Source: Myxococcota bacterium
Lineage (GTDB): Bacteria; Myxococcota; B64-G9
Assembly: GCA_022710975.1 (NCBI GenBank)
Contig: JAKLGA010000002.1
Location: 372,001 to 436,000 of the forward strand
Length of the DNA: 64,000 bases
Reading direction: 5' to 3'
Below are positions 1 through 64,000 of the stretch, piece by piece; the first letter of the stretch is position 1, and each line of letters opens with the position of its first letter. Under the pieces are notes generated by a model. That model made no database searches. It was given only the letters and a program-made list of their open reading frames with translations, and had not been told where the DNA came from. The position numbers were made by a program, and so were the translations under genes.

Positions 1-404
1 GCCAGCGCCAGGCGCTTCCGCCAGCCTCCCGACAGCGTGTCCACCTGCTGCTCCGGCGCGCCGAACCCCAGCCGGCCGAGCAGGCTGCGGGCCCGCACCT
101 CGCGCCGGGTCTCCTCCTCCCCGGCCGGCGTGGCGGCCAGCACCACCTGCAGCACGCTGCGGCCGGGCTCGAAGGCCGGGTCCTGCTCCACCAGCCCCAC
201 CCGCAGGCCCTTGCGCAGCATGCAGCGGCCCCCGTCGGGCTCCTCCTGGCCGGCCAGCACCCGCAGCAGCGTGGTCTTGCCGGCGCCGTTCTGCCCCACC
301 AGCCCGACCCGGGCGCCGGGCTCGAGGTGCAGCGACAGCCCCTCGAACAGGCGCTGGTCCCCGTGGGCCTTGCGTAGCCCGTGGCAGCTCACCAGCGTGG
401 ACAT
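1..404 (-). CDS. ABC-F family ATP-binding protein (partial, N-terminal part)
   Basis: The gene starts at an ATG at 404 and runs off the left edge, so only about 134 residues are visible. They form the front of an ABC ATPase: Walker A GQNGAGKTT near residue 38 and the signature LSGGWRKRLALA near residue 124, with no membrane segments. The tryptophan-containing signature and the soluble layout suit ABC-F proteins (Uup/EttA type), which act on ribosomes or nucleic acids rather than transport. It follows nadD with a gap of only 3 bases and is probably the last visible gene of the operon that begins near 7700. The second ATPase domain that would confirm ABC-F lies outside the window. It was found by reading the minus strand directly. 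Confidence 0.85.
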   Translation of the reverse strand, partial: MSTLVSCHGLRKAHGDQRLFEGLSLHLEPGARVGLVGQNGAGKTTLLRVLAGQEEPDGGRCMLRKGLRVGLVEQDPAFEPGRSVLQVVLAATPAGEEETRREVRARSLLGRLGFGAPEQQVDTLSGGWRKRLAL

Positions 405-407
405 GGC

Positions 408-977
408 TCACCCGGCCGCATACAGGCCCCGCGCGCGGATGTAGGCGGCGACCGATCCGGGCACCAGGCCGGTGAGCGGCAGCCCCGCGGCGGCGCGGCG
501 GCGCACCTCGGTCGAGGAGATGTCGGGCAGATCGAGCGCGGACGTGCGCCAGGACGGATCCGCGGCCGGGTGCCCGGGCCGGCGCAGCACCAGGAACGGC
601 GCGCGCGCCCGCAGCGCCTCGAAGTTCCACCACTGGGGCAGCTCGGGCAGCAGGTCCGAGCCCACCACGATGGTGAACTCGGCCCCGGGCGTGTGGGCCG
701 AGAGGTGCCCGAGCGTGTCGAAGGTCCGGTTGGGCGCGTCGCCGAACAGCTCCCGCTCGGCCTCGCACACCACCACCCGCCCGCCGAACGGCCGCGCGCA
801 CAGGGCGCACATCTCCACCCGCGCGGCGAAGGGGCTCAGCTGCTTGCCGAAGGCGTGCCGGTAGGTGGGTAGCATCCACACCCGCTCGAAGCCCTCGCCC
901 TCGAGCAGCAGCAGGCAGGCGAGCTGGTGGGCCAGGTGGGGCGGATCGAATGATCCGCCGAACAGCGCGATCTTCAA
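408..977 (-). CDS. nadD: Nicotinate-nucleotide adenylyltransferase
   Basis: This 189-residue protein fits NadD, which adenylates nicotinic acid mononucleotide in NAD synthesis. The nucleotidyltransferase motif GGSFDPPHLAH is at the N-terminus. The closing motif (S/T)xx(D/I)(I/V)SST-x-(V/I)R is visible as LPDISSTEVRRR near residue 158, and VGSDLLPELPQWW lies between them. The start is taken as TTG at 977, preceded by GGAGGA and overlapping the TGA stop of the upstream DUF1343 gene (TTGA), which suggests translational coupling. RsfS, the common neighbour, is not visible here. Confidence 0.93.
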   Translation of the reverse strand: MKIALFGGSFDPPHLAHQLACLLLLEGEGFERVWMLPTYRHAFGKQLSPFAARVEMCALCARPFGGRVVVCEAERELFGDAPNRTFDTLGHLSAHTPGAEFTIVVGSDLLPELPQWWNFEALRARAPFLVLRRPGHPAADPSWRTSALDLPDISSTEVRRRAAAGLPLTGLVPGSVAAYIRARGLYAAG

Positions 978-2161
978 GGCGCCTCCTCCGGGTAGAGCAG
1001 CAGCGATCGGCGGGCCTCGGCGAACGCGGCGCAGTCGGCCTCCCAGCGCTCCGCCAGGGGCGCGAGGTCCGCGTCCTGCTCCACGGCCAGGCGCAGCGCG
1101 GGCGAGCCGCTGAGCAGGTCGAGGGCCGGCCGCGCGGCCTCGAACTCGTAGGGCTCTGCCCGCCAGGCGAAACGGTCGGGCGCCAGGCGCCGCGCGAGCT
1201 GCAGCAGGCGCGCGCCGGTCCACACCGGCCGGAAGGCCTGCCGATCGGTCACGTGGAGCTGCACGCCGCCGCACGCCTGCCCGGCGTGCTTGTGGAAGGT
1301 CGGCTGGAAGGTCGTGGCGCGGAAGCGCACCCCCGGCAGCCCGGCCGCCTCGAGCTCCCGGGCCAGCCGCGCCCCGTCCAGCCAGGGGGCGCCCACCAGC
1401 TCGAACGGCCGGGTGGTGCCGCGCCCCTCGCTCAGGTTGGTGGCCTCCAGCAGGCAGGCGCCCGGGTAGACCGTGGCCGTCTCCAGGCTGGGCATGTTCG
1501 GCGAAGGCATCACCCAGGGCAGCCCGGTGCGCTCGAACCCGTCCGCGCGGCGCCAGCCCCGGGCGGGCACCACCTCGAGCTCGGCCGCCACCCCCTCCCG
1601 CAGGGCCTGCCGGGCCAGCTCCCCGAGCGTCAGCCCGTGGCGCACGGGCACCGCGTGGGCGCCGACGAAGGAGCGGCAGGCGTCGGTGAGCAGCGGGCCC
1701 TCCAGCCGCAGGCCGCCCAGCGGGTTCGGCCGATCGAGCAGCAGCAGCGGCACCCCCGCCCGGGCGCACTCCTCCAGGCAGTAGCGCACGCTGGCGGCGA
1801 AGGTGTAGTAGCGGCAGCCGACGTCCTGCAGGTCGGCCACCAGCAGCTCCAGATCGACCAGGCTGCCGGCCGGGGGGCGCAGGCTGGCGGGCGAGGCGCC
1901 GTAGAGGCTGACGAGCTCCGCCCGGCCGGTCCGGGCGGTCGCCGAGACGGGCCACATGTCCTGCGCCGCGCTCGTCAGGCCGTGCTCGGGGGTGAACACC
2001 CGCCGCACGTCGAGCCCGGCCGCGCCGAACAGGTCGAGCAGGTGGACGAGCCCGCCGTCGACCGAGGCCGCGTGGCACAGCACCCCCAGCCTGCGTCCCC
2101 GCAGGCGCTGGAAGCCCTCGGTCCGCAGCGCGTCCAGGCCGGTCTGCACCGCAGGCGCCAC
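974..2161 (-). CDS. namZ: DUF1343 protein, NamZ-type exo-beta-N-acetylmuramidase
   Basis: This 395-residue protein belongs to the DUF1343 family. Its characterised member, Bacillus NamZ, removes N-acetylmuramic acid from the non-reducing ends of peptidoglycan fragments. Family stretches visible include FTPEHGL, LVADLQDVGCRYYTF, LLDRPNPLGG, PSPNMPSLETA and ATNLSEGRGTTRPFE. I chose GTG at 2161, just after the stop of the TPR gene; a second in-frame GTG at 2149 is possible. No signal peptide is evident, so a role in recycling muropeptides inside the cell fits best, which is an inference. The stop overlaps the nadD start. Confidence 0.87.
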   Translation of the reverse strand: MAPAVQTGLDALRTEGFQRLRGRRLGVLCHAASVDGGLVHLLDLFGAAGLDVRRVFTPEHGLTSAAQDMWPVSATARTGRAELVSLYGASPASLRPPAGSLVDLELLVADLQDVGCRYYTFAASVRYCLEECARAGVPLLLLDRPNPLGGLRLEGPLLTDACRSFVGAHAVPVRHGLTLGELARQALREGVAAELEVVPARGWRRADGFERTGLPWVMPSPNMPSLETATVYPGACLLEATNLSEGRGTTRPFELVGAPWLDGARLARELEAAGLPGVRFRATTFQPTFHKHAGQACGGVQLHVTDRQAFRPVWTGARLLQLARRLAPDRFAWRAEPYEFEAARPALDLLSGSPALRLAVEQDADLAPLAERWEADCAAFAEARRSLLLYPEEAP

Positions 2162-2169
2162 CCCGGGCC

Positions 2170-3681
2170 TCACTTGCCGCCGGGCCTCAGGCTGATCTCG
2201 AAGTCGTAGGTGGCCCCGTACCCGGTCGGGAAACGGGAGCGGCGCAGGTTCCACAGGGCGCACATGTCGAGGATCGGATCGTTGACCTCGTTCTTGCTCA
2301 TGCGCACGGCCACCACCTGGCCGTCGTTGTCCACCGAGACCTTGAGGAGCATGTCGCCGGCCAGGCCGGGCACCGCCTTGAGGCGCAGCTTGTAGGCCTC
2401 GGACAGCTTGCGCTGGTTCGTGGCGAAGACCTTGTCCGGGGTGCTGTCCTGGATGGGCTCGGGCGTGATGTGGAAGCGCGGGAAGATGCGCCCCAGCATG
2501 TCCCGGGCGGCGGTCCGATCCGGCGCCACCTCCAGCACCCGCAGGGCGACCTCGATGGCCCGCGAGAACTCCTCGCCCTGCTCGTAGATCTGGGCCAGCC
2601 CGAGCAGCGCCTCGGGATCGTCCGGCCGCTCGTGCAGCACGGCCACGAAGGCCGGCTGCGCGCGCTCGATCTCCCCGGCCGCGAGGTAGATCGGCGCCAG
2701 GAACGCGTTGGCCTCCAGGTTGCCGGCCTCCGCCCGCACGATCTGCTCGTAGGCGAACACCACCACCTCCCGGCTCCCGGCCCGCTGCCCCAGCTCGACC
2801 AGCCTCCGCCAGCAGGCCAGGTCCTCGGCCTGCAGCGCGCAGGCCTCCCTGGCGGCCTCGATGGCCTCGGGCAGCCGCTCGAGCTCGGCCAGCAGGTTGG
2901 CCCGGGTCCAGCGCACCGGGAAGGAGCCGGGCGCCAGCGCGGCCGCGCGCCCGTAGGACTCCACCGCGGCGGCCCGGTCGCCGAGGCGCGCCAGCAGCGC
3001 GCCCAGCTCCTCGTGGGCGGCGAACAGCTCGGGCCGTCGCGCGAGCACCTCCAGGTAGCCGGCGCGCGCGTCCTCGAGCTTCCCGGCCAGCGCCTGGGCG
3101 CGGGCCAGATCCAGGCGGAAGGAGACCTCCTCGGGCTGCCTGGCGACGGCGGTGGCGAGCAGCGCCACCGCCCGGTCGCCGTCGCCCTGGTGCAGGCGCA
3201 TGCGGCCGTAGCGGGCCAGCCCCAGGGCGATGTCGGGCCCCAGCTTCAAGGCCCGCTCGAACTGCGCCTCCGACTGGTCGTAGACCTTCCACTCGTCCAG
3301 GATCACCCCCATGCCCACGTACACCCAGTAGAAGCGGTCGTTGAGCTTGGTGACCTTGGACATCTCCTGCCAGCCCTCGTTGCGGTCGTCGAGCGCGTAG
3401 GCCCACAGGAAGCGCTTGAAGGGATCCTTGGGGGAGGCCCTGTACTGGCGCTCGTACTCGGCCTGCAGCGGCTTCGCGGCCGGGCTGCCGCGGGTGGCGT
3501 CCAGCTCCAGGATGGCCTGGGTCATGCCGGAGATGGAGAAGAGATCGCGGCGGTCGTCCTCCGCCCTGGGACCCGCGCCGCCCGCCTTCGGGGCGACCGC
3601 GGGCGGGCACCCGCCCAGCCCGAGCGCCGCGAGCGCACCCAACCCGATCAGCCACCCTCGTCCGCGCACCAACCTGCTCAT
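2170..3681 (-). CDS. TPR lipoprotein with AgmX/PglI-type C-terminal domain
   Basis: This 503-residue lipoprotein candidate has an N-terminal hydrophobic segment ending in LGLGGC. Tetratricopeptide-like helical repeats run from about residue 110 to 400 (for example ARYGRMRLHQGDGDRAVALL and GRAAALAPGSFPVRW). The last 90 residues hold the short TonB-like fold called the AgmX/PglI C-terminal domain in myxobacterial proteins (DMLLKVSVDNDGQVVAVRMSK, then CALWNLRRSRFP). TPR plus this domain suggests a periplasmic scaffold, as in gliding or envelope machines, though no full machine is encoded here. The start is ATG at 3681 after GGAGGCGGTC. Confidence 0.82.
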   Translation of the reverse strand: MSRLVRGRGWLIGLGALAALGLGGCPPAVAPKAGGAGPRAEDDRRDLFSISGMTQAILELDATRGSPAAKPLQAEYERQYRASPKDPFKRFLWAYALDDRNEGWQEMSKVTKLNDRFYWVYVGMGVILDEWKVYDQSEAQFERALKLGPDIALGLARYGRMRLHQGDGDRAVALLATAVARQPEEVSFRLDLARAQALAGKLEDARAGYLEVLARRPELFAAHEELGALLARLGDRAAAVESYGRAAALAPGSFPVRWTRANLLAELERLPEAIEAAREACALQAEDLACWRRLVELGQRAGSREVVVFAYEQIVRAEAGNLEANAFLAPIYLAAGEIERAQPAFVAVLHERPDDPEALLGLAQIYEQGEEFSRAIEVALRVLEVAPDRTAARDMLGRIFPRFHITPEPIQDSTPDKVFATNQRKLSEAYKLRLKAVPGLAGDMLLKVSVDNDGQVVAVRMSKNEVNDPILDMCALWNLRRSRFPTGYGATYDFEISLRPGGK

Positions 3682-3702
3682 GACCGCCTCCGTCGCCCGC
3701 CC

Positions 3703-5169
3703 TCAGCCGCGCGCCGCGCCGCGCTCCAGCGTCGGCCGCAGGCTGACCTTGCCGTCCGTGACCACCACCTCGAAGCGCACCGCCTGGCAGGCGTGGCGCG
3801 CCAGCAGCAGCTCGGCCTGGCGCTCCAGCTTGCGGCGGAAGCGGTCGAGGTTCAGCTTCTCGTCCACGGGCTCACCGGCCCGGGCCCGGGCCACGCGGAA
3901 CGCGTCGAACAGGCGCAGGTAGTACTCGTCCAGGCCCGGATCGCCGGCGCTGGGCTCCTGGCACCCGCCCTCGACCGGCGCCTCCAGGTTCAACCCGCTC
4001 ACGTCCATGTCCGTGTTGGTCGGCTCGCGGGCGGGCCTCCCCTTGCCCGCCTGCGCGGCCGGCGCCGCCCGGCTGAGTGCCTCGAGCAGCGCGTTCAGCG
4101 CCTGCGCCAGCCGGCGCACCCGCTTGGGGCCGGGCGGCTGCAGCCGCCCTCCGGGCCGGCCCGTGGCGGCCGCGGCCGTCAGATCCCCAGCCTGGCGCTC
4201 GAGCTCGGCCAGGCCGCGCGGCAGGTGTCCGCCCAGCAGCACGGTCACGAAGGCCAGGCCCAGCAGCCCGAGCCCGGCGGCGGAGAACAGGTACAGGGCC
4301 AGCTCGTCGAGCGGCCGGTTCAACTTGCGCACCGAGCGGACCGCCAGCAGGCCGGCCAGGCCCTGCCCGCCGCGGGCGGTCACCGGCAGGCCCACCACCA
4401 GCAGCTCACCCACCGCGAAGGGCTCCACGGGCTTGCCGGCCAGCAGGCGGGTGACGAGCTCGGGCGCGGCCTCGAGCTGGGCCTCGAGCGCCTTGCGCTG
4501 CGCCTTGGACAGGTCCGCGGCCATCAGCCCGCGCTCGGTCAGGTAGGCGAAGCCGGCCTCGATCGGCACCTCGGCCTGGCGCGCCCGGACCAGGCCGTCG
4601 TCCAGCAGGAAGGTGGCCAGCAGCACCCCGCGCACCCGCTCCGACTCGCGCACCGGGGCGGCCGCCACGCGCACCAGCCCGCCGTCCAGCACCCCCAGGG
4701 CGGCGTACGCGCGCCCGCCGGCGGCCTCGCGCACGGCCTGGGCCAGCGGCCCGTCCGCGGCGACCGGCTTGCCGGTCCAGGCCGCGTCCCCCAGCCGCGC
4801 CAGCCCCGACCCGCCCGGCTCGCACACGATCAGCTCCTTGACCGTGGCCACCTCGCGGAGCGCGGCCTCCAGCCCGACCAGCTCCGAGCGCAGCCGCTCC
4901 AGCCACTCCTCGCGGGCCGCGGCCTCCGCCGGGCGATCCCTGAGCAGCGCCCGCAGGGACGGGCGGGCGGTCAGCGCCTCCAGCGCCCCGCTCAGGCGGG
5001 CCTCGTCGACCCGGTCCAGCTCCTGCATGAGCCGGGCGGCGCCCTGCAGGCCCTGGCTCGCCTCGGCCAGGCGCAGCTCGGCCACGCGCGGGAAGACGAG
5101 CTGGAAGGTGCCGCCGGCGGTCCCGCCGACCACCAGCACCAGCAACAGGATGATGGCGCTCCTCGACAA
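3703..5169 (-). CDS. Membrane sensor-like protein with periplasmic domain (MXAN_5187-like)
   Basis: This 488-residue protein has an N-terminal membrane helix (residues 5-25), a periplasmic region of about 260 residues resembling a dCache/double-Cache input domain, a second helix near residues 290-315 and a cytoplasmic tail. The tail begins HAMP-like, continues through a low-complexity linker and ends in a conserved-looking unit (YYLRLFDAFRVAR ... RHACQAVRFEVVVTDGKVSLRPTL). From memory this end resembles the MXAN_5187 C-terminal family, not checked. No kinase, cyclase or methyl-accepting domain is present, so it may pass a signal to a partner such as the cyclase in the same operon. The start is TTG at 5169 after GAGGAGGCCGC. 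Confidence 0.7.
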   Translation of the reverse strand: MSRSAIILLLVLVVGGTAGGTFQLVFPRVAELRLAEASQGLQGAARLMQELDRVDEARLSGALEALTARPSLRALLRDRPAEAAAREEWLERLRSELVGLEAALREVATVKELIVCEPGGSGLARLGDAAWTGKPVAADGPLAQAVREAAGGRAYAALGVLDGGLVRVAAAPVRESERVRGVLLATFLLDDGLVRARQAEVPIEAGFAYLTERGLMAADLSKAQRKALEAQLEAAPELVTRLLAGKPVEPFAVGELLVVGLPVTARGGQGLAGLLAVRSVRKLNRPLDELALYLFSAAGLGLLGLAFVTVLLGGHLPRGLAELERQAGDLTAAAATGRPGGRLQPPGPKRVRRLAQALNALLEALSRAAPAAQAGKGRPAREPTNTDMDVSGLNLEAPVEGGCQEPSAGDPGLDEYYLRLFDAFRVARARAGEPVDEKLNLDRFRRKLERQAELLLARHACQAVRFEVVVTDGKVSLRPTLERGAARG

Positions 5170-5187
5170 GCGGCCTCCTCGCGGGCG

Positions 5188-6198
5188 TCAGCGCAGCAGG
5201 GCGAAGATCTTGTTGAGCTCCAGGTTGGCGGCCAGGTACTGGCCGTCCCCCACGAGCTGGGTGGCCTTGCGCAGCAGGCTGGAGACGGCCTTCTTGTCCG
5301 CCGCCGGCTTGGCCTTGATGGCCTGGTTCAGGCGGACGAACTTGCGGTCGATGAAGCCGGAGTCCACCAGCGTGGCGACCACGACCGCGTCGAGCTGCGC
5401 GGCCAGCTCCTTCAGCCGGGGCCACTCGCGGGCCTTGCTGGCGGCGGCGAGCTCGGCCTGCAGCCCGGCCACCTCCGACGGCAGATCGTCCCAGCGCAGG
5501 CCCTTCTTCTGCATCCCGGCCCTGGCCGCCGCGACGGCCCGCTCGGCCTCCGCCCGGCCCACCGGGCCGTCCCCCGGCGCGGGCCGGTTCACCACCACCG
5601 GCCGCGCCCCCTGGGAGAGCCGCAGCACGGCCAGGGCGCACTCGTCCACCTTGCCGTTCAGCAGCGCCTCGCGGTCGGCCAGCGCCTTCTCGCGCGCGTC
5701 GAGCGCCCGCTTGCGCTCCTCCAGCGAGCGGAGCTGGGCCTCGACCGCCTTGCCGTCCCCGCCCGCGCCCCCGCCGGCCTTGGCCGCGCCCGGCACGCGC
5801 TCGAGGATCTGGTTCTTGGCCTCGGCCAGCGTCTCGCGCTCCTTCTCCAGGCTGGACTCCTTCGCCCACATGGAGCGCTCGCGCTCCCACAGGCGCTGCT
5901 CGAGGTCGCGCAGCCGCTTGGCCGAGCTCTCGTCCTTGTCCTTGAGCTCGTCCTTGGCCGACATCAGCGTGGCGCGCTCCTCGCGCAGCTTCATCCGCTC
6001 CGCCTCGAAGGCCTCGAGCCGGGCGCGGAGCTCGCGCTCCTCCTGGCTCAGCTTGCTGCGGTCGGCCTCCACGGTGATGGTGAGATCCTCGCCCTTGCCG
6101 GTGGGCTCCTGGCCCCGGCCGCAGTCGGCCCCGAGGCCCACCAGGCACAACCCGCCCACCACGGCAGCGCGGGCCGCCAGGCGTGTCGCCGCGTTCAT
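5188..6198 (-). CDS. Secreted coiled-coil protein, function unknown
   Basis: This 336-residue protein has an N-terminal hydrophobic export signal (residues 8-24) followed by a cysteine in GADCGRG, which is not a classical lipobox because Asp precedes the Cys. Residues 45-190 are rich in E, K, R and L with heptad character (SQEERELRARLEAFEAERMK ... EERKRALDAREKALADRE) and should form a long coiled coil. The C-terminal 100 residues are helical and end in NLELNKIFALLR. The ATG at 6198 overlaps the stop of the cyclase gene (ATGA) and follows GGTGAGG, so the two are probably translated together. I do not recognise a family. Confidence 0.8.
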   Translation of the reverse strand: MNAATRLAARAAVVGGLCLVGLGADCGRGQEPTGKGEDLTITVEADRSKLSQEERELRARLEAFEAERMKLREERATLMSAKDELKDKDESSAKRLRDLEQRLWERERSMWAKESSLEKERETLAEAKNQILERVPGAAKAGGGAGGDGKAVEAQLRSLEERKRALDAREKALADREALLNGKVDECALAVLRLSQGARPVVVNRPAPGDGPVGRAEAERAVAAARAGMQKKGLRWDDLPSEVAGLQAELAAASKAREWPRLKELAAQLDAVVVATLVDSGFIDRKFVRLNQAIKAKPAADKKAVSSLLRKATQLVGDGQYLAANLELNKIFALLR

Positions 6199-7664
6199 CT
6201 CCTCACCTCCGCCCGGCGCCGGGCCTCCTGGGCCCGGGCCTCCTCGACCCCCGAGACGCGCAGGCCCACCACCTCGAACAGCTGGATGGGCTCGACGATG
6301 CCCTTCATGAACACGGCCTCCTTGGCGTGCATCTCCGCCAGGTGGTCCACCCGGGCGCGGGTCACCGAGCTCACCAGCACCTGGCCCTCGCGGGCGCTCG
6401 ACTCGATGCGCTGGGCCAGGTTCACGTCGCGCCCGATGACCGTGTACTCCATGCGCTGGGCCGAGCCGATGTTCCCGGCGATGGCCTCGCCGCTGTGGAT
6501 GCCGATGCCGAAGTTCACCAGCGGCTTGCCCTCGCGCTGGCGCTGGAAGTTGTACTCCCCCACCGCCTGCTGGATCTCCACCGCGGTCAGCACCGCCCGG
6601 AACTCGGGCAGGTCCACCGCGGTGGGGGCGCCATAGATGGCCATGATCGAGTCGCCGATGAACTTGTTCACCATGCCGTCGTTGCGCAGGATGATGTCCA
6701 CGATGATGGCGAAGTAGTCGTTCAGCAGCGCCACCACCTGCCGGGGGTGGAGGAACTCGGACACCGCGGTGAAGCCGCGGATGTCCATGAACAGGACGGT
6801 CACCTGCCTCAGCTCGCCGTGCAGCTCGAGCTCGTCCTCCTCCTGCAACACCCGCTTGGCCACCTTGTCCGAGACGTAGCGGGCGAAGGTGCGCCCGATC
6901 CGCTCGCGCTCCCGCAGCCCCTGGGTCATCACGTTGAAGGCCCGGGCCAGGACCCCGATCTCGTCCCGCCGGTCGACCGCCAGCTCCTGCTCGAGATCGC
7001 CCCCGGCCACCTTCTGCATGGCCGCGGCCACCGCCTGGATGGGCCTGGAGAAGCGCCGGGCCGCCAGCAGGGCCACCAGCAGGCCGAGCCCGCAGGCCAC
7101 CCCGGTGACCGCCAGGTTCGTGGAGACCGCCTGCCTGATCTGCAGGCGGGTCTCCCGCGTGGAGAAGCCGAGCAGCGCGCGCCCCAGGGTGCGGCCCTCG
7201 GCGGCCTGCATGCGGATGGTGTACGGGCGCAGATCCGTGCCGGACCAGTCCATTCCGCGCAGCGCCCCCAGGCGCTCGCCCTCGGGCAGGGCCGCGAGCC
7301 TGCGGGCCGCCTCCGGCGCGGCCTCGGCCAGCAGGCGCGCGTTCAGCGTGCCGCCCTCCACCGCGTCCTGGGCGTCCAGGAACAGCACGTAGGCGAGCTG
7401 GGTGCCCATCTGGTCGGCCTGCTCCACGTACATCTTCACCAGCTCGGGGTCGAAGGCGCGCTCGTAGCCCGTGCCGCGCATGCCGCCGATCACCCGCCCC
7501 AGGGAGCTCACCCGGCGCTCCAGCTCGAGCTGGCGGGCGGAGGCCGCCTGCTGGATCAGGAAGTAGGCCAGGGCCGCGCTCACCGCCAGCACGAGCGCGG
7601 TGACGAACAGCGCGAGCTTGAGCCCCAGGCCGAACCTGGAGGCGCGCAGGGGGGCCGCTTCCAT
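6195..7664 (-). CDS. Membrane class III adenylate/guanylate cyclase with HAMP domain
   Basis: This 489-residue protein has a membrane helix at residues 14-36, a periplasmic input region to about 170, a second helix at about 172-192, a HAMP linker to about 245 and a class III cyclase domain from about 270 to 450. Metal-binding residues are present in FMDIRGFT (Asp284) and NKFIGDSIMA (Asp328), as is the Asn/Arg pair of the transition state in GRDVNLAQR (Asn405, Arg409). Lys324 fits ATP recognition. It should make a cyclic nucleotide in response to a periplasmic signal. It is the first gene of the operon that runs down to the ABC-F gene. The ATG at 7664 has no Shine-Dalgarno sequence but lies 7 bases after a -10 box, implying a leaderless message. 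Confidence 0.9.
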   Translation of the reverse strand: MEAAPLRASRFGLGLKLALFVTALVLAVSAALAYFLIQQAASARQLELERRVSSLGRVIGGMRGTGYERAFDPELVKMYVEQADQMGTQLAYVLFLDAQDAVEGGTLNARLLAEAAPEAARRLAALPEGERLGALRGMDWSGTDLRPYTIRMQAAEGRTLGRALLGFSTRETRLQIRQAVSTNLAVTGVACGLGLLVALLAARRFSRPIQAVAAAMQKVAGGDLEQELAVDRRDEIGVLARAFNVMTQGLRERERIGRTFARYVSDKVAKRVLQEEDELELHGELRQVTVLFMDIRGFTAVSEFLHPRQVVALLNDYFAIIVDIILRNDGMVNKFIGDSIMAIYGAPTAVDLPEFRAVLTAVEIQQAVGEYNFQRQREGKPLVNFGIGIHSGEAIAGNIGSAQRMEYTVIGRDVNLAQRIESSAREGQVLVSSVTRARVDHLAEMHAKEAVFMKGIVEPIQLFEVVGLRVSGVEEARAQEARRRAEVRR

Positions 7665-7671
7665 CGGCGGG

Positions 7672-7700
7672 ATTATCGCACCCGGGCCCTGGGGGCACAA
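7672..7700 (-). promoter_or_regulatory. Promoter of the cyclase operon, probably leaderless
   Basis: On the minus strand TTGTGC and GATAAT are separated by 17 bases, and the -10 box ends 7 bases before the ATG at 7664. Transcription should therefore begin at or beside the start codon. It lies in the 53-base gap after the RND gene, so it separates the cyclase operon from the efflux operon. Confidence 0.6.
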
Positions 7701-7717
7701 GCCCGATTTCCGCGTGA

Positions 7718-10700
7718 TCAAGAAGGGTTGCCGGCCATGGGCTGCGCGCCCGCCCGCGCCAGCCGGCGGTCCCGGCGCCGCTCCCGGAAGCCCTCGATCA
7801 GGTGATACAGCACCGGGATCACCACCAGGGTGAGCAGGGAGGCCGAGGCCAGGCCGCCGATGACCACCTGGGCCATGGGCGCCCAGGCCTCGGCGCCCTC
7901 CCCGAGCCCGAGCCCCAGCGGCAGCATGCCCAGGATGGTGGTGAGCGCGGTCATCAGCACGGGCCGCATGCGCACCACGCTGGCCTCCTGGCAGGCCTCG
8001 CGCACCTTCAGCCCACGCCCGCGGAGCTGGATGGTGTAGTCCACCAGCACGATGGCGTTGTTGACCACCACCCCCACCAGCAGCACCGCGCCGATCAGCC
8101 CGGGCACGCTGAGTGGGTCGCCCACGGCCAGCAGGATCCACACCACGCCCACGAACGCCAGCGGCACGGTGAAGATGATGATGAGCGGGGCCAGGAAGGC
8201 CTCGAACTGGGCCGCCATGATCATGTAGACCAGCAGGATGGCCACGACCAGGGCGATCCCCAGGGCCATGAAGGAGTCCATGAAGTCCTCGGCGCTCCCG
8301 GACAGGCCGAAGGTCATCTCCCCCAGCTCGTGGGTCTTGCGGTAGTCCGCCAGGATCTCCTGGATGTCCGCGGTGACCTGGCCCATGTTGGGCCCGTCCA
8401 CGGTGGCGGTGACGGTCACCAGCCGCTGCTGGTCCTTGCGGGTGATCTCCACCGGTCCGATCCGGTCGCCCACCCGGGCCACGCTCTTGAGCGGCACGCT
8501 GGCGCCCAGCGGGGTGGACACCGGCAGGGACTCGAGGGAGGTGCGCGACAGCCGCTCGGCGCGCGGGGAGCGCACCCGGATGTCGTACTCCCAGCCGCCG
8601 TCGCGGTAACGCCCGGCCAGCGTGCCCTGGAAGGCGGTGGACACGGCCTGGGCCACCTGGCCGGTGCTGAGCCCGAGCGCGGACAGGCGCTCGCGGTCGA
8701 AGTACACCCCCAGCTCGGGCTTGGCCTCCTCCATGCTGAACAGCACCTCGGTGGCGTTGGGGACCGCGGCGATGAGCTGCTTCAACTCCAGCCCCACGGC
8801 CTGGAGCTTCCCCAGCTCGTCCCCGTAGATCTCGGTGATCACGTTGTTGCCCATGCCGAAGCCCATCATGATCTTGCTGATCTTCAGCCCGGGCTCGCGC
8901 AAGAGGGTGGCGCGCAGGTCGGTCTCGATCTGCTGCTGGGTGCGCATGCCCCGCCGCATGCGCTCCTGGTAGGGCCGCAGCTTCACCCGCAGGATGCCGC
9001 TGTAGGAGCCCTTGCTGAAGATGGCGGTGAAGCCCTCGCCGGTGCCGATGTCGGACATCACGTCGCTCGCCTCGGGCACCTCGGCGCGCACGAGCTCCTC
9101 GATCCGCTGGTAGAGCGCGTCGGTCTCCTCCAGGGAGGTGCCCACCATGGTCTCCACCTGGAAGACGACCATGCCGGTGTCCTGCTGGGCGAAGAAGTCC
9201 TGCTTGACCAGCGGGTAGGCGGCCGCGGTGGCGCCCACCACCAGGGCGGCCAGGCCGAGGGTGGTCCAGCTGTGCCGCAGGCACCAGCCCAGCATGCGCC
9301 CGTAGGCGGAGGCGAAGCGGCCGATCCCGGCCTGGATGGCGCGCGCCGCGGCCGGCAGGCGCTGCCTGGCCCGGGCGTCCTGGGAGCGCATCAGGCGCGA
9401 GGCCATGAGCGGCACCAGGCTGAGCGACACGACGAGCGAGCAGGTCAGCGAGAAGCAGATGGTCAGCGACAGGTCGCGGAACATCACCCCGGCGATGCCC
9501 GGCACGAACAGGATGGGGGCGAACACGCCGACCGTGGTCAGGGTCGAGGCGGTCACCGCCATGCCCACCTCGGCCGAGCCCTTCACCGCGGCCTCGCGGG
9601 GCTCCATGCCGTTCTGGTGGTGGCGGAAGACGGCCTCCAGGACCACGATGGCGTTGTCCACCAGCATGCCCACCGCCAGCGCCAGGCCGGCCAGGGAGAT
9701 CATGTTGAGGGTGATGTCGGCCAGGTCCATGACCACGAAGGTGGCCACGATCGAGACCGGGATGGTCACCGCCACGACCGCCGAGGAGCGCAGGCTGGTC
9801 AGGAAGAAGAGCAGCACCAGGAAGGTCAGCCCGAAGGCCAGGTAGGCGCTGGTGGACAGGTTGCCGACGCTCTGCTCGATGAAGTCGGACTGGTTGAAGA
9901 TGGGCACGATGCGGATGCCGGGCGGCAGGCTGGCCAGCAGCCCGGGCAGGTCCTCCTCGACCAGGTCGCAGGCCTGCACCGAGTTGGCGTCCGACTGCTT
10001 GCGCACCGCCAGGACGATGGCCGAGGAGCTGTTGTGGCGGATCACGTGGCGCGCCTCGGCGAAGCCGTCCACCACCTCGGCCACCATGCGCAGCTTGATG
10101 GGCACGGGCTCCGCGCGCAGCCCCAGGGCCGCGCGGGCCGGGTCGGGCCGGCTCAGGCCCACCACCACCTCGCGGATCTGGTCCAGGTTGTCGTACTGAC
10201 CCAGGGCCTGGATCATGAACTCGCGGCCCTGCTCGTCCAGCATCCCGCCCGGGATCTGGAGGTTGTTCATGCGCAGCGCGGCCACCACCTGCTGGCTGGA
10301 CAGGCCGTAGGCCTGGAGCTGATCCGCGCGCAGGCGCACCTGGATCTCGCGCTTCAGGCCGCCGTTGGTCATGGCCTGGGCCACGCCCTCGATGCGCTCC
10401 AGGCGCGGCTCGATCACGTGCTCGCTCAGGTGCCGGAGCTCGGCCTGGGAGAAGGGCCCCGACACGGCCAGCAGCATGATGGGCTGCATGCTGGGGTTGA
10501 AGGCGAAGGTCAGCGGCTGGTCCATGTCCGGCGGCAGGTAGGCCTCGATGAGATCGAGGTTCTTGCGGATGTCGCGCTCGGCCTTGTCCGTGTCGCTGCC
10601 CCAGTTGAGCTCGACGGCCACCAGCGCGGACCCGTCCTTGGAGGTGGAGGACACGTGCTTCACGCCCTCGATGGCGGCCACCGCCTCCTCGAGCGGCCGG

Positions 10701-10891
10701 GTGACCACGGTCTCCATGTCCTCGGGGCTGGCGCCGGGGTAGGTGGCCACCACCACGACGTAGGGGAAGGTGATGTCCGGGTACATGTCCAGCCGCAGCT
10801 GGCTGAGCGCGTACATGCCCCAGCCCACCACGATCAGGTAGATCATGCCGAAGGTCACCCCCCGGCGGACGGCCATGCTGGGCAGGCTCAC
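7718..10891 (-). CDS. RND efflux pump inner-membrane transporter (HAE1 / AcrB family)
   Basis: This 1057-residue protein has the usual length and plan of AcrB-type proton-driven efflux pumps: helix 1 at residues 12-30, two large periplasmic loops (about 35-335 and 560-870) and two blocks of membrane helices. Family landmarks include PGASPEDMETVV after helix 1 and the proton-relay region GMLVDNAIVVLEA in helix 4. The second acidic residue of AcrB is Asn here, as in many HAE1 members. The second half-repeat has LLVGVVVNNAIVLVDY. The start is GTG at 10891, overlapping the adaptor stop (GTGA). No outer-membrane factor gene lies nearby, so the pump probably borrows a TolC encoded elsewhere. Substrates cannot be told from sequence. 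Confidence 0.95.
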   Translation of the reverse strand: MSLPSMAVRRGVTFGMIYLIVVGWGMYALSQLRLDMYPDITFPYVVVVATYPGASPEDMETVVTRPLEEAVAAIEGVKHVSSTSKDGSALVAVELNWGSDTDKAERDIRKNLDLIEAYLPPDMDQPLTFAFNPSMQPIMLLAVSGPFSQAELRHLSEHVIEPRLERIEGVAQAMTNGGLKREIQVRLRADQLQAYGLSSQQVVAALRMNNLQIPGGMLDEQGREFMIQALGQYDNLDQIREVVVGLSRPDPARAALGLRAEPVPIKLRMVAEVVDGFAEARHVIRHNSSSAIVLAVRKQSDANSVQACDLVEEDLPGLLASLPPGIRIVPIFNQSDFIEQSVGNLSTSAYLAFGLTFLVLLFFLTSLRSSAVVAVTIPVSIVATFVVMDLADITLNMISLAGLALAVGMLVDNAIVVLEAVFRHHQNGMEPREAAVKGSAEVGMAVTASTLTTVGVFAPILFVPGIAGVMFRDLSLTICFSLTCSLVVSLSLVPLMASRLMRSQDARARQRLPAAARAIQAGIGRFASAYGRMLGWCLRHSWTTLGLAALVVGATAAAYPLVKQDFFAQQDTGMVVFQVETMVGTSLEETDALYQRIEELVRAEVPEASDVMSDIGTGEGFTAIFSKGSYSGILRVKLRPYQERMRRGMRTQQQIETDLRATLLREPGLKISKIMMGFGMGNNVITEIYGDELGKLQAVGLELKQLIAAVPNATEVLFSMEEAKPELGVYFDRERLSALGLSTGQVAQAVSTAFQGTLAGRYRDGGWEYDIRVRSPRAERLSRTSLESLPVSTPLGASVPLKSVARVGDRIGPVEITRKDQQRLVTVTATVDGPNMGQVTADIQEILADYRKTHELGEMTFGLSGSAEDFMDSFMALGIALVVAILLVYMIMAAQFEAFLAPLIIIFTVPLAFVGVVWILLAVGDPLSVPGLIGAVLLVGVVVNNAIVLVDYTIQLRGRGLKVREACQEASVVRMRPVLMTALTTILGMLPLGLGLGEGAEAWAPMAQVVIGGLASASLLTLVVIPVLYHLIEGFRERRRDRRLARAGAQPMAGNPS

Positions 10892-12120
10892 GGCGCGGAC
10901 CCTCCACCCTCCGCCGCCCTGGCGTCCGGGGCCCCGGCGCCCGGCGCGCCCGTCCCGGCGAGCTCGACCAGGTCGCCCTCGTGCAGCAGGTGGTGCCCGC
11001 GCACCACCACCTGCTCGTCGCCCTGGAGCCCCTCGCGGATCTCCACCAGCGGCAGGCCGTCCGGCCCGGGCGTGCCCAGGATCAGGCCCACGCGCACGGG
11101 CAGCTTGTGCGCCTTGCCCCCGACGACGGCGAACACCACCTGGTGGATGCCCTCCCCGGTGGCGCCCACCGCGCCCTCGTTCAGCACCGCGTAGCCGGGG
11201 ATCAGCAGGGCGTCCGGCCGCTGCTCGACCACCATCTCCACCTCGGCCAGCATGCCCGGCCGCAGCCGCTGCTCCGGGTTGGCCAGGCGCACCTCGACCG
11301 TGGCCAGGCGGCTGGCCGGGTCGATGGTCGGGCTGACCCGCGCGATCCGCCCGACCAGCGGCTGGCGCTCACCGCGCCCGTCCACCAGGCCCGCCACGCG
11401 CACGCGCACCGGCAGATCCTGGGCCCGCGCGCGTTCGATCTCCGTCAGCTCCAGCTCGGGCACGCGCACCTCGGCCTTGAGCTCCTCCATCTGCACCAGG
11501 CTCAGCAGCGGGATCTGGGGCGCGGCCATGTCGCCCTGCTCCAGGAACCGCTCCCCCACCACGCCCGAGATCGGCGCGCGCACGAAGGCCCGCCCGCGCT
11601 GGGAGGTGACCGAGGCCAGCATGGCCTCGAGCTGCCGCACGCTGGCCTCCGCCCCCAGCACCTGGCTCTCGATGCGATCGCGCTGGGCGTCCCCGACCGC
11701 CTTGGCCGCGTGCATCTTGACCACCCGGTCGCGCTCGGTGCGCAGCGCCTCGAAGTTGGTGCGCGCCGCGGCCAGGCCGGCCAGGGAGGCCTCGGTGTTG
11801 CTCTCCAGCATGTCGTGGCTGATGACCGCCAGGAGCTGCCCCTGGGTCACCCGGTCGCCGACCTCCACGTTCATGGCCCGGATGCGGTCGGGCACCTGGG
11901 AGTAGACCTTGACCTCCACGCTGCCCTGGAGCGCGGCCGTGTAGCGCAGCGAGCGGGCGGCCAGCCCGCGCTGCACCGCGGCCGTCCTGACGCTCGGCGG
12001 CGGGGCCTCCTTCTTCGCCTCGGGCGCGGGCGTGCAGGCGGGCCCCAGGGCGTAGGTCAGGAGCGCGCAGGCGGCCAGGGACCAGGCCGCGCGCGGCGGA
12101 CAGGTGCGGACGGGCGTCAT
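10888..12120 (-). CDS. RND efflux periplasmic adaptor (membrane fusion protein)
   Basis: This 410-residue exported protein matches the HlyD/AcrA adaptor family. It has an N-terminal hydrophobic segment with a Cys (GPACTP, lipobox-like), then the lipoyl half-motif VEVGDRVTQGQLLAVI near residue 95. A helical hairpin follows (about 110-190), then the second lipoyl half (FVRAPISGVVGERFLEQGDMA), beta-barrel and membrane-proximal domains. It should join the downstream transporter to an outer-membrane channel. Its stop overlaps the transporter start, so the two are coupled. The start is ATG at 12120, 22 bases after the stop of the upstream lipoprotein gene. Confidence 0.93.
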   Translation of the reverse strand: MTPVRTCPPRAAWSLAACALLTYALGPACTPAPEAKKEAPPPSVRTAAVQRGLAARSLRYTAALQGSVEVKVYSQVPDRIRAMNVEVGDRVTQGQLLAVISHDMLESNTEASLAGLAAARTNFEALRTERDRVVKMHAAKAVGDAQRDRIESQVLGAEASVRQLEAMLASVTSQRGRAFVRAPISGVVGERFLEQGDMAAPQIPLLSLVQMEELKAEVRVPELELTEIERARAQDLPVRVRVAGLVDGRGERQPLVGRIARVSPTIDPASRLATVEVRLANPEQRLRPGMLAEVEMVVEQRPDALLIPGYAVLNEGAVGATGEGIHQVVFAVVGGKAHKLPVRVGLILGTPGPDGLPLVEIREGLQGDEQVVVRGHHLLHEGDLVELAGTGAPGAGAPDARAAEGGGSAP

Positions 12121-12142
12121 CGGGAGGGACCTCCTCGGGTGA

Positions 12143-14368
12143 TCATTGCTTGGCGAAACGCAGCAGCTGCTGTTCGAGGGACTCGTCCACGGTCACCAGG
12201 GCGTCCGCCACCCGGCCGTCCTCGTCCTTGACCGCGGCCAGGCGCGGGTAGACCACGGCCAGGTGGCGCTGCAGGCCGGCGGCCCGGGCCCGCTCGGCCA
12301 GCGCCTTGAGCTCCTTCCACTCGGAGCGGGCGGAGTAGCGCGCCAGGAGCTTCATCGCCCCGGCCCGGTCGGCCCGGGCCAGGATGCGCTCGGTGCGCTC
12401 CAGGAGCTTGCCGAGCCCGGTCCGCAGCTCCTCCACGCTCTTCAGGCGGAGCCAGGTCTTGCCGTCCTGCTCCCCCAGCTCGAGCGTCCTGGCGGTCTCC
12501 AGGGCGTGGCGGAGCCACACCCGCCTGGCGCGCGCCTCGGGCGCGACGAGCTCGTCGTCGGCCAACGCCTCGTCCACCAGCGCGGCGGTGGTGACCACGC
12601 GGTAGGCGCCCTCGACCGAGCCGGGCCCGGTCACCAGGCGCAGCTCGGACAGCGCCTCGTGCGGCAGCAGCCACAGGGCCGTGAGCTCGGCCCGCAGCGC
12701 CAGCAGCACCGGCAGCGCGCTGCCCAGGTCGGCCCGCGCGTCCGGGTGGAGCTGGCCCAGGAACGGGCCCAGCACCTCACGCAGCGCCGCGTGCACGAAG
12801 GCGATCTCCTCCAGGCGCTCGAGGACGGCGGCGCGGTGCTCGGGCTCGACGAACTCCTGGACCAGCGGCAGCAGGCGGGCGCGCCGGTAGGTCTCGATGG
12901 CGTTGGCCATCACCAGCACCTTGCCGGCGCCGCGCTCTCCGCCGTCCGGCAGCCGGTAACCCAGGCGCAGGCGCGGCCCCAGCCGGCCCGAGGCCAGCAG
13001 CAGATCGATGGCCACCGCCCGCGGGCCCTCGGTCCAGCGCCGGCGCTGCTCCTCCGGCCAGGGCATGGCGTCCTCGAAGCGCTGGACGCGGCGCACCAGG
13101 GAGTCGAGCCTGGAGCTGGCCGGCGCGTTCCGGTAGCCCAGCAGGCCGGCGAACATGCCCTTGACCTGGCGCGGGTCGAGCTCGGTGTCCAGGAACCCGA
13201 GGCACACCTCGAGGGTGCGCGGGCCGGAGTGCATGGCCCCCAGGGCGGAGTGCATGGCGTCCGGATCGGCCGTGCGGAAGTACTCGATCAGCGCGCTGAG
13301 CATGCGGCGCTCGTCCCGGTCGGCCGTGGTCATCGCGCCGTGCAGCCGCTTGACGACGCGGGTGAGCTCCGGGGCGTAGCGGCCCGGGGCGATCTTCTGG
13401 CGCTTGTCGCCGGTGCGGTAGATCTGCTCGACCAGCCCCGTGTCGATGCGCACCAGGCGCGAGTTGAGCGGGTAGCGCTCGGTGAAGCCCTTGAGGTCCC
13501 GCAGCTTCAGCTCGCCGTAGATGTTGAGACGCGCCCCGGCCAGCACGTCGTCGCCGGGGGCGAGGTCCGCGGGCAGCAGCCGGCGGGCGTGGTCCGGATC
13601 GAACATGAGCGGCCGCAGCCGGGCCAGCTTGTCCTCGAGCGCCTCGTTGCGGGCCAGATCGAGGTCGGCGCCGCCGGCGTAGGCGTTCTGGGCCGCGCTC
13701 TCGAAGCGCGCGAAGGTGAAGCTGGGCACGAGCTTCTGCAGCGTGAGCTGGTCGTAGCAGCCCGTGTGCACGCCCAGCTCTTGCAGGTAGGCCTGCAGGG
13801 CGCCCTCCACCTCCAGGTCGCGCCCTGCCAGGTTGTTGAGCACCGCCTCGACCAGCCTGCGGATCTCGAGCCCGCCGGCGTGCACCTGGTCGTAGGTGAT
13901 GTTGCGGCCCGCGAGCAGCGCCTGGCCCAGGTGGTAGGCCAGCGCCCGCTTCTCGGGGCGGAGCTGGTTGAAGCCGTCGGCGAACAGGCGCACGCGCTGG
14001 ATGTCGTCGACCGTGCCGAGCCGGAACTCGGCGTCCTGCCGGGTGATCTCCTCGATGGCCGGGCCGGCCGCGGACGGCTCGCCGCTCTCGCTCTCGCCCT
14101 CTCCCTCGACCTCTCCCTCTCCTTCGCCCTCGCCCTCTCCCTCCGGTTCGGGCTGGGGGGACGCGACCTCCTCGGGGCCCACGGCCACGGAGTCCTCGGG
14201 CGGCTTGTCCTCTTCGTCTTCGGTGGCCTGCGCGGGCTGCGCGCTGGCGTCCGCGGACGAGCCCGAGGGAGCCGGCCCTTCGTCCAGGGACACCTTCTTG
14301 CATCCAGGGTGGATGAGCGCGATCGCGAGGACGACGATCCCGAGCGAGGACAGGAGCCGCCTGGGCAT
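12143..14368 (-). CDS. Large secreted or lipid-anchored protein of unknown function
   Basis: This 741-residue protein has a hydrophobic N-terminus ending in HPGCKK, followed by an acidic low-complexity stretch rich in Glu-Gly and Glu-Ser (residues about 30-105) and then about 630 residues of mostly helical sequence. I recognise no domain. I chose ATG at 14368, 8 bases after GAGAGG, over the in-frame GTG at 14377, which sits against the ribosome-binding site. It is the first gene ahead of the RND adaptor and pump and shares their promoter, so it may be an accessory or regulator of export. That link rests on position only. Confidence 0.78.
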   Translation of the reverse strand: MPRRLLSSLGIVVLAIALIHPGCKKVSLDEGPAPSGSSADASAQPAQATEDEEDKPPEDSVAVGPEEVASPQPEPEGEGEGEGEGEVEGEGESESGEPSAAGPAIEEITRQDAEFRLGTVDDIQRVRLFADGFNQLRPEKRALAYHLGQALLAGRNITYDQVHAGGLEIRRLVEAVLNNLAGRDLEVEGALQAYLQELGVHTGCYDQLTLQKLVPSFTFARFESAAQNAYAGGADLDLARNEALEDKLARLRPLMFDPDHARRLLPADLAPGDDVLAGARLNIYGELKLRDLKGFTERYPLNSRLVRIDTGLVEQIYRTGDKRQKIAPGRYAPELTRVVKRLHGAMTTADRDERRMLSALIEYFRTADPDAMHSALGAMHSGPRTLEVCLGFLDTELDPRQVKGMFAGLLGYRNAPASSRLDSLVRRVQRFEDAMPWPEEQRRRWTEGPRAVAIDLLLASGRLGPRLRLGYRLPDGGERGAGKVLVMANAIETYRRARLLPLVQEFVEPEHRAAVLERLEEIAFVHAALREVLGPFLGQLHPDARADLGSALPVLLALRAELTALWLLPHEALSELRLVTGPGSVEGAYRVVTTAALVDEALADDELVAPEARARRVWLRHALETARTLELGEQDGKTWLRLKSVEELRTGLGKLLERTERILARADRAGAMKLLARYSARSEWKELKALAERARAAGLQRHLAVVYPRLAAVKDEDGRVADALVTVDESLEQQLLRFAKQ
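14091..14150. repeat. Hexanucleotide-like repeat encoding a Glu-Gly/Glu-Ser tract
   Basis: The plus strand shows repeated CTCTCC/CTCGCC hexamers inside the lipoprotein gene, read on the minus strand as alternating GAG and GGC/GGG/GAG codons. The tract encodes an acidic spacer after the export signal. Such repeats can change length by slippage in steps of two residues without breaking the frame. Confidence 0.75.
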
Positions 14369-14404
14369 GGAGTTCACCTCTCCCCCGGGGACGGAGGCCG
14401 AGGG

Positions 14405-14433
14405 AATCTACCCCGCGGGCAACCGGAAATCAA
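14405..14433 (-). promoter_or_regulatory. Promoter of the lipoprotein-efflux operon
   Basis: On the minus strand TTGATT and TAGATT are separated by 17 bases, about 37 bases before the ATG at 14368. It lies back to back with the promoter of the small plus-strand gene at 14515. Confidence 0.6.
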
Positions 14434-14452
14434 GCCGCCACGGGAAGGATTT

Positions 14453-14482
14453 TTGACCACCATGTGCTACATGTGGGACAAT
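14453..14482 (+). promoter_or_regulatory. Promoter of small secreted protein, with CATGTG repeats in the spacer
   Basis: TTGACC and GACAAT are separated by 18 bases, 33 bases before the ATG at 14515. The spacer contains two copies of CATGTG (14461-14466 is within the first, the second at 14470-14475) separated by a few bases. They could serve as a regulator site, but nothing else supports that. Confidence 0.45.
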
Positions 14483-14514
14483 CAGATCAGGTTCCATCCC
14501 GGGAGGATCCGAGC

Positions 14515-14874
14515 ATGTCCAACTCCCTAACAAGAAAGAGATTTTTCATTATCTTCGCGCCGCTCCTGGGAATGGTCTGGCTCCTGCCCTCCCCGGCCCA
14601 GCCAGCCTCAACGCTCATCTCGCCCGCCGATCTGGACCGCTCCATCGACGCCCTGCCGAATCGCGTGGAGGTGGACAGCCTGGAGGCGCTGCGCGCCCGC
14701 CTGGCCGAGCTCCCCTCCGGCGAGGACGCCCTGGAGGGCAGCGAGGCCAGCGGTCTGCGGACCGCGCTGGACATCGTGGCCGCCTGCCGCGCCATCCGGC
14801 TCGAGGCAGCGCAGGCCCTGCCGGCGCCCCCGGCGCGCGCGAGCGCGTCCCCCGCCCTGGTCGCCGGCCTGTGA
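14515..14874 (+). CDS. Small secreted protein, function unknown
   Basis: This 119-residue protein has an N-terminal export signal (basic SLTRKR, then FFIIFAPLLGMVWLLP, cut near PAQPAS). The mature part has a helical middle (VDSLEALRARLAELPSGEDALEG) and an Ala/Pro-rich tail. I do not recognise a family. The ATG at 14515 follows GGGAGGATCCGAGC, a clear ribosome-binding site; an in-frame ATG at 14464 lies inside the promoter spacer and is rejected. The first 60 coding bases are noticeably richer in A and T than surrounding genes. Confidence 0.72.
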   Translation: MSNSLTRKRFFIIFAPLLGMVWLLPSPAQPASTLISPADLDRSIDALPNRVEVDSLEALRARLAELPSGEDALEGSEASGLRTALDIVAACRAIRLEAAQALPAPPARASASPALVAGL

Positions 14875-14889
14875 CCCGGCCGCGGCCCT

Positions 14890-16752
14890 TCACTCGCAAC
14901 ACATCTCGGAGTGCGCGTCACCGAGGTAGAGCAGCGGGTGGTTCTCCGGATCGATCCACTCGAGGTTCGCCACGATCCAGGTGTCGCAGTCGCCGGTCAG
15001 GCGGCTGGTGTATTCGGCGCTGGGCACCAGGTCGCCCTTGAAGTAAACCCGCACCGTGGCCTGGGCCTCGCCCTGGAAGGGCGCGTAGTAGTTGACCAGC
15101 AGGGTGTAGATGCCCTGGGCGGGGTTGTTGAGGTTCACGTTCTCCGCCCGGCAGCCGCCGGTGCAGTCGATGGCCAGCAGCGGATCGTCCTCCGCGTCGC
15201 CCAGCGCGCCCCAGTCGGGGTGGCGGCCGTCCCAGTAGCAGTCCTGGCCCGAGCAGGTCCGCCAGAAGCAGGCCGGTCCGTCCACGCCGTTGTCGTAGCA
15301 GTCCTGGCCGCTGGCGCAGCCCGCGGCCGTGGCGTCGCAGTTCGGCTCGCGGCAGGCGGTGATGGCCCCGCTCGGCACGCAGGCCGTGCGCACCCAGCCC
15401 GGATCCTGCGGGTCCTGGGGGTTGAAGCGGCAGTCGCGGGTCGGCTGGCAGAAGTCGCTCTGCAGCGTGGCGTCCGGGGCCAGCAGGTGCAGGTCGAGAT
15501 CCGGGCCGAGGAGATCCCAGACCAGCTCCACGCGGATGTCCTCGCGCGGGTAGGCGTCGAACCGCACGCACGGGCACTGGTAGTCGCCGCCGGCCTGGGC
15601 CTCGGCGCAGGTGCAGGCCGCGGCCGCGTCGTACAGCGAGCGGTTGCCCTGCGGGTCGCGGGCGGACAGGCACACCGTGTACTGCCCGGTCAGATCGGCC
15701 TTGAAGGTCGGGTGGAAGGCGTCCGGGTTGGTGACCACCTCGCTGAAGGAGCCCACCGGCTTCTGCTCCACCGTCCAGTACAGGTTGGAGCCCTGGATGG
15801 TCTGCCCGTCCGGATCGCTGACCAGCGCCTCGAAGCGCAGGCTGTCCGAGGGGGCCGGGGCGCACGGATCCGCGAGCGGCGTGCCGTCGAGCTGGGTGGC
15901 CGCGATCACCCGGATGCCGACCGAGGGCGGCAGGTTGCCGGCCGGGCGCCCCTCGAGCGGGACGCGCAGCGGGTCCTCGTCCGGGTCGTTCGAGGCGATC
16001 AGCAGGGCGTCCGTGTCCGGGACGACGGCCCCGGTGTCCGGGTCCACGCGCACGGAGCGGGGCGCGTAGATCACCTCGACCGGCTGCGACTCGCCCTGCC
16101 CGAGCCGCAGGGCACCCGCCACGACCAGGAACGGGGCGTCGGCCGCGCCGGACTCGAGGGTCAGCCCGCCCGCCTCGATGATCAGGTCCGCCTCGCCCTG
16201 GTTGGACAGGCCCAGGCTCAGCGACGCGGAGGACTGCAGGCCGACGTTGCCGAAGTTCAGCAGCGGCGGCTGGGCGTCGATGTCGGGCACCGCGCTGCGC
16301 CCGCTCAGCGGCACGCGCAGCTCCGGGAAGTTCTCCGCGCTCGAGTCGATCACCAGCTCCGCCTGGAAGTCGCCCTCCGCCGGAGGGGTCAGGTGGAGCA
16401 CCAGCGCACCCGAGCTGGCGCCGGCCGCCCCGGGCTGCACCAGGCCCACCGGCAGGGCGAGCTCCGCCAGGGCCTGCCCGTTCCAGGAGTCCAGGGCGAA
16501 GGCCGCGTCGCCCTCGACGCGCAGGCCGGTGATGGCCAGGGTGGCCGTGCCGACGTTCCGCACGGTGAGCGTCTGCTGGCCGGTCTCCAGCCGGTTCAGG
16601 GTCGGGAAGACCAGCGCCTGGGGCTCGACCGCGATCTGGGGCCTGCCCTTCTGGATGTTGCTCTCGTCGCAGGCGCCGGCGAGCAGGGCCAGGCCGAGCA
16701 CGAAGAGCCCCGGCGCCGGGGTCCAGGATCTTCCGAGGGGAGCGAGCCGCAT
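14890..16752 (-). CDS. Choice-of-anchor/Ig-like secreted lipoprotein
   Basis: This 620-residue protein begins with an export signal ending LLAGACDES (lipobox-like). Residues about 25-290 form two Ig-like units of the choice-of-anchor D (ASH/HYDIN-like) type, seen in VFPTLNRLETGQQTLTVRN and LNFGNVGLQSSASLSLGLSN. A PKD-like unit follows (DPDGQTIQGSNLYWTVEQKP ... GQYTVCLSARDPQGN). The C-terminal 230 residues are cysteine-rich, contain a vWA-like DLDLHLLAP stretch, and end in MCCE. It is probably a cell-surface or outer-membrane protein. ATG at 16752 with AGGTGG ahead is preferred to more distant starts. Confidence 0.82.
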   Translation of the reverse strand: MRLAPLGRSWTPAPGLFVLGLALLAGACDESNIQKGRPQIAVEPQALVFPTLNRLETGQQTLTVRNVGTATLAITGLRVEGDAAFALDSWNGQALAELALPVGLVQPGAAGASSGALVLHLTPPAEGDFQAELVIDSSAENFPELRVPLSGRSAVPDIDAQPPLLNFGNVGLQSSASLSLGLSNQGEADLIIEAGGLTLESGAADAPFLVVAGALRLGQGESQPVEVIYAPRSVRVDPDTGAVVPDTDALLIASNDPDEDPLRVPLEGRPAGNLPPSVGIRVIAATQLDGTPLADPCAPAPSDSLRFEALVSDPDGQTIQGSNLYWTVEQKPVGSFSEVVTNPDAFHPTFKADLTGQYTVCLSARDPQGNRSLYDAAAACTCAEAQAGGDYQCPCVRFDAYPREDIRVELVWDLLGPDLDLHLLAPDATLQSDFCQPTRDCRFNPQDPQDPGWVRTACVPSGAITACREPNCDATAAGCASGQDCYDNGVDGPACFWRTCSGQDCYWDGRHPDWGALGDAEDDPLLAIDCTGGCRAENVNLNNPAQGIYTLLVNYYAPFQGEAQATVRVYFKGDLVPSAEYTSRLTGDCDTWIVANLEWIDPENHPLLYLGDAHSEMCCE

Positions 16753-16781
16753 GCAGCCACCTCGCGCGTGGAGTTCATCCC

Positions 16782-16811
16782 ACCCTAGCATCTCCGGGCG
16801 AACCCACACAA
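16782..16811 (-). promoter_or_regulatory. Promoter of the choice-of-anchor lipoprotein
   Basis: On the minus strand TTGTGT and TAGGGT are separated by 18 bases, 29 bases before the ATG at 16752. Confidence 0.45.
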
Positions 16812-16845
16812 GCCGCACACCCCCGGCGGCGCGCCCGCGCGGCTT

Positions 16846-16874
16846 TTGACAGGCGGGTCCGCGTGTAGTAGGCT
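16846..16874 (+). promoter_or_regulatory. Strong promoter of the small RHH-like gene
   Basis: A perfect TTGACA is followed after 17 bases by TAGGCT, leaving a leader of about 45 bases before the ATG at 16926. It is the clearest sigma-70-type promoter in the window. Confidence 0.7.
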
Positions 16875-16925
16875 GTGCAAAAAGGTGAGTAAAAGACCGC
16901 CAACCACCTCCAGGCGAGGGAGCCC

Positions 16926-17168
16926 ATGGCAGAAGACAAGCGCCACCACGAAGACGACAACGACGAAGGCAAGAGCAGGCTGACCGACAAGCGCAAGCAG
17001 AGCCTCTACTTCCCCGAGGACATGCTGGCCGAGATCAAGCGCGAGGCGCTCCGCCAGGACCGCTCGCTGTCCTGGATCGTGCAGCAGGCCTGGCGCATCG
17101 CGCGCGAGGACATCAAGAAGTTCCCCTCCATCAACACCGTGGGCGACGACGACGAAGAAGAGATGTAG
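16926..17168 (+). CDS. Small ribbon-helix-helix-like protein (TIGR04563-like)
   Basis: This 80-residue protein has charged ends (HHEDDNDEG at the front, GDDDEEEM at the back) around a core of about 45 residues: KRKQSLYFPEDMLAEIKREALRQD and then RSLSWIVQQAWRIAREDIKKFP. A short beta strand (QSLYFP) followed by two helices with the RSLSWIVQQAW arrangement is the ribbon-helix-helix pattern of CopG/Arc-type DNA-binding proteins. From memory it matches the small deltaproteobacterial family TIGR04563, function unknown. No toxin partner is adjacent, so an antitoxin role is not supported. It has its own strong promoter and a GGGAG site before the ATG. Confidence 0.8.
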   Translation: MAEDKRHHEDDNDEGKSRLTDKRKQSLYFPEDMLAEIKREALRQDRSLSWIVQQAWRIAREDIKKFPSINTVGDDDEEEM

Positions 17169-17213
17169 CCCCCGCCCGCCCACCTCCCCCCACCTCTCCA
17201 GCGCGTTCAGGGC

Positions 17214-18110
17214 TCAGGGCACGGCGGCCTGGCAGTCGGGCAGATCGCAGTTCGTGGGCGCCAGGCGGCCCTCCACGCGGGGGTAGTCGACGCCCGGGCT
17301 CTCGGCGGCCGAGTGATCCTGGATCCAGGCCTTGACCACGTCGATCACCGGCAGGTAGGTCTGCAGCACCACCACGTCGGGCTCGTGCAGCGCGACGTAG
17401 CCGTCGTTGGGCACGTGGTTCTCGTCCTCGCCCACCATGTAGTCCAGCATGGCCACGTAGTAGGTGCCGTCCGTGAGGATGTCCACGCAGGGCGTGCCGG
17501 TGCACACCGCGGTGACCCGCTGGCCCTGCTGCAGGATGCTGACCCCGTCCGGGCTGACCGTCTGGGCCGTGAGGCTGCAGTCCACCTGGACGGTGATGCC
17601 GCGCTCCGCGGCCACCTGCAGGTAGTAGCCGCGCTGGGCCTCGTCGCCGGTGGCGCCCAGGGAGGACACGGCCCGCTCCAGCACCCGCACGAGCTGGGCG
17701 CCCGTCAGGCGCACCACCACCACCGAGTCCTCGTAGAAGGGCAGCAGCTGGTAGACGTCCTGATCGGTGATGGGCCCGCGCGGGATGCGCTCGCGGGTGG
17801 CGCCGGCCTCGCCGCAGGTCACCTTGTCGCGGATGGCCCCGCCGTTGATCAGCGCCACGCGCACGGTGACCGGCGCGCCCCCGTCGGTCAGCCCGTAGTC
17901 GTAGTTGAGCAGGGCGTCGGCCAGGAAGTTTCCGACCGGCGCCTCGCACTGGCGCACGTAGGCCCGGCGGATGTCGAGATCCACGGAGACGAGCCCCCAG
18001 ACCTCGGGGTTGGTGATGGGGCAGGACTCGTTGTACACCGTGCAGGCCGCGGCCAGCAGCAGCGAGCCGGCCGCGACCAGCAGCGCCTTGGCGGTCTTCG
18101 ACGCGCGCAT
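17214..18110 (-). CDS. 5'-nucleotidase C-terminal domain lipoprotein lacking the phosphatase domain
   Basis: This 298-residue lipoprotein (signal ending LLLAAACTVY) aligns with the substrate-binding C-terminal domain of UshA/CD73-type 5'-nucleotidases. APVGNFLADALLNYDYG starts the domain, INGGAIRDKV matches the NGGxIR segment, and LPFYEDSVVVVRLTGAQLVRVLE follows. The N-terminal metallophosphatase half is absent, so it is probably not catalytic alone and may bind a nucleotide-like ligand. It lies 25 bases after the TonB-dependent receptor in the same orientation, suggesting joint ligand capture, which is an inference. ATG at 18110 fits GGAGGTGCGAGCG ahead; GTG at 18119 is less likely. Confidence 0.82.
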   Translation of the reverse strand: MRASKTAKALLVAAGSLLLAAACTVYNESCPITNPEVWGLVSVDLDIRRAYVRQCEAPVGNFLADALLNYDYGLTDGGAPVTVRVALINGGAIRDKVTCGEAGATRERIPRGPITDQDVYQLLPFYEDSVVVVRLTGAQLVRVLERAVSSLGATGDEAQRGYYLQVAAERGITVQVDCSLTAQTVSPDGVSILQQGQRVTAVCTGTPCVDILTDGTYYVAMLDYMVGEDENHVPNDGYVALHEPDVVVLQTYLPVIDVVKAWIQDHSAAESPGVDYPRVEGRLAPTNCDLPDCQAAVP

Positions 18111-18135
18111 CGCTCGCACCTCCGCGCTCCCCCGC

Positions 18136-20721
18136 TCAGGGCCGCCAGGCCAGGCCGAGCAGGAAGGTGAGCGGGTCCCGGGGCAGCTGCCCGGTCATGT
18201 GATCCACCCGCGGCGCCGGATCGCGCAGATCCTCGTCGAAGGCGTTGTACAGGTGGGCGAAGAACACCAGGTGGTCGAACAGCACCGGCTCGGTGGACAG
18301 GCCCACGCGCACCACCGTGTAGGCCGGCAGGCTGTAGGAGCGCAGCACGTCCATGCGCTGGCGCAGGTTGTTGCGCCGCTCGCTGCCGTACACCACGCCC
18401 AGGTGGAAGTTGAGGAAGTCGAACACCCCCAGGTCCAGCCCGGCGTTGAGCCGCAGCTGCGGTACGTCGGTGATGTAGCTCTCCTCCGTCTCGCCGGAGG
18501 CCTTCACCCAGGCCCGGAACCAGGAGCTGTTCACGTACACCCGGCTGCGCTTGCCGAAGCGGGCCACGCCCTCCACCTCGGTGCCCAGCACGAACAGCGA
18601 CTCCACGTTGTCGTAGGCCGGGATGCCGTAGCCCTGATCCAGGCCCTCGATGCTGTCGTCGATCCAGTTGACGAAGAAGTTGGCCCGCACGCGGTAGTCG
18701 ACGGGCGAGGTCTCGATGTGCCCCTCCACGCCGAACTCGAGCGTGTTGATGACGACCGCGGCGAGCTCGCTGTTGCCGTTGTAGGAGCGCAGCGGATCGA
18801 AGGTGGGATCCTCGTACAGCTCCTGGAACGTGGGCGCGCGGAAGGCCTTGGAGTAGAGCAGCTTCAGGCTGAGCTGGTCGATGGGCGCGTACACCACGGC
18901 CAGCCTGGGGTTGAAGGCCAGGCCGAAGTCGGTGAACCAGTCCAGGCGGATGGCCGCCAGCAGGTCGAAGCCCTTGAAGATGTCGCGCCAGTGGTCCTGC
19001 AGGTAGGCGCCCACCACCATGCGGCTCTGCCCGTTGGCGTTCGGGGCCGCCACCTGCCCGCAGGCCAGCTCGAAGCCCTGGATGGGCAGCGAGGTGCAGG
19101 CCACGCTGCCAGCCGAGCGCGTCAGGCTGAAGGACGGCAGGGCCAGGTACTCGAAGTTCAGCCCGCCGGTCAGCGCGTTGGTGTCGATGATGTTCCAGGT
19201 AGCCGACAGGTCCACGCCGGCCGTCAAGCTGGTGTAGGCGGTGGTCTCGCGCATGCCGTCGACGAGCAGCGTCCCATCCGGGAGCTGGTAGGAGTTCTGG
19301 GTGCTCTCGTCCTCCTCCGGGATGACCTGGAAGGCCCGCTCCACCATGTGGGTGTCGAAGTACGCGCGGGTGTCCAGCTGCACCACCCCGCCCAGCGGCA
19401 CGTCGTAGCGCAGATCGAGGTTCAGCAGGTGGAGCGACAGGTCCGAGCCCCGGTCGAGGGAGCTGAACTTGCCCACGAAGGCCCCGCGGTCCTGGTACAC
19501 GTAGTGGGTCAGGAGCTCGAGCGTCCCGCCGCCCACGTCCTTCAGCCCGGCCAGGAGCTGGGCGTGGGCCAGCATGCTGCGGTCGTCCACCCCGCCCGGG
19601 GTGTTGGAGATGTCGTCCTCGTTGGGGTTCGAGCCCACCAGCCCGGTGAACACGTCCCGCTCCACCCGCCGGTCCGAGCCCTCGCCCATGCCGAACTGGG
19701 CCTGGGCGCTGACCACGAAGGCGTCGTCCTCGTAGCCGCCGCCGGCCGAGAACCTGAGCTCGTTGAACCGCCCGTAGGCCGCGCTGGCGTGCAGGTCGGC
19801 CGCCCGGCGGGTGATGATGTCCACCACGCCCATGAACGCGCCCGTGCCGTACAGCGCGGAGCCCGGCCCGCGGATGATCTCGATGCGCTCGATGGCCTCG
19901 ACCGGGAACTCGAGCGTGGCCGAGCCCGAGTACAGATCGTTGATGCGGTGGCCGTCCACCATGACCAGGATGCCCGGGTCGGACTGCAGCCCGCGCACGG
20001 CCAGGCGGTACTCGCCCGAGACCGCGCGGGCCACGCTGATGCCGGGCAGCACGTCGAGCGCCTCGGCCACGCTGCGCGCGCCCATGTCCTGGAGCTGCTC
20101 CCGGGACAGCACGGACACGATGGCCGGGGAGCGCTCGACCGCCTGCGCGCTGCGGGTGGCCACGGCCACCACGTCGGAGGCCACCGCCGGCCCGGCCTCG
20201 CCGCCCGGCTCCGCCCCGGGCTGCTGGCCGGGTTTCTTGTCGGGCTTCTTGTCCGCCTGCTGGCCGGGCTTCTTGCCCGGCTTCTTGCCGGGCTTCTTGT
20301 CGCCAGGCTTGCCCTCGCCGCCCGGCTTCTCGCCCGGCTGCAGCACCTGCACCTTCTGGGGGAACTGCTCGGAGGCGAAGATCACGTGCCGGTTGCCCTC
20401 GAAGTCCACCGCGTAGCAGTAGTACTCGACGCCCGGCGACTTGAGCTGGCCGCCGGGGATGGAGCCCTCGTAGAAGTCGCCGGTGATCAGCCGAAGCTCG
20501 CGCACCTCGAAGTCGGCCGCGCCCTGCACCCGGTAGGCCAGGGCAGCGATGCTGACCTGGTCGGCTCCGACGATGTTGCCGGTGATCTTGATGTCCTGGC
20601 CGGCCACGGCCCGGGCGGGCGGGGTGTGCAGGAAGGTCACGTTCATCACCTGGGCCAGGGCCGCCAGGGGCACCAGCCCGAACCCGAGGGCGAGCCACAA
20701 CGATGCGAGGCGCTTGGACAT
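18136..20721 (-). CDS. TonB-dependent outer-membrane receptor with N-terminal Ig-like domain
   Basis: This 861-residue protein has a signal peptide (residues 1-24), an extra beta-rich domain (about 27-120, with DFYEGSIPGGQLKSPGVEYY), a Lys-Pro-Gly repeat linker (about 130-165), the plug domain from about 185 (SREQLQDMGARSVAEALDVL, VMVDGHRIND, IERIEIIRGPGSALYGTGA) and a beta-barrel to the end. The final residues LLGLAWRP lack the classical terminal Phe. It imports a ligand across the outer membrane using TonB energy; the ligand is unknown, and the downstream nucleotidase-like lipoprotein is the only hint. The start is ATG at 20721. Similarity to HmuR/BtuB-type receptors is only general. Confidence 0.92.
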   Translation of the reverse strand: MSKRLASLWLALGFGLVPLAALAQVMNVTFLHTPPARAVAGQDIKITGNIVGADQVSIAALAYRVQGAADFEVRELRLITGDFYEGSIPGGQLKSPGVEYYCYAVDFEGNRHVIFASEQFPQKVQVLQPGEKPGGEGKPGDKKPGKKPGKKPGQQADKKPDKKPGQQPGAEPGGEAGPAVASDVVAVATRSAQAVERSPAIVSVLSREQLQDMGARSVAEALDVLPGISVARAVSGEYRLAVRGLQSDPGILVMVDGHRINDLYSGSATLEFPVEAIERIEIIRGPGSALYGTGAFMGVVDIITRRAADLHASAAYGRFNELRFSAGGGYEDDAFVVSAQAQFGMGEGSDRRVERDVFTGLVGSNPNEDDISNTPGGVDDRSMLAHAQLLAGLKDVGGGTLELLTHYVYQDRGAFVGKFSSLDRGSDLSLHLLNLDLRYDVPLGGVVQLDTRAYFDTHMVERAFQVIPEEDESTQNSYQLPDGTLLVDGMRETTAYTSLTAGVDLSATWNIIDTNALTGGLNFEYLALPSFSLTRSAGSVACTSLPIQGFELACGQVAAPNANGQSRMVVGAYLQDHWRDIFKGFDLLAAIRLDWFTDFGLAFNPRLAVVYAPIDQLSLKLLYSKAFRAPTFQELYEDPTFDPLRSYNGNSELAAVVINTLEFGVEGHIETSPVDYRVRANFFVNWIDDSIEGLDQGYGIPAYDNVESLFVLGTEVEGVARFGKRSRVYVNSSWFRAWVKASGETEESYITDVPQLRLNAGLDLGVFDFLNFHLGVVYGSERRNNLRQRMDVLRSYSLPAYTVVRVGLSTEPVLFDHLVFFAHLYNAFDEDLRDPAPRVDHMTGQLPRDPLTFLLGLAWRP
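20220..20310. repeat. Repeat encoding Lys-Lys-Pro-Gly linker in the receptor gene
   Basis: A degenerate 12-base unit (plus strand GGCTTCTTGCCG and variants) is repeated about six times inside the receptor gene. On the minus strand it encodes KKPG/KKPD/QQPG units between the extra N-terminal domain and the plug. Confidence 0.8.
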
Positions 20722-20752
20722 TCTCGGAGGCTCCTGTGAAGGCTCGCATCCG

Positions 20753-20780
20753 ATGCTACCACTCCAGCGCGGGCTGTCAA
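20753..20780 (-). promoter_or_regulatory. Promoter of the receptor-nucleotidase pair
   Basis: On the minus strand TTGACA and TAGCAT are separated by 16 bases, about 32 bases upstream of the receptor ATG at 20721. Confidence 0.6.
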
Positions 20781-20834
20781 CGCACGATCGGGTCCCCCGC
20801 AGGAGCATGGCATCTGCCGCGCGGCACCTACGCA

Positions 20835-20883
20835 GGTTCCTGGTTCCTCGTTCCTGGTTCCTCGTTCCTGGTTCCTGGTTCCT
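20835..20883. repeat. Intergenic tandem heptanucleotide repeat
   Basis: Seven consecutive copies of the 7-base unit (G/C)GTTCCT fill 49 bases between the divergent receptor and prkA genes, with only the first base alternating. Both flanking promoters lie outside the tract. A second tract with the same 7-base period but a different unit occurs at 43635-43669. Confidence 0.9.
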
Positions 20884-20968
20884 CGTCCCAACCCCTCAAA
20901 GCTTGCCTGGAGCGATTCACCCACGGAAGGTCAGCCAACTCCAGCCAATTGAAATCGACCGGCCCGCG

Positions 20969-20997
20969 TTGACCCCCGGGCGGGGGCTTGCTAGCGT
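20969..20997 (+). promoter_or_regulatory. Promoter of prkA operon, probably leaderless
   Basis: TTGACC and TAGCGT are separated by 17 bases, and only 8 bases separate the -10 box from the ATG at 21006. There is no purine-rich Shine-Dalgarno sequence in between. Confidence 0.6.
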
Positions 20998-21005
20998 CTC
21001 CTCCC

Positions 21006-23258
21006 ATGAGCGCGAACGAGCGGCTGGAGGGAATCCTGCAGGGTATCCAGGGGCACCATGCCCGCGAGGGCCGGCCGCTCGGCTTCGCGGCCTACCTCGG
21101 GCTCATGCTGGAGCAGCCGGAGCGCCAGTGGCGCGGGGCGGCCCAGTACCTCAAGGACATGTTCGATCACTTCGGGGTCGCGCGCTTCAGCACCCCGGTC
21201 GGGGAGCGCAAGCGCTTCCTGCTGTTCGACGCGGTCTTCGCCGGCGGGGTGGGCCGGGTGGCCGGGCAGGAGGAGGCCCAGGAGGCCATCTACCGCCTGC
21301 TCTCCAACTTCTCCCGGGAGGGCCGGGTCAACCGGCTCATCCTGCTGCATGGCCCGAACGGCTCGGCCAAGAGCACGCTGGTGCGGGCCATGGTCCAGGG
21401 GCTGGAGCACTACTCCGCCACCGACGCGGGCGCGCTGTATCGCTTCCGTTGGGTGTTCCCCTCGGAGAAGGTCGACCACTCGAACATCGGCTTCGGGGAG
21501 GGCCGCGAGCGCCCGGCCCCGGCGCCGGACGCGCAGGGCTCCTTCGCCGGGCTGACCGGCGAGCAGCTGGACGCGGTCTGGGAGTGCGAGCTCAAGGATC
21601 ACCCCCTGCTGCTGCTGCCCCCCGAGGAGCGCCAACGCCTGCTCCAGGCGCTGCGCCAGGAGGGCCGGCTGCGGCCCGACTTCCAGCCGCCCGAGTACCT
21701 GCTGCGGGGCGACCTGTGCCACCAGTGCCGCCAGATCCACGACGCGCTGCTGGCCTCCTACGGCGGGGACGCGCGCCAGGTGCTGCGGCACGTGCAGGTG
21801 CTGCGGCTGGGGCTGTCCGGCCGCTACCAGCGCGGCGTGTCCACGGTCGAGCCCCAGATGCACGTGGACGCGGCCGAGCGCCAGGTGACCGCCTCGCGCG
21901 GCCTGGCCTCCCTGCCGCCCTCGATCAGCCACCTGGACCTCTACCAGCCCCAGGGACCGCTGGTGAGCGCCAACCGCGGGCTGCTCGAGTACAACAACAT
22001 GCTGAAGCGGCCGGTGGACGCCTTCAAGTACCTGCTGCTGACCTGCGAGGGTGGCCAGGTGGCGCTCGAGCGCTCCACCCTCTACCTGGACACGGTCTTC
22101 ATCGGCTCGACCAACGACGCCCAGCTCGAGGCCTTCAAGCAGTACCCGGACTTCGCCTCCTTCAAGGGGCGCCTGGAGCTGGTGCGGGTGCCCTACCTCA
22201 GGCGGGTGAGCGAGGAGCGGCACATCTACGAGGACCACCTGCCGGCCGCGTCCCTGGACCGACACCTCGCGCCCCACACCCTCGAGCTGGCGGCACGCTG
22301 GGCGGTGCTGACCCGGCTGCGCCGGCCGGAGCCACCGGACGACGTCTCCCGCGAGCTCCGGGACACGGTGCGCGGGCTCGGCCCCATGGACAAGGCGGAG
22401 CTCTACGAGCGGGGTCTGGCCCCGGCGCGCCTGGACTCGAACGCGGCCCAGGAGCTCCTCCAGGCCCTCCCGCGCCTGCAGGACTGGCAGAGCGCGCCGT
22501 ACGAGGGCGCCATCGGCGCCTCGGCCCGCGAGGTGAAGCTGCTCTTGATGAACACCGCCCAGCGGGACGACCACCGCTGCGCGAGCCCGCTCGGGCTGTT
22601 CGACGAGATCCGCGGGCTGCTCGCGGACAAGAGCCTGTTCACCTTCCTGCAGGTCGAGCCGGACGGGGACTTCATGAACCAGGCCAAGCTCCTCGAGGCG
22701 CTCGAGGCCCACTACCTCGACACGCTCGAGGAGGAGGCCGCCGAGGCCATGGGCCTGGTGGCCGAGTCCAGCTACCGCGAGCTGTTCGCGCGCTACGTGC
22801 AGCACGTCAGCCACTGGCTGCGCAAGGAGAAGCTGTACGACCCGATCACCCAGTCCACGCTGCCGCCCGACGAGGGGCTGATGAAGCAGGTGGAGGCGGT
22901 GGTGCGCACGGGCTCCGAGGACGAGACCGCCTTCCGCAAGGGGCTGATCGCCCGGGTGGCCGCCTACTCCCTGGACACCGAGCGCCGGGGCGACGCGCCG
23001 CAGGGCCAGCCCGACTTCACCCGCATCTTCCCCGCCCTGTTCGAGAAGCTGCGCGACGACTTCGTGCAGAAGCGCCGGGCCGGTACGGGCCGCGCGCTGC
23101 GGCTGCTGCTCGACGCCCTGGACGGCCGTCCCCAGGAGGGCAAGGACGAGAAGGCCACCGCGGCCATGCGCGCGGCGCTGCTCGGGCGCCTGGGCTACTG
23201 CGAGCACTGCGCCAAGGAGGCCATGGGCTTCCTGCTGCGCCGCCGTTTCCAGGGCTGA
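21006..23258 (+). CDS. prkA: PrkA-type serine protein kinase / AAA+ protein
   Basis: This 750-residue protein resembles PrkA (YeaG), a two-domain protein with an AAA+ module in front and a kinase-like module behind. The Walker A loop is GPNGSAKSTLVRAM near residue 120. PrkA-like stretches include EYNNMLKRPVDAFKYLLLTCEGG, TVFIGSTNDAQLEAFKQYPDFASFKGRLELVRVPYLRR and EKLYDPITQSTLPPDEGLMKQVEAVV. It is about 110 residues longer than enterobacterial YeaG, with an insert containing HQC in its first half and a C-terminal extension with CEHC. The usual partners YeaH and SpoVR are absent; instead three envelope-type genes follow. PrkA acts in stress and sporulation responses in other bacteria. The start has no SD site, matching a leaderless message. 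Confidence 0.9.
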   Translation: MSANERLEGILQGIQGHHAREGRPLGFAAYLGLMLEQPERQWRGAAQYLKDMFDHFGVARFSTPVGERKRFLLFDAVFAGGVGRVAGQEEAQEAIYRLLSNFSREGRVNRLILLHGPNGSAKSTLVRAMVQGLEHYSATDAGALYRFRWVFPSEKVDHSNIGFGEGRERPAPAPDAQGSFAGLTGEQLDAVWECELKDHPLLLLPPEERQRLLQALRQEGRLRPDFQPPEYLLRGDLCHQCRQIHDALLASYGGDARQVLRHVQVLRLGLSGRYQRGVSTVEPQMHVDAAERQVTASRGLASLPPSISHLDLYQPQGPLVSANRGLLEYNNMLKRPVDAFKYLLLTCEGGQVALERSTLYLDTVFIGSTNDAQLEAFKQYPDFASFKGRLELVRVPYLRRVSEERHIYEDHLPAASLDRHLAPHTLELAARWAVLTRLRRPEPPDDVSRELRDTVRGLGPMDKAELYERGLAPARLDSNAAQELLQALPRLQDWQSAPYEGAIGASAREVKLLLMNTAQRDDHRCASPLGLFDEIRGLLADKSLFTFLQVEPDGDFMNQAKLLEALEAHYLDTLEEEAAEAMGLVAESSYRELFARYVQHVSHWLRKEKLYDPITQSTLPPDEGLMKQVEAVVRTGSEDETAFRKGLIARVAAYSLDTERRGDAPQGQPDFTRIFPALFEKLRDDFVQKRRAGTGRALRLLLDALDGRPQEGKDEKATAAMRAALLGRLGYCEHCAKEAMGFLLRRRFQG

Positions 23259-23280
23259 TCCCACACGTGGAGGGAGCGCG

Positions 23281-26200
23281 ATGAGGGCTCTGAGAGGACG
23301 TGGCCCGGGGGCCGGGTGGGGGCTGGTCTGCCTCGCCCTGGCCGCCCCGGGCTGCTTCGAGTTCGACGGCGCGCCGGTGCCCAACCAGGCGCCCGTGGCC
23401 ATCCCGGCGCTGGCCCTCCAGGACGCGGTCCCCGGCCAGACCGTGCTGCTCGACGGCCAGGGCTCGAGCGACTCGGACGGCGACGCGCTCATCTACCTGT
23501 GGGCGCAGGTGCCCGGAGAGGGCGACCCCCTGTCCCTCGAGCAGGCCGACAGCGCCGTGGCCTCCTTCGTGGCCCCGGCCCGGGCCCAGCTCCTGGTCTT
23601 CCGCTTGATCGTCTCAGACGGCATCGACGAGAGCGCGCCGGCCATGGCCCAGGTGCGCGTGAACGGCTCGCCCCAGGCGGACGCCGGCCCGGCGCTGGAG
23701 ATCGCCACGGGCGCCACCACGCTGCTGGACGGCTCGGGCTACGATCCCGACGGCGACCCCATCCAGAGCTACCGCTGGCAGGTCAGCGCGGCGCCCGCGG
23801 CCGGCGAGGCATGCCTGGCGGAGCCCTCCCCTTGCCTCGAGGGCGCCGACGGCGCCAGCGCCGCCTTCACCCCGCCGGCCAAGGGCACCTACTCCCTGAG
23901 CCTGGTGGTCGGCGACGGGCACAGCCTGAGCCTGCCGGAAACCACCCGCGTGCGCGCGCTCAACCGCCCGCCCGAGGCCGTGCCCGGCGCGGACGCGCTG
24001 TCCGTCCTCAACGGGGGGGAGGTGCACCTGGCCGCCGCGGGCTCGCGCGACGCGGACGGGGACGCCATCCTGGCCTACCGCTGGACGCTGCAGTCCGCGC
24101 CGCCCGGGGCCGGCGGGACCCTGATCCCCGCCGCCGGCGACGTGCCCGATCCGGTCTTCGTCACGGCCGGCAAGGGCAGCTACCACCTGCAACTCGAGGT
24201 GGCCGACCAGGAAGGGGCCTGGAGCGCGCCCGCGGCGCTGCGCGTGGACGCGATCAACAACCCGCCCACGGCCGAGGCCGGGGAGGCGCGCGCGGTCGAG
24301 AACGGCAGCCAGGTCTACCTGCAGGGCACCGGCCAGGACACGGACGGCGACGCGCTCGGCTACAGCTGGCAGCTCCTCGACAGCCCGCCCGGGGGCCAGG
24401 TGGTGCTGCGCGAGCCGGGCAGCGCGGTGGCGAACTTCACCCCCACCCGCAAGACGCTCCAGACCAACCCGGCCCTGTGCCAGCCCGGGGAGTGCTACCG
24501 CTTCGGGCTGCGGGTGTCGGACGGCGTCGCGCTCTCGGCCGAGGACAGCGTGACTCTCACCAGCCTGAACCGGCCGCCCATCGCCGAGGCCGGACCGGAC
24601 CAGCAGGCCCAGGGCAGCCGCGGGACCTTGCTGGGCTCGGCCTCCCTCGACCCGGACGGCGATCCGCTGGTGAGCTACACCTGGACCCAGGTGGCAGGCC
24701 CGGACGTGACAGGCGGCGTCGGCGCCCTCACCGGAGAGAGCGCGACCTTCAGCGTGAACGAGGCCGGGGCCTACGGCTTCGACCTGGTGGTCTCGGACGG
24801 CGAGTACGCCAGCGCCCCCGACCGGACCTACATCAGCTTCCAGCGCGTCAACCACGCCCCGGTGCTGTCGCTCGCCAGCCTGGGCGCGGTGGCCATGGAG
24901 GGCGAGCCCTTCGCGCTCGACGCCACGGCCTCGGCCGATCCCGACGGGGACCCCATCCTGGTCACCTGGACGCGGGTGTCCGGCCACGCCTCGTTTCCGG
25001 ACAGCGTGGTCGGAGAGACCCCCAGCCTGCTGGCCCCGCCGCTCCTGCCCCTGCTCGCGGCGCCCGGCTCCGACAACAGCGCCGTGTACCAGGTGCTGGC
25101 CACCGACGGAGAGGCCAGCTCCGCCCCGCTGGAGATGACCCTGCACGTGGCCCCCGGGCCCGGCTTCGTCCTCGTCAGCACCGCCCCCGAGGCCGACGAC
25201 GCGGCCGATCCGCCCTGTGGCAGCCTGGCCACCCCCTGCCAGACCCTGCCGCGGGCCCTGCAGGTCATCGATCCCTGGCCTTACGACTACATGGGCGACG
25301 GCCGGCACATCCTCATGACCGTCGGCCAGTGGTCCCAGGCCTACGGCAGCGGCTCGGAGAACGTCCTCGGCCTGAAGTGGCGGGGCGGCGCCCGCCTCTT
25401 CGCCGGCCGCGATCCGGCCACCTTCGCCCGGACCGGCCACAGCCAGATCCGCGCCACCGGAGCCTGCTCGATCCTGTTCGACGGGCTGGTCATGGAGGAC
25501 ACCGTCGGGCAGGACGTGGTGCTCGAGGGGCTCAGCCTGACCATCTGGTCGGGCTGCGCCGGAGAGCGGCAGGCGGCCGTGCGCTGCACGGGCTGCCGCG
25601 CGAGGTTGCGCGACTGCGAGTTCACCGTCTACCCGGAGACCCAGGGCTGCGTCTACCGGGTGGGCGCGCGGGTCGAGGGCAACTCGGCCGAGCTGTCGCT
25701 GGAGGACGTCGACTTCTGGGTGCCGGAGGCCACCCAGCGTGTGTATGGCGTTCACCTCCTGGGCGGGAGCCAGTTGGTGGCGCTGGACACCCGGGTGCAC
25801 GTGGCGGCCGAGGACGGCCCGGGCGCGGACACCGGCGGCGTGTGGAACGCTGGCGTCCGCCTCGAGGACCTGTCCACGCTCAGCCTGCAGCGCAGCCTGG
25901 TGCTGATGAGCGGGGCCGTGACCACCGGGGACGAACGCACCGCGGCCATCGCGGGCGCGGGCAACGCGTTGGTGGAGAACAGCGTGCTGTACTGTCCCTC
26001 GGGCCCGGACGCCCGCGGCCTGGACCTCCAGGCGGGCGACGCCACCCTGATCAACGTCAGCCTGGTCGGCGCGAGCGCGGCGGACGGCCTGGGCGCGGCC
26101 GTGCGCGTGGACGTGCCGGTGACCCTGTTCAACACCCTGGCCACCGGGTTCGCCCGAGCCCTCCGGCTGGACACGGCCACGGCCCTGGGCTCCCAGCTCC

Positions 26201-26523
26201 ACGCCAACGCGTTCTCGGCGACCGGCCCGGCGCTGGCAACCTGCCTGGGGACGGAGGTCAGCGACCTGGCCCAGATCAATGGCCTGGGCAACACCTGCAA
26301 CCAGGGGATGCTGGCGAACGAGGGCAACCTGACCGGGCCCTGTCCGCTGGTCGACCCCGGCACCGGCGACTTCCACCTGGTGCCGAGCGAGGCCAGCGTC
26401 TGCCAGGACGCGGGCGTGGCGCAGTCGCCCGTGGGGCAGGCCCCGATCGAGGACCTGGACGGCGAGCCCCGCCCGGCGCCGGGCGGGGCCGTGGACATCG
26501 GCGCGGACGAGGTGCAGCCATGA
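23281..26523 (+). CDS. PKD-repeat and beta-helix surface lipoprotein
   Basis: This 1080-residue protein has a signal ending APGCFEFD. About six PKD/Ig-like repeats follow from residue 37 to 620, each with a form of GSSDSDGDALIYLWAQ (compare SGYDPDGDPIQSYRWQ and ASLDPDGDPLVSYTWTQ). The remainder is a right-handed beta-helix-like region closing with DLDGEPRPAPGGAVDIGADE, the typical end of choice-of-anchor Q proteins. It is probably displayed on the cell surface. GGAGGGAGCGCG precedes the ATG, 22 bases after prkA. The start of the next gene overlaps its stop (ATGA). Confidence 0.88.
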   Translation: MRALRGRGPGAGWGLVCLALAAPGCFEFDGAPVPNQAPVAIPALALQDAVPGQTVLLDGQGSSDSDGDALIYLWAQVPGEGDPLSLEQADSAVASFVAPARAQLLVFRLIVSDGIDESAPAMAQVRVNGSPQADAGPALEIATGATTLLDGSGYDPDGDPIQSYRWQVSAAPAAGEACLAEPSPCLEGADGASAAFTPPAKGTYSLSLVVGDGHSLSLPETTRVRALNRPPEAVPGADALSVLNGGEVHLAAAGSRDADGDAILAYRWTLQSAPPGAGGTLIPAAGDVPDPVFVTAGKGSYHLQLEVADQEGAWSAPAALRVDAINNPPTAEAGEARAVENGSQVYLQGTGQDTDGDALGYSWQLLDSPPGGQVVLREPGSAVANFTPTRKTLQTNPALCQPGECYRFGLRVSDGVALSAEDSVTLTSLNRPPIAEAGPDQQAQGSRGTLLGSASLDPDGDPLVSYTWTQVAGPDVTGGVGALTGESATFSVNEAGAYGFDLVVSDGEYASAPDRTYISFQRVNHAPVLSLASLGAVAMEGEPFALDATASADPDGDPILVTWTRVSGHASFPDSVVGETPSLLAPPLLPLLAAPGSDNSAVYQVLATDGEASSAPLEMTLHVAPGPGFVLVSTAPEADDAADPPCGSLATPCQTLPRALQVIDPWPYDYMGDGRHILMTVGQWSQAYGSGSENVLGLKWRGGARLFAGRDPATFARTGHSQIRATGACSILFDGLVMEDTVGQDVVLEGLSLTIWSGCAGERQAAVRCTGCRARLRDCEFTVYPETQGCVYRVGARVEGNSAELSLEDVDFWVPEATQRVYGVHLLGGSQLVALDTRVHVAAEDGPGADTGGVWNAGVRLEDLSTLSLQRSLVLMSGAVTTGDERTAAIAGAGNALVENSVLYCPSGPDARGLDLQAGDATLINVSLVGASAADGLGAAVRVDVPVTLFNTLATGFARALRLDTATALGSQLHANAFSATGPALATCLGTEVSDLAQINGLGNTCNQGMLANEGNLTGPCPLVDPGTGDFHLVPSEASVCQDAGVAQSPVGQAPIEDLDGEPRPAPGGAVDIGADEVQP

Positions 26524-27569
26524 GAATCCCGCGCCTGGTCCTCACGGCGTTCGCCTGCCTGCTCTTCCCCCAGGCTCTCCGGGCCGCCGAGCCGGTGAGC
26601 CTGCTGGTGCTCGACCTCGAGGACGCCACGGGCGGACGGCTCAGCGCGGACGAGCTGCGCACGGCGGGAGAGGCCATGGTGGCCGAGCTGACGCGCTTCC
26701 CGGGCTACCGGGTGGTCAGCCGACGGGACGTGGCCGATCTGCTCAACGCGGACACGATGAAGATGCTGGTGGGCTGCGACCGGGCCGAATGCCTGGCGCC
26801 GATCTCCCAGGCCGTGGGCGCCGAGCGCATGCTGGCGGGTTCCATCGGCCGGCTGGGCAAGCGCTCCTACGTTCAGCTCCGGCTGCTGGACATGCGCAAC
26901 GCCAGCGTGCTGCGCCGGGTCAGCCACCTGGCCACCCAGGCCGAGCTCCTCCAGGATGTGCGCGCGGCCATAGGGCAGCTCATGCAGGTCACCGCTCAGG
27001 TCCACCTGATCAACCAGGTCCCCGGGGCCGAGGTCTACCTGGCCGGCGCGCGCGTGGGGGAGATGCCGCTGAAGCCCTTCGCCGCGGAGCAGACTGGAGA
27101 AGTGGATCTGGAGATCTCGCACGTCGACTACCTGCCCTACCGCGCGCGCCTCGATCTGCGTCCCGGCCAGACCACCCAGCACCTGCTGCATCTGCAGAGC
27201 TACAGCGAGCTCGAGCGGGCCGCGGAGGTGCGCAGCGGCGTGGGCTACGGGCTGCTGGCCGCCGCGGCCCTGTGCTACGGCGCGGGCGGGTACTTCTTCT
27301 GGAAGGCGTTCGACCACCACGATGACTACCAGGCGCTCGATCCCCGCCGCACCAGCCAGGCCGAGTACGACATGTGGCAGCGACGGGTCGAGGAGCAGTC
27401 CGCCTACGGCTGGGTCGGCATGGGGGTGGGCACGGCGCTGCTGGGCGTCTCCCTATGGCTGCTCCTGGACAACCCTTACGCGGACGCCCTGCACGCGGCG
27501 GACGCCGGCTCGTTTGCCCTGGTCCCGACCCCCGGCGGCCTGGCCGCCAGCGTGCAGGCCTCCTTCTGA
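26520..27569 (+). CDS. Secreted PEGA-domain protein with membrane helices
   Basis: This 349-residue protein has a signal peptide (residues 1-22) and a domain of about 135 residues that begins SLLVLDLEDA and contains the pattern VVSRRDVADLL ... GCDRAECLAPISQAVGAERMLAGSIGRLG, typical of myxobacterial proteins related to CsgG/FlgO-like assemblies. A PEGA domain follows (VHLINQVPGAEVYLAGARVGEMPLKPF, near residue 160). Two hydrophobic helices (about 243-260 and 295-315) flank a His/Asp-rich loop. The start overlaps the preceding stop, so the two proteins are probably made together. Confidence 0.83.
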   Translation: MRIPRLVLTAFACLLFPQALRAAEPVSLLVLDLEDATGGRLSADELRTAGEAMVAELTRFPGYRVVSRRDVADLLNADTMKMLVGCDRAECLAPISQAVGAERMLAGSIGRLGKRSYVQLRLLDMRNASVLRRVSHLATQAELLQDVRAAIGQLMQVTAQVHLINQVPGAEVYLAGARVGEMPLKPFAAEQTGEVDLEISHVDYLPYRARLDLRPGQTTQHLLHLQSYSELERAAEVRSGVGYGLLAAAALCYGAGGYFFWKAFDHHDDYQALDPRRTSQAEYDMWQRRVEEQSAYGWVGMGVGTALLGVSLWLLLDNPYADALHAADAGSFALVPTPGGLAASVQASF

Positions 27570-27581
27570 CAGAGGTGCCCG

Positions 27582-28121
27582 ATGCCGACCGACGCCCTGC
27601 TCGAGTCCCTCAAGACCGAGCGCCTGTGGGAGCGCCGCGGCACGCTCTGGGCGCGCCGCGACACCCCGGGCGCGCGCCGCTGGCGCCGGCGGATCGCCGC
27701 CCCGGGCATGCCCCGGCTTCCGCGGGACGTCACCGTGGTGCTCACCGGGCGGGCCAACCGGGACCTGCTCGACATCGCCGTGTTCGAGCCGCGCACCCTG
27801 GAGGGCCGCGACCTCTACTGCATCGTGCTCGACGATCCGCACCCGCGCGAGGTGCAGGCCTGGAGCGAGCAGGCCCGCTGCCACCTGGGCGCCCTGCTCC
27901 CGGCCCGGCAGCTCCGCCGCGCCTGGGACGCGCTGTGGCAGCAGTGCTTCCTGCACGAGCTCGGCCACGTGCGCTACGCCCGGCGGCACGGCTGGGGCGG
28001 GCGGGAGGCCCCCAGCGAGGAGGCGGCCGAGGCCTACGCCTGGAGCGCGCTCCACCGGCTCCACCCCCGCGCCACCTGCCTGCTCGCCTGGGGGCTGTCC
28101 TACCTCGCGGACGCGCTCTAG
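27582..28121 (+). CDS. Small HExxH putative metallopeptidase
   Basis: This 179-residue cytoplasmic protein has no signal peptide. Its centre carries FLHELGHVRYARR (residues about 126-138), the HExxH zinc-protease signature, and a candidate third ligand lies in EEAAEAYAW about 20 residues later. The first half is basic (RRGTLWARRD ... RRWRRRIAAP). I do not recognise the family; the size resembles stand-alone zincins such as ImmA/IrrE, but its usual contexts are absent. It is the last gene of the prkA operon. Its TAG stop shares the palindrome CTAG with the stop of the convergent gene. Confidence 0.72.
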   Translation: MPTDALLESLKTERLWERRGTLWARRDTPGARRWRRRIAAPGMPRLPRDVTVVLTGRANRDLLDIAVFEPRTLEGRDLYCIVLDDPHPREVQAWSEQARCHLGALLPARQLRRAWDALWQQCFLHELGHVRYARRHGWGGREAPSEEAAEAYAWSALHRLHPRATCLLAWGLSYLADAL

Positions 28122-29074
28122 AAGCGCAGCCCCAGCCCGCCCGGGGCCGGCTCCAGGGTGGCGCCCCCACCCGGAGGGTCGGGCTCCTCGGCAACCAGGT
28201 AGAACACCAGGGCCAGCAGGGCCGCGGTCCCGCCCAGGCCGTAGAGCACCCCGCCCGACAGGAAGGCCTGGTCGGCGTGCCCCAGGTGCTCATGGGCCAG
28301 GAGCTGCACCGGCTCGTCCGCGGCAGCGGCCTGCTCCGCCCCCCCGGCCGCCATGCAGCCCGTGCCGCCGAGCAGCAGCACCAGAGCCAGGCTGCCCGAC
28401 ACCCAGAAGGCGTGCCCGAAGGGCGGCGGCTGCGCGGGCGGGGCGCTCAGGATACGCTGGATCTCGACTTCGTCCGGCTCCGGGGGGGTGAGCACCAGCC
28501 CCTCGAGCTCGTCCGGCGGCTCGGCCTCCAGCCGGCGCGGCGCGGGCCGCGCCTTCGGCGGCCGGGGCTTCAGCACCTCGGCGCTGCCGGGGGTGGCCAC
28601 CACGCTGGCGAGCTGGAGGTCGCCCAGCCAGGGCTGGATCAGGATGCCCTGCCCCTCGCCCGACACCAGCAGGCGGTACAGGTGCGGCCCCTCGGGCACG
28701 TCCAGGCGCACCACCAGGGGGCCGCTCAGCGCGCCCATGCCGGCCGCGCGCGCCCCGTCCGGGGGCGGGGTGCGGAAACGGACCGTGCCCTGCTCCTGGT
28801 CGTCGCGCACCACAGTCAGATCCACGGGCAGCGGCGCGCGCCCCTCGCTGAGCACCTGACGCACGCGCAGCCCGGTCGGCCCCGGCCCGGTGGTCACCAG
28901 ATCCACGAGCTGGTTGGGCCGCAGCCACACGTAGCCGCCCTCGCCCGGGACCTCGGTGCTCGGGTGCTCCCCGCGGATCTCGAGCCTGGGCCCCCTGGCC
29001 CCGGCTGGCCCGGCGAGCAGCACGGCCAGCCCCAGGCAAGCCACCCGGAGGACTATGGTGCGCGTGATCCGCAC
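28118..29074 (-). CDS. Secreted/membrane protein of unknown function
   Basis: This 318-residue protein has an N-terminal signal (RITRTIVLRVACLGLAVLLA), an exported beta-rich region (residues 25-170, including GEGGYVWLRPNQLVDLVTTGP), a proline-rich stretch and two C-terminal hydrophobic helices (about 235-253 and 283-303). I do not recognise a family. I chose GTG at 29074 behind AGAGGTTCGATC because a signal peptide then follows at once; an upstream ATG at 29305 would add about 77 residues of unlikely sequence. It converges on the HExxH gene with a 4-base overlap. Confidence 0.7.
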   Translation of the reverse strand: MRITRTIVLRVACLGLAVLLAGPAGARGPRLEIRGEHPSTEVPGEGGYVWLRPNQLVDLVTTGPGPTGLRVRQVLSEGRAPLPVDLTVVRDDQEQGTVRFRTPPPDGARAAGMGALSGPLVVRLDVPEGPHLYRLLVSGEGQGILIQPWLGDLQLASVVATPGSAEVLKPRPPKARPAPRRLEAEPPDELEGLVLTPPEPDEVEIQRILSAPPAQPPPFGHAFWVSGSLALVLLLGGTGCMAAGGAEQAAAADEPVQLLAHEHLGHADQAFLSGGVLYGLGGTAALLALVFYLVAEEPDPPGGGATLEPAPGGLGLRF

Positions 29075-29320
29075 GATCGAACCTCTACCACGAGAAGACG
29101 ATTCAGGGGAGTTCCTGGCCTGCCAGCCACGACCGATTCGCAGCCCCGCGAACCTTCCATACTCTTGTTTCTCAGAGGGTGAAGAGGGAAAATGCGCGGG
29201 AGGGATCCGGCACACGGCGGGGGGGCAGCGGCGGGCGTGCGCCCGGCGGTCCACAGTCCTTGGACATCGACCCTGCTCGACTGCTCTGCGGGCCTGCCTC
29301 TTCACCGCATGAAGGGCAGT

Positions 29321-29689
29321 TCAGTCCGCACCGCACCGTTTCACGTCCATGGCCTGCCGGACGGCCGCCTGCTCCCCTCGCACGCGGGCCAGCTCGGACG
29401 CCGCGAGGCCATCCCCTTTCCCATGCCCGATCAACAGGGTCTGGAAGTTGCTCGATTCGATCCGCCGCTCCTGGGCCTCCACCAGCTGCCTCTCACGCCG
29501 CGCGAGCAAATCGAGCTCCACCGCCAGGCGCGAGCACGGGACGGTCTCGTACTGGAGAGACGAGACGTAGGAGCCGGAGATCTGCGCTGGCGATGTTGGC
29601 CGATTGTAGCAGCCCATCAGCCACAGCGGTGCGATCAGTGTCCACAAGAGCACCGAGAAACGCCCTGACAACCCATGCCCCCACCTCAT
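29321..29689 (-). CDS. Small lipoprotein of the 'YVSPLQY' type
   Basis: This 122-residue lipoprotein has a signal ending LWLMGCYNRP. The mature part follows a pattern I know from small proteobacterial lipoproteins: a Y-V-S-x-L-Q-Y start, a conserved Cys (TVPCSRLAVELDLLARRERQL), a central Gly-rich segment, then ELARVRGEQAAVRQA and a terminal K-R-C. The function is unknown; such genes often occur scattered and in or near prophage-like DNA. ATG at 29689 follows GGAGGAGACAG. The surrounding 600 bases use more A and T than neighbours, which hints at acquisition. Confidence 0.72.
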   Translation of the reverse strand: MRWGHGLSGRFSVLLWTLIAPLWLMGCYNRPTSPAQISGSYVSSLQYETVPCSRLAVELDLLARRERQLVEAQERRIESSNFQTLLIGHGKGDGLAASELARVRGEQAAVRQAMDVKRCGAD

Positions 29690-29792
29690 CTGTCTCCTCC
29701 GTGTATCCCTTCGACCGTCATGGACTCCTTGGGTCGCTGGCCGAACGCGCAACAGTCGTGTCAACCGCGCTGCGAGGCTTCCCCGCGGACAG

Positions 29793-30197
29793 TCACTCCT
29801 TGGCGCCGCGGGAGAGCAGCAGATCGACCACGTCCTTGCGGCCGGCCATCTTCATGACCGCCAGCGGGGTGTAGCCGCGGCCGTCCTTGGCGTCCAGGCT
29901 GGCGCCCTTGGAGATCAGGAAGATGGCCACGCGGTCGGTGGCCGCCACGTGCAGCGGGCTCATGCCGAAGTCGTCCCGGGCGTTGACCGAGCAACCCGCG
30001 GCGAACTGCTTCTCGAGCAGGGCGAGGTCCCCGGCCCGGGCCGCGTCGTGCACCCTGCAACCCCTCACCAGGGCGAGCGCCGCCTGGCGCTCGGCCTCCT
30101 CCTGGGGGCGAACCTTCTGGTCCCAGAAGTAGAACACCAGGGAGCCGGCCAGCATCAGCCCGCCCAGGATGAGGGCCACGATCGTCGCGCGGTTCAT
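29793..30197 (-). CDS. Membrane-anchored ankyrin-repeat protein
   Basis: This 134-residue protein has an N-terminal membrane anchor (ATIVALILGGLMLAGSLVFYFW) followed by three ankyrin repeats (about residues 47-130): HDAARAGDLALLEKQFAAG, then GMSPLHVAATDRVAIFLISKGASLDAKD, then GYTPLAVMKMAGRKDVVDLLLSRGA. It probably faces the periplasm and binds another protein. It lies 52 bases after the secreted-protein gene that starts at 30648 and is likely co-transcribed. Confidence 0.85.
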   Translation of the reverse strand: MNRATIVALILGGLMLAGSLVFYFWDQKVRPQEEAERQAALALVRGCRVHDAARAGDLALLEKQFAAGCSVNARDDFGMSPLHVAATDRVAIFLISKGASLDAKDGRGYTPLAVMKMAGRKDVVDLLLSRGAKE

Positions 30198-30249
30198 GCG
30201 ACTGGACCTCGCTCGCGGCCGGCGCGCGCGGGCCGCGCCGGGCCCCGGC

Positions 30250-30648
30250 TCACAGCGCGCCGGCGGAGTCGATCAGCCACTTGTCCCCGTCCAGGACCAC
30301 GCCCAGCGGCACGACGGCCTCGCCCGAGTCCTGGGTGCGCGTGTACTCCACGGTCACGTTCTTGGGGTAGTTGTGGCTGACGCGCTTGAACACGTACTTG
30401 GCGCCGTGCTTCGCCTGCGCCTCCTGGGCCGCGTCCCACCACCGGGTGATGTGGCAGTTCTTGGCGTTCTTGGCGTGCTCCGCCTGCAGCTTGGTCGTGC
30501 ACAGGGCCTTGAAGGCCTCGAAGTCCTTGGCCGCGATGGTCTGGATGAAGGCCGCGGCCGCGGCCTCCGCCGGCTTGGTGTCCTGGGGCGCCGCCACCGC
30601 CACGCTCGCGAAGGCCAGGATGGCCGCCACACCCACGAGAGCCCGCAT
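30250..30648 (-). CDS. Secreted NTF2-like/DUF4878-like protein
   Basis: This 132-residue protein has a signal peptide cut near AVAAPQ. The mature part resembles secreted members of the NTF2-like superfamily such as DUF4878: an opening helix (EAAAAAFIQTIAAKDFEAFKALC) and a closing strand pair typical of the fold (GVVLDGDKWLIDS). These are ligand-binding or lipoprotein-like domains of unknown role. ATG at 30648 is preceded by AAGGAGGCGATC. Confidence 0.75.
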   Translation of the reverse strand: MRALVGVAAILAFASVAVAAPQDTKPAEAAAAAFIQTIAAKDFEAFKALCTTKLQAEHAKNAKNCHITRWWDAAQEAQAKHGAKYVFKRVSHNYPKNVTVEYTRTQDSGEAVVPLGVVLDGDKWLIDSAGAL

Positions 30649-30689
30649 GATCGCCTCCTTGTCGGTCGTTTGGAGCAGCACTCGACCCG

Positions 30690-30718
30690 ACAGTAATCGA
30701 AGGTCAGGCGGGGGTCAA
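30690..30718 (-). promoter_or_regulatory. Promoter of the NTF2-like/ankyrin gene pair
   Basis: On the minus strand TTGACC and TACTGT are separated by 17 bases, 42 bases before the ATG at 30648. Confidence 0.6.
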
Positions 30719-30758
30719 CGCCTGGAGCCGGGAGGGTGCGCCGGCCGCGGGGCTGGTG

Positions 30759-30764
30759 TACCAT
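30759..30764 (+). promoter_or_regulatory. -10 box (TACCAT) of a probable leaderless gene
   Basis: TACCAT ends 7 bases before the ATG at 30772, as in the better-supported promoter at 63419. No good -35 match is seen 16-18 bases upstream, so confidence is limited. Confidence 0.35.
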
Positions 30765-30771
30765 GCGCGCC

Positions 30772-33042
30772 ATGGACGAGCTGGCCACCACCGCGCCGCC
30801 GCGCCGCGCGAGCCCCTGGAGCCTCGCGCTGCTCGGCCTGTTCACCCTCGCGCTGCTCGCCTGGCACCTGCCCTCCCTGGGCCACCCCTACCTGCCCGGC
30901 TGGGACGAGGCGGTGCACGCGGCCGTGGCCGGGAACCTCTCCCGCCACCCCCTCACGCCCACCCTGTTCGAACAGCCCTTCGTGCCCTACGACTTCCGCG
31001 ACTGGCAGGCGAACCACGTCTGGCTGCACATGCCGCCCCTGCCCTTCTGGCAGGCGGCCGCGTCCGTGGCCGCGGGCGGCCGGGAGCTCTTCTGGCTGCG
31101 CCTGCCGAACCTGCTGCTCCTGCTGGCCACGGTCTGGCTCACCTGGGGCCTGGGCCGGCGCCTGCTGTCCGAGCGGGCCGGGCTCCTGGCCGCGCTCCTG
31201 GTCGGGCTCGCGCCCTTCGGCTGGCTGCAGGTCCAGGGCTACCACTTCGGGGACATGACCGACGTGGCGCTCGCCTTCTGGAGCCTGGCCTCGATCGCGT
31301 GCCTGGAGCGCAGCCTGGCCACGGGCCGGCTGCGCTGGGCGCTGCTGGGCGGCCTGGCGCTGGGCGCGGCGCTGCTGACCAAGAGCGCGCTGGCCCTGGC
31401 CCCGGCCGGGGCGGCCTGCGTGCTGTGGGCCGGGCGCTGGCTGAAGCTCCGGCTCGCGCCGCGCCTGCGCCTCGGCCAGCTCGCCACCTTCCTCCTGCCG
31501 GGCCTGGGGCTGTGGCAGGGCTGGGACCTCTACGCCCGCCTGGCCTGGCCCCGGGAGCACGCCCACGAGGCCATGAACCTCTGGAACCACGTGTTCACCA
31601 ACTACGAGGGGCACGGGCGGAGCTGGGACGCGCTGCTGAACGATCGGCTGGCCCACCTCTACGGCCCCGAGCTCGTGCTGCTCGCCCTGGCGGGCGTGGC
31701 GCTGCTCACCCGCTGGGCCTGGCGCACCCGGGAGGGCCGGCTGGCGCTCCTGCCGCTGTGGCTGCTCGGCACGCTGCTGCCGCTGTTTCTGGTCCAGACC
31801 AAGGTCCCGGCCATCCTGTACGGCCTCGGGCCGGCCCTGGCGCTCGGCCTGGGCGCGCTGGTCCTGCACCTGACCCGCCGCGGGGTCGGCGCCGCCGGGC
31901 TCGCGCTGGCGGGCGCACCGCTCCTGGCCTTGACGTTCCAGGACGCGCTCATCCCCCCGCGCATGGAGGCGCTCTTCTACTGGCTCGCGCCCTTCGCGCC
32001 GGACCTCGCCCTGCAGCCCTACCTGCTGCCCCAACTCGGCTGCTTCCTCGCCCTGCTGCTGGTGCTGTGGCCGCTCGGCCGGCTGCTCCGGCGCGTCCGC
32101 GCCCTGCAGCAGCCCGGCTGGGGCTGGCTGCGCGGCCGGCTGGCCGCGTTGCTCCTGTGCGTCCCGCTGGCGCTCCTGGTCCACGAGGGCGCGCTCACCG
32201 CGCGCGGCTTCGGCTACCTGGCCGGGTACAACCCGGTGGTGCCGGCCCTGGCCGCGGCCGGGTCGCGGCTGCCCGCAGACGCGGTGTACGTGATCGAGGG
32301 GGTGACCGGCGGTCGGCAGCGGCCCGACCTGGCGGTCGGGTTCCTCACCGGCCGGCCTGCCCACCTGGTGCCGGGCCGCGGCGTGGTCGCGGCCCTGACC
32401 GCGGCGCGCGCGCTGGGTACGCCCGTGCTGCTCACCCTGGTCGAGCGCCACCTGCCGGCCGAGTCGGCGGGAGACGGGGGCCCGCCCGTGCTGCTCGCGG
32501 AGCCGCAGCCTGGCTCGGGGTACTTCGTCTACGCTTTGCCCGGCGGTCGCCCGCCGCCCACCCGGCGCGACGAGGCCTGGGCGGCCCGCCAGCCCGGCTG
32601 CCCGGCCGCGCCCGCGCTGATCTCCCTGCGACCCGACAGGATCGAGGTCCGCGCCGGGGAGGGGCTCGCCCTGCTGGCCCTGTGGCGGGCCCGCGGCCCG
32701 GCCCGGGCCCACACCACCGAGGTCAGCCTGGTCCCGGCCGGCGGCGCGCGCTTGCGGCCCTTCCCCCTGCCCGAGGACTTCCCCACCGCGGTCCAGGGCC
32801 AGCACCTGCACAACCTGGCGCCGCCCGGGCTCTTCTGGGGCGCCCGGTCCCTGGGCAGCGACCTCTTCGAGACGGGCCTGCTGCGCGACGGCGAGATCCT
32901 CGCCGACGGCTTCCAGATCGTGATCCCGCGCCACACCCCGCCGGGGCGGGTGCGCGTGGAGCTCGCGCTGCTCGATGACGGCCGGCCCGTGCCCGCGCCC
33001 GACGGGATCGCCTGGCCGGTCATCGAGGTGCGCCCGCCATGA
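30772..33042 (+). CDS. Polytopic GT-C (family 39-like) glycosyltransferase
   Basis: This 756-residue protein has about 11 membrane helices in the first 470 residues. GT-C transferases of the ArnT/PMT type carry an acidic pair in the first external loop, here LPGWDEAVHAAVAGNL near residue 45, followed by HMPPLPFWQAA. The C-terminal 270 residues are soluble and beta-rich. It should transfer a sugar from a polyprenyl-phosphate donor on the outer face of the inner membrane; the acceptor is unknown. ATG at 30772 is chosen because of the -10 box 7 bases upstream; an in-frame ATG at 30763 also exists. The next gene overlaps its stop by 4 bases. Confidence 0.85.
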   Translation: MDELATTAPPRRASPWSLALLGLFTLALLAWHLPSLGHPYLPGWDEAVHAAVAGNLSRHPLTPTLFEQPFVPYDFRDWQANHVWLHMPPLPFWQAAASVAAGGRELFWLRLPNLLLLLATVWLTWGLGRRLLSERAGLLAALLVGLAPFGWLQVQGYHFGDMTDVALAFWSLASIACLERSLATGRLRWALLGGLALGAALLTKSALALAPAGAACVLWAGRWLKLRLAPRLRLGQLATFLLPGLGLWQGWDLYARLAWPREHAHEAMNLWNHVFTNYEGHGRSWDALLNDRLAHLYGPELVLLALAGVALLTRWAWRTREGRLALLPLWLLGTLLPLFLVQTKVPAILYGLGPALALGLGALVLHLTRRGVGAAGLALAGAPLLALTFQDALIPPRMEALFYWLAPFAPDLALQPYLLPQLGCFLALLLVLWPLGRLLRRVRALQQPGWGWLRGRLAALLLCVPLALLVHEGALTARGFGYLAGYNPVVPALAAAGSRLPADAVYVIEGVTGGRQRPDLAVGFLTGRPAHLVPGRGVVAALTAARALGTPVLLTLVERHLPAESAGDGGPPVLLAEPQPGSGYFVYALPGGRPPPTRRDEAWAARQPGCPAAPALISLRPDRIEVRAGEGLALLALWRARGPARAHTTEVSLVPAGGARLRPFPLPEDFPTAVQGQHLHNLAPPGLFWGARSLGSDLFETGLLRDGEILADGFQIVIPRHTPPGRVRVELALLDDGRPVPAPDGIAWPVIEVRPP

Positions 33043-34616
33043 GCGATCTCCCCAGGGCCCGGCCCAGCTCGCTCGGCGCCTGGCTGCTCGCGGGGACGCT
33101 GCTCGTGGCCAGCGCCTGGAGCTTCCCCTACTTCGCGCGCCTGGGCAGCCCCAACGAGCTGACCCGCCTGTACCTGGCCCGGGCGGTGGTGGACGACGGC
33201 GCGCTCAGCATCGACGGGCCGGTGGCGCGTCACGGCCGGCTGACCGACATGGCCAGCCACGACGGCCGCCTGTACTCCGACAAGGCGCCCGGGATCGGGC
33301 TGCTGGGGGCGCCTGTCTACGCGCTGGTGAAGGCCTGCGCCGGCTGGGACACGGCGGCCGTGTCGAACGAGCTGCTGCTACGGCTGCTGCGCCTGCTGCT
33401 CGCGGGCGTGCCGCTCGCGCTCGCGGCGCTCATCCTCCAGCGGCTGCTGGGCCGGCTGGGTCTCGGGCCGGGGCCGCGGGCGCTGATCGCCTGGGGCTAC
33501 GGCCTGGGCAGCCTGGCCTTCCCCTACGGCACCCTGCTCTACGGACACCAGGCCGCGGCGGCCTGCCTGCTGGGGGCCTGGGCCGCCCTCGACCGCCAGC
33601 GGCGCGACCCGCGCGCGGGCTGGCCGCTGCTCGTGGGCCTGCTGCTCGGGCTATCGATGCTCATCGAGTACACCACGCTCCTCCTGGCCGCGCCGCTCGC
33701 GCTCCACGCCCTGCTCGCCTTCCCCCGCCGGGGCCGGGACACCTTGCTGGCGCTGGCCGGCGCGGTGCTGCCGCTCGGGCTGCTGGTCGCCTACCAGGCC
33801 GCGTGCTTCGGCGCGCCCTGGGCCACGGGCTACGGCGCGCTCGCCAGTCCGCACTACGCCGAGGTGCACGCGCGCGGGGTGCTCGGCCTGGGCGCGCCCT
33901 CCCTCGGGAGGCTGCTGGCAGCGCTTTTCGGCACCACCCGCGGGCTGTTCTTCTACGCGCCCTGGCTGGCGCTCGGGCTCGCGGGGCTCGTGCTCGGCGC
34001 GCTCCGGCCGCGGGCCGGAGAGACGCGCGCGGGCTGGCTGGCGCTCTCCGCCGGGAGCCTGCTGTACCTGGTTTTCGCCTCCAGCCTGGAGCCCGAGGCG
34101 TGGGGCTGGAGCCTGGGTCCGCGCCACCTGGTGCCGCTCTTGCCCTTCTGGGCACTGGCGGTGGGGCGGCTGTGGCTCGAGGCCGCAGGTGCCACCCGCT
34201 TCACGGTGCGGGCGCTGGTGCCCTACTCCATCGCGACCTGCGTGCTGCCGACCGTGGTGTTCGGCGGCTTCCCCCCGGACTTCTCGAACCCGCTGGCGGA
34301 CTTCGTGGCGCCGCTCGTCGCGCACGGCTGCGCGGCGCCGGGGGTGGCGAGCGCGCTCGGCCTGGACCCGGCCTGGGGGCTCCTGCCGCTCGGGCTCGCG
34401 CTGCTCGGGCTGGGGGCTTGGGTGATCTTTTCGGGCGGGGGCTCGCCCGGCGCGCGGCTGCTGGCCGCGGCGCTGGCCGCGGGGCTCATCGTGCTCGCCT
34501 TCACCTGGACCGGCCCGGCCGAGCCCCGGGAGCAGCGCGCGCTCGAGTGGGTCGAGCGGGACGTCCTCCAGTGCACGGACCCGATCGACGACGCCTTCAG
34601 CGCGCCGAGAAGTTGA
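33039..34616 (+). CDS. Polytopic membrane protein, GT-C-like
   Basis: This 525-residue protein has about 12 predicted membrane helices. The first external loop reads SPNELTRLYLARAVVDDGAL and is followed by GRLYSDKAPGIGLLGAPVYAL, a combination found in large families of uncharacterised membrane glycosyltransferase-like proteins. The acidic residue in the loop suggests the GT-C fold, but I cannot show activity. Its ATG overlaps the stop of the preceding transferase (ATGA), so the pair probably act in one envelope glycosylation path. Its end overlaps the convergent gene by 20 bases. Confidence 0.78.
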   Translation: MSDLPRARPSSLGAWLLAGTLLVASAWSFPYFARLGSPNELTRLYLARAVVDDGALSIDGPVARHGRLTDMASHDGRLYSDKAPGIGLLGAPVYALVKACAGWDTAAVSNELLLRLLRLLLAGVPLALAALILQRLLGRLGLGPGPRALIAWGYGLGSLAFPYGTLLYGHQAAAACLLGAWAALDRQRRDPRAGWPLLVGLLLGLSMLIEYTTLLLAAPLALHALLAFPRRGRDTLLALAGAVLPLGLLVAYQAACFGAPWATGYGALASPHYAEVHARGVLGLGAPSLGRLLAALFGTTRGLFFYAPWLALGLAGLVLGALRPRAGETRAGWLALSAGSLLYLVFASSLEPEAWGWSLGPRHLVPLLPFWALAVGRLWLEAAGATRFTVRALVPYSIATCVLPTVVFGGFPPDFSNPLADFVAPLVAHGCAAPGVASALGLDPAWGLLPLGLALLGLGAWVIFSGGGSPGARLLAAALAAGLIVLAFTWTGPAEPREQRALEWVERDVLQCTDPIDDAFSAPRS

Positions 34617-35457
34617 TGGTCCCGTCCGCCTTGAGCGGCACGGTGAAGCGCTCGAAGCTCAGGATGCCCTCGAGGCGGTAGCCGAGCGAGCCGGTGCGCA
34701 TCTTGGCGAACAGCTCCTTGTCGCTCTCGTCGGAGAAGGCCGGCGTGTTGACCTCGAAGGCGGTCTCGTTGTTGGCCGGGATGGACTCGCCCAGGTCGAG
34801 GTCGCCCTCGCCCACCGGGCGCTCCTCGAGGAACACCTTGTAGACCAGCCGCTTGATGTGGATGCTGAAGGTGTTGTCGTTGACCAGCGCGATGTCGAAG
34901 TTGACCCGCGCCTCGCTGGCGCTGTAGCGCTCGACGTTGGCGTCCGAGACGGTGAACCGGGGCAGCCTGGGGAGCGGCAGCGCGCCCGTGTCCAGGGCCT
35001 CTACCTGCAGGGGCCCACCCGGGGTGTCGAGCTTGCAGGTCACCGCCAGCCGGTACGGGGCGCCGGGCTTCTCGAGGAAGGCGAACAGGGCCTGGTCCTC
35101 GGTCGGGTAGGTCGCCCGCGCGGTCATCTCGAGCGGCAGCTTGCCCTGCGCGGCCAGCTCGCCCGGGGCCGGCAGCTCGCCACCCGCCGCCTCCAGCCCC
35201 TCGACCGTGAAGCTCCAGGTGCAGCCCGTGACCGCGGCCGGCCGCTCGTCGGTCGAGACGAGCTCGAGCTTGAAGGCCGCCTGGCAGCCGGCGAACGACT
35301 GCTCCTCGAAGGCGACCTTGCGCACCTCGAACATGGGCTGGGCGTAAGGCTTGGCACCCTCCGTCGGCTTGACCCCGGCCTGCTTCCCGTTGCAGCCAGC
35401 CGCGGCGATCAGCGTCAGGCAGACCCCCAGGGCAACACACAGCGCGCCGTGTTTCAT
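34597..35457 (-). CDS. LEA14/WHy-domain lipoprotein
   Basis: This 286-residue lipoprotein has a signal ending IAAAGCNGKQ. The two halves look like related immunoglobulin-like beta sandwiches. The second half has DIALVNDNTFSIHIKRLVYKVFLEERPVGEG, the pattern of the WHy/LEA14 domain of secreted bacterial lipoproteins (a short loop N-x-N/D followed by hydrophobic strands). The first half (AFKLELVSTDERPAAVTGCTWSFTVEG) repeats it more weakly. The role is unknown. ATG at 35457 follows GGGAGGTCGCC. The last 20 bases overlap the convergent transferase-like gene. Confidence 0.8.
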   Translation of the reverse strand: MKHGALCVALGVCLTLIAAAGCNGKQAGVKPTEGAKPYAQPMFEVRKVAFEEQSFAGCQAAFKLELVSTDERPAAVTGCTWSFTVEGLEAAGGELPAPGELAAQGKLPLEMTARATYPTEDQALFAFLEKPGAPYRLAVTCKLDTPGGPLQVEALDTGALPLPRLPRFTVSDANVERYSASEARVNFDIALVNDNTFSIHIKRLVYKVFLEERPVGEGDLDLGESIPANNETAFEVNTPAFSDESDKELFAKMRTGSLGYRLEGILSFERFTVPLKADGTINFSAR

Positions 35458-35500
35458 GGCGACCTCCCGTGGACCACGAGGCATCGAGTTACCGGGACGC

Positions 35501-35529
35501 AGTCTAAGCGCCGGAGAAAAAATCTTCAA
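35501..35529 (-). promoter_or_regulatory. Promoter of the WHy lipoprotein gene
   Basis: On the minus strand TTGAAG and TAGACT are separated by a 17-base spacer that contains a run of T. It lies about 44 bases before the ATG at 35457. Confidence 0.6.
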
Positions 35530-35543
35530 TGAGGTTGGGGGGC

Positions 35544-35563
35544 GACCGGCGGCGGGTCCGGTC
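35544..35563 (-). terminator. Possible terminator hairpin at the end of the fumarase operon
   Basis: GACCGG and CCGGTC form a 6-bp stem around an 8-base loop across the stop codon of the Cys-rich gene. No U-run follows directly; a T-rich stretch comes about 25 bases later, so this may be a weak or Rho-assisted end. Confidence 0.3.
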
Positions 35564-37247
35564 ACAGGGGCATGCACAGACCCTTGAGGCCCGTGTGGCG
35601 GTAGAGGCAGGTGGTCCCGCCGGGGCAGTCGGGCGTCTGCAGGTTGCACTCCACCCGGCAGGTGTAGGTGGGGGTGAAGTTGGCGTCCCACATCATGCAG
35701 CCGATGCAGAACAGCGACGAGTCGCACAGCAGCCCGGCCGCGGCGTCGCAGTCCGTGTCGGCCATGCACGCCCCGCCCTCCGGGATGCTCCCGCCCGACA
35801 CGCAGGTCCCCGTGGCCCCGTCGCAGGTCCAGCCCTGCAGGCACTCGTCGTCCGTCGCGCAGCCCTCGCGCAGGCAATCACCGCTCTGGGCGTCGCAGGT
35901 CGAGCCCTCGGGGCAGGCCCCGTCCGAGCAGCGGCACTTGCCCTCGGGGCCGCAGGTGAAGCCGGCCGGGCAGTCCTGGTCCGAGCGGCAGCCCGACACG
36001 CACTGGCAGGTGAGCTGGTCGCAGAACGTGCCCGGGCCGCAGTCCGGGCAGCAGCTCGCCGCCTGGCAGGCGTGGGTGGCCAGGTTGCAGACCTGGTCGA
36101 GCGCGCAGTCGGCGTCCGCGTCGCAGCCGGGCTGGCACAGGCCGCTGGAGGCGTCACACCACTCGCCGGCCGGGCAGGTCTCCGGCGTGCAGCCCGCCAC
36201 CACGCAGCGCTGTTCCACGCAGTGCTGGTCGCGCGAGGGGCAGTCCTCGTCGGTCAGGCACTCGGGCTGGCAGCTCCCCTCCACGCAGCGCGGCAGGGCC
36301 GGATCGAGGCAGTCCCCGTCGGCCAGGCATCCCAGGCAGAGCCCGTGGGGCAAGGCGGCCGGGTCGCACAGCTGCTCGCCGGGGCAGTCCCGCCGGGAGC
36401 GGCAGCCCGGCAGGCAGACCGTCTCGATGCACAGGTTGCCCACCGGACACTGGCCGTCCTGGACGCACTCCACGCAGGTGAGCCCCACGGGATCGCACAC
36501 CCCCGCAGCGCAGTCCGCGTCGGTCTGGCAGCGCTCCACGCAGGCGTGCTCCAGGCACGCCTCGCCGGCCAGGCAGTCGGCGTCCACGGCGCAGGCTACG
36601 CAGGCGCCCTGGGGCCCGAGCTCGGGCAGGCACAGCAGCCCCTCGGGGCAGTCGCGCGCGGAGCGGCAGCCCGGCGCGCAGACCTGCGCCAGGCACAGCG
36701 TGCCGATCTCGCAGTCGCCGTCCTGCAGGCACTCCACGCAGGCCCCGCGGGTGGCGTCGCAGCGCAGGCCGGGGCAGTCGGCGTCGGAGGCGCAGCTCGG
36801 CTGGCAGGCGTCCTGCAGGCAGGCCTCGCCCGGCGCGCAGTCGGCGTCCGCGCGGCAGGCCACGCAGGCGCCGTGGGGCGGGCGCGCGCCCAGGCAGAAG
36901 AGCTCGCCCGGGCAGTCGCGATCGGCCCGGCAGCCGCTCACGCACAGGCCGCCCTCGCAGATCGCGCCCAGCGCGCAGCCGGCGTCGCCCACGCACTCCG
37001 GCGCGGCCTGGCAGGCGTGCGCCACGCAGCGCTCGCCCGGGTCGCAGTCCCCGTCCGCCAGGCACTCGGCCTGACCGCAGCTCCCGTCCAGGCAGGCCTG
37101 GCCGTCCGGGCAGTCCCCGTCCGCCAGGCACAGCGCGGGCCGCTCCTCCGGGTCGCAGCCCGGCGCAGCGAGGAGCAGGGTCAGGGCCAGCCCGGCGAAC
37201 GATCCGCCGGACAGGACGCGACGACGCGAGCACGTCCCCCGCAGCAT
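35562..37247 (-). CDS. Cysteine-rich lipoprotein with Dickkopf-like repeats
   Basis: This 561-residue protein has a signal ending LLAAPGCDPEE, followed by about 13 units of the pattern C-x4-D-C-x2-G-x2-C-x4-C (for example CLADGDCPDGQACLDGSC and CRADADCAPGEACLQDAC). These disulphide-rich modules resemble the Dickkopf N-terminal domain and are common in myxobacterial surface proteins. It is probably an outer-membrane or surface protein that needs periplasmic disulphide formation. It is the last gene of the PfkB-fumarase operon, 28 bases after the small lipoprotein. Confidence 0.88.
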   Translation of the reverse strand: MLRGTCSRRRVLSGGSFAGLALTLLLAAPGCDPEERPALCLADGDCPDGQACLDGSCGQAECLADGDCDPGERCVAHACQAAPECVGDAGCALGAICEGGLCVSGCRADRDCPGELFCLGARPPHGACVACRADADCAPGEACLQDACQPSCASDADCPGLRCDATRGACVECLQDGDCEIGTLCLAQVCAPGCRSARDCPEGLLCLPELGPQGACVACAVDADCLAGEACLEHACVERCQTDADCAAGVCDPVGLTCVECVQDGQCPVGNLCIETVCLPGCRSRRDCPGEQLCDPAALPHGLCLGCLADGDCLDPALPRCVEGSCQPECLTDEDCPSRDQHCVEQRCVVAGCTPETCPAGEWCDASSGLCQPGCDADADCALDQVCNLATHACQAASCCPDCGPGTFCDQLTCQCVSGCRSDQDCPAGFTCGPEGKCRCSDGACPEGSTCDAQSGDCLREGCATDDECLQGWTCDGATGTCVSGGSIPEGGACMADTDCDAAAGLLCDSSLFCIGCMMWDANFTPTYTCRVECNLQTPDCPGGTTCLYRHTGLKGLCMPL

Positions 37248-37275
37248 GGCTCCTCCTCTCCTCCCCGGGCCCGCC

Positions 37276-37917
37276 TCAGGGCGCGGCCGGGCGCAGGCTC
37301 CACAGCTCGCCCTCGGGGTACTCGAAGCGCACGAAACCCTGGTCGGGCGCGAAGTACTCGTCGAGCTGGTGGTTGCTGCCCTGGGTGTCGGTGCGCGTGT
37401 GCACCAGGTGGTAGGCCTGGTAGGACCCGGCCGGGACGGTCACGCTGCCCAGGCCGCCGTTGTCGTAGCGGTGCGTCTCGCTGCCGCCCTCCTCCAGGGC
37501 GGAGGTGGTGGTCCAGTTCTGCACCGTCTGCCCGTACTGGTTCACCAGCGGGTAGGGCAGCACCTGGAGGGGGGTCACGAAGGTGCGGGTGACCACCTGC
37601 ATGCCCTCGACCACCTCCTCGCCCAGCAACAGCAGGCCGGTGTCGACCGTCTGGTACCAGCGGGTGGCGATCAGGTTGTTGTTCTGCCGGTAGAGCACCT
37701 TGATGGCCTCGAGGCCCTCGCGGTACTCGGTGTCGATGGCCGCCACCTCGCGAGTGCCGTCCAGGATGACGCCCTGGTAGTCGATGTCGAACTCCTCGAC
37801 CAGCCCCACCTGCAGCTTGACCCAGGCCGCGATGTCCGGGGGCGGCAGCTCCTCGCCGTCCTCGCCGCAGGCCGTCAGCCCGAGCCCCAGCACGCACAGC
37901 CACGCCACGTGTCTCAT
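37276..37917 (-). CDS. Lipoprotein of unknown function
   Basis: This 213-residue lipoprotein has a signal ending LGLTACGEDG. The mature part is beta-rich and includes DYQGVILDGTREVAAIDTEY, WYQTVDTGLLLLGEEVVEG and VTVPAGSYQAYHL. The last segment resembles the DUF3108-like or LolA-like shells of exported proteins, where GSYxAYHL links to a lipid-facing cavity, but I cannot assign it. ATG at 37917 lies 14 bases after the fumarase beta-subunit gene, so it is in the same operon. Confidence 0.72.
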   Translation of the reverse strand: MRHVAWLCVLGLGLTACGEDGEELPPPDIAAWVKLQVGLVEEFDIDYQGVILDGTREVAAIDTEYREGLEAIKVLYRQNNNLIATRWYQTVDTGLLLLGEEVVEGMQVVTRTFVTPLQVLPYPLVNQYGQTVQNWTTTSALEEGGSETHRYDNGGLGSVTVPAGSYQAYHLVHTRTDTQGSNHQLDEYFAPDQGFVRFEYPEGELWSLRPAAP

Positions 37918-37931
37918 GACTTCCACCTCGC

Positions 37932-38522
37932 TCAGGTAAAGGTCCGCATCAGCTCCCGGGCCCTGGCGGTCGAGCGCTCCAGCACCTCGGCGTGCAGCGA
38001 GCGGCCGTGGGCGTCCATGGTCACCACGGCCGGGAAACGCTCCACCTCGATCACCCACATGGCCTCGGGCGGCCCGAACTCCTCCAGCCTGTGCACCGCC
38101 CGGACCTGCTTGACCGCCTGCGCCAGCAGCACGGCCAGCCCCCCGATGGCGTGCAGGTACACGGCGCCGTGGAGCTTGCAGGCCTCGAGCGTGCGCGGCC
38201 CCATGCCGCCCTTGCCGATCACCCCGCGCAGCCCGTAGCGCCTGATCACCTCGTGCTCGTAGGGCTCCTCGCGGATCGAGGTGGTCGGCCCGGCGGCCAC
38301 GAAGCGCCAGCCCGCGCCGTCGCGGGCCACCACCGGCCCGCAGTGGTAGATGATCCCTCCGCGCAGCAGCTCGCGCACCTCGGCCGCGTCGGACTCGACC
38401 ATGTACTTGTGGGCCGCGTCGCGGGCGGTGATCATCACCCCGCTGATCTCCACCTCGTCGCCGACCGCCAGCGCGCGGATGGCGGCCTCGTCCACGGGCA
38501 GCCGGATCGCCTTGTTCGCCAT
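37932..38522 (-). CDS. Class I fumarate hydratase, beta subunit
   Basis: This 196-residue protein matches the beta (C-terminal) part of iron-sulphur class I fumarases and tartrate dehydratases. It has GDEVEISGVMITARDAAHKY, IIYHCGPV, AAGPTTSIREEPYE (substrate-binding Thr/Ser/Arg) and IGKGGMGPRTLEACK. With the upstream alpha subunit it should interconvert fumarate and malate in the citric acid cycle; tartrate dehydratase is the alternative. ATG at 38522 follows GGAGGTGACGGCC, 19 bases after the alpha-subunit gene. Confidence 0.93.
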   Translation of the reverse strand: MANKAIRLPVDEAAIRALAVGDEVEISGVMITARDAAHKYMVESDAAEVRELLRGGIIYHCGPVVARDGAGWRFVAAGPTTSIREEPYEHEVIRRYGLRGVIGKGGMGPRTLEACKLHGAVYLHAIGGLAVLLAQAVKQVRAVHRLEEFGPPEAMWVIEVERFPAVVTMDAHGRSLHAEVLERSTARARELMRTFT

Positions 38523-38541
38523 GGCCGTCACCTCCGCCCGC

Positions 38542-39414
38542 TCACCCGTAGACCGGCTGGCCGCGCTCCAGGCGCAGGCTCCGCCGCCGGTAGGCCCAGC
38601 ACATGTAGCTGACGGAGACGAAGAACGAGGCCGGCACCCGGTGCCGCAGCCCGAGCTTCACCCCGAACACCGTGGTCTGGCCGCCGAAGCCCATCGGGCC
38701 CACCCCGAGCTGGTTCACCTTGCCCAGCAGCTCCGCCTCCACGGCCGCTAGCTCGGGGTCCGGGTTCACCTCGTCCACCCGGCGGAAGAGCTGGGCCTTG
38801 GACTCGAGGTAGGAAGTGGCCCGGTCGCCGCCCACACCCACCCCCAGCACGCCCGGCGCGCAGCCGAAGCCCTGGGCCTGCAGGGCCGCGTCCAGGATGC
38901 AGGCCTTGACGCCCCGCCAGTCGCGCCCGGCGCCCAGGCGATCGTCGGGCAGGCTGTACTGGATGCCCACGTTCTCGCAGCCGCCGCCCTTGAGCACGAG
39001 GGAGGCGCGCAGCGCCCCAGGCTCCTCGACGCCGTGGCAGGTGACGAAGGGCGCGCCCAGGCCGGTGTTGTCGCCCGAGTTCTTGCCGCTTACCGGCGAC
39101 ACCGCGTTGGGCCGCAGGAAGCTCTGGCGGGTCGCCTCGGCGGCCGCGGCGCGGGCGGCGCGCTCGATCAGCCAGGGGCCCACGTCCGGGCCGTGCTCCA
39201 CGTGCAGGATGAGCGTGCCGGTGTCCTGGCAGATGGGCATCGAGCGCGCGCGCGCCTCGGCGCAGTTCTTCAGGATCCAGTCGAGGGTCGAGCGCGCCCG
39301 GCCCTCCTCGCGGTCGCGCGCCGCGACGAGCGCGGCCTCCACGTCCGCAGGCAGATCGGTCGAGGTGCGCCGGATGAGCTCCAGCAGCCAGGCGGTGAGC
39401 TGTCTCTCGTCCAC
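38542..39414 (-). CDS. Class I fumarate hydratase, alpha subunit
   Basis: This 290-residue protein is the alpha (N-terminal) part of a two-subunit 4Fe-4S fumarase. The three cluster cysteines are seen in MPICQDTG, KGGGCENVG and GFGCAPGV, the spacing typical of the family; SPVSGKNSGDN and NQLGVGPMGFGGQTTVFGVK are further landmarks. The labile cluster makes the enzyme oxygen-sensitive. The start is GTG at 39414 after GGAGGAACACCC, 28 bases after the PfkB gene. Confidence 0.94.
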   Translation of the reverse strand: MDERQLTAWLLELIRRTSTDLPADVEAALVAARDREEGRARSTLDWILKNCAEARARSMPICQDTGTLILHVEHGPDVGPWLIERAARAAAAEATRQSFLRPNAVSPVSGKNSGDNTGLGAPFVTCHGVEEPGALRASLVLKGGGCENVGIQYSLPDDRLGAGRDWRGVKACILDAALQAQGFGCAPGVLGVGVGGDRATSYLESKAQLFRRVDEVNPDPELAAVEAELLGKVNQLGVGPMGFGGQTTVFGVKLGLRHRVPASFFVSVSYMCWAYRRRSLRLERGQPVYG

Positions 39415-39442
39415 GGGTGTTCCTCCGCCGCGCCCCGGCGCC

Positions 39443-40339
39443 TCAGGTCTCGAGCATGGCCGCGCGCACCTCGGCCTCGCTGGCGATGCCGGCCCGGCCG
39501 CCCAGGGCGCGGCACTTGAGCCCGGCCGCCGCGCTGGCGAAACGCATGCACTCCCGCAGCGCCAGGCCCTTGAGCTGGGCGTGCAGGAAGGCGCCGTGGT
39601 ACACGTCGCCGGCCCCGGTGGTGTCCTGCACCGGCACCTCGAGCGCGGGCACGCTCACGAAGTCGTCCCCGCGCAGGCCCACCGAGCCGTCCTCCCCCAG
39701 GGTGACCACCACCGTGTGGGGGCCGCGCTCGCGCAGCCTGCGCAGGTTCGCGGCCAGCGCGCCGCCGCCCAGCTCGACCGCGAAGCGCTCGCTGGCCACC
39801 AGCAGATCGGTCAGCCCGAGCAGCTCCTCGGAGCCCGGGCGGGGGGTGCCGGCGTCGTACATCACCGTGACGCCCTGCCGGCGGGCCTCGCGCGCGGCGT
39901 GGAGCTGGGCCTCCATCTGCACCCCGTCGACGTGCAGCGCCCGCGCGCCGGCCAGCAGCCCCAGCGGCACCTCGTCCGGCCGGATCAGGCTCACGTCCCC
40001 GCGGGTCCAGTAGATGTTGCGCCGTCCGCTGGGCCGCTCGATGGCGATGAAGCTCACGGGCGAGACCCGGCCCGGCTCCACGACCAGGCCCGAGGTGGCC
40101 ACGCCGGCCTCCTCCAGCCCCTGGCGGATGAGCTGGCCGAAGACGTCGTCCGAGACCTTGGCCACCACGGCGGTGCGGTTCCCCAGCGCGGCCAGGGTGC
40201 ACAGCGCGGTCGCCACCGGCCCGCCGCCCTGGAGGCTGAAGGCCTCGAGCTCCGTCTTCGTGTCCACCTCGGGGTGGCGGGGCACCACGCCGAGCAGATC
40301 CAGCGTGGCGTGGCCCACTCCCACGACGTCGAACGGCAT
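39443..40339 (-). CDS. PfkB-family sugar kinase
   Basis: This 298-residue protein belongs to the ribokinase/PfkB family. The first signature is GGGPVATALCTLAALGNRTAVV (residues about 40-61), and the catalytic second signature is DTTGAGDVYHGAFLHA near residue 243 with Asp246 as base. It phosphorylates a sugar or nucleoside; similarity to sulfofructose and fructoselysine kinases is only general. It is the first gene of the operon that continues with fumarase and two lipoproteins, an odd pairing of functions. ATG at 40339 is preferred to GTG at 40345 because GGAGG sits at the right distance only for the ATG. Confidence 0.9.
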   Translation of the reverse strand: MPFDVVGVGHATLDLLGVVPRHPEVDTKTELEAFSLQGGGPVATALCTLAALGNRTAVVAKVSDDVFGQLIRQGLEEAGVATSGLVVEPGRVSPVSFIAIERPSGRRNIYWTRGDVSLIRPDEVPLGLLAGARALHVDGVQMEAQLHAAREARRQGVTVMYDAGTPRPGSEELLGLTDLLVASERFAVELGGGALAANLRRLRERGPHTVVVTLGEDGSVGLRGDDFVSVPALEVPVQDTTGAGDVYHGAFLHAQLKGLALRECMRFASAAAGLKCRALGGRAGIASEAEVRAAMLET

Positions 40340-40366
40340 GTCCACCTCCGCGATTCGCCGTGTCGC

Positions 40367-40395
40367 AGTCTAGCCCTTGGAACAGGATTCTTGAA
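40367..40395 (-). promoter_or_regulatory. Promoter of the PfkB-fumarase operon
   Basis: On the minus strand TTCAAG and TAGACT are separated by 17 bases, about 28 bases before the ATG at 40339. Confidence 0.55.
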
Positions 40396-40461
40396 GGGAA
40401 AAATGGCCGCCGGAGGTGGGCTTGCGCGCAGGCGCTTCGGCACTCGCCACCAGGCCCGCCC

Positions 40462-40878
40462 TCACAGCGCCCTGGCGCGCTCCTGCAACGCGACGTCGTC
40501 GGGGTCGGTCGGGGCGAGGGTGATGCCGTGGGGGGCGGGCTTGCCCGTCGAGTCCACGTGCACGAAGCTGATGAAACCCTCGAGGAGGAACTCGTTGCTG
40601 GCGTTGTCCTGGAGCCGCACGTGGGCGACCAGGCGGCTCGTCCCGGCCAGCACCACCCGGCTCTCGAAGCGGATCACCTGGCCGTTCCTGACTGGCCGCT
40701 TGAACTGCATGCCGTGGATGTTCACGCACAGGATGCGCTCGGGCAGCGTCAGGCTGGACGCGGCGATGAAGCCCGACTCCACGAACCACAGGGCGGTCTG
40801 GCCCGCGAACAGGGTGCCGTGGTGGTTGAGGTCCGCGTTCCTGACCAGCCTGCAGCTCGCGTGGGTCTTGAAGGGCAT
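40462..40878 (-). CDS. Hotdog-fold acyl-CoA thioesterase
   Basis: This 138-residue protein matches the YciA/BACH-type acyl-CoA thioesterases. NHHGTLFAGQTALWFVE contains the Asn-His and Gly-Thr-Leu-Phe-Gly/Ala-Gly core and the following helix, and RPVRNGQVIRFESRVVLAGTSRLVAHVRL is the second strand set. It should release CoA from acyl-CoA in the cytoplasm. It is monocistronic with its own promoter, and ATG at 40878 follows GGGAGGCGGC. Chain-length preference cannot be read. Confidence 0.9.
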   Translation of the reverse strand: MPFKTHASCRLVRNADLNHHGTLFAGQTALWFVESGFIAASSLTLPERILCVNIHGMQFKRPVRNGQVIRFESRVVLAGTSRLVAHVRLQDNASNEFLLEGFISFVHVDSTGKPAPHGITLAPTDPDDVALQERARAL

Positions 40879-40902
40879 GCCGCCTCCCGTGTGGTTGCCT
40901 GG

Positions 40903-40930
40903 AGGGTACCCCAACCCGCGCCTGGCTTGA
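40903..40930 (-). promoter_or_regulatory. Promoter of the thioesterase gene
   Basis: On the minus strand TTCAAG and TACCCT are separated by 16 bases, 24 bases before the ATG at 40878. I could not find an equally clear promoter for the plus-strand gene that begins at 41006. Confidence 0.45.
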
Positions 40931-41005
40931 AGCCCCAAGGACAATCCGGGATACTGGGGCGCACCGAGCCTGGAGCTTCTCGGGGGTCGGAGCAGGGAGG
41001 CGAGC

Positions 41006-43624
41006 ATGCGCAAGGCGGTCTCCGCGGGGTGGATGGTCCTCGTGCTCACGGGCGCGGCCGGCGCCCTGGCCCAGCCGGTGCTGGTGCTCGACGACCCGCT
41101 GCGCGGCTCGTCGCAGGGCACGGTCCAGGGCGGCGAGCTGTCCGCGGACGGCTGGCGGGTCACCGCCACCAGCGATCACGTCTACTGGCACGTGCCCACG
41201 CTGCGCGCGGGCGCGGTCGAGTTCTCCGTGCGCGGCCTCCGGCCGGCCGAGGACCGGCCCGGGTTCGAGGACAAGTCCGAGCTGTTCCACATGTACGACT
41301 GGACCTACCAGAACGCGGACACCGACTACACGGGCTACCGCAACAACCCCTTCAAGCACTTCATCCGCAAGACCGGCGCGGCCGACACGCGGCCGGGCAA
41401 GACCGACGCCCTGGAGCTGGTGTGGGTGATCGGGGCGAACTACATGGAGCCCGACACCGGGGTGCTGTCCTGGGACCCCGCCACCACCTACCGCTTCCGC
41501 GAGGAGTGGGGTCCGGACGGGGGCGGGAACTGCGTCATCCGCACCTACCGCGACGGGGTGCAGATCATGGAGATGTCCGAGCCGGGCGAGTGGGCGCCGG
41601 CCGGCCACGCGGTGCGCATCGGCGTCGCCCGCCTCACGGTGGACTCGGGCGCCCCGCTGGACGCGGTGTTCTCCGACCTGCAGGTCTGGAGCACCTCGGG
41701 GGATCCCGATCCCGGCCTGGAGCCCGCCGACCCCGACGACCCGCCCCTCGGGCCGACCCGGGTGGTGTCCAACTCGCTGGTGGACGACAACGGCGCCTTC
41801 CTCGGCCTGGGCGCGACCTACATGAGCGCGCTGTGGCAGGCCAGGAACAACCGCGCGCTGCTGCAGAGCGACCTCGCCTTCCTGGCCGCGCGCGGCTTCA
41901 ACTACATCCGCGTCCTGGCGCAGGTCGGCGGCTGCGAGTACTGGGGCGGGCTGGAGATCGTCCCGGTGGCCCAGCTCGACGGCTGCGAGGGCGAGCTCGC
42001 GCCCTGGCCCGACTACGCCGAGCAGCTCGACGCCCTGCTCGACCTGGCCTTCGCGGCCGGGCTGCGCGTCCAGATCACCATCTTCGGCTCGGGCGACGTG
42101 GTGGTCGGGGGCGCCGCGGGCCGGCTCGGGCTGGTCGACGCGCTGGTCGCCCACCTGGCCGGCCGCGAGCACCAGGTCATCCTGCTCGAGGTGGCCAACG
42201 AGGGCTGGCAGACCGGCTTCCCCGGCCCCGAGGGCCTGGACGAGATGCAGGCCCTGGCGCAGTACATCGCCGACCGCACCAGCATCCCCGTGGCGGTGAC
42301 CTCGAACCACGGGGTGAACAGCGCGGACGAGGTCTACGCCGGGGTGCCGGCCGACATCGCCACCTGGCACTTCAGCCGGGACCTCGGCCAGGACGACGGC
42401 TGGGGGCCGGTCTACGACTGCTGGTTCCTGGAGACCCTGCCCGGGGTCCCGCCGGGGAGCTCCAACGAGCCCATCGGCCCGGGCGCCTCCGTGGCCTCCG
42501 AGGAGCGCCCCATCCGGCTGGTCATGGCCGCGGCCTACGCCTGGGTGGCCAAGCTGCCCATGTACGTGTTCCACACCTCGGCCGGCGTCCGCCACCAGGT
42601 GGCCTTCGAGGACATGGCCGGGGTGAGCGACTTCGTCCACCTGCGCCACATCCTGCCGGGCGACGTGGCGAGCTGGGCGCGCAACGACGGCAAGGAGGCG
42701 GCCGCGCCGTTCACCGCCTACGCCGGCGGCCAGCCGGACCGCTACCGGCCCGAGCTGGCCTCGGAGGACGGCTGCGTGCAGAACATCGGCGCGCGCAAGG
42801 GCGCGCTGTTCGTGGCGCTGCCCATGGGCATCGGCCCGGCCGGGCTGACCCTGCAGGCGCGCGAGCCGCTGACCTTCAAGGTGTTCCACCCGCTGACCGG
42901 GGAGGTGCTCGGGGAGCCCAGCCTGGCCGCGGGCGAGCAGCTCCACCTGCCCCAGGGGCCGGAGGCCTACATCCTGACCAACGCAGAGACCTCGAGCCAG
43001 CCCGGCACGAACGACGCGGCCTTCGTGTCCCAGGACGTGCCCGCGTCGCTCGCGCCCGGAGAGGCCCGCGCGGTGAGCGTGCGCATGCGCAACACCGGCA
43101 CCTCGAGCTGGAGCGCCGCGCTCAGCTACCGCCTGGGCTCCCAGGCCCCCCAGGACAACAACACCTTCGACGGCGGCCGCGCCGAGCTCCCGGCCGGGGT
43201 CGTGGTGGCCCCGGGCGAGGAGGTGACCATCACCGTGAACCTCACCGCGCCGGCCGCGCCCGGCGTGTACACCTTCCAGCGGCGCATGCTGCGGGAGAAC
43301 GTGGAGTGGTTCGGCGCGTTCACCCCGCCGGTGGACATCACCGTCAGCGAGCCGCCGGACGGCGGCCTCGACGGCGGAGACGACGGCGAGGACGGCGGCC
43401 AGGACGCGGCCGACGCCGAGGACGGCGGGCCGGACGGCGGGCCGGACGCCGGCCCGGACGCCGGGGACGGGGGCCAGGACGACGCCGACGGCAGCCCCGG
43501 GACCGACGGCGACGCGGTGGAGGGCGGCGCGGGCTGCGGCTGCGGCACCGGCTCGGCGGGCGCGCTCGGCCTGCCGCTCGCGCTCGGGCTGCTGGCCTGG
43601 CGCCTCCGCCGGCGCGAGGCTTGA
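41006..43624 (+). CDS. Secreted glycosidase-like protein with MYXO-CTERM sorting tail
   Basis: This 872-residue protein has a signal peptide (cut near ALAQPV), a concanavalin/LamG-like N-terminal domain (about 25-230) and a TIM-barrel-like region (about 250-560) with LAFLAARGFNYIRVLAQ, LEVANEGWQTGF and PVAVTSNHG; the Asn-Glu pair fits the acid/base of clan GH-A. An Ig-like domain of the next-to-BRCA1 type follows (about 670-770), then an Asp/Gly-rich linker and a terminal GCGCG motif, helix and RRRE tail. This is the MYXO-CTERM signal for surface sorting. Substrate unknown; a polysaccharide is likely. Confidence 0.87.
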   Translation: MRKAVSAGWMVLVLTGAAGALAQPVLVLDDPLRGSSQGTVQGGELSADGWRVTATSDHVYWHVPTLRAGAVEFSVRGLRPAEDRPGFEDKSELFHMYDWTYQNADTDYTGYRNNPFKHFIRKTGAADTRPGKTDALELVWVIGANYMEPDTGVLSWDPATTYRFREEWGPDGGGNCVIRTYRDGVQIMEMSEPGEWAPAGHAVRIGVARLTVDSGAPLDAVFSDLQVWSTSGDPDPGLEPADPDDPPLGPTRVVSNSLVDDNGAFLGLGATYMSALWQARNNRALLQSDLAFLAARGFNYIRVLAQVGGCEYWGGLEIVPVAQLDGCEGELAPWPDYAEQLDALLDLAFAAGLRVQITIFGSGDVVVGGAAGRLGLVDALVAHLAGREHQVILLEVANEGWQTGFPGPEGLDEMQALAQYIADRTSIPVAVTSNHGVNSADEVYAGVPADIATWHFSRDLGQDDGWGPVYDCWFLETLPGVPPGSSNEPIGPGASVASEERPIRLVMAAAYAWVAKLPMYVFHTSAGVRHQVAFEDMAGVSDFVHLRHILPGDVASWARNDGKEAAAPFTAYAGGQPDRYRPELASEDGCVQNIGARKGALFVALPMGIGPAGLTLQAREPLTFKVFHPLTGEVLGEPSLAAGEQLHLPQGPEAYILTNAETSSQPGTNDAAFVSQDVPASLAPGEARAVSVRMRNTGTSSWSAALSYRLGSQAPQDNNTFDGGRAELPAGVVVAPGEEVTITVNLTAPAAPGVYTFQRRMLRENVEWFGAFTPPVDITVSEPPDGGLDGGDDGEDGGQDAADAEDGGPDGGPDAGPDAGDGGQDDADGSPGTDGDAVEGGAGCGCGTGSAGALGLPLALGLLAWRLRRREA

Positions 43625-43634
43625 GCCCGGCCTA

Positions 43635-43669
43635 CCCCGAACCCGATACCCGACTCCCGGCACCCGCGT
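43635..43669. repeat. Intergenic tandem heptanucleotide repeat, second type
   Basis: Five consecutive 7-base units share a CCCG core (CCCCGAA, CCCGATA, CCCGACT, CCCGGCA, CCCGCGT) in the 59-base gap between the convergent glycosidase-like and SDR genes. The period equals that of the tract at 20835-20883, though the unit differs. Confidence 0.75.
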
Positions 43670-43683
43670 TCCAAGCCCGGGGG

Positions 43684-44469
43684 TCAGTAGGCCTGCAGCT
43701 TGATCGGCCAGTTGCTGGCCACGGTGCCGCCATCGATCTCCAGCACCTTGCCGGTCACCCAGCTGCTGGCCGGGGAGGCCAGGTACAGGGCGGCCAGCGC
43801 GATGTCCTCGGGGGTGCCCAGCCGGGCCATGGGGGTCAGGGCCTCCATCTTCTGCTGGAGCCCGTCGGTCTCCAGGAAGGGCGCCAGCGCGTCGGTGCGG
43901 ATGGCGCCCACCGCCAGCGCGTTGACCCGCACCCGGGGGGCGAACTCGCAGGCCAGCAGGCGGGTCAGGTGCGAGAGCGCGGCCTTGACCGCGCCGTAGG
44001 CCGAGAACCCGACCTCGACCAGGTGGGAGAGCGCCGTGGAGATGTTGATGATGCTGCCGCCCGCGCCGGACAGCATGTGCGGGATGACCTTCTGCGACAG
44101 CATGAAGGCCGAGGTGACGTTGAAGTGGAAGGCCCGGTCCAGGTCCTCGGGGTCCTGGTGCAGGGCCAGGATGGGCAGCGCCCCGCCGGCCACGTTGACC
44201 AGCACGTCGATGCGCCCGAGCTCCGCCATCGCGCGCGCCACCACGGCGTCGAGCTGGACGCCCTCGTTGACGTCGCAGGGCACGGCCAGCGCCCGCGCGC
44301 CCAGGGCCCGGCACTCGCGGGCCACACGCTCGATCTCGTCGGGCGTGCGCGAGAGGCAGACCACCGAGGCGCCCGCCTCGGCCAGCCCCAGGGCGATGGC
44401 GCGGCCGATCCCGCGTCCGGCGCCGGACACGATGGCCGCTCGCTGATCCAACCGGAAGCGCTCGAGCAT
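43684..44469 (-). CDS. SDR-family oxidoreductase
   Basis: This 261-residue protein is a classical short-chain dehydrogenase. The cofactor loop is GAGRGIGRAIA (residue 17), the Asn-Ala-Gly region reads NVAGG, catalytic Ser is in IINISTALS (about residue 144), and the Tyr-x3-Lys pair is in YGAVKAAL (about 157). The end LASPASSWVTGKVLEIDGG is typical of FabG and hydroxysteroid dehydrogenase relatives. The substrate is unknown. The gene stands alone with its own promoter. Confidence 0.9.
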   Translation of the reverse strand: MLERFRLDQRAAIVSGAGRGIGRAIALGLAEAGASVVCLSRTPDEIERVARECRALGARALAVPCDVNEGVQLDAVVARAMAELGRIDVLVNVAGGALPILALHQDPEDLDRAFHFNVTSAFMLSQKVIPHMLSGAGGSIINISTALSHLVEVGFSAYGAVKAALSHLTRLLACEFAPRVRVNALAVGAIRTDALAPFLETDGLQQKMEALTPMARLGTPEDIALAALYLASPASSWVTGKVLEIDGGTVASNWPIKLQAY

Positions 44470-44509
44470 GGGGTCTCTCCTCCAGGCGTCCTGGGGTGGT
44501 TTGCGGTCC

Positions 44510-44537
44510 CTTGTACCAGAGTCGGGCGCGGGCGCAA
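44510..44537 (-). promoter_or_regulatory. Promoter of the SDR gene
   Basis: On the minus strand TTGCGC and TACAAG are separated by 16 bases, 41 bases before the ATG at 44469. Its -35 box lies only 4 bases from that of the divergent promoter at 44542. Confidence 0.4.
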
Positions 44538-44541
44538 GGAG

Positions 44542-44571
44542 TTGACCCGGGCAGGCGGGCCTCGCTAGGCT
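44542..44571 (+). promoter_or_regulatory. Promoter of the zinc-ribbon gene pair
   Basis: TTGACC and TAGGCT are separated by 18 bases, about 55 bases before the ATG at 44627. Confidence 0.6.
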
Positions 44572-44626
44572 CTGGAGTCAGGGCGGAGACGGCTCCGAGG
44601 TGGATCGAACGGCGAAAGGACGAGCC

Positions 44627-45112
44627 ATGGCCCTGTGCCCGAAGTGCGGCGCCCAGCTCCCCCCGGCGGACCAGTTCTGCGGCGCCTGCGGCGCCGACCG
44701 GTTCAAGGACAGCGAGGGCAAGGGCAGCGCGGACCGGGCCATGTCCCAGGCCCGCGGCTGGATCCTCGCGGTCGGCATCATCTACGCGCTGAGCGGCCTG
44801 GCGTTCTACCTGCTGCTGCGGGACAACCTGCCCGAGGGCGCCGGGGCCACGCTGCTGGCCACCAACTTCGGCCTGTGCGCGATCCACGTCGGGCTGTTCT
44901 TCTGGGCCCGCACGGCGCCGTTCCCGGCCGCGGTGGTGGCGCTGGTGCTGTTCATCACCGTCCACGTCGCCAACGCCATCCTGGACCCCACCACCCTCGC
45001 CCAGGGCCTGATCGTGAAGGCCCTGTTCCTGGGCGCGCTCATCCGGGCGGTCAGCCTCGGCCACAAGGCGACCAGGGCCGGACAGCGCTCCGGCGGGGAT
45101 CCCCTGCCCTGA
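44627..45112 (+). CDS. Zinc-ribbon membrane protein
   Basis: This 161-residue protein opens with a zinc ribbon (CPKCGAQLPPADQFCGACG, Cys residues near 4, 7, 18 and 21), followed by a short charged linker and four membrane helices (about 50-150). Zinc ribbon plus membrane helices is common among proteins of unknown role. ATG at 44627 follows AAAGGACGAGCC; an in-frame GTG at 44600 is possible. The following gene also begins with a zinc ribbon. Confidence 0.8.
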   Translation: MALCPKCGAQLPPADQFCGACGADRFKDSEGKGSADRAMSQARGWILAVGIIYALSGLAFYLLLRDNLPEGAGATLLATNFGLCAIHVGLFFWARTAPFPAAVVALVLFITVHVANAILDPTTLAQGLIVKALFLGALIRAVSLGHKATRAGQRSGGDPLP

Positions 45113-45933
45113 ACCTGCCCGGTTCCACGGACGCGCCCGGCCAGGCCGGCGCGCCGGGCGAGGCGGACGCGCCGGTCGAGTCGGGCCCGGCGGACGCGGC
45201 CGCCGCGCCGAGCTGCGGCGCCTGCGGCGCGGCGCTCCGGCCGGGGGCGCGCTTCTGCGGCCGCTGCGGGGCCTCCAGCCTCCCGGCGGCGGCCCCCGCG
45301 CCGGAGGCCCCGGCCCGGCCCCTCGAGGGCGGCGGAGGGCTGTTCGCGGCGCTCGGCGCCTACTTCGCGGTGCTCACCACCGTGCTGGTGATCCTGGCCA
45401 GGCAGGATGCGGGCATCGAGCTGCTGCGCGTCGTCGACTACGTCATCGTCGGCGTCGGCGTCCTCGGGATGGCCGTCTACCACCGCGCCAACCTGCGCCT
45501 GCTCGGGCTCCCCAGGCTCGACGCGCGCGGCCTGCCCCCGCTGCTGCTCGGCCTGGGCGTGATCGCCCTGGTCCTGGTCGTGCTGCAGGTGACCATGCCC
45601 TTCATGTTCATGGACGAGACCGGCCCCTACCGGCTGGCGGGCAAGAGCCTGGCCTACATGCTCGTCGACTTCGCGGTCCTGCCGGCCCTCGGCGAGGAGC
45701 TGGTCTTCCGCGGGGTGGTGCTGTCGGGCCTGCTCGGGGTGTTCCAGGCGCGCACCGCGGCGCTCGTCTCGGCCATGCTGTTCGCCACCATCCACCTGTC
45801 GCCGCTCGGGTTCCTGCACCTGGGCATCCTCGGGTACATCCTGGCCCGGGTGCGGCTCGGCACCGGCTCGCTGTGGCCGTGCATGCTCATCCACGGGGGC
45901 TACAACGCGGTCATCTGCCTGCTGGCCTGGTGA
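45109..45933 (+). CDS. Zinc-ribbon CPBP-family intramembrane metalloprotease
   Basis: The frame encodes a Pro/Ala-rich leader, a zinc ribbon (CGACGAALRPGARFCGRCG) and then a CPBP (CAAX/bacteriocin-processing) membrane protease with motif 1 GEELVFRGVVLSG, the second-motif histidine in FATIHLS, and HGGYNA at the end. It should cleave within membranes; the substrate is unknown. No ATG, GTG or TTG lies in frame near the front. CTG at 45109 overlaps the TGA of the previous gene (CTGA) and is my tentative start (274 residues). A start further back inside the previous gene cannot be excluded. Confidence 0.75.
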   Translation: MNLPGSTDAPGQAGAPGEADAPVESGPADAAAAPSCGACGAALRPGARFCGRCGASSLPAAAPAPEAPARPLEGGGGLFAALGAYFAVLTTVLVILARQDAGIELLRVVDYVIVGVGVLGMAVYHRANLRLLGLPRLDARGLPPLLLGLGVIALVLVVLQVTMPFMFMDETGPYRLAGKSLAYMLVDFAVLPALGEELVFRGVVLSGLLGVFQARTAALVSAMLFATIHLSPLGFLHLGILGYILARVRLGTGSLWPCMLIHGGYNAVICLLAW

Positions 45934-45963
45934 CGGCGGCGCCGCGTCCGGCCCCAAAAACTG

Positions 45964-45992
45964 TTGCCTCCCCAGGGCCCTTGTGGTTAGTT
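45964..45992 (+). promoter_or_regulatory. Promoter of the 423-residue orphan gene
   Basis: TTGCCT and TTAGTT are separated by 17 bases, about 35 bases before the ATG at 46027. Confidence 0.4.
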
Positions 45993-46026
45993 CCCCGGGC
46001 GCTACGCGAGGCGCGGAGGACGGATC

Positions 46027-47298
46027 ATGGGCAAGAAGAAGACGGGCAAGGCGAAGGCGGGCGGCGGACCGGTCGAGCGGCTGGCGGCCATCCTGGCCGG
46101 CGGGGAGCCGGGCGAGCTCGGACCCCTGGCGACGGAGCTCGGCCTGACCGAGGGCGACCTGCGGGGCGGGCTGGACAAGGCCCGCGCGCTCACCAAGGCC
46201 CCGGATCCCCGCCAGGTGACGGCGCTCCCGGCCGCGCTGCAGCTCGCCTTCGTGTCCCTCGCGGCGGAGGCCCAGGACGACGAGCAGCTCAACGATCTCC
46301 TGAGCATGACGGCCGACAAGGACGTCAAGAAGGAGGCCCGCCGGGCGCTCCACCTGCTGCAGTCCCGCGGGGTCAAGGTGGACATCCCCGTGGAGCGCGG
46401 GGCTAGCGTGCTCGACCGCCCGGTCGAGGAGAAGCTCGAGGAGCTGCCCTGCTACCTGTCGCCGGTCGGCGGCAACGGCAGCCGCATGGTGCTCCTGGCC
46501 CGCTACACCCACGGCGGCGTGGCCGTGCACCAGGGCGAGATCAATGATCAGGACGGGCTGGCGCAGTTCGCCGGCGGGGTGATCGGGCGGAACCGCTACC
46601 GGAAGCTCCTGGGCGAGCTCGAGGTCCAGGCCGACGGCGGGCTGCTCGGCATCTCCTTCGCCGAGGCGCGCTGGCGGGTGGCCCAGGCCGCCGAGCTCAC
46701 CCGCAAGGCCGGCAAGTCGCTGCCCGACGGTTACCTGGAGGCCTCCGGGGAGCTGGGCGAGGTGCAGGCCGGCGCGGCCGGCCCGGACCCGCGCGCGCTC
46801 CTGCCGGCGGAGTCCCTGGGCGACACGGCGGAGCTGCTGTCCAAGGCCGGCGAGCTGTTCGAGCACCCGGCCTTCGCCGACTGGCTGCCCGAGGAGGACG
46901 TGCTCAAGCTGGTCGACGAGAAGATCAAGGAGGTCGAGTCGAGCCAGGTGGCCATCAACGACGAGCAGCGGGTGGACGGGGTGAACCGCGCGCTCGACGC
47001 CGGGGTGGCCGCGCTGATCGACGGCGACCGGCGCGCCCGGCTGGTGGCCCGCGTGCTGGAGCAGGCCGCCATCTTCCAGCGCCTGGACAAGCCGGCGCTC
47101 GCCCGCCAGGCCGCGGCCGCGGCCTACGAGCTGGAGAAGCCCGATCTCGAGCCGGTCAAGAGCGTGTTCCTCTCGCGCATGCTGCGCCGGGTGCTGCGCA
47201 GCCCGGAGGACATCGTCGGCGGATTCAAGAAGCCCGGCGAGGCCCCGGCCGCGCCCGAGGCGCCCGCCGATCCCGCCAACCTGATCGTCAAGCCCTGA
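46027..47298 (+). CDS. Cytoplasmic protein of unknown function
   Basis: This 423-residue protein begins with a Lys/Gly-rich stretch (GKKKTGKAKAGGG), has no signal or membrane helix and is helical throughout. KDVKKEARRALHLLQSRG near residue 100 resembles one HEAT-like unit, and a central part has MVLLARYTHGGVAVHQGEINDQDGL, suggesting a beta sheet. An acidic region and a Pro/Ala tail ending LIVKP follow. I do not recognise the family. ATG at 46027 follows GCGGAGGACGGATC. It stands alone with its own promoter. Confidence 0.78.
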   Translation: MGKKKTGKAKAGGGPVERLAAILAGGEPGELGPLATELGLTEGDLRGGLDKARALTKAPDPRQVTALPAALQLAFVSLAAEAQDDEQLNDLLSMTADKDVKKEARRALHLLQSRGVKVDIPVERGASVLDRPVEEKLEELPCYLSPVGGNGSRMVLLARYTHGGVAVHQGEINDQDGLAQFAGGVIGRNRYRKLLGELEVQADGGLLGISFAEARWRVAQAAELTRKAGKSLPDGYLEASGELGEVQAGAAGPDPRALLPAESLGDTAELLSKAGELFEHPAFADWLPEEDVLKLVDEKIKEVESSQVAINDEQRVDGVNRALDAGVAALIDGDRRARLVARVLEQAAIFQRLDKPALARQAAAAAYELEKPDLEPVKSVFLSRMLRRVLRSPEDIVGGFKKPGEAPAAPEAPADPANLIVKP

Positions 47299-47312
47299 GC
47301 CCGCGCGAGGCC

Positions 47313-47341
47313 TTCCCTCCCCTCCTGGCAGAGAATACAAT
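47313..47341 (+). promoter_or_regulatory. Possible promoter of the second Cys-rich lipoprotein gene
   Basis: TACAAT lies 17 bases after TTCCCT and 38 bases before the ATG at 47380. The -10 box is good and the -35 box poor. Confidence 0.35.
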
Positions 47342-47379
47342 CGAGCCGGGGACGGTTCCGTTCCACGGAGGGCAACGCA

Positions 47380-49002
47380 ATGCGAGGGATCCTGGCGGGG
47401 ATGGGCGCGCTCCTGGCGACGGCCGTGGGGTGCACGACGCAGCCTGCGCCCGGTTTGACCGCTGCGGAGACGGCGTACGTGGCGGCCATCTGCGGCGCCT
47501 ACGAACGCTGCTCGCCGGAGTGGGGTCGGCTCTGGGTGAGCCAGCCGGTCTGCGAGGAGACGCTCGGCGATATTCTGGCCAAGCACATCGCCGAGGTGGC
47601 CCTGCGCCACGCGCCGGACGAGGCCAGCCTGGCCTGCGCCGCGTGGATCGAGGAGTTACTCTGTCAGGTGCCCGACGCGCACACCGGCTGGATGGACGGA
47701 TGGCTCGCCCAATTGCCACCCAGCAGCGGGGGGCGATTCCCGGACTTCTTCAGCTCAAAGAGAACCGCGTGCGAAGAGACGGCGGCCGCCTGGTCCGTGC
47801 CCAACACCCGCGATCCGGTACTGTCTGAACCCGGAGCGGAGTGCAGTGGCACCTACAGCTGCCAGGGCAGCTCGACCTGTCTCGCCTTTCCACTCGAAGG
47901 AGGTGGCTGCGGGCGTTGCGTGCCGCGGGTCGGAGAGGGCGAGGCGTGCGATCAGGCCGAATGCACGGACGGGCTCTTCTGCGCGCCGGACTCGTTCTGC
48001 AGGCCCCTGGACCTCAAGGCCTGCCAGGCCCCCATCGAGTGCGAATCCTCCCTCGGCTACCGCTGCGGCGCGGATCAGCACTGCGAGAAGATCCCCCTGG
48101 GCGAGAATTGCCTCGATGACTTTGGGCTCGATGGTCTGCGGTGCATCGCTGGGCTGACCGCGGAGCGTTCTCCACTCGATGGACCCTGCGAAGCCGATGG
48201 AGATTGCGCGCTCCACGACGGCCTGACCTGCCTGGGAGGCCGCTGCAGCCTCCCGGCAGACAGAGGGGGAGTCTGCGAGATCGACCGGGGCTGCCTCGGG
48301 GATCTGCTCTGCATCGGCGGAAGATGCACGGACCGCGCAGGTCCCGGCGAGCCATGCGACTGGTTCGGAGGCAGCCGTGACCCGGCGATCCTCTCTCGGG
48401 TGCACACCTGTCAACTGCCCCTGTACTGCGTCGAGGGGATCTGCGTCCAGGATCACATTCTCGGCATGGGGGAGCCATGTGCCCGGATCGGTTGCTGCCT
48501 GAGCCACTATGCCATGGGCCGCTGCAGCTCGGGCTTCTGCGGGTTCCTGGGTGAAGGACCACCGGTCTGCCAGCCGCGCGGGACCGTGGGGGATGAATGC
48601 GATCCGGGGTACCGGAGCGCCGAGAACTGCGGACCCTACGCGGTCTGCCTGTACGTGGGTGCCGAGCTCGGGATGTACCGCTGCGTCGCCTACCGCCACA
48701 TCGGAGAGCCCTGCGATCCGGAGCCATGCGATGGCATGACACCGTGCCCACCCACCTGCCACCCGGACGCGATCTGCGGGGAGGATCACACCTGCAGGCT
48801 GAAGAGCCCGCTGGGCGGCCCATGCAGCGAGACCTCGGAGTGCCGGGTCCTGAGACCTGAGCTCGACGTCGAGTGCCGGGGCGCCTGCCAGGGTGGGGAG
48901 TTCTCCGGCATGCCTTGCCTCTCTTCCTCCAACTGCGGTTCCGGCCGCTGCGCGGGCACCTGCACGGACATGAGCGAGCCCTGGAGTTTCTGCGCCCCCT
49001 GA
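47380..49002 (+). CDS. Cysteine-rich lipoprotein, Dickkopf-like type
   Basis: This 540-residue protein has a signal ending ATAVGCTTQP. A helical region with paired cysteines runs to about residue 150, then cysteine-rich modules continue to the end (CSGTYSCQGSSTCLAFP, CDQAECTDGLFCAPDSFC, CEADGDCALHDGLTCLGGRC). The architecture is like that of the protein at 35562 but less regular. The coding sequence uses GGA, GAT and ATT more freely than neighbours, so it may be newer to the genome. A surface-exposed role is likely; function unknown. ATG at 47380 follows CGGAGGGCAACGCA. Confidence 0.8.
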   Translation: MRGILAGMGALLATAVGCTTQPAPGLTAAETAYVAAICGAYERCSPEWGRLWVSQPVCEETLGDILAKHIAEVALRHAPDEASLACAAWIEELLCQVPDAHTGWMDGWLAQLPPSSGGRFPDFFSSKRTACEETAAAWSVPNTRDPVLSEPGAECSGTYSCQGSSTCLAFPLEGGGCGRCVPRVGEGEACDQAECTDGLFCAPDSFCRPLDLKACQAPIECESSLGYRCGADQHCEKIPLGENCLDDFGLDGLRCIAGLTAERSPLDGPCEADGDCALHDGLTCLGGRCSLPADRGGVCEIDRGCLGDLLCIGGRCTDRAGPGEPCDWFGGSRDPAILSRVHTCQLPLYCVEGICVQDHILGMGEPCARIGCCLSHYAMGRCSSGFCGFLGEGPPVCQPRGTVGDECDPGYRSAENCGPYAVCLYVGAELGMYRCVAYRHIGEPCDPEPCDGMTPCPPTCHPDAICGEDHTCRLKSPLGGPCSETSECRVLRPELDVECRGACQGGEFSGMPCLSSSNCGSGRCAGTCTDMSEPWSFCAP

Positions 49003-49050
49003 TGGTACCTTCCCCGGAGGTCGACCTTCACCGACCGAGGGGAGGAGCCC

Positions 49051-49692
49051 ATGCCGACCTGCCCGAGCTGCGGCTTCGAAGATCGCGATCGCGACGCGCG
49101 CTTCTGCTCCAAGTGCGGGGGGGAGATCCCGGCCGCGGCCGGCGCCAGCCTGCCCAGGGAGCCCGGGCCCGCGGTGCCCGGGGAGCTCGACCCCAAGGCG
49201 GCGGCCAAGCGGCGGAAGTGGCGCGTGATGCTCCTGGGCGCCCTGGTCCAGGTCCCGATCGTGATCGCGGTGATCTTCTTCGTGGGCAAGGGCTGCGGGG
49301 TGGCCGAGGGGTCCCTGGTGGCCCAGGGCCAGCCGTTCGGCGACTTCACCTTCAAGGCCGTGCAGTGCCGCTCGGGCGAGCGCATGAACTTCTTCGGCGC
49401 CGTGGTGCTCGGCAACGGGCCGAACGACGGCGGGGTGATCGTGGGCGACGACCCGCTCCAGGGCCGGTACGTCAAGATCGAGGTGCCGGGCTCCTGCAAG
49501 CCGCCCGACCTCGAGGTGTGCACCGAGATCCTGGTGGACAAGACCAAGTGCTCGATCTACGAGCCCCGCCTGGAGCGCACCAACACCACGGTGAACGACA
49601 TCCGCCTGATCGACGGCAGCCTGAAGCTGCAGTGCGCCTACCCCGAGGGCGGCACCCTCAAGGCCGAGCTCAAGTTCGAGAGCTGCGACTAG
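49051..49692 (+). CDS. Zinc-ribbon single-pass membrane protein
   Basis: This 213-residue protein starts with a zinc ribbon (CPSCGFEDRDRDARFCSKCG), followed by one membrane helix (about 65-88) and an external domain of about 120 residues with several cysteines (KAVQCRSGERMNFFGAVVLG ... LQCAYPEGG). The order puts the ribbon in the cytoplasm and the second domain outside. The function is unknown. GGGGAGGAGCCC precedes the ATG. It is followed 29 bases on by the DUF1080-like gene and may be co-transcribed. Confidence 0.78.
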   Translation: MPTCPSCGFEDRDRDARFCSKCGGEIPAAAGASLPREPGPAVPGELDPKAAAKRRKWRVMLLGALVQVPIVIAVIFFVGKGCGVAEGSLVAQGQPFGDFTFKAVQCRSGERMNFFGAVVLGNGPNDGGVIVGDDPLQGRYVKIEVPGSCKPPDLEVCTEILVDKTKCSIYEPRLERTNTTVNDIRLIDGSLKLQCAYPEGGTLKAELKFESCD

Positions 49693-49721
49693 CGACCCCG
49701 GCGACAGGAGGTCAGCCCTCG

Positions 49722-51407
49722 ATGCGCGTCCTGCTGTTCCTCGCGAGCGTCCTCGCCCTCTTCCCCTCCCCGCTCCCGGCCGCGGAGGCCCGCCCGATCG
49801 TGGCCGTCTTCGACGTGGAGCTGCGCAGGGTCTCGTTCCCCAGGGACGTCAGGGAGTCGCTGGCCGACTACCTCTCGGGCCTGCTCGCCCAGCGGGGCTT
49901 CCAGGTGGTGCCGCGCTCCCAGCTCCAGGAGCGCCTGCAGAGCCAGAAGCAGGCCTCCTACAAGAGCTGCTTCGAGGAGTCGTGCCAGATCGAGCTGGGC
50001 AAGGAGCTGGCTGCCGACAAGTCGCTGGCCACGCAGGTGATGAAACTCGGCGCCAAGTGCCGGGTGACGCTCACGCTCTACGACCTCAGGCGGGCCGCCA
50101 GCGAGGCGGCCGGGGTGGCCTCCGGGGCGTGCAGCGAGGATGGCGTGGTGGCGGCCCTCGAGGAGGCGCTCGCCACCCTGCTCGGGACGGGTTCCAGCTC
50201 GCCTGCCGGCGCGAAGCCGGGGATGGCCCCTGGGCCGATCGACACCCGGCCCGGCCAGGACGTGTCCGCCCTCGACCGCTGGGAGGTGCTCAACGGAGAG
50301 TGGCGCATGCGCGGGGGCGCCATTCTCGGTCGTGGAGAGGGCGACCAGGGCGCCCACCTCATCCTGAAACACGAGCCCATGGCCGACTTCGTGCTCGACA
50401 CCACGGTCGAGCACCTCGCCGGGCCCCATGGCGGCGTACACGCCGGCTGCCGCTACGAGGTCTACGCAGGCGGACCGCTCCACCGCTTCCGGGGAGGCAC
50501 GGTCGACATCCAGGGGCCCTGCCTCTACCTGGTGCAGTCCGGCTGGGTCAGCGGCCACATCGGTCACCAGGGGACCTGGAGCCAGGTCCTGCCGGCAGAC
50601 ACCAAGGACGCCAAGAAATGCCCCGAGGCCGCCCGGGGCCGCATGCGGGTGCGCCACGAGAGCCTCGGCAGCAAGCAGCGGCTCTACGTCGACGGGAAGC
50701 TGGTCGCGGAGATCACGGATCCTGCCCATCCCCGGGGCAACCCCCTGCTCTACGTCGCCAGCGGCCACGCCACGGTGAGCTTCAGCGACATCCGCCTGTA
50801 CATCCCGGACCGGGACAGCATCCCGCCGCCCGGGCCGCCCTCACCCGTGCCCGCGGTGGCCCTGGGACCCATCGAGGACCTCACGGACCTCTCGAAGTTC
50901 GAGATCCTGAACGGCCGCTGGTGGACCCAGGAGGGCGCCATCCACGGCTCCGGCGGACACCTCCTGCTCAAGGGCGAGCCGTTCCGGGACTTCGATCTCG
51001 AGTTCACGGTGGAGCACGTCTCCGGCCCGATGCTCGGGCTCGCCGGAGGGTTCCGCCACGAGGTCGTACCCGGCGGCGCGAAGTCCTTCCGCGGCGGAAC
51101 GGCCATCAACCAGGGCCTGACCTTCAACTTCATGCTCAGCGGCGCTTTCATGCCGTTCGTGGGCCTCGGCGGCCAGTGGTACCTCGTCCACCCGGAATGG
51201 AAGGCGTGGCGCGCGTTCGAGCCGCTCAAGAGGCACCCGACCCGGGTGCGCATCGAGGGCCGGGGCGATCGCATCCGCGTGCTTGTCGACGGCGAGCAGG
51301 CCGACGAGTTCCGCGAGAGCCGGTTCCTCGAGGGGAGCATCCTCTTCTGGGTCCAGGACCCCGCCCAGGTCAGCCGCTTCTACGGCATCAGGCTCCGTCG
51401 GGGCTAG
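49722..51407 (+). CDS. Secreted protein: CsgG/FlgO-like domain plus two DUF1080-like lectin domains
   Basis: This 561-residue protein has a signal peptide (residues 1-22) and an N-terminal domain (about 25-160) starting PIVAVFDVELRRV with VVPRSQLQERLQSQ and SCFEESCQIELGKELAADKSL, the same pattern seen in the PEGA protein at 26520. Two repeats of about 180 residues follow (starting near DRWEVLNGEWRMRGGAIL and SKFEILNGRWWTQEGAIH). Their layout is that of the concanavalin-like DUF1080 (3-keto-disaccharide hydrolase) fold. It is probably a surface sugar-binding or sugar-cleaving protein. ATG at 49722 follows AGGAGGTCAGCCCTCG. Confidence 0.78.
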   Translation: MRVLLFLASVLALFPSPLPAAEARPIVAVFDVELRRVSFPRDVRESLADYLSGLLAQRGFQVVPRSQLQERLQSQKQASYKSCFEESCQIELGKELAADKSLATQVMKLGAKCRVTLTLYDLRRAASEAAGVASGACSEDGVVAALEEALATLLGTGSSSPAGAKPGMAPGPIDTRPGQDVSALDRWEVLNGEWRMRGGAILGRGEGDQGAHLILKHEPMADFVLDTTVEHLAGPHGGVHAGCRYEVYAGGPLHRFRGGTVDIQGPCLYLVQSGWVSGHIGHQGTWSQVLPADTKDAKKCPEAARGRMRVRHESLGSKQRLYVDGKLVAEITDPAHPRGNPLLYVASGHATVSFSDIRLYIPDRDSIPPPGPPSPVPAVALGPIEDLTDLSKFEILNGRWWTQEGAIHGSGGHLLLKGEPFRDFDLEFTVEHVSGPMLGLAGGFRHEVVPGGAKSFRGGTAINQGLTFNFMLSGAFMPFVGLGGQWYLVHPEWKAWRAFEPLKRHPTRVRIEGRGDRIRVLVDGEQADEFRESRFLEGSILFWVQDPAQVSRFYGIRLRRG

Positions 51408-51422
51408 GTGGTCGAGCTGCGC

Positions 51423-51923
51423 TCAGGGGGCGGGCGCGGTCTGGAAGGTCGCCTCGGCGCCGATGCCGGGCCGCTCGGGGATGCCCAGGTCCGCCAGGGG
51501 GCCCAGCTTCGAGCCCTTGACGGCCGTGGTCAGCGTCAGCCGGTAGCAGGTCTGGGGCAGCAGGAAGGCGTCCTGGCTGGCGGTGGCCGGGTTGATCAGC
51601 ACCAGGGCCGGGTCCATCGCGTCCACCGCGGCGCCCGAGCCGAGCTCGGTCCAGGTGACCTCCAGGCAGCCCTCCGCCCCGGGGGTGGCCGAGGCCAGCA
51701 GCACGCTCGTCTCGCTGATCGAGGCGCCGTCCACCGCACCCGAGAAGTACACCATCGGCTGCACGGCGGGATCCACGTCCACGGCCCCGTCCAGCGGCAG
51801 GTAGACCACCTCCAGGGCGTCCGGGGCCTCGACCACCGGATCCCCGCAGGCGCCGAGCAGGCCCGCCAGCGCGAGCAGGGCGAGCGAGCCGAGCAGCAGC
51901 TTCCGAGTCCTCGTGGCGCGCAT
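51423..51923 (-). CDS. Lipoprotein with Big_5-like Ig domain
   Basis: This 166-residue protein has a signal ending LLGACGDPVV, followed by one Ig-like unit of the Big_5 kind, opening VVYLPLDGAVDVDPAVQPMVYFSGAVDGASI. It closely resembles the neighbouring lipoprotein at 51945 and follows it after 21 bases, so the two are probably duplicates in one operon. GGGAGAACCTATC precedes the ATG. Confidence 0.82.
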   Translation of the reverse strand: MRATRTRKLLLGSLALLALAGLLGACGDPVVEAPDALEVVYLPLDGAVDVDPAVQPMVYFSGAVDGASISETSVLLASATPGAEGCLEVTWTELGSGAAVDAMDPALVLINPATASQDAFLLPQTCYRLTLTTAVKGSKLGPLADLGIPERPGIGAEATFQTAPAP

Positions 51924-51944
51924 GATAGGTTCTCCCGGGCCCCG

Positions 51945-52379
51945 TCAGGGGCCGACCTCGAAGCCGGAGCGGATGGTCACGCCGAGCGGATCCGTGCGGC
52001 CCCCGTCCGTCCGGCCCTGCAGGGAATCCGCGATCACCACGGTGTAGGATCCGGCCGCGAGGGGTGAGTCCGGGCTGAAGACGACCGTGGCCAGCTCCTC
52101 GTCGAGCGCGGACAGCTCGAGCGACCCGGCCACCGGCGCGCCCGCGGCGCCCTCGAGGTGGAAGGTGTCCTCGTAGAGCTCCCCCTCCCCCGTGCCGAGG
52201 ATCACCTCGGTCGAGAACACGGCCACCACCTGGGCGTCGGGCGCGACGCCGGTCTCTCCCAGCCGGGGCGAGAGATCCAGCAGGCGCAGCGGATCGGCGC
52301 CCTGGGTGTCGACCTCCACGCCCCCGCAGCCGCCCAGCAGGGCGGCCAGGATCCCAACTCCGCAGGCGATCGCGCGCAT
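51945..52379 (-). CDS. Lipoprotein with Big_5-like Ig domain
   Basis: This 144-residue protein has a signal ending LLGGCGGVEV and one Big_5-type unit with LDLSPRLGETGVAPDAQVVAVFSTEV, as in large surface-adhesin repeats. It is likely exported and lipid-anchored. It is the first gene of a two-gene unit behind the promoter at 52431. The role is unknown. Confidence 0.82.
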   Translation of the reverse strand: MRAIACGVGILAALLGGCGGVEVDTQGADPLRLLDLSPRLGETGVAPDAQVVAVFSTEVILGTGEGELYEDTFHLEGAAGAPVAGSLELSALDEELATVVFSPDSPLAAGSYTVVIADSLQGRTDGGRTDPLGVTIRSGFEVGP

Positions 52380-52430
52380 GCTCCACTCCCTGTGGTCGAA
52401 GAGCCCTCGCCAAGCCCGAGGTTCGAGAGC

Positions 52431-52460
52431 AGTCTACCACCGGCCCGGCGCCCAGCACAA
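52431..52460 (-). promoter_or_regulatory. Promoter of the Big_5 lipoprotein pair
   Basis: On the minus strand TTGTGC and TAGACT are separated by 18 bases, about 52 bases upstream of the ATG at 52379. Confidence 0.5.
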
Positions 52461-52477
52461 GTCCCGGGTCCCGGAAA

Positions 52478-53251
52478 TCACTCGCCTTTCCGCCGGCCGC
52501 GCGAGCGGAGCAGCTCGCCCAGGTGGGCCGCCTCCCAGGCCCGCACCCGGGCCTGGTGAACGAAGAGCGCCTCCCGGGCGCGGAACTCCCGCGTGTGCAC
52601 CAACCGCCGCCGGCCCGCCTGCCTGGCCCCGAGCACGTGATGCAGCAGCTCGTGGTAGACCACCGCCACGACCACGGCGGCCGGGACCCAGGCCTGATCG
52701 AGGGCGGGGTGGACGCGGATGCAGCCGTCCTCGAACGAGTAGGCGCCGAGCTGGATGAAGCGCCGCCGGCCCCGCCGGCCGGCCCGCCCCCAGGCGATGG
52801 GCACCGCCAGCGGGCCGCCGAAGTAGGCCCGGCCCAGCGCGTCGCGGATGCGCTCCAGGTGGTACACCCGGCCCCGCGGCCCGGCCCCGGCGCGCACCCC
52901 GCCTGGGCGCAGGCGGTCCCGGTGCCGGGCGATGAAGTCGTCCACCAGCCGACCCTCGGCCCGGCTGGCGCGGCCCGACAGGTAGGCGCCCAGCGCCGCG
53001 AGCACCGGCCCGTCGGCCTCGAGGAACATGTGGTGCAGCCGCACCTCCAGCCGCCCGTGCCGGCGCCGGGCCGAGAGCACGGTCGAGGTGTTGTCGGTCA
53101 GCAGCAGGCGGAAGGGCGGGCCCGGCAGGTGGGCCGCCAGCCGCGCGGCCAGCGCCTCGCGCAAGGCCGGCTGGTGCACGGGATCGCGCAGGGGGCGGCG
53201 CACGGGCCGGGGACCGCGGAAGGCGAAGCTGAGCTGCTCCACGTCCTTCAC
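52478..53251 (-). CDS. SprT-like zinc metallopeptidase-like protein
   Basis: This 257-residue cytoplasmic protein resembles the SprT-like domain: YLSGRASRAEGRLVDDFIARH leads into the fold, IQLGAYSFEDGCIRVHPALD matches the strand before the active site, and VVYHELLHHVLG (residues about 196-207) carries HExxH. A further His lies in RRLVHTREFRAREALF, where SprT proteins place the third ligand. Eukaryotic SPRTN cuts DNA-protein crosslinks; bacterial SprT roles are poorly known. The start overlaps the stop of the pseudokinase-cyclase gene (GTGA), so the two are coupled. Confidence 0.82.
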   Translation of the reverse strand: MKDVEQLSFAFRGPRPVRRPLRDPVHQPALREALAARLAAHLPGPPFRLLLTDNTSTVLSARRRHGRLEVRLHHMFLEADGPVLAALGAYLSGRASRAEGRLVDDFIARHRDRLRPGGVRAGAGPRGRVYHLERIRDALGRAYFGGPLAVPIAWGRAGRRGRRRFIQLGAYSFEDGCIRVHPALDQAWVPAAVVVAVVYHELLHHVLGARQAGRRRLVHTREFRAREALFVHQARVRAWEAAHLGELLRSRGRRKGE

Positions 53252-54981
53252 CCGCAGCGGCTGGCGACCAGCGCCAGGCCGAGCACCACGACCAGGGCCA
53301 CCAGGCCCACGAGCAGCGCCACCGTCCCCGGGCTGCGGCGGACGCCCAGGGAGCCGAGCGCGCGCTCGACGCCCGGCCGGGCGCCCTCCTGGAGGCGGCG
53401 CGCGGCCGCGGTCAGCTCCTTGACCACCGGCCGCTCGGCGAGGCTGGCGGCGGGCAGCACGGCCGTGGGCTCGAGGCGCGGGGCCTCGCCGGTCTCGTCC
53501 CCCGACAGGTCCAGGACGTCCGGCTCCTGCCCGCGGTCCTGGGCGCGGGCCCAGTCCACCTGGTAGAGCTGGAACACGTCGCGCTTCCCCTTCAGCACCG
53601 CCCGGGAGTGGGGCTGGACCAGCTCCAGGTTGCGGGTGAGCGCCCGGCGGGTCTCCTCGGCCAGCAGGATCTGGTCACCCTCGGCCTTGCCGCTCACGCG
53701 CGAGGCCACGTTGACCGCGTCCCCGTAGGCGTCGCCGTACTCCTCGATGGCCTCGCCGGAGTTGATCCCGATGCGGATGTGCAGCTCGTCGACCGGCGCG
53801 ACCACGGCGCGGTTGTGGCCCTGGAGGGCCTGCTGCATCTGGATGGCCGCCTCGACGGCCTCGTCCTCGTCCCCGAAGGAGGCCATGATGGCGTCGCCGA
53901 TGGTCTTCAGCACCGTGCCCTGGTGGCGGCGGATGACGGGGAAGAGCAGCTCGTTGTGCCGCTCGATGCGCGCCTTGCCGGCCAGGTCCCCGTGGGTCTC
54001 GAAGAAGGTGGTGATGCCCACGATGTCGCTGAACAGGATGGTGGCCCTGCGGACCGAGGCCCCGTCCGGCAGCGGCGGACCGGACGCCGCGGGCACGGCC
54101 AGCTCGGGCTCGGAGGCCTGCCCCCGCCGGGGGCGCCGGGCGCGCGCGGACAGCTCCGCCTCCAGGGCGCCCAGCGCGAGCGCCAGGCCCTCCACGGAGC
54201 GGTGCCTGTGCTGGGGCATGGGCGCCAGCGCCGTCATGACCGCGGTCTCCAGGGAGCGCGTCACCAGCCGGTTGAAGCGCGAGGGCAGCTCGGGCCGCCC
54301 CACCCGCACGCCCGAGCCCTCGCGCACCGCGCCCAGGGCCTCGAGCGGAGCGCGGCCGGTCAGGCAGCGGTACAGGATGGCCCCCAGGGCGTACTGGTCC
54401 GAGGCCGGCTCGGCCTGGCCGCCCGCCAGCACCTCGGGCGCGGTGTAGAGCGAATCGGCCTGGGCGCCCCGGCCGAAACCCTCGATCGCCACCCGGTCCC
54501 CGGCCCGCACGAAGATCGCCTCCGGCCGCAGCGCGCCGTGCAGCACCCCCTGCGCGTGGGCCGCGGCCACGGCCTCGGCCGCCGCGCGCACCAGGGCCGC
54601 CGCGCGCGGCAGCGGCAAGCTGGCCTCTCCGGCCTGCTGCAGGAGCTCTGCCAGGCTGGGACCGCCGGCGGGCTCGAGCGCCAGGAAGCGCAGCCCGCCG
54701 CCCTCGTGCAGGTCGAACACGCGGCGCACCCCGGGGTGGGCCAGCCGGCGAGCCAGCGCGACCTCCTGGCCCACGGCGTCGAAGGGCTCCCCCTGGGCCA
54801 GGCCGGGCCTCAGCACCTGGAGGGCCACCTCCTCACCCGTCCAGGGGTCCTCGGCCAGCAGCTCGGCTCCCAGCGCGCACACCCCCAGGCGCTTGCGGAC
54901 CTCGAAACGTCCCAGCCGCTGGCCGGGCCGGGGCAGCGGGAGGCCCGAGCGCTTGCTGTTCTCGCTCTCCTCGATCGTCAA
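53248..54981 (-). CDS. Pseudokinase-adenylate cyclase fusion, tail-anchored
   Basis: This 577-residue protein has an N-terminal Ser/Thr-kinase-like domain (about 20-280), a class III cyclase domain (about 315-480) and a C-terminal membrane helix (VALLVGLVALVVVLGLALVA). The kinase half has lost catalytic residues: the ATP Lys is Gln (VALQVLR), HRD is replaced in VLHGALRPE, and DFG by EGFG. The cyclase half keeps its metal and substrate residues (LFSDIVGITTF, VLKTIGDAIMASF, YGDAVNVASR). It should be a cyclase with a regulatory pseudokinase on the cytoplasmic face of the membrane. The start is TTG at 54981 behind GGAGGA. Confidence 0.88.
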   Translation of the reverse strand: MTIEESENSKRSGLPLPRPGQRLGRFEVRKRLGVCALGAELLAEDPWTGEEVALQVLRPGLAQGEPFDAVGQEVALARRLAHPGVRRVFDLHEGGGLRFLALEPAGGPSLAELLQQAGEASLPLPRAAALVRAAAEAVAAAHAQGVLHGALRPEAIFVRAGDRVAIEGFGRGAQADSLYTAPEVLAGGQAEPASDQYALGAILYRCLTGRAPLEALGAVREGSGVRVGRPELPSRFNRLVTRSLETAVMTALAPMPQHRHRSVEGLALALGALEAELSARARRPRRGQASEPELAVPAASGPPLPDGASVRRATILFSDIVGITTFFETHGDLAGKARIERHNELLFPVIRRHQGTVLKTIGDAIMASFGDEDEAVEAAIQMQQALQGHNRAVVAPVDELHIRIGINSGEAIEEYGDAYGDAVNVASRVSGKAEGDQILLAEETRRALTRNLELVQPHSRAVLKGKRDVFQLYQVDWARAQDRGQEPDVLDLSGDETGEAPRLEPTAVLPAASLAERPVVKELTAAARRLQEGARPGVERALGSLGVRRSPGTVALLVGLVALVVVLGLALVASRCG

Positions 54982-55007
54982 GCGTGGACTCCTCCAAAAC
55001 TGCTGGA

Positions 55008-55036
55008 GTCCTACCGCGCTGCGGCACGGAAGGCAA
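55008..55036 (-). promoter_or_regulatory. Promoter of the first pseudokinase-cyclase gene
   Basis: On the minus strand TTGCCT and TAGGAC are separated by 17 bases, 27 bases before the TTG start at 54981. Confidence 0.5.
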
Positions 55037-55047
55037 GGGCCGGTCCG

Positions 55048-55239
55048 TCAGCTCCGATCCTGGCCGAAGCCGACGACGAAGCCCGTCAGGGCGAAGAAGG
55101 GCACCGCGACCGCGGGCCTGCAGGTGAGGGGTCAGCCCATCCCGGCGCTCTGCAGCGCCAGGCTCATCCCCAGCCCGACCAGCCCCGCCACCCCGCCCAC
55201 CAGGAGCGGCCAGCGCAATCTCTTCCACCACGCGCGCAT
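55048..55239 (-). CDS. Small two-helix membrane selenoprotein (Sec at residue 36)
   Basis: Reading on from an ATG at 55239 gives two membrane helices (residues 11-30 and about 43-59) with an in-frame TGA codon at 55132-55134 (residue 36). The frame continues as PLTCRPAVAVPFF and ends at a TGA at 55048, 63 residues in all. If the TGA is selenocysteine, the loop reads U-P-L-T-C, matching the C-P-I/L-T-x-x-P loop I recall from small two-helix membrane proteins of the DUF6132 kind. A GC-rich hairpin with a GGUC loop lies 14-32 bases after the TGA. Start support: GGAGGTGCGCG before the ATG and its own promoter. The alternative is a 35-residue protein ending at the TGA, which would leave the conserved continuation unexplained. 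Confidence 0.78.
55100..55118 (-). promoter_or_regulatory. Candidate bacterial SECIS hairpin
   Basis: In the message, bases +14 to +32 after the UGA fold into a 7-bp stem (GGC, one bulged U on the 3' side, then CCGC paired with GCGG) closed by the tetraloop GGUC at +21 to +24. Bacterial SECIS elements lie just 3' of the UGA, inside the coding region, with a G in the first two loop positions. The GGUC of the loop is the same as in the E. coli fdhF SECIS, known to bind SelB. Confidence 0.72.
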
Positions 55240-55257
55240 CGCGCACCTCCGGCGCCA

Positions 55258-55286
55258 AATCTAGGACATTTTGTGTCCGAATACAA
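55258..55286 (-). promoter_or_regulatory. Promoter of the selenoprotein gene with operator-like dyad
   Basis: On the minus strand TTGTAT and TAGATT are separated by 17 bases, 18 bases before the ATG at 55239. The spacer contains the perfect inverted repeat GGACA-N5-TGTCC (55264-55278), placed where a repressor would block polymerase. The regulator is unknown. Confidence 0.6.
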
Positions 55287-55309
55287 GTCCGACGGGGCGG
55301 GAGGCCGGT

Positions 55310-57274
55310 TCACGCGCCGGGCGGCTGGCTGTGCAGGTACCAGAGCACGACCAGGGCGAAGACGGCCGCCATCACCAGGACGAGCACGAGCCCGGGCCGC
55401 ACGGAGGGCCGCTTCCCGGGGGGCATGGCCGCGCCCCGGCGGTCGGTGCGCTGCCCATCGAGCGGCCGGCCGCGCAGCACCGTGGCCCCTGGCGGAGCCA
55501 CGGCCCGGGCGGGCGCGACCGCGTCCAGCTCCTGGGTCTCCGTCGAGTCGGGCCCGGATCCAGCGGGGGGCGTAGACCCCGGCTCGGCGCCGCCCAGCGG
55601 ACGTCCATCGAGGACGGTCCGGGCCTGGACGTCGCTGGCCGGGTCCGGCGCGTCCTCCTCGGCCTGGGCTTCCTCCTCGGCCGTGCCTTCCTCATCGGGC
55701 CAGCCGGCCTGGTCCCCGTAGGGGTCGCCGACCGGGGGGGGCGGCGGCAGCGGCTGCCCGGCCCGGTCCGTGTCCCCGGGCAGCGCCCGGCCGCGCGGGG
55801 TCGTGTCCTTGCGCTCCTCGGCCGGCACCTCGGCCGCGTCGGCTCCGCCGGCCCAGTCCACCTCGAAGAGCTGGAAGGCCTCGGACTTGCCCTTGAGCGC
55901 GACCCGCTGGTGGAAGCGCACCCGGCCCTGGTTGCGGGTCAGCGCCTTGAGCGTGTCCTCCGAGATGAGGATCTGGCCGCCGCCGGCCTTGGCGCACACG
56001 CGCGCGGCCACGTTCACCGCGTCCCCGAAGGCGTCGCCGACCTCGACGATGGCGTCGCCCGCGTGCAGCCCGATGCGCACCCGGATGGGCTCCTCGCCGC
56101 CGGCCGGCGCCTGCGCCAGCGCCTGCTGCATGCGGCAGGCGCACTCCACCGCCTCGTCTTCGTCCTCGAACACGGCCATGATCGAGTCGCCGATGGTCTT
56201 GAGCACCTCGCCCCCGCCCCTGCGGACGACGGGGAACAGCAGCGCGTTGTGCTGCGCGATGCGCTCCCGCCCGGCCAGATCGCCGTGCTTCTCGAAGAAC
56301 GCGGTGACCCCCACCATGTCGCTGAACAGCAGGCTGACCCGGCGCACGCGGACGCTGGGCAGGACGGGCTCGGAGGCCTCGCGCCGCGGCCGGCGGCCGC
56401 GCACCTGCAGCTCGGGCAGCGCCGCGCGCAGCATGTCCAGGAAGGTGGTCACGTCCTTGGGCCGCAGCTGCGGCGCGGGCGCGATGGCGGCCAGCACCGC
56501 GGCCTCCAGCTCGCGGGTCACCAGGTGGTTCAGCCGCGAGGGGCGCTCGGGCCGGGCCGGGCCCGGCTCCCCGCCCTCGTCCTCCGGGCCCACGGCCTCG
56601 AGGGGGGTGCGGCCGGTCAGCGCGCGGTACAGGATGGCGCCCAGGGAGTACAGATCGCTCAGCTCGTCGGCCGGCCGGCCCGCCAGCAGCTCCGGGGCCA
56701 CGTAGCCCAGATCGGAGGCGGCCCGCTGGACGAAGGTCCGCCCGCCCACCCCGGGCGCCCGGGCGTGCCCGAAGTCGAGCACCACGGGCGAGCCGTCCGC
56801 GCGCAGCGCGATGACCGCGGGCCGCAGCCCGCGGTGCACCACCCCGCCGGCGTGGGCCGCGGCCACGGCCTCCCCCACCGCCAGCACGAGCTCCACCGCC
56901 CGCGGGGGCGGCAGGCCCTGGGTACCCTCCCGGACCAGCACCTCCTCCAGGGACGGCCCGCGAACGGCCTCCATGGTCAGGAAGCGGTAGGCGCCGTCCT
57001 CGTGCAGGTCGTACACGCGGCAGATGCCCGGGTGGCTCAGCCGGCGGGTGAGCAGCACCTCGCGGCTGAGTACCTGGAACGCCTCGCTCTCGGACAGGCT
57101 GGCGGACAGGATCTTGAGGGCCACCTCTCCGCCCAGGGACACGTCCTCGGCCAGGTACACGACGCCCGTGTCGCCCTGGCTGAGCTTCCTGAGGATGGCG
57201 AATCGCCCGAGCTGCTGGCCCGGTTTGGGCAGGGGGCGCGAGGCCTGCTGGCTGATGTCTGGAGGCCCGCTCAT
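55310..57274 (-). CDS. Pseudokinase-adenylate cyclase fusion, tail-anchored (paralogue)
   Basis: This 654-residue protein repeats the architecture of the gene at 53248: kinase-like domain (about 20-290), class III cyclase (about 330-500), a Pro/acidic spacer and a C-terminal membrane helix (GLVLVLVMAAVFALVVLWYL). The kinase half keeps the ATP Lys (VALKIL), DFG (LDFGHAR) and APE, but the catalytic Asp is missing (VVHRGLRPA), so phosphotransfer is doubtful while ATP binding is likely. Cyclase residues are intact (LFSDMVGVTAFF, LKTIGDSIMAVF, FGDAVNVAARV). The ATG at 57274 overlaps the stop of the preceding lipoprotein gene (ATGA). Confidence 0.88.
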   Translation of the reverse strand: MSGPPDISQQASRPLPKPGQQLGRFAILRKLSQGDTGVVYLAEDVSLGGEVALKILSASLSESEAFQVLSREVLLTRRLSHPGICRVYDLHEDGAYRFLTMEAVRGPSLEEVLVREGTQGLPPPRAVELVLAVGEAVAAAHAGGVVHRGLRPAVIALRADGSPVVLDFGHARAPGVGGRTFVQRAASDLGYVAPELLAGRPADELSDLYSLGAILYRALTGRTPLEAVGPEDEGGEPGPARPERPSRLNHLVTRELEAAVLAAIAPAPQLRPKDVTTFLDMLRAALPELQVRGRRPRREASEPVLPSVRVRRVSLLFSDMVGVTAFFEKHGDLAGRERIAQHNALLFPVVRRGGGEVLKTIGDSIMAVFEDEDEAVECACRMQQALAQAPAGGEEPIRVRIGLHAGDAIVEVGDAFGDAVNVAARVCAKAGGGQILISEDTLKALTRNQGRVRFHQRVALKGKSEAFQLFEVDWAGGADAAEVPAEERKDTTPRGRALPGDTDRAGQPLPPPPPVGDPYGDQAGWPDEEGTAEEEAQAEEDAPDPASDVQARTVLDGRPLGGAEPGSTPPAGSGPDSTETQELDAVAPARAVAPPGATVLRGRPLDGQRTDRRGAAMPPGKRPSVRPGLVLVLVMAAVFALVVLWYLHSQPPGA

Positions 57275-59181
57275 GGCACCCCGGCGGGGGTCACCGGGCG
57301 GCGCAGCTCGCCCTGGACCTCGAGGTGGTAGCGGCCCGGGCCGGCGCTGCCGTCCAGCACCGTGGGCAGGATCGACATCCGCTCCTGGGCCTGGCTCAGG
57401 AGCTCGAGCTGGTCCACCAGCCGCGAGAGCGACTCCTTCACCTCGCGGGCGGTGTCGGGCTCCTCGGCCGTCAGGTCGAGGGAGCGGATCTCCTCGCGCA
57501 CCTGGTCGAGCGGCGCCGGCCCGTCCCCGATCTTGCCCAGCGCCTCCAGCCAGCGGGTGAAGCGGTCGGACATGGCCACCACCAGGTTGGCCCCTGGCCG
57601 GCTGTCGAGCAGCGCGCCCAGCGGCCCGGCGTCGCCCCCCTCGCGGCTGCGCCGCGCCAGATCGGCCACGGCGTTGTACGACCCGGCCGCCAGGTGGCGC
57701 TCGAGCAGCGCGACCGCCAGGGCGTACTCGCGCGACGGGCCGCCGCCCGGGTTGAGCACCAGCAGCTCCACCCCCAGCAGCTGCTCGCGGGACAGGTTCG
57801 GGCCCAGCATGGGCTCCTTGGCCCCCGCCTCGTACAGCGCGGCCAGCGCCTGGGCCGCGGCCGCGCGGTCCCGGATGCCCAGCAAGAAGGAGGGGTAGGC
57901 GGCCATGCCCGCCAGCGCCTGCTCGGGCGGCGCGCCGGGCTCGGGGGTCGGGGGCGGATCGTAGAAGACGCACACGTCGCCGGCCAGCAGGCCGAGCAGC
58001 GCGCGCACCGACAGGCCGGTGCGGGCCTGGGCCGGCGCGTCCACCTCGTCCTGGAAGCGCTGGGCCGCCTCGGGGCCGGCGACCGCCAGGCTCTCGTCCA
58101 GCAGCCCGAGCGGGTCCGCGCGCCACAGCAGGGTCAGCGCGCCGAGCGGCACGGGGCCGGGCGAGACGAAGGCGCGCCCGCTGTCGAGCAGCAACCCGAG
58201 CAACCGGCCGGGGGCGCCCGCGAGCAGCGCCTCGGCCTCGGCCCGGGTGCGGAAGCTGTCGCCCTGCAGCTCCGCCGTCAGCCAGCCGCCGAAGGTGTCC
58301 AGGCTGTCGAGCGACAGGTCGCGGCGCAGCTTGCGCTGGGCCTCGAGCGCGAGCCGCAGCCCGTCGGCCACGAGCTGCGGATCCAGGCCTTCCTGGGAGG
58401 TGGTCGCGCCGGGCAAGGCCTGGAGCTGGCGCTCGACCTGGCGCTCGGAGGCGTCCAGCATCCCGCGGATGGAGCCGTGGAAGAAGAAGGCCGGGCGCGC
58501 GCGGCCGAAGCGCCCGTACAGCTCGGTCCCGGCCAGGGGGACGGCCGCCGGCCCCTGCAGCGCGGCCCACAGGCGCGGCGAGCGCACGTCGGAGAGCAGC
58601 ACGTAGCGCCCCAGCCGGCCCACGAACAGGCGCGGCTCGGCGGTGAGCTGGATGAGCTCGCCCGGGGGCGCCTCCAGCAGGCTGTAGGGCGTCGCCTGGT
58701 CCTTCGCCTCCCGCTCGAGCAGCGCGCGCAGGTCCCGCAGCAGCCCCTCGGCCAGCGCGGGCTCGGTCTCCAGCAGCAGCCCGACCGCCGCGCCCGACTC
58801 GACCTCCCCGTCGGCCAGCACCACCAGGTGCAGCACCGCCTCGAACAGGTGCTCGGCCAGCGCCGGGCTGAACCCGCGCCGGGCCATCATCTGGCGCGCG
58901 GCGCGCCACAGCCGGGAGGCCTGCGCGGCCACCTCGCGGCCCGCCTCGGGATGCACGAAGATCAGCCCCTCCTCGATCCCGGCCAGCGCCCTGGCCAGAT
59001 CCAGGCGCGCGTAGAGCAGCGTGTCCGCCGGCAGCCCCTCGGCCAGGGGGTCCGCCGGGGGAGGCGGAGGCGGCGTGGGCTCGGCCAGCCGGGCCGGGGC
59101 CGGATCGTGGGCGCAGCCTGCCAGCGCGCCGAGGGTCGCGAGCGCCAGGATGGACGAGCGGAGCGAGCGCAGCACGGGCAT
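57271..59181 (-). CDS. Large lipoprotein (DUF3352-like)
   Basis: This 636-residue lipoprotein has a signal ending LGALAGCAHDP and a short Pro-rich stretch. The opening of the mature domain, GLPADTLLYARLDLARAL, is typical of DUF3352-like periplasmic proteins, whose first strand contains P-x-D-T-L-L-Y-A. FFFHGSIRGMLDASERQV and LSLDSLDTFGGWLTAELQGDSF come later. The function is unknown. It sits between the protease gene (20 bases upstream) and the pseudokinase-cyclase gene (4-base overlap), so the three form an operon. Confidence 0.8.
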   Translation of the reverse strand: MPVLRSLRSSILALATLGALAGCAHDPAPARLAEPTPPPPPPADPLAEGLPADTLLYARLDLARALAGIEEGLIFVHPEAGREVAAQASRLWRAARQMMARRGFSPALAEHLFEAVLHLVVLADGEVESGAAVGLLLETEPALAEGLLRDLRALLEREAKDQATPYSLLEAPPGELIQLTAEPRLFVGRLGRYVLLSDVRSPRLWAALQGPAAVPLAGTELYGRFGRARPAFFFHGSIRGMLDASERQVERQLQALPGATTSQEGLDPQLVADGLRLALEAQRKLRRDLSLDSLDTFGGWLTAELQGDSFRTRAEAEALLAGAPGRLLGLLLDSGRAFVSPGPVPLGALTLLWRADPLGLLDESLAVAGPEAAQRFQDEVDAPAQARTGLSVRALLGLLAGDVCVFYDPPPTPEPGAPPEQALAGMAAYPSFLLGIRDRAAAAQALAALYEAGAKEPMLGPNLSREQLLGVELLVLNPGGGPSREYALAVALLERHLAAGSYNAVADLARRSREGGDAGPLGALLDSRPGANLVVAMSDRFTRWLEALGKIGDGPAPLDQVREEIRSLDLTAEEPDTAREVKESLSRLVDQLELLSQAQERMSILPTVLDGSAGPGRYHLEVQGELRRPVTPAGVP

Positions 59182-59201
59182 CCTCCCGGGTGAAGGGCGG
59201 C

Positions 59202-62200
59202 TCAGCGGCCGTCCTGCAGGTAGATGACCAGGCGGTCCTGGAGCAGGAAGGCGAGATCCGGCCGGCCGTTGCCGTCGAGGTCCCCCACGGCCACCTCGCG
59301 CGGCTCCTCGGGCTCGCCCTGCCCGCCCTCGGGCCGGGTGGCGAGCTGGCGGTCGAACAGCTTGTGGCGCATCACGGTGACCAGCCGCCCGTCACCGCCC
59401 CGGCGCAGCACCTCGAGCACGGACTGCTGCTTGTCGAACAGCAGCAGCTCGTCCTCGCCGTCGCGATCCAGATCGGCCGGACCCAGGTTCCAGTACTGGA
59501 ACTGCCCCGGGCCGGCGTCCAGCACGACCTGGGGCTCCAGGCGGAAGCGCCCGGCCCGGGTGCCCAGGATCTGCAAGATGCCGCGGCCGTGGGCCACCAG
59601 ATCCGGGCGGCCATCGCCGTCCACCTCCCCCACCGCCAGGCTCTCCAGCTCCAGCCCCGCCAGGTCCACCCGCTCGAGGCGCTCGAAGCGGTCGCCCTCC
59701 CCCAGCCGCACCACGTCGGCCTGGTTGCCGGAGCGGGCCACGAAGCGGCGCTCGCCGGCGGGGCCCGGGAGCGGCAGGAGCTGGTCCAGCTTGCCCTCGG
59801 GCCAGTTGACCTGGCGCTCGACGAACAGCCGCCCCTTGGCGTCCAGGCGCAGCACCCGCAGCATGCCCGGCCGGAGCTCCAGCGCCTCGGGCCGGCCGTC
59901 CCCGTCCAGATCCTCGGCCAGCAGCGCCTGGGGCCGCTCGGCGTCGAGCAGCGCGGCCTCGCGCAGCACCTCGCGGTAGCGGTCCTGACCCTCGCCCAGG
60001 TAGACGCTCTGCTTGCCCGAGTAGGCCCAGAAGGCGATGAGATCCAGGGCGCCGTCGCGATCGAGATCGGCGAAGGCCAGCTTGCGCGGGCGGCCGCTCA
60101 GGCTGGGCTGGGCGGCCGCGCCGGCCGGGCCGCCGCGGAAGCTCAGCGTCCGGGCGGGCAGATCGAGGGCGCCCTCGCCGCCGCGGGCCACGGCCTGGCC
60201 GATGCGCTCCACCGGGCAGGCGCGCAGCGCGTGGCCGGCGCCGGCCTTCTCCACCCACACCAGGTGCGGGGCGAGCTTGCCGCCCGCCTCGGGATCGGGC
60301 AGGCGCTCGAGCTGCACGTCCAGCACCGTGTCCGCGCTGGCCACCGGGCGGGGGTAGGCCACCCGCCCGTCGATCACCCTGCTCACCCCGAGCAGCTTGT
60401 CCCTGGGCGAGAAGGACAGGGCCAGCGGGCCGGCGGCGGCCGTGCGCGCCAGCCGCAGGAAGGTGAGCCCCTCGGGCGAGGGGGAGCGCGCCTGGCTGAA
60501 GGCCGCCTTGCCGCGGCGCAGCAGCACGAACTCGTTGCGCTCCGGATCGGCGCTCAGCATGGCCGCCGGCTCGCCCTCGGCCAGCGGGCCCAGGTCGAGC
60601 AGCGCGCCCCCGCCCGCCTCCGCCGTGAGCGGGACCGCCAGCAGGCCCGAGGCGCCCTCCCCGCCCGGCCCGAGCTCGAGCTCGCGCACCCGGTTGATGC
60701 CCGCGTCCAGGGCGGCGAAGCCCCGGTGCTTGCCCTCGCGGAAGGGGCGCACCGGCCCGGCCACGCTGACGGGCAGCGGCACCTCCTCGGTGAAGCGGCC
60801 GTCCGCGCCCTGCAGGCGCAGGTAGGCGCCGAAGGTCGGGCTCAGGCTGAAGAAGATCAGATCCTGGCGGCCGTCCCCGTCCGCGTCCAGGAGCTCGAAG
60901 CCCTGGGCCTTGGAGCGCAGCGCCGCGTTGAGCGGGTACACCTCCCGGCGCAGCCCGCCCCACAGCACGCTGAACACGTCGCGCCCCAGCACCACCACGT
61001 CGGGCTGGCGATCGCGGTCGAGGTCGGCCACGCGGACGGCGCGGGGCAGCGCGGTGGCCTGCACCTGGTCGAGGCGCCGCGGCCGGGCGAACACCCCGGG
61101 GCGCTCCTGGCGCACGACCGCCAGGCCGTCCACGTCGCCGTAGTACACGAGATCCTGGCGGCCGTCGGCGTCCAGGTCGCCGACCCCCAGCGAGCTGATG
61201 CGGCTGCCGACCACCTGGGTCTCGACCCGGAAGCGCTCGCTCTCCGGCAGCCGGTTCACGTCCCAGGCGGCCTGGTCGCTGGCCTCCTTGAGCGGGGCCA
61301 GGCGCCTCCGGACCACGCCCAGCTCCGCCTTGAGGTTGTCGGCGAACACCAGCTCGTCCACGCCGTCGCCGTCCAGGTCGGACGCGGACAGGCAGCACAG
61401 GCCCGGGCCGCGTTTCAGGAACTCGGCCACGCCGAAGCGGATCCGCTGATCGCTGGTGGAGACCGGGACCTCCATGTACTGCACGCCGCTGTTGGGGTTG
61501 TCCTCGTCGTAGGCGAAGGCCTCCACGTTGTCGAGGAACTCCATGACCGTGGCCGAGGGGATGGCGAACCCCAGCCCGTCCAGCATGATGGCGCCGCGGC
61601 TGACCACCCCGACGACCTCGCCGCGCTCGGTCAGCAGCGGCCCGCCGGAGTTGCCCGGGGCGATGGGCGCGGTGGTCTGCACGAACAGCCGCCCGTCGAG
61701 CTGGCGCGCCAGCTTGGAGACGATGCCCTGCGAGCTGGAGCGCTCGAGCCCCAGGGGGTTGCCGATGGCGAACACGCGCTCCCCCTCCTCGAGCCGGGCG
61801 GAGTCGCCCAGCACGAGCTGCGGGGGCTTGAAGCCCAGCGGCTCCTCGATCTTCAGCAGCGCCAGATCCATGTCGGCGTTCAATGCCACGATGCGCACCT
61901 TGCGGAACACCTTGCGCCCCAGGCTGCGGCCCTCGCGCGGGTAGAAGGTCACCCGGATGTTGCGCTCCCCGGCCACCACGTGGTGGTTGGTCACCAGGAA
62001 GCCGTCGGGGTTGCACAGCCAGCCGGTGCCCAGGCCGGCCGGGGTCTTGACCAGCGCGATGGCCGGCCCCAGCTCCTGGACCAGGGTCTGCAGGTCCCGC
62101 TGCGGCATCCGCCCCCGGGTGTACAGCTTGGCGCGCTGCAGCTCCGAGGTCTCCGCGCTCACGCCCCGCAGGGCGCGGATGCGCTGCTGCTCGACCGTGA

Positions 62201-62384
62201 CCACGGCCCCACCCACCAGCAGCCGCACCTGCTGCTCGTCGCGCTTGAGCAGCTCGCCCTCCAGGCGGTCGCCGTTCGAGAGCTCCACCACCACCCGCTC
62301 GCCGGCCGCGGCCGGGTCCCCCATAGCGAGGCAGCCCAGCGCCACGGCCACTCCCACGATCCCCATCGGTCTCCCGGCACGCAT
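59202..62384 (-). CDS. Trypsin-like serine protease fused to FG-GAP repeats
   Basis: This 1060-residue protein has a signal peptide (1-27), a small beta domain (ELSNGDRLEGELLKRDEQQV), and a DegP/HtrA-type protease domain (about 95-290) with catalytic His in VTNHHVVAG (about 135), Asp in ADMDLALLKI (about 173) and Ser in APGNSGGPL (about 246). The rest, about 750 residues, carries at least nine FG-GAP/VCBS calcium-loop repeats such as DLDGDGVDELVFADN and DLDRDGALDLIAFW, likely a beta-propeller. No PDZ domain is seen. It probably works in the periplasm or outside. ATG at 62384 follows AGGAGGCGGTGC. Confidence 0.9.
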   Translation of the reverse strand: MRAGRPMGIVGVAVALGCLAMGDPAAAGERVVVELSNGDRLEGELLKRDEQQVRLLVGGAVVTVEQQRIRALRGVSAETSELQRAKLYTRGRMPQRDLQTLVQELGPAIALVKTPAGLGTGWLCNPDGFLVTNHHVVAGERNIRVTFYPREGRSLGRKVFRKVRIVALNADMDLALLKIEEPLGFKPPQLVLGDSARLEEGERVFAIGNPLGLERSSSQGIVSKLARQLDGRLFVQTTAPIAPGNSGGPLLTERGEVVGVVSRGAIMLDGLGFAIPSATVMEFLDNVEAFAYDEDNPNSGVQYMEVPVSTSDQRIRFGVAEFLKRGPGLCCLSASDLDGDGVDELVFADNLKAELGVVRRRLAPLKEASDQAAWDVNRLPESERFRVETQVVGSRISSLGVGDLDADGRQDLVYYGDVDGLAVVRQERPGVFARPRRLDQVQATALPRAVRVADLDRDRQPDVVVLGRDVFSVLWGGLRREVYPLNAALRSKAQGFELLDADGDGRQDLIFFSLSPTFGAYLRLQGADGRFTEEVPLPVSVAGPVRPFREGKHRGFAALDAGINRVRELELGPGGEGASGLLAVPLTAEAGGGALLDLGPLAEGEPAAMLSADPERNEFVLLRRGKAAFSQARSPSPEGLTFLRLARTAAAGPLALSFSPRDKLLGVSRVIDGRVAYPRPVASADTVLDVQLERLPDPEAGGKLAPHLVWVEKAGAGHALRACPVERIGQAVARGGEGALDLPARTLSFRGGPAGAAAQPSLSGRPRKLAFADLDRDGALDLIAFWAYSGKQSVYLGEGQDRYREVLREAALLDAERPQALLAEDLDGDGRPEALELRPGMLRVLRLDAKGRLFVERQVNWPEGKLDQLLPLPGPAGERRFVARSGNQADVVRLGEGDRFERLERVDLAGLELESLAVGEVDGDGRPDLVAHGRGILQILGTRAGRFRLEPQVVLDAGPGQFQYWNLGPADLDRDGEDELLLFDKQQSVLEVLRRGGDGRLVTVMRHKLFDRQLATRPEGGQGEPEEPREVAVGDLDGNGRPDLAFLLQDRLVIYLQDGR

Positions 62385-62430
62385 GCACCGCCTCCTGTGA
62401 CCCCGAAGGTAGCAGACTTTCGAGGCGGAT

Positions 62431-62462
62431 GGCAGGTTCCCCTCGCGCGGGAACAGCCTGCC
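62431..62462. repeat. Imperfect inverted repeat in the protease / TonB-C divergent gap
   Basis: GGCAGG-TTCCC and GGGAA-CAG-CCTGCC face each other around a 7-base loop, forming an 11-bp stem with a 3-base bulge. It sits between the divergent protease gene and the TonB-C gene, upstream of the -10 box at 62475, so an operator or leader structure is possible. Confidence 0.5.
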
Positions 62463-62474
62463 AGAAAGAGGTGT

Positions 62475-62480
62475 TACAAT
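62475..62480 (+). promoter_or_regulatory. -10 box and SD of the TonB-C-like gene
   Basis: TACAAT lies 27 bases before the ACG at 62502. AGGAGGG at 62488-62494 provides a ribosome site 7 bases from the ACG. No convincing -35 box is seen. Confidence 0.4.
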
Positions 62481-62501
62481 CGCGGCCAGGAGGGTGACGC
62501 C

Positions 62502-63422
62502 ACGCCGGAGTCGAGACCACGCCTGCGCAGGCTCCTGGAGCGCTGCCTGCTGCTCGCGCTGGCCGTGCTGCTGCTCGGTGAGGACGTGGAGCGCGCGCCG
62601 ACCGTGCTCCCGCCGCTCGCCCGGCCGCGGCCCGCGCCGCCGCCCCCGCCGCCGCCCGAGCCGCCGCCCCCGCCACCCATCCCCGCCGGCCCGCGCTTCC
62701 CCTTCGCCGGCTCCGGGCCGCGCCGGCTCGATCTCTCCCCGCGCGAGCTCGGGCAGCCCGGGGCGGACGGCCCGGGCGAAGCCGCGCAGGTGGCCGCCAT
62801 GCTGCGCCGCTACCTGGAGGACGCGCAGGCCCGCGCGGCGGTCACGCGCGGCGGGGCCTCCCCGGCCTGGTGGGATCTCACCCGGCGCATCGAGACCTTC
62901 TGGCGCCCGGCCTACGACCAGGTGCGCGCTCCGGCCATCGGCGAGATCGGCGGGCCGTGGCTGCTGGCGACCGCCCGGCGCTACCTGCTGGACGCGCCGC
63001 GGACCCTGACCGAGACGGGCAACACCGCGGAGGTCAGCGCGCTCGTCGAGATCCGCTTCGGCGACGCCGGCGAGGCCGAGGCCCGCCTGGTGGAGACCTC
63101 CGGCTTCAAGCTGTTCGACGCCCACGCCCTGGACTCGGCCCGCGCCGCGCTCGAGAACCCGCGCGGGGACGAGGCCCCACCCCCGCGCAGCCGCTCGCTG
63201 CTCGAGTTCCGGGCCCGCTACACCATCCTGCCCCCGGCGCCCGTGCTGGGGCTGGCCTTCGACGAGTGCACCGGGTACGTGGAGCTCATGTACCCGCTCA
63301 AGAAGCTGGTCGGCGGCACGGTGTACGTGGTGGCGGTCTACGCGCCGCCGCCCGAGGAGGCACCCGACGGCGGCACGGACGGCGGGCCCGAGCAGGCCGC
63401 GCCGCCCGCCGGGCCGCGTTGA
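62502..63422 (+). CDS. TonB-C-like envelope protein, non-AUG start
   Basis: The frame encodes an N-terminal helix (LLERCLLLALAVLLLG), a Pro-rich region (RPAPPPPPPPEPPPPPP), a helical middle and a TonB-C-type end with EVSALVEIRFGDAGEAEARLVETSGFKLFDAHALDSARAA. That is the layout of TonB family energy transducers, but the C-terminal region (VELMYPLKKLVGG) is extended. No ATG, GTG or TTG lies in frame near the start. ACG at 62502 follows AGGAGGG by 7 bases and gives 306 residues; CTG at 62523 is the alternative. GTG at 62494 is out of frame. A sequence error is possible. Confidence 0.75.
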   Translation, partial: TPESRPRLRRLLERCLLLALAVLLLGEDVERAPTVLPPLARPRPAPPPPPPPEPPPPPPIPAGPRFPFAGSGPRRLDLSPRELGQPGADGPGEAAQVAAMLRRYLEDAQARAAVTRGGASPAWWDLTRRIETFWRPAYDQVRAPAIGEIGGPWLLATARRYLLDAPRTLTETGNTAEVSALVEIRFGDAGEAEARLVETSGFKLFDAHALDSARAALENPRGDEAPPPRSRSLLEFRARYTILPPAPVLGLAFDECTGYVELMYPLKKLVGGTVYVVAVYAPPPEEAPDGGTDGGPEQAAPPAGPR

Positions 63423-63448
63423 CAAGGGCCGCGCCAGGCCCGTACCAT
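63419..63448 (+). promoter_or_regulatory. Promoter of the terminal lipoprotein gene, probably leaderless
   Basis: TTGACA and TACCAT are separated by 18 bases, and 7 bases separate the -10 box from the ATG at 63456. The -35 box overlaps the stop codon of the previous gene. Confidence 0.6.
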
Positions 63449-63455
63449 CGTGCCC

Positions 63456-63926
63456 ATGGCACCTCGGCCCGCGATCCCCTGCCCGTCCTCCCTCCTGTGG
63501 CTGCTCGCCACCGCCCCGCTGGTGCTCGGCCTGCTGGCCGGCTGCCCGCGCGACGAGTTCGGCGAGCCGGTCGCCACCTCGGTCGAGGAGCAGGCGCTGC
63601 AGTCCGAGTTCGGGTTCGAGGAGTCGGACGACAGCCTGCCCGAGTACCGGCGCGCGGCCGGGGTGAAGACGGAGGAGTGCTACCTGGCCTACCGCCACCC
63701 GACCTCGCTGACCATGTGCGTGTACACCTTCGGCGATCCGGCCCAGGCCCGCGAGGCCGCGGACCAGGCCGCCAGGCGCAAGCTGCCCTTCGGGCGCTAC
63801 CGCACCCACCTGGCGCGCGAGAGCCAGCTGTTCGTGGTGGACGGCCAGCTCAAGGACCAGCCCATCGCCGATCTGCTGCGCTCCGAGCTGGACCGCATCC
63901 ACGATCTCGTGCAGGGCGGCAAGTAG
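63456..63926 (+). CDS. Lipoprotein of unknown function
   Basis: This 156-residue protein has a signal ending GLLAGCPRDE. The mature part has an acidic region and a short domain with two Cys (TEECYLAYRHPTSLTMCVYTFGD) followed by helices with AREAADQAARRKLPFGRYRTHLARESQLFVVDG. I do not recognise a family. ATG at 63456 is chosen because of the promoter spacing; an in-frame GTG at 63450 is possible. A further gene begins 31 bases after its stop. Confidence 0.78.
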   Translation: MAPRPAIPCPSSLLWLLATAPLVLGLLAGCPRDEFGEPVATSVEEQALQSEFGFEESDDSLPEYRRAAGVKTEECYLAYRHPTSLTMCVYTFGDPAQAREAADQAARRKLPFGRYRTHLARESQLFVVDGQLKDQPIADLLRSELDRIHDLVQGGK

Positions 63927-63957
63927 CCGCGCAGGCGCCGAGGGGGCGGGAGGACCG

Positions 63958-64000
63958 ATGGACCAGCCCGAGCTCCACCGCGAGTGCCAGCGCCGCCGGG
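63958..64000 (+). CDS. Partial CDS at right edge
   Basis: An ATG at 63958 follows GGGAGGACCG, a good ribosome site, and opens 14 codons (MDQPELHRECQRRR) before the window ends. It is in the same direction as the preceding lipoprotein gene, 31 bases after its stop. Nothing can be said about function. Confidence 0.5.
   Translation, partial: MDQPELHRECQRRR

Follow-up and report, generated by a model that had tools for sequence, protein, structure and literature searches.

A probable two-helix membrane selenoprotein of Myxococcota, remotely related to DUF6132, and a tiny companion selenoprotein family

The window (the whole 64,000-nucleotide stretch of Myxococcota DNA that we analyzed) carries on its minus strand, from 55239 to 55048, a gene for a 63-residue two-helix membrane protein with an in-frame TGA at codon 36 (55132..55134). 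With that codon read as selenocysteine (Sec), the translation is MRAWWKRLRWPLLVGGVAGLVGLGMSLALQSAGMG-U36-PLTCRPAVAVPFFALTGFVVGFGQDRS-stop: it begins at an ATG (55239-55237), places a cysteine at residue 40 (TGC, 55120..55122), and closes with another TGA (55050-55048), 27 codons past the Sec codon. Two further elements can be read directly on the same strand: a Shine-Dalgarno sequence, GGAGGT (55245..55250), 5 nt ahead of the ATG, and a possible promoter, TTGTAT-17 nt-TAGATT (55258..55286). The 17-nt spacer of this candidate promoter contains an operator-like palindrome, GGACA-CAAAA-TGTCC (55264-55278); no similar palindrome was noticed by eye upstream of the gene in the relatives.

The preliminary description of this locus gave no strand, and the plus-strand reading of 55048-55239, which yields a meaningless translation, was discarded. 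Its placement of the in-frame TGA between two membrane helices was borne out by the minus-strand translation, by hydropathy maxima at residues 11-29 and 42-60, and by AlphaFold2 (14 homologues, mean pLDDT 71), which put U36 and C40 in the linker between predicted helices at 2-31 and 42-62. Net charge was tallied for the eight members found in the window's taxonomic family: +2 to +5 at the N-terminus, 0 to +2 in the loop, and about 0 at the C-terminus. The product is a helical hairpin with a positively charged N-terminus; by the positive-inside rule, the short link that bears U36 and C40 is probably exposed to the periplasm. As the 3′ end of the gene varies among homologues, closing with TAA or TAG in G003, G001 and G005, the last TGA of the window gene is most likely a true stop.

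Homologues were sought with the protein as query against 58 relatives and then with an alignment as query against 195 genomes of the phylum. A TGA occupies the equivalent position in 13 of the 195 genomes, the window's included, from three taxonomic families (G000-G005, G007, G008; G021, G077, G078, G079; G131). The preliminary description had looked to homologues with TGA or Cys at this position, and to conservation beyond it, for support, and both were found. Both flanks of the TGA are conserved in all 13 genomes: it is followed by UxxxCxPAVA (C40-x-P-A-V-A) and helix 2, within which stretch C40, P42, V44, A45 and G53 are invariant. A natural Cys version occurs in one genome of the 195, G017, where locus L061 reads GSTCSFLCRPHVAG (CSFLC), with a TGT codon for Cys exactly at the Sec position; Cys40 is present in 14/14 sequences. 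Searches with the single window protein returned one relative from a collection of genome contigs and no match from plasmids. Three other candidates were set aside: G031 L065, which lacks the two helices and looks like a chance match, and G013 L019 and G056 L024, which lack the motif.

These comparisons bear on the simplest alternative, that the TGA is an ordinary stop that leaves a 35-residue one-helix peptide, with the downstream frame untranslated or a decayed remnant. TGA is indeed a normal stop codon in these genomes, and the reading frame before it can stand alone; however, the protein sequence stays conserved past the TGA in 13 genomes, no homologue has TAA or TAG at that position, G017 has Cys there, and an RNA hairpin downstream is frozen and covarying. 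All of this argues against the alternative, which we regard as very improbable.

That hairpin, a SECIS-type structure with the form GGCCCGC-GGUC-GCGG-U-GCC (55100..55118, minus strand), has 20 nt between the UGA and its apical GGUC loop (55108..55111). By the published rule, a bSECIS lies 16-37 nt after the UGA and has a G in the first loop positions (PMC13188914), and the GGUC hairpin satisfies it. A hairpin with this invariant loop lies about 20 nt past the UGA in 13/13 TGA genomes, and its stem covaries: the pair 24-33, which joins two synonymous third codon positions, is C-G in eight genomes, G-C in four and U-A in one, i.e., fully compensated. The covariation score was reached by 0/500 shuffles and was lower in slid controls, although the shuffle counts overstate independence, the sequences being related. 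Within the window's taxonomic family (eight genomes), the codons CCC GCG GTC GCG GTG stay identical while most others vary. These five frozen codons run against local usage: in G004 and G005, whose GC content is moderate, only 9-11% of the Ala codons in nearby genes are GCG. The frozen codons are absent from the Cys homologue in G017. Taken singly, the window hairpin shows no excess stability over its shuffled versions (z -0.31), and it is comparison that carries the case. The Rfam model SECIS_1 (RF00031) matched nowhere, controls included, and so tells nothing either way; an Rfam scan of the region gave nothing convincing.

The preliminary description had also proposed looking for the Sec machinery in this genome, counting its absence as a refutation; all of it is present: tRNA-Sec (76.8 bits), selA (513 bits), selB (291 bits) and selD (380 bits). 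Ribosomes would thus decode UGA-36 as Sec with the help of the GGUC-loop hairpin about 20 nt downstream and the products of selA, selB and selD together with tRNA-Sec. Because the homologues, the natural Cys version, the RNA hairpin and the Sec machinery all agree, we are highly confident, on sequence grounds, that the 63-residue protein is a genuine small membrane selenoprotein with UGA-36 read as Sec. It resembles catalogued bacterial selenoproteins in its UGA with a downstream bSECIS, in its redox-type U...C pair, and in belonging to a genome whose selD encodes a selenoprotein. The SelD in question (L075:1531) has its in-frame TGA in QCASAAG-U-AAK. Among the other genomes with the TGA form, in G001 (70% complete), G077 (92%) and G079 (80%) the only tRNA-Sec matches, 84-86 nt long, scored 48-50 bits and may be tRNA-Ser instead.

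The suggestion that the protein is DUF6132-like proved right, but the relationship is remote. Against Pfam, the window protein did not reach the gathering score for DUF6132 (PF19628), and one of nine family members matches that domain, at E=0.0016. Profile comparison was clearer: hhalign against 15 DUF6132 sequences gave 96.9% (E 1.5e-10, 55 columns) and aligned U36 on the Cys of CPIT/CPLT, and the family profile also retrieved true DUF6132 proteins in G133 and G069. Both are small two-helix membrane proteins with a glycine-rich helix 1, and the C-P-I/L-T-S-N loop that precedes helix 2 in DUF6132 aligns with U-P-L-T-C-R-P here. They differ in that DUF6132 has Cys instead of Sec and carries its second Cys upstream (GCRTGTC, CxTGxC), whereas in the window family this upstream Cys is missing, no GCxTGxC pair occurs, and Cys40, four residues after the Sec (UxxxC), takes its place and is likely the resolving partner of U36. 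Judged by these profiles, the family is a remote, Sec-containing relative of DUF6132 rather than a member by the Pfam criterion. The Sec family (14 genomes) and DUF6132 (17 genomes) never co-occur among the 195, a pattern that is not statistically significant alone; in one taxonomic family, f13, the Sec form is found in four genomes and DUF6132 in thirteen. Because its relative has Sec at that position, there is now a strong hint that the CPIT/CPLT cysteine of DUF6132 is redox-active. A Pfam match to EccD (E 0.0017) was dismissed: it falls short of that model's threshold and seems to reflect the composition of a membrane-spanning segment.

No meaningful match was found in NCBIfam 20.0 for the nine members of the Sec family. 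The 2026 catalogue of prokaryotic selenoproteins lists 119 families and subfamilies (PMC13188914, Table 1), none with this domain, UxxxC loop or two-helix form, and our searches of the literature on DUF6132 and on selenoproteins of Myxococcota found nothing relevant. Closest in kind are the selenoproteins of the YeeE/YedE thiosulfate-transporter (PF04143) and mercuric-transport (PF02411) families, which are likewise Sec-bearing membrane proteins; they belong to other Pfam families, with Sec motifs GUxSG and C/SxxU, and the window family matches neither. With it, the known selenoproteins gain a family that neither the current catalogue nor NCBI's annotation models cover. A selenoprotein with a bSECIS is of a known kind; the Sec-containing relative of DUF6132, and the pairing of small membrane selenoproteins described below, appear to be new.

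A second tiny gene, with a TGA of its own, directly precedes the Sec family gene in G001-G005 and G008 and the gene of the Cys homologue in G017; its product follows the pattern M(D)xxWLLxxLAxWILLQAVILPRLGVxT-U-MSxACxPG... (for example L045:8928-9080 on the plus strand, and likewise in L046, L044, L043, L042, L041 and L083). In the window's own genome, the companion profile matches at G000:C4:99697-99834 (L094). Across the phylum, the profile found companions in 38/195 genomes, nearly all with exactly one TGA, and in 30/30 sequences examined the TGA follows the ...GVxT-type motif. Hairpins past the TGA covary in two groups of companions, each taken separately. The companion has no meaningful match in Pfam or NCBIfam, and it is not listed in the selenoprotein catalogue either. 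On this comparative evidence, it is a second, previously unrecognized family of predicted tiny membrane selenoproteins, and the more widespread of the two. Genes of both families are so small and so broken up by TGA that standard gene callers would not pick them up, a hint that tiny membrane selenoproteins go systematically unnoticed.

The partner of the companion's Sec is likely the internal Cys of MSxAC in the window's taxonomic family and, in many other members, a Cys at or next to the C-terminus. Companions L097, L100, L102, L104, L108, L109 and L112-L116, all from outside the window's family, lack the MSxAC Cys and carry this C-terminal one, as though the partner had shifted position. Two companion-bearing genomes stand out for their tRNA-Sec, with a doubtful 48.9-bit match in G066 and none in G037; this may reflect assembly gaps or a real exception. 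Like the Sec family, DUF6132 is found beside the LPRLGVxTU selenoprotein, adjoining it in G070 and G071. Companion genomes show a strong enrichment for one or other of the two, present in 23/31 (Fisher p 1e-13, uncorrected for relatedness).

The neighborhoods of the companion and of DUF6132 in relatives offer the best clues to function. In G070, a thioredoxin, a thioredoxin reductase and a sulfide:quinone-reductase-like (SQR-like) FAD enzyme are encoded near the companion; the FAD gene, named by likeness only since it falls below the NCBIfam cut-offs, stops 12 nt short of the region that the companion profile matched. A DUF302 gene adjoins the companion in G092, G183 and G088 (L149, L150, L156), typed as such in the first and assigned by likeness in the other two, and a thioredoxin gene lies beside it in G024. 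Near DUF6132 we found a CoA-disulfide reductase with a rhodanese in G051, and an ArsR-type regulator plus a PhsA-like molybdoenzyme in G084, with a protein similar to the regulator in G085.

It is because of these neighbors that we infer a redox role at the membrane involving thiols or sulfane sulfur. That U36 and C40 carry out thiol redox chemistry of some kind seems to us likely; they would probably cycle between selenol/thiol and selenenylsulfide forms. Our more specific proposal, which we offer tentatively, is that the substrate may be sulfane sulfur, a persulfide or polysulfide, or the thiol pool that serves it, handled together with the companion and thioredoxin-type reductants. A real selenoprotein could instead serve general defense of membrane thiols or against peroxides, its periplasmic selenol reducing disulfides or lipid peroxides with no link to sulfur compounds: the redox-type UxxxC motif would suit this role, as would the thioredoxin and TrxB genes near the companion in G070 and the thioredoxin beside it in G024, but the recurrence of SQR-like, DUF302, rhodanese/CoA-disulfide-reductase and PhsA-like neighbors of the companion or DUF6132 points to sulfur compounds, and we hold this alternative to be possible rather than probable. 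Still more speculative, and in our view unlikely, is an extension of the sulfur proposal in which the two tiny selenoproteins work as a pair, forming a transmembrane selenol relay for reducing power or sulfane sulfur with the thioredoxin system and the SQR-like flavoenzyme; the companion's Sec would then probably lie at the cytoplasmic face and that of the window protein probably at the periplasmic face.

The ArsR-type regulator that G084 encodes close to DUF6132, and the similar protein in G085, might suggest a different use of the Sec/Cys pair, namely the binding of a metal or of mercury or arsenic species by a small helper in transport or detoxification, in the manner of MerT-type selenoproteins. 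A small two-helix protein with a pair of soft ligands would fit such a task, but neither mer nor ars resistance genes were seen adjoining, MerT (PF02411) was not matched, and we consider this quite improbable.

In the window, the genes around the selenoprotein gene (kinase/cyclase genes and a putative peptidase) give no hint of sulfur. With a kinase/cyclase as the next gene downstream, the selenoprotein might act as a sensor subunit that relays its redox state to a membrane-bound signaling partner encoded alongside. Similar arrangements recur: the neighbors of the Sec gene in f13 are sensor kinases, among them a downstream membrane PAS-HisKA-REC hybrid kinase (typed in G078, with homologous genes in G077 and G079), and kinase and cyclase genes also neighbor the Cys homologue in G017. 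Against this, G002, G004 and G005 have no kinase/cyclase at that place, and these genomes seem so rich in such genes that the proximity may be due to chance; we hold a sensor role to be doubtful, and a role in thiol or sulfane-sulfur redox chemistry at the membrane remains our preferred reading.

Beyond the downstream kinase/cyclase, the window encodes a HELLHH-motif protein, which has no match in Pfam, and then two short lipoproteins; the same set lies directly downstream of the Sec gene in G002 and G005. The conserved block spans 51423-53251 (minus strand) in the window, L045:9288-11080 and L044:5433-7318, and includes Big_5 domains in G002.

Follow-up and report, generated by a model that had tools for sequence, protein, structure and literature searches.

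A gene of 63 codons from a Myxococcota bacterium very probably encodes a two-helix membrane selenoprotein, and we hold with the same high confidence that the hairpin after UGA codon 36 serves as its bacterial SECIS. The gene lies in a stretch of 64,000 nucleotides, which we call the window. The case, as the sequences present it, has four strands: a reading frame that continues through the UGA, the exchange of selenocysteine (Sec) for cysteine at this position, constraint and covariation in the RNA, and a genome equipped with the Sec machinery. The features with which we are mainly concerned are as follows.

55250–55246, minus strand: Shine-Dalgarno-like GGAGG, 5′ of the ATG, read directly from the sequence
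55239–55048, minus strand: the Sec open reading frame, 63 codons plus stop, with its ATG at 55239–55237 and its stop TGA at 55050–55048
55134–55132, minus strand: UGA codon 36, putatively read as selenocysteine; aligned with UGA in 15 of 15 close homologues and with Cys in every Cys homologue that alignment A4 contains
55122–55120, minus strand: codon for Cys40, invariant across 17 rows of profile A6
55118–55100, minus strand: predicted SECIS hairpin of 7 bp with a bulged U and a GGUC loop, from sequence and folding
55115–55104, minus strand: conserved core of the predicted SECIS, with stem 55115–55112 paired to 55107–55104 and loop GGUC at 55111–55108

A small gene with a UGA at its centre

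Translated with TGA as U, the frame yields the 63-residue product MRAWWKRLRWPLLVGGVAGLVGLGMSLALQSAGMG-U-PLTCRPAVAVPFFALTGFVVGFGQDRS, which has hydropathy maxima on both sides of codon 36. An AlphaFold2 model places helices at residues 2–31 and 42–59 and, between them, a loop that contains residues 36 and 40; its mean pLDDT is 68.7 and its pTM 0.36, and it is used here for the helix plan alone. Counted across 14 of the 15 proteins, the N terminus has 52 positive charges and the loop has 6, and because of this excess we would predict that both termini are inside and the Sec loop outside. Cys40 is the probable redox partner of Sec36, in a U-x3-C arrangement. A PDB sequence search with the 63-residue protein returned no match.

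The sequence on both sides of the TGA is kept in 15 homologous genes, and GGAGG-like motifs also precede several homologues. Comparisons were made among same-phylum genomes, namely 193 relatives, or 195 genomes in the pattern and profile scans. A tblastn-type search of the 193 relatives gave nine matches at E < 1e-3, each with exactly one internal TGA. Profile A1, built from 11 sequences, found matches in 21 of 195 genomes at E ≤0.001, 13 with a single TGA and eight free of stops. When a DNA pattern was used instead (UGA, Cys codon, core stem and GGUC), one match each turned up in 15 of the 195 genomes and none in the reversed control over the same 195; the genes in G192 and G119 were newly found in this way, and their translations confirm them as true members. 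At E ≤0.01 the wider profile A6 gave matches in 43 of the 195 genomes; the best 17 rows are its own 15 Sec and two Cys members and the remaining rows are Cys forms or chance. Two weak rows bearing a TGA (in G074 and G032) were judged to be chance matches, their TGA lying off the Cys position.

The 15 Sec genes are spread over eight genera of the home family (f1), four genomes of family f13, one of f8 and two of f31. Two of the genomes, G192 (loci L140 and L176) and G119 (L141 and L175), carry a CxxxC Cys paralogue in addition to the Sec form. No homologue of the Sec gene was found on plasmids or, in a search at the DNA level, in E. coli genomes, and none of seven pattern matches in viral contigs is homologous to it. 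Among the matches listed from a wider scan of genome contigs there is only the G007 contig, which is itself in the same-phylum set.

Could UGA36 simply be a stop codon, with the frame beyond it open by chance or decaying as a remnant? We consider this very improbable. It is true that at 73% GC a UGA often has a hairpin and a short open frame beyond it: counting both strands and all frames, 56 of the 967 UGAs in the window are followed within the allowed distance by a GG-loop hairpin with 7 bp or more, and 20 of those 56 UGAs have open frames on both sides. Chance of this kind does not account for a UGA and a downstream frame kept in 15 genes, from 15 genomes and at least four families, nor for Cys homologues that read straight through the UGA position. 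Values of pN/pS 3′ of the hairpin are 0.33 and 0.39, so the region after the UGA is under protein selection, which again argues against a stop.

The hairpin and the constraint upon it

The original prediction was of a hairpin at 55100–55118, 14–32 bases after the UGA, with 7 bp, a bulged U and a GGUC loop. All of this is in the sequence as described (GGC-CCGC-[GGUC]-GCGG-(U)-GCC, the bulged U on the 3′ side); the coordinates are right, and to them must be added the strand, which the prediction lacked and which is minus. Folding energy makes a poor argument. The minimum free energy is −12.2 kcal/mol for the 50 nt from the UGA, and 126 of 200 dinucleotide shuffles fold as well or better (z +0.44). 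With comparable hairpins so frequent in the window, we rejected the energy of the single hairpin as evidence, although a GGUC tetraloop occurs in only one of the 56 hairpins, the one at 55118–55100. Taken alone, the hairpin is a lead, and weak evidence in DNA this rich in GC. Its significance comes from the conservation of the core among homologues and not from its energy. The claim that the hairpin supports recoding of the TGA therefore stands on conservation, the core being present in 15 of 15 genes, and is weak where it leans on the isolated fold.

For the comparison, pairs are numbered from the U of the UGA, which puts the core at positions 20–31 and its loop at 24–27. Four pairs and the GGUC loop are kept in all 15 UGA genes, with 60 of 60 cells paired, and RNAalifold returns the same consensus core. 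Three of the pairs are invariant and so speak neither for nor against pairing. The fourth, 21–30, is CG in eight sequences, GC in six and UA in one. Its partners are the wobble bases 55114 (Pro42, CCN) and 55105 (Ala45, GCN); as both are third codon bases, the changes are silent in the protein. No shuffle in 500 reached the covariation score of the core, and versions of the core slid along the alignment scored near zero. Covariation in homologues had been named beforehand as the decisive observation, and here it is, compensatory at two synonymous positions and with three types of pair. Homologues that have the TGA and no foldable stem were also looked for, and among the 15 there are none: every one keeps the core hairpin.

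Within family f1 the constraint is visible in the codons themselves. The hairpin codons CCC GCG GTC GCG GTG are identical across eight genera, with 0 differences at 140 synonymous sites, whereas outside the hairpin there are 213.5 differences at 288.2 sites over codons 47–58 and 383.3 at 639.3 over codons 11–35 (these counts are pairwise sums and not independent of one another). The same contrast appears in fourfold codons with a fixed amino acid. In five of these inside the hairpin the third base never varies; in all of those outside it (codons 22, 33, 47, 53 and 57) it does. On this comparison of sequences, the constraint over the hairpin acts at the level of the RNA.

What is conserved is smaller than the hairpin first described. 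The 7-bp bulged stem was considered as a conserved unit and rejected, since what is kept throughout is the four-pair core, the loop and C19–G33 and nothing more. In the 13 sequences where the lower stem was scored, pair 17–35 is present in two, 18–34 in six and 19–33 in all 13. The seven genes outside f1 have a continuous stem with no bulge. Best-energy folds over 42–50 nt lack the hairpin in four of the eight f1 genes (G001, G005, G008 and G002), and the four core pairs are nonetheless possible in all eight.

A bulged U belongs to the SECIS of E. coli fdhF; it is not known as a general trait of bacterial SECIS elements. Like the hairpin described here, the fdhF element follows directly upon its UGA and has a GGUC loop, placed at 22–25 rather than 24–27. 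The predicted likeness in loop sequence and distance, both to fdhF (a difference of 2 nt) and to bacterial SECIS elements at large, is thus borne out, with GGUC at 24–27 in 15 of 15 genes. The supposed likeness in the bulge is not: in fdhF it is on the 5′ arm, here it is on the 3′ arm, and 7 of the 15 genes have none.

Cysteine relatives, Sec machinery and neighbours

Each of the 11 Cys rows in the combined alignment A4 (24 rows) has Cys in the Sec column, and eight further CxxxC homologues also have Cys at the UGA position. The DNA of 24 Cys homologues gives a picture of the same region in genes that do not use the UGA. The four core pairs can form in one of them (G192b, with loop CTTC), GGTC stands at 24–27 in three (G010, G104 and G184), and none of the 24 has both the four-pair stem and GGUC. 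The peptide encoded over the hairpin, PAVA, follows suit, being present in 15 of 15 Sec forms versus 0 of 10 CxxxC Cys forms, and on that distribution it probably reflects the RNA element. One Cys form looks like a SECIS fossil. The CxxxC gene of G010 (L067, G010:C139, minus strand) retains the left arm and loop, CCG GCG GTC, while the right arm is gone, and its genome has neither SelA nor tRNA-Sec; as a single case, it fits a SECIS that was lost. In G017, a Cys form is found together with a tRNA-Sec (72.7 bits) and no SelA match, the mark of either an incomplete genome or another route to Sec, so the Cys form is not strictly tied to the loss of Sec use.

These relatives bear on a further reading, in which the constraint over 55104–55115 is owed to the PAVA peptide, to an antisense gene or to some other regulatory RNA and there is no SECIS at all. 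Each version has something in its favour: all 15 Sec proteins share an unaltered PAVA, an antisense frame of 123 amino acids (54893–55264) overlaps the hairpin, and so do two Rfam matches, weak and far under their cut-offs. Yet a need for PAVA would not demand that synonymous positions in the sense frame be frozen or covary, and the peptide is missing from all 10 CxxxC Cys homologues. Outside the hairpin it is the sense frame that is under protein selection, and the antisense frame has the lower GC3–GC2 contrast of the two. The position and loop of the hairpin agree, moreover, with those of SelD in the same genome. We think an origin of the constraint other than a SECIS very improbable too, if a shade less so than an ordinary stop at UGA36.

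A bacterial SECIS presupposes an apparatus that can use it, and the genome has matches to tRNA-Sec (76.8 bits), SelA (512.7 bits) and SelB (290.9 bits, over cut-off). SelA is found in 149 of the 193 relatives and in 15 of the 15 genomes with the Sec gene, by itself a weak association. The tRNA-Sec turned up in 136 of the 193 relatives and in 11 of those 15 genomes; it was missed, under stricter search filters, in G001, G139, G175 and G192, which are drafts of 70, 92, 80 and 86% completeness, respectively. The genome’s own SelD (G000:C7:36890-37807, L120) has an in-frame UGA in the motif GUAAKLGPG followed by a strong GG-loop hairpin, so the genome encodes at least one further selenoprotein. 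In SelD of this genome, and in seven of seven UGA-bearing SelD loci of f1, the loop begins with GG at 24–25 after the UGA, the same offset as in the Sec gene; the SelD element differs in its longer stem (7–9 bp) and its three-base loop, GGA or GGU.

With the full Sec machinery present, there is little room for a UGA36 that is read as Trp or Cys, or by unspecific readthrough, with no SECIS involved. The open frame is the sole support for such a reading. The homologues carry Cys and not Trp at the UGA position; the Sec gene itself ends in UGA, and nine of ten other homologues listed end in UGA or TAA/TAG equivalents; and the constraint on the hairpin would be left without explanation. Decoding of this kind strikes us as most unlikely, and insertion of Sec is the reading we retain.

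The genes around the Sec gene give hints about its function and little more. Two lie downstream in the window.

54981–53248, minus strand: Ser/Thr protein kinase with an adenylate/guanylate cyclase domain (Pfam Pkinase and Guanylate_cyc), the next gene downstream
53251–52478, minus strand: SprT-like putative metalloprotease, 46–51% identical to neighbours in G002, G004 and G005

The kinase-cyclase gene (53248–54981) is not conserved beside the Sec gene in the loci compared. A second, similar kinase-adenylate/guanylate cyclase gene, recognised by its sequence (the Pfam matches are those of the first), flanks the other side from 55310 to about 57275 on the minus strand, as if one of them had arisen by duplication across the Sec gene. 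The SprT-like gene is directly downstream of the Sec gene in G002, G004 and G005, two homologues having a sub-threshold SprT-like match, and it is downstream in four of eight f1 loci when G000, with the kinase gene between, is counted. At 51423–53251 (minus strand) of the window, two genes for small lipoproteins come after it, and the Sec loci of G002 and G005 have the same order. A hybrid histidine kinase gene follows the Sec gene in G139, G175 and G061; in three f13 genomes such a gene (L106:4379-6877, L107:2071-4539 and L108:4254-6731) adjoins it directly, which may suggest a possible link to redox sensing. Cys genes of the DUF6132 type lie near genes for DUF302, an FAD/NAD oxidoreductase, a thioredoxin-reductase-like protein and ArsR, and one CxxxC Cys gene lies near a thioredoxin. 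Gene calls among the neighbours were crude, made from ORF length and GC3. A conserved operon was considered as a guide to function and found weak, with SprT-like genes in four of eight f1 loci, histidine kinases in f13 and redox genes beside Cys relatives.

A probable selenoprotein at the membrane surface

DUF6132 (PF19628), a small two-helix Cys protein, is of the same size and the same two-helix plan as the Sec protein. In its motif, G-C-x4-C-P-[IL]-T, the second Cys aligns with Sec36; the first is absent from the Sec protein, where the partner Cys comes after Sec, giving U-x3-C in place of C-x4-C. Alignment of A1 against 13 DUF6132 proteins with hhalign gave 97.6% probability (E 4.7e-12, 63 columns). 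PF19628 is over its cut-off in 16 of 193 relatives, and six of those loci are also matched by A1. No Sec protein reaches the Pfam gathering cut-off of 23.2 bits, and among the A6 members the best match, in one of 17 and below cut-off, has an E of 0.0084. In a tree of 33 proteins DUF6132 forms one clade (97/88). As no Sec protein passes the cut-off, we file the family as a distant relative of DUF6132, on profile comparison, and not as a member. A below-cut-off match to the EccD transmembrane domain (PF19053, E 0.0017) was rejected, as it occurs in one of 17 members only. NCBIfam 20.0 has no model for the Sec protein and gave one chance match (E 0.0057).

Sec also occurs in YeeE/YedE, MerT and SO_0444, which are integral membrane proteins. 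They resemble the present case in having Sec in a membrane protein. In a 2026 table (PMC13188914) they are listed under other Pfam families and with other motifs. Searches of Pfam and NCBIfam matched the Sec protein to no known membrane-selenoprotein family. Table 1 of the same source, which covers 119 selenoprotein families, contains neither PF19628 nor a UxxxC motif, and passages of PMC12013277 and PMC9312934 contain no family of such a kind. Searches of the open literature on DUF6132, on UxxxC selenoproteins and on selenocysteine in Myxococcota brought up no earlier report. It is likely that this is an undescribed selenoprotein family, among the smallest of the integral membrane selenoproteins, with U-x3-C at the outer face of the membrane and a protein sequence, PAVA, shaped by its SECIS.

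How might it work? In the established mechanism of a bacterial SECIS, SelB with GTP and Sec-tRNA-Sec binds the hairpin at the ribosome. Here, SelB so charged would bind the GGUC hairpin region as the ribosome arrives at UGA36. Sec would be delivered at that codon and the second helix made in place of termination. The short interhelical loop that would then hold Sec36 and Cys40 is predicted to lie on the outside of the inner membrane, and at the membrane surface the two residues probably alternate between the selenol/thiol and the selenenylsulfide state. A Sec36–Cys40 selenenylsulfide pair would replace the cysteines of DUF6132-like relatives. The function, to judge from sequence, is probably membrane redox.

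The finding extends the list of selenoprotein families by one that is sure to escape gene finders, with its 63 codons, its central UGA and its scores under Pfam and NCBIfam thresholds. It offers a clean example of a coding sequence that also holds an RNA element, with synonymous sites frozen or covarying inside the hairpin, free outside it, and the element lost in Cys relatives. The set of homologues could serve to calibrate SECIS finders for GC-rich genomes, in which folding energy fails when used by itself. And because Sec is rarely kept where there is no chemistry for it to do, the little-studied membrane proteins related to DUF6132 gain a likely catalytic residue.
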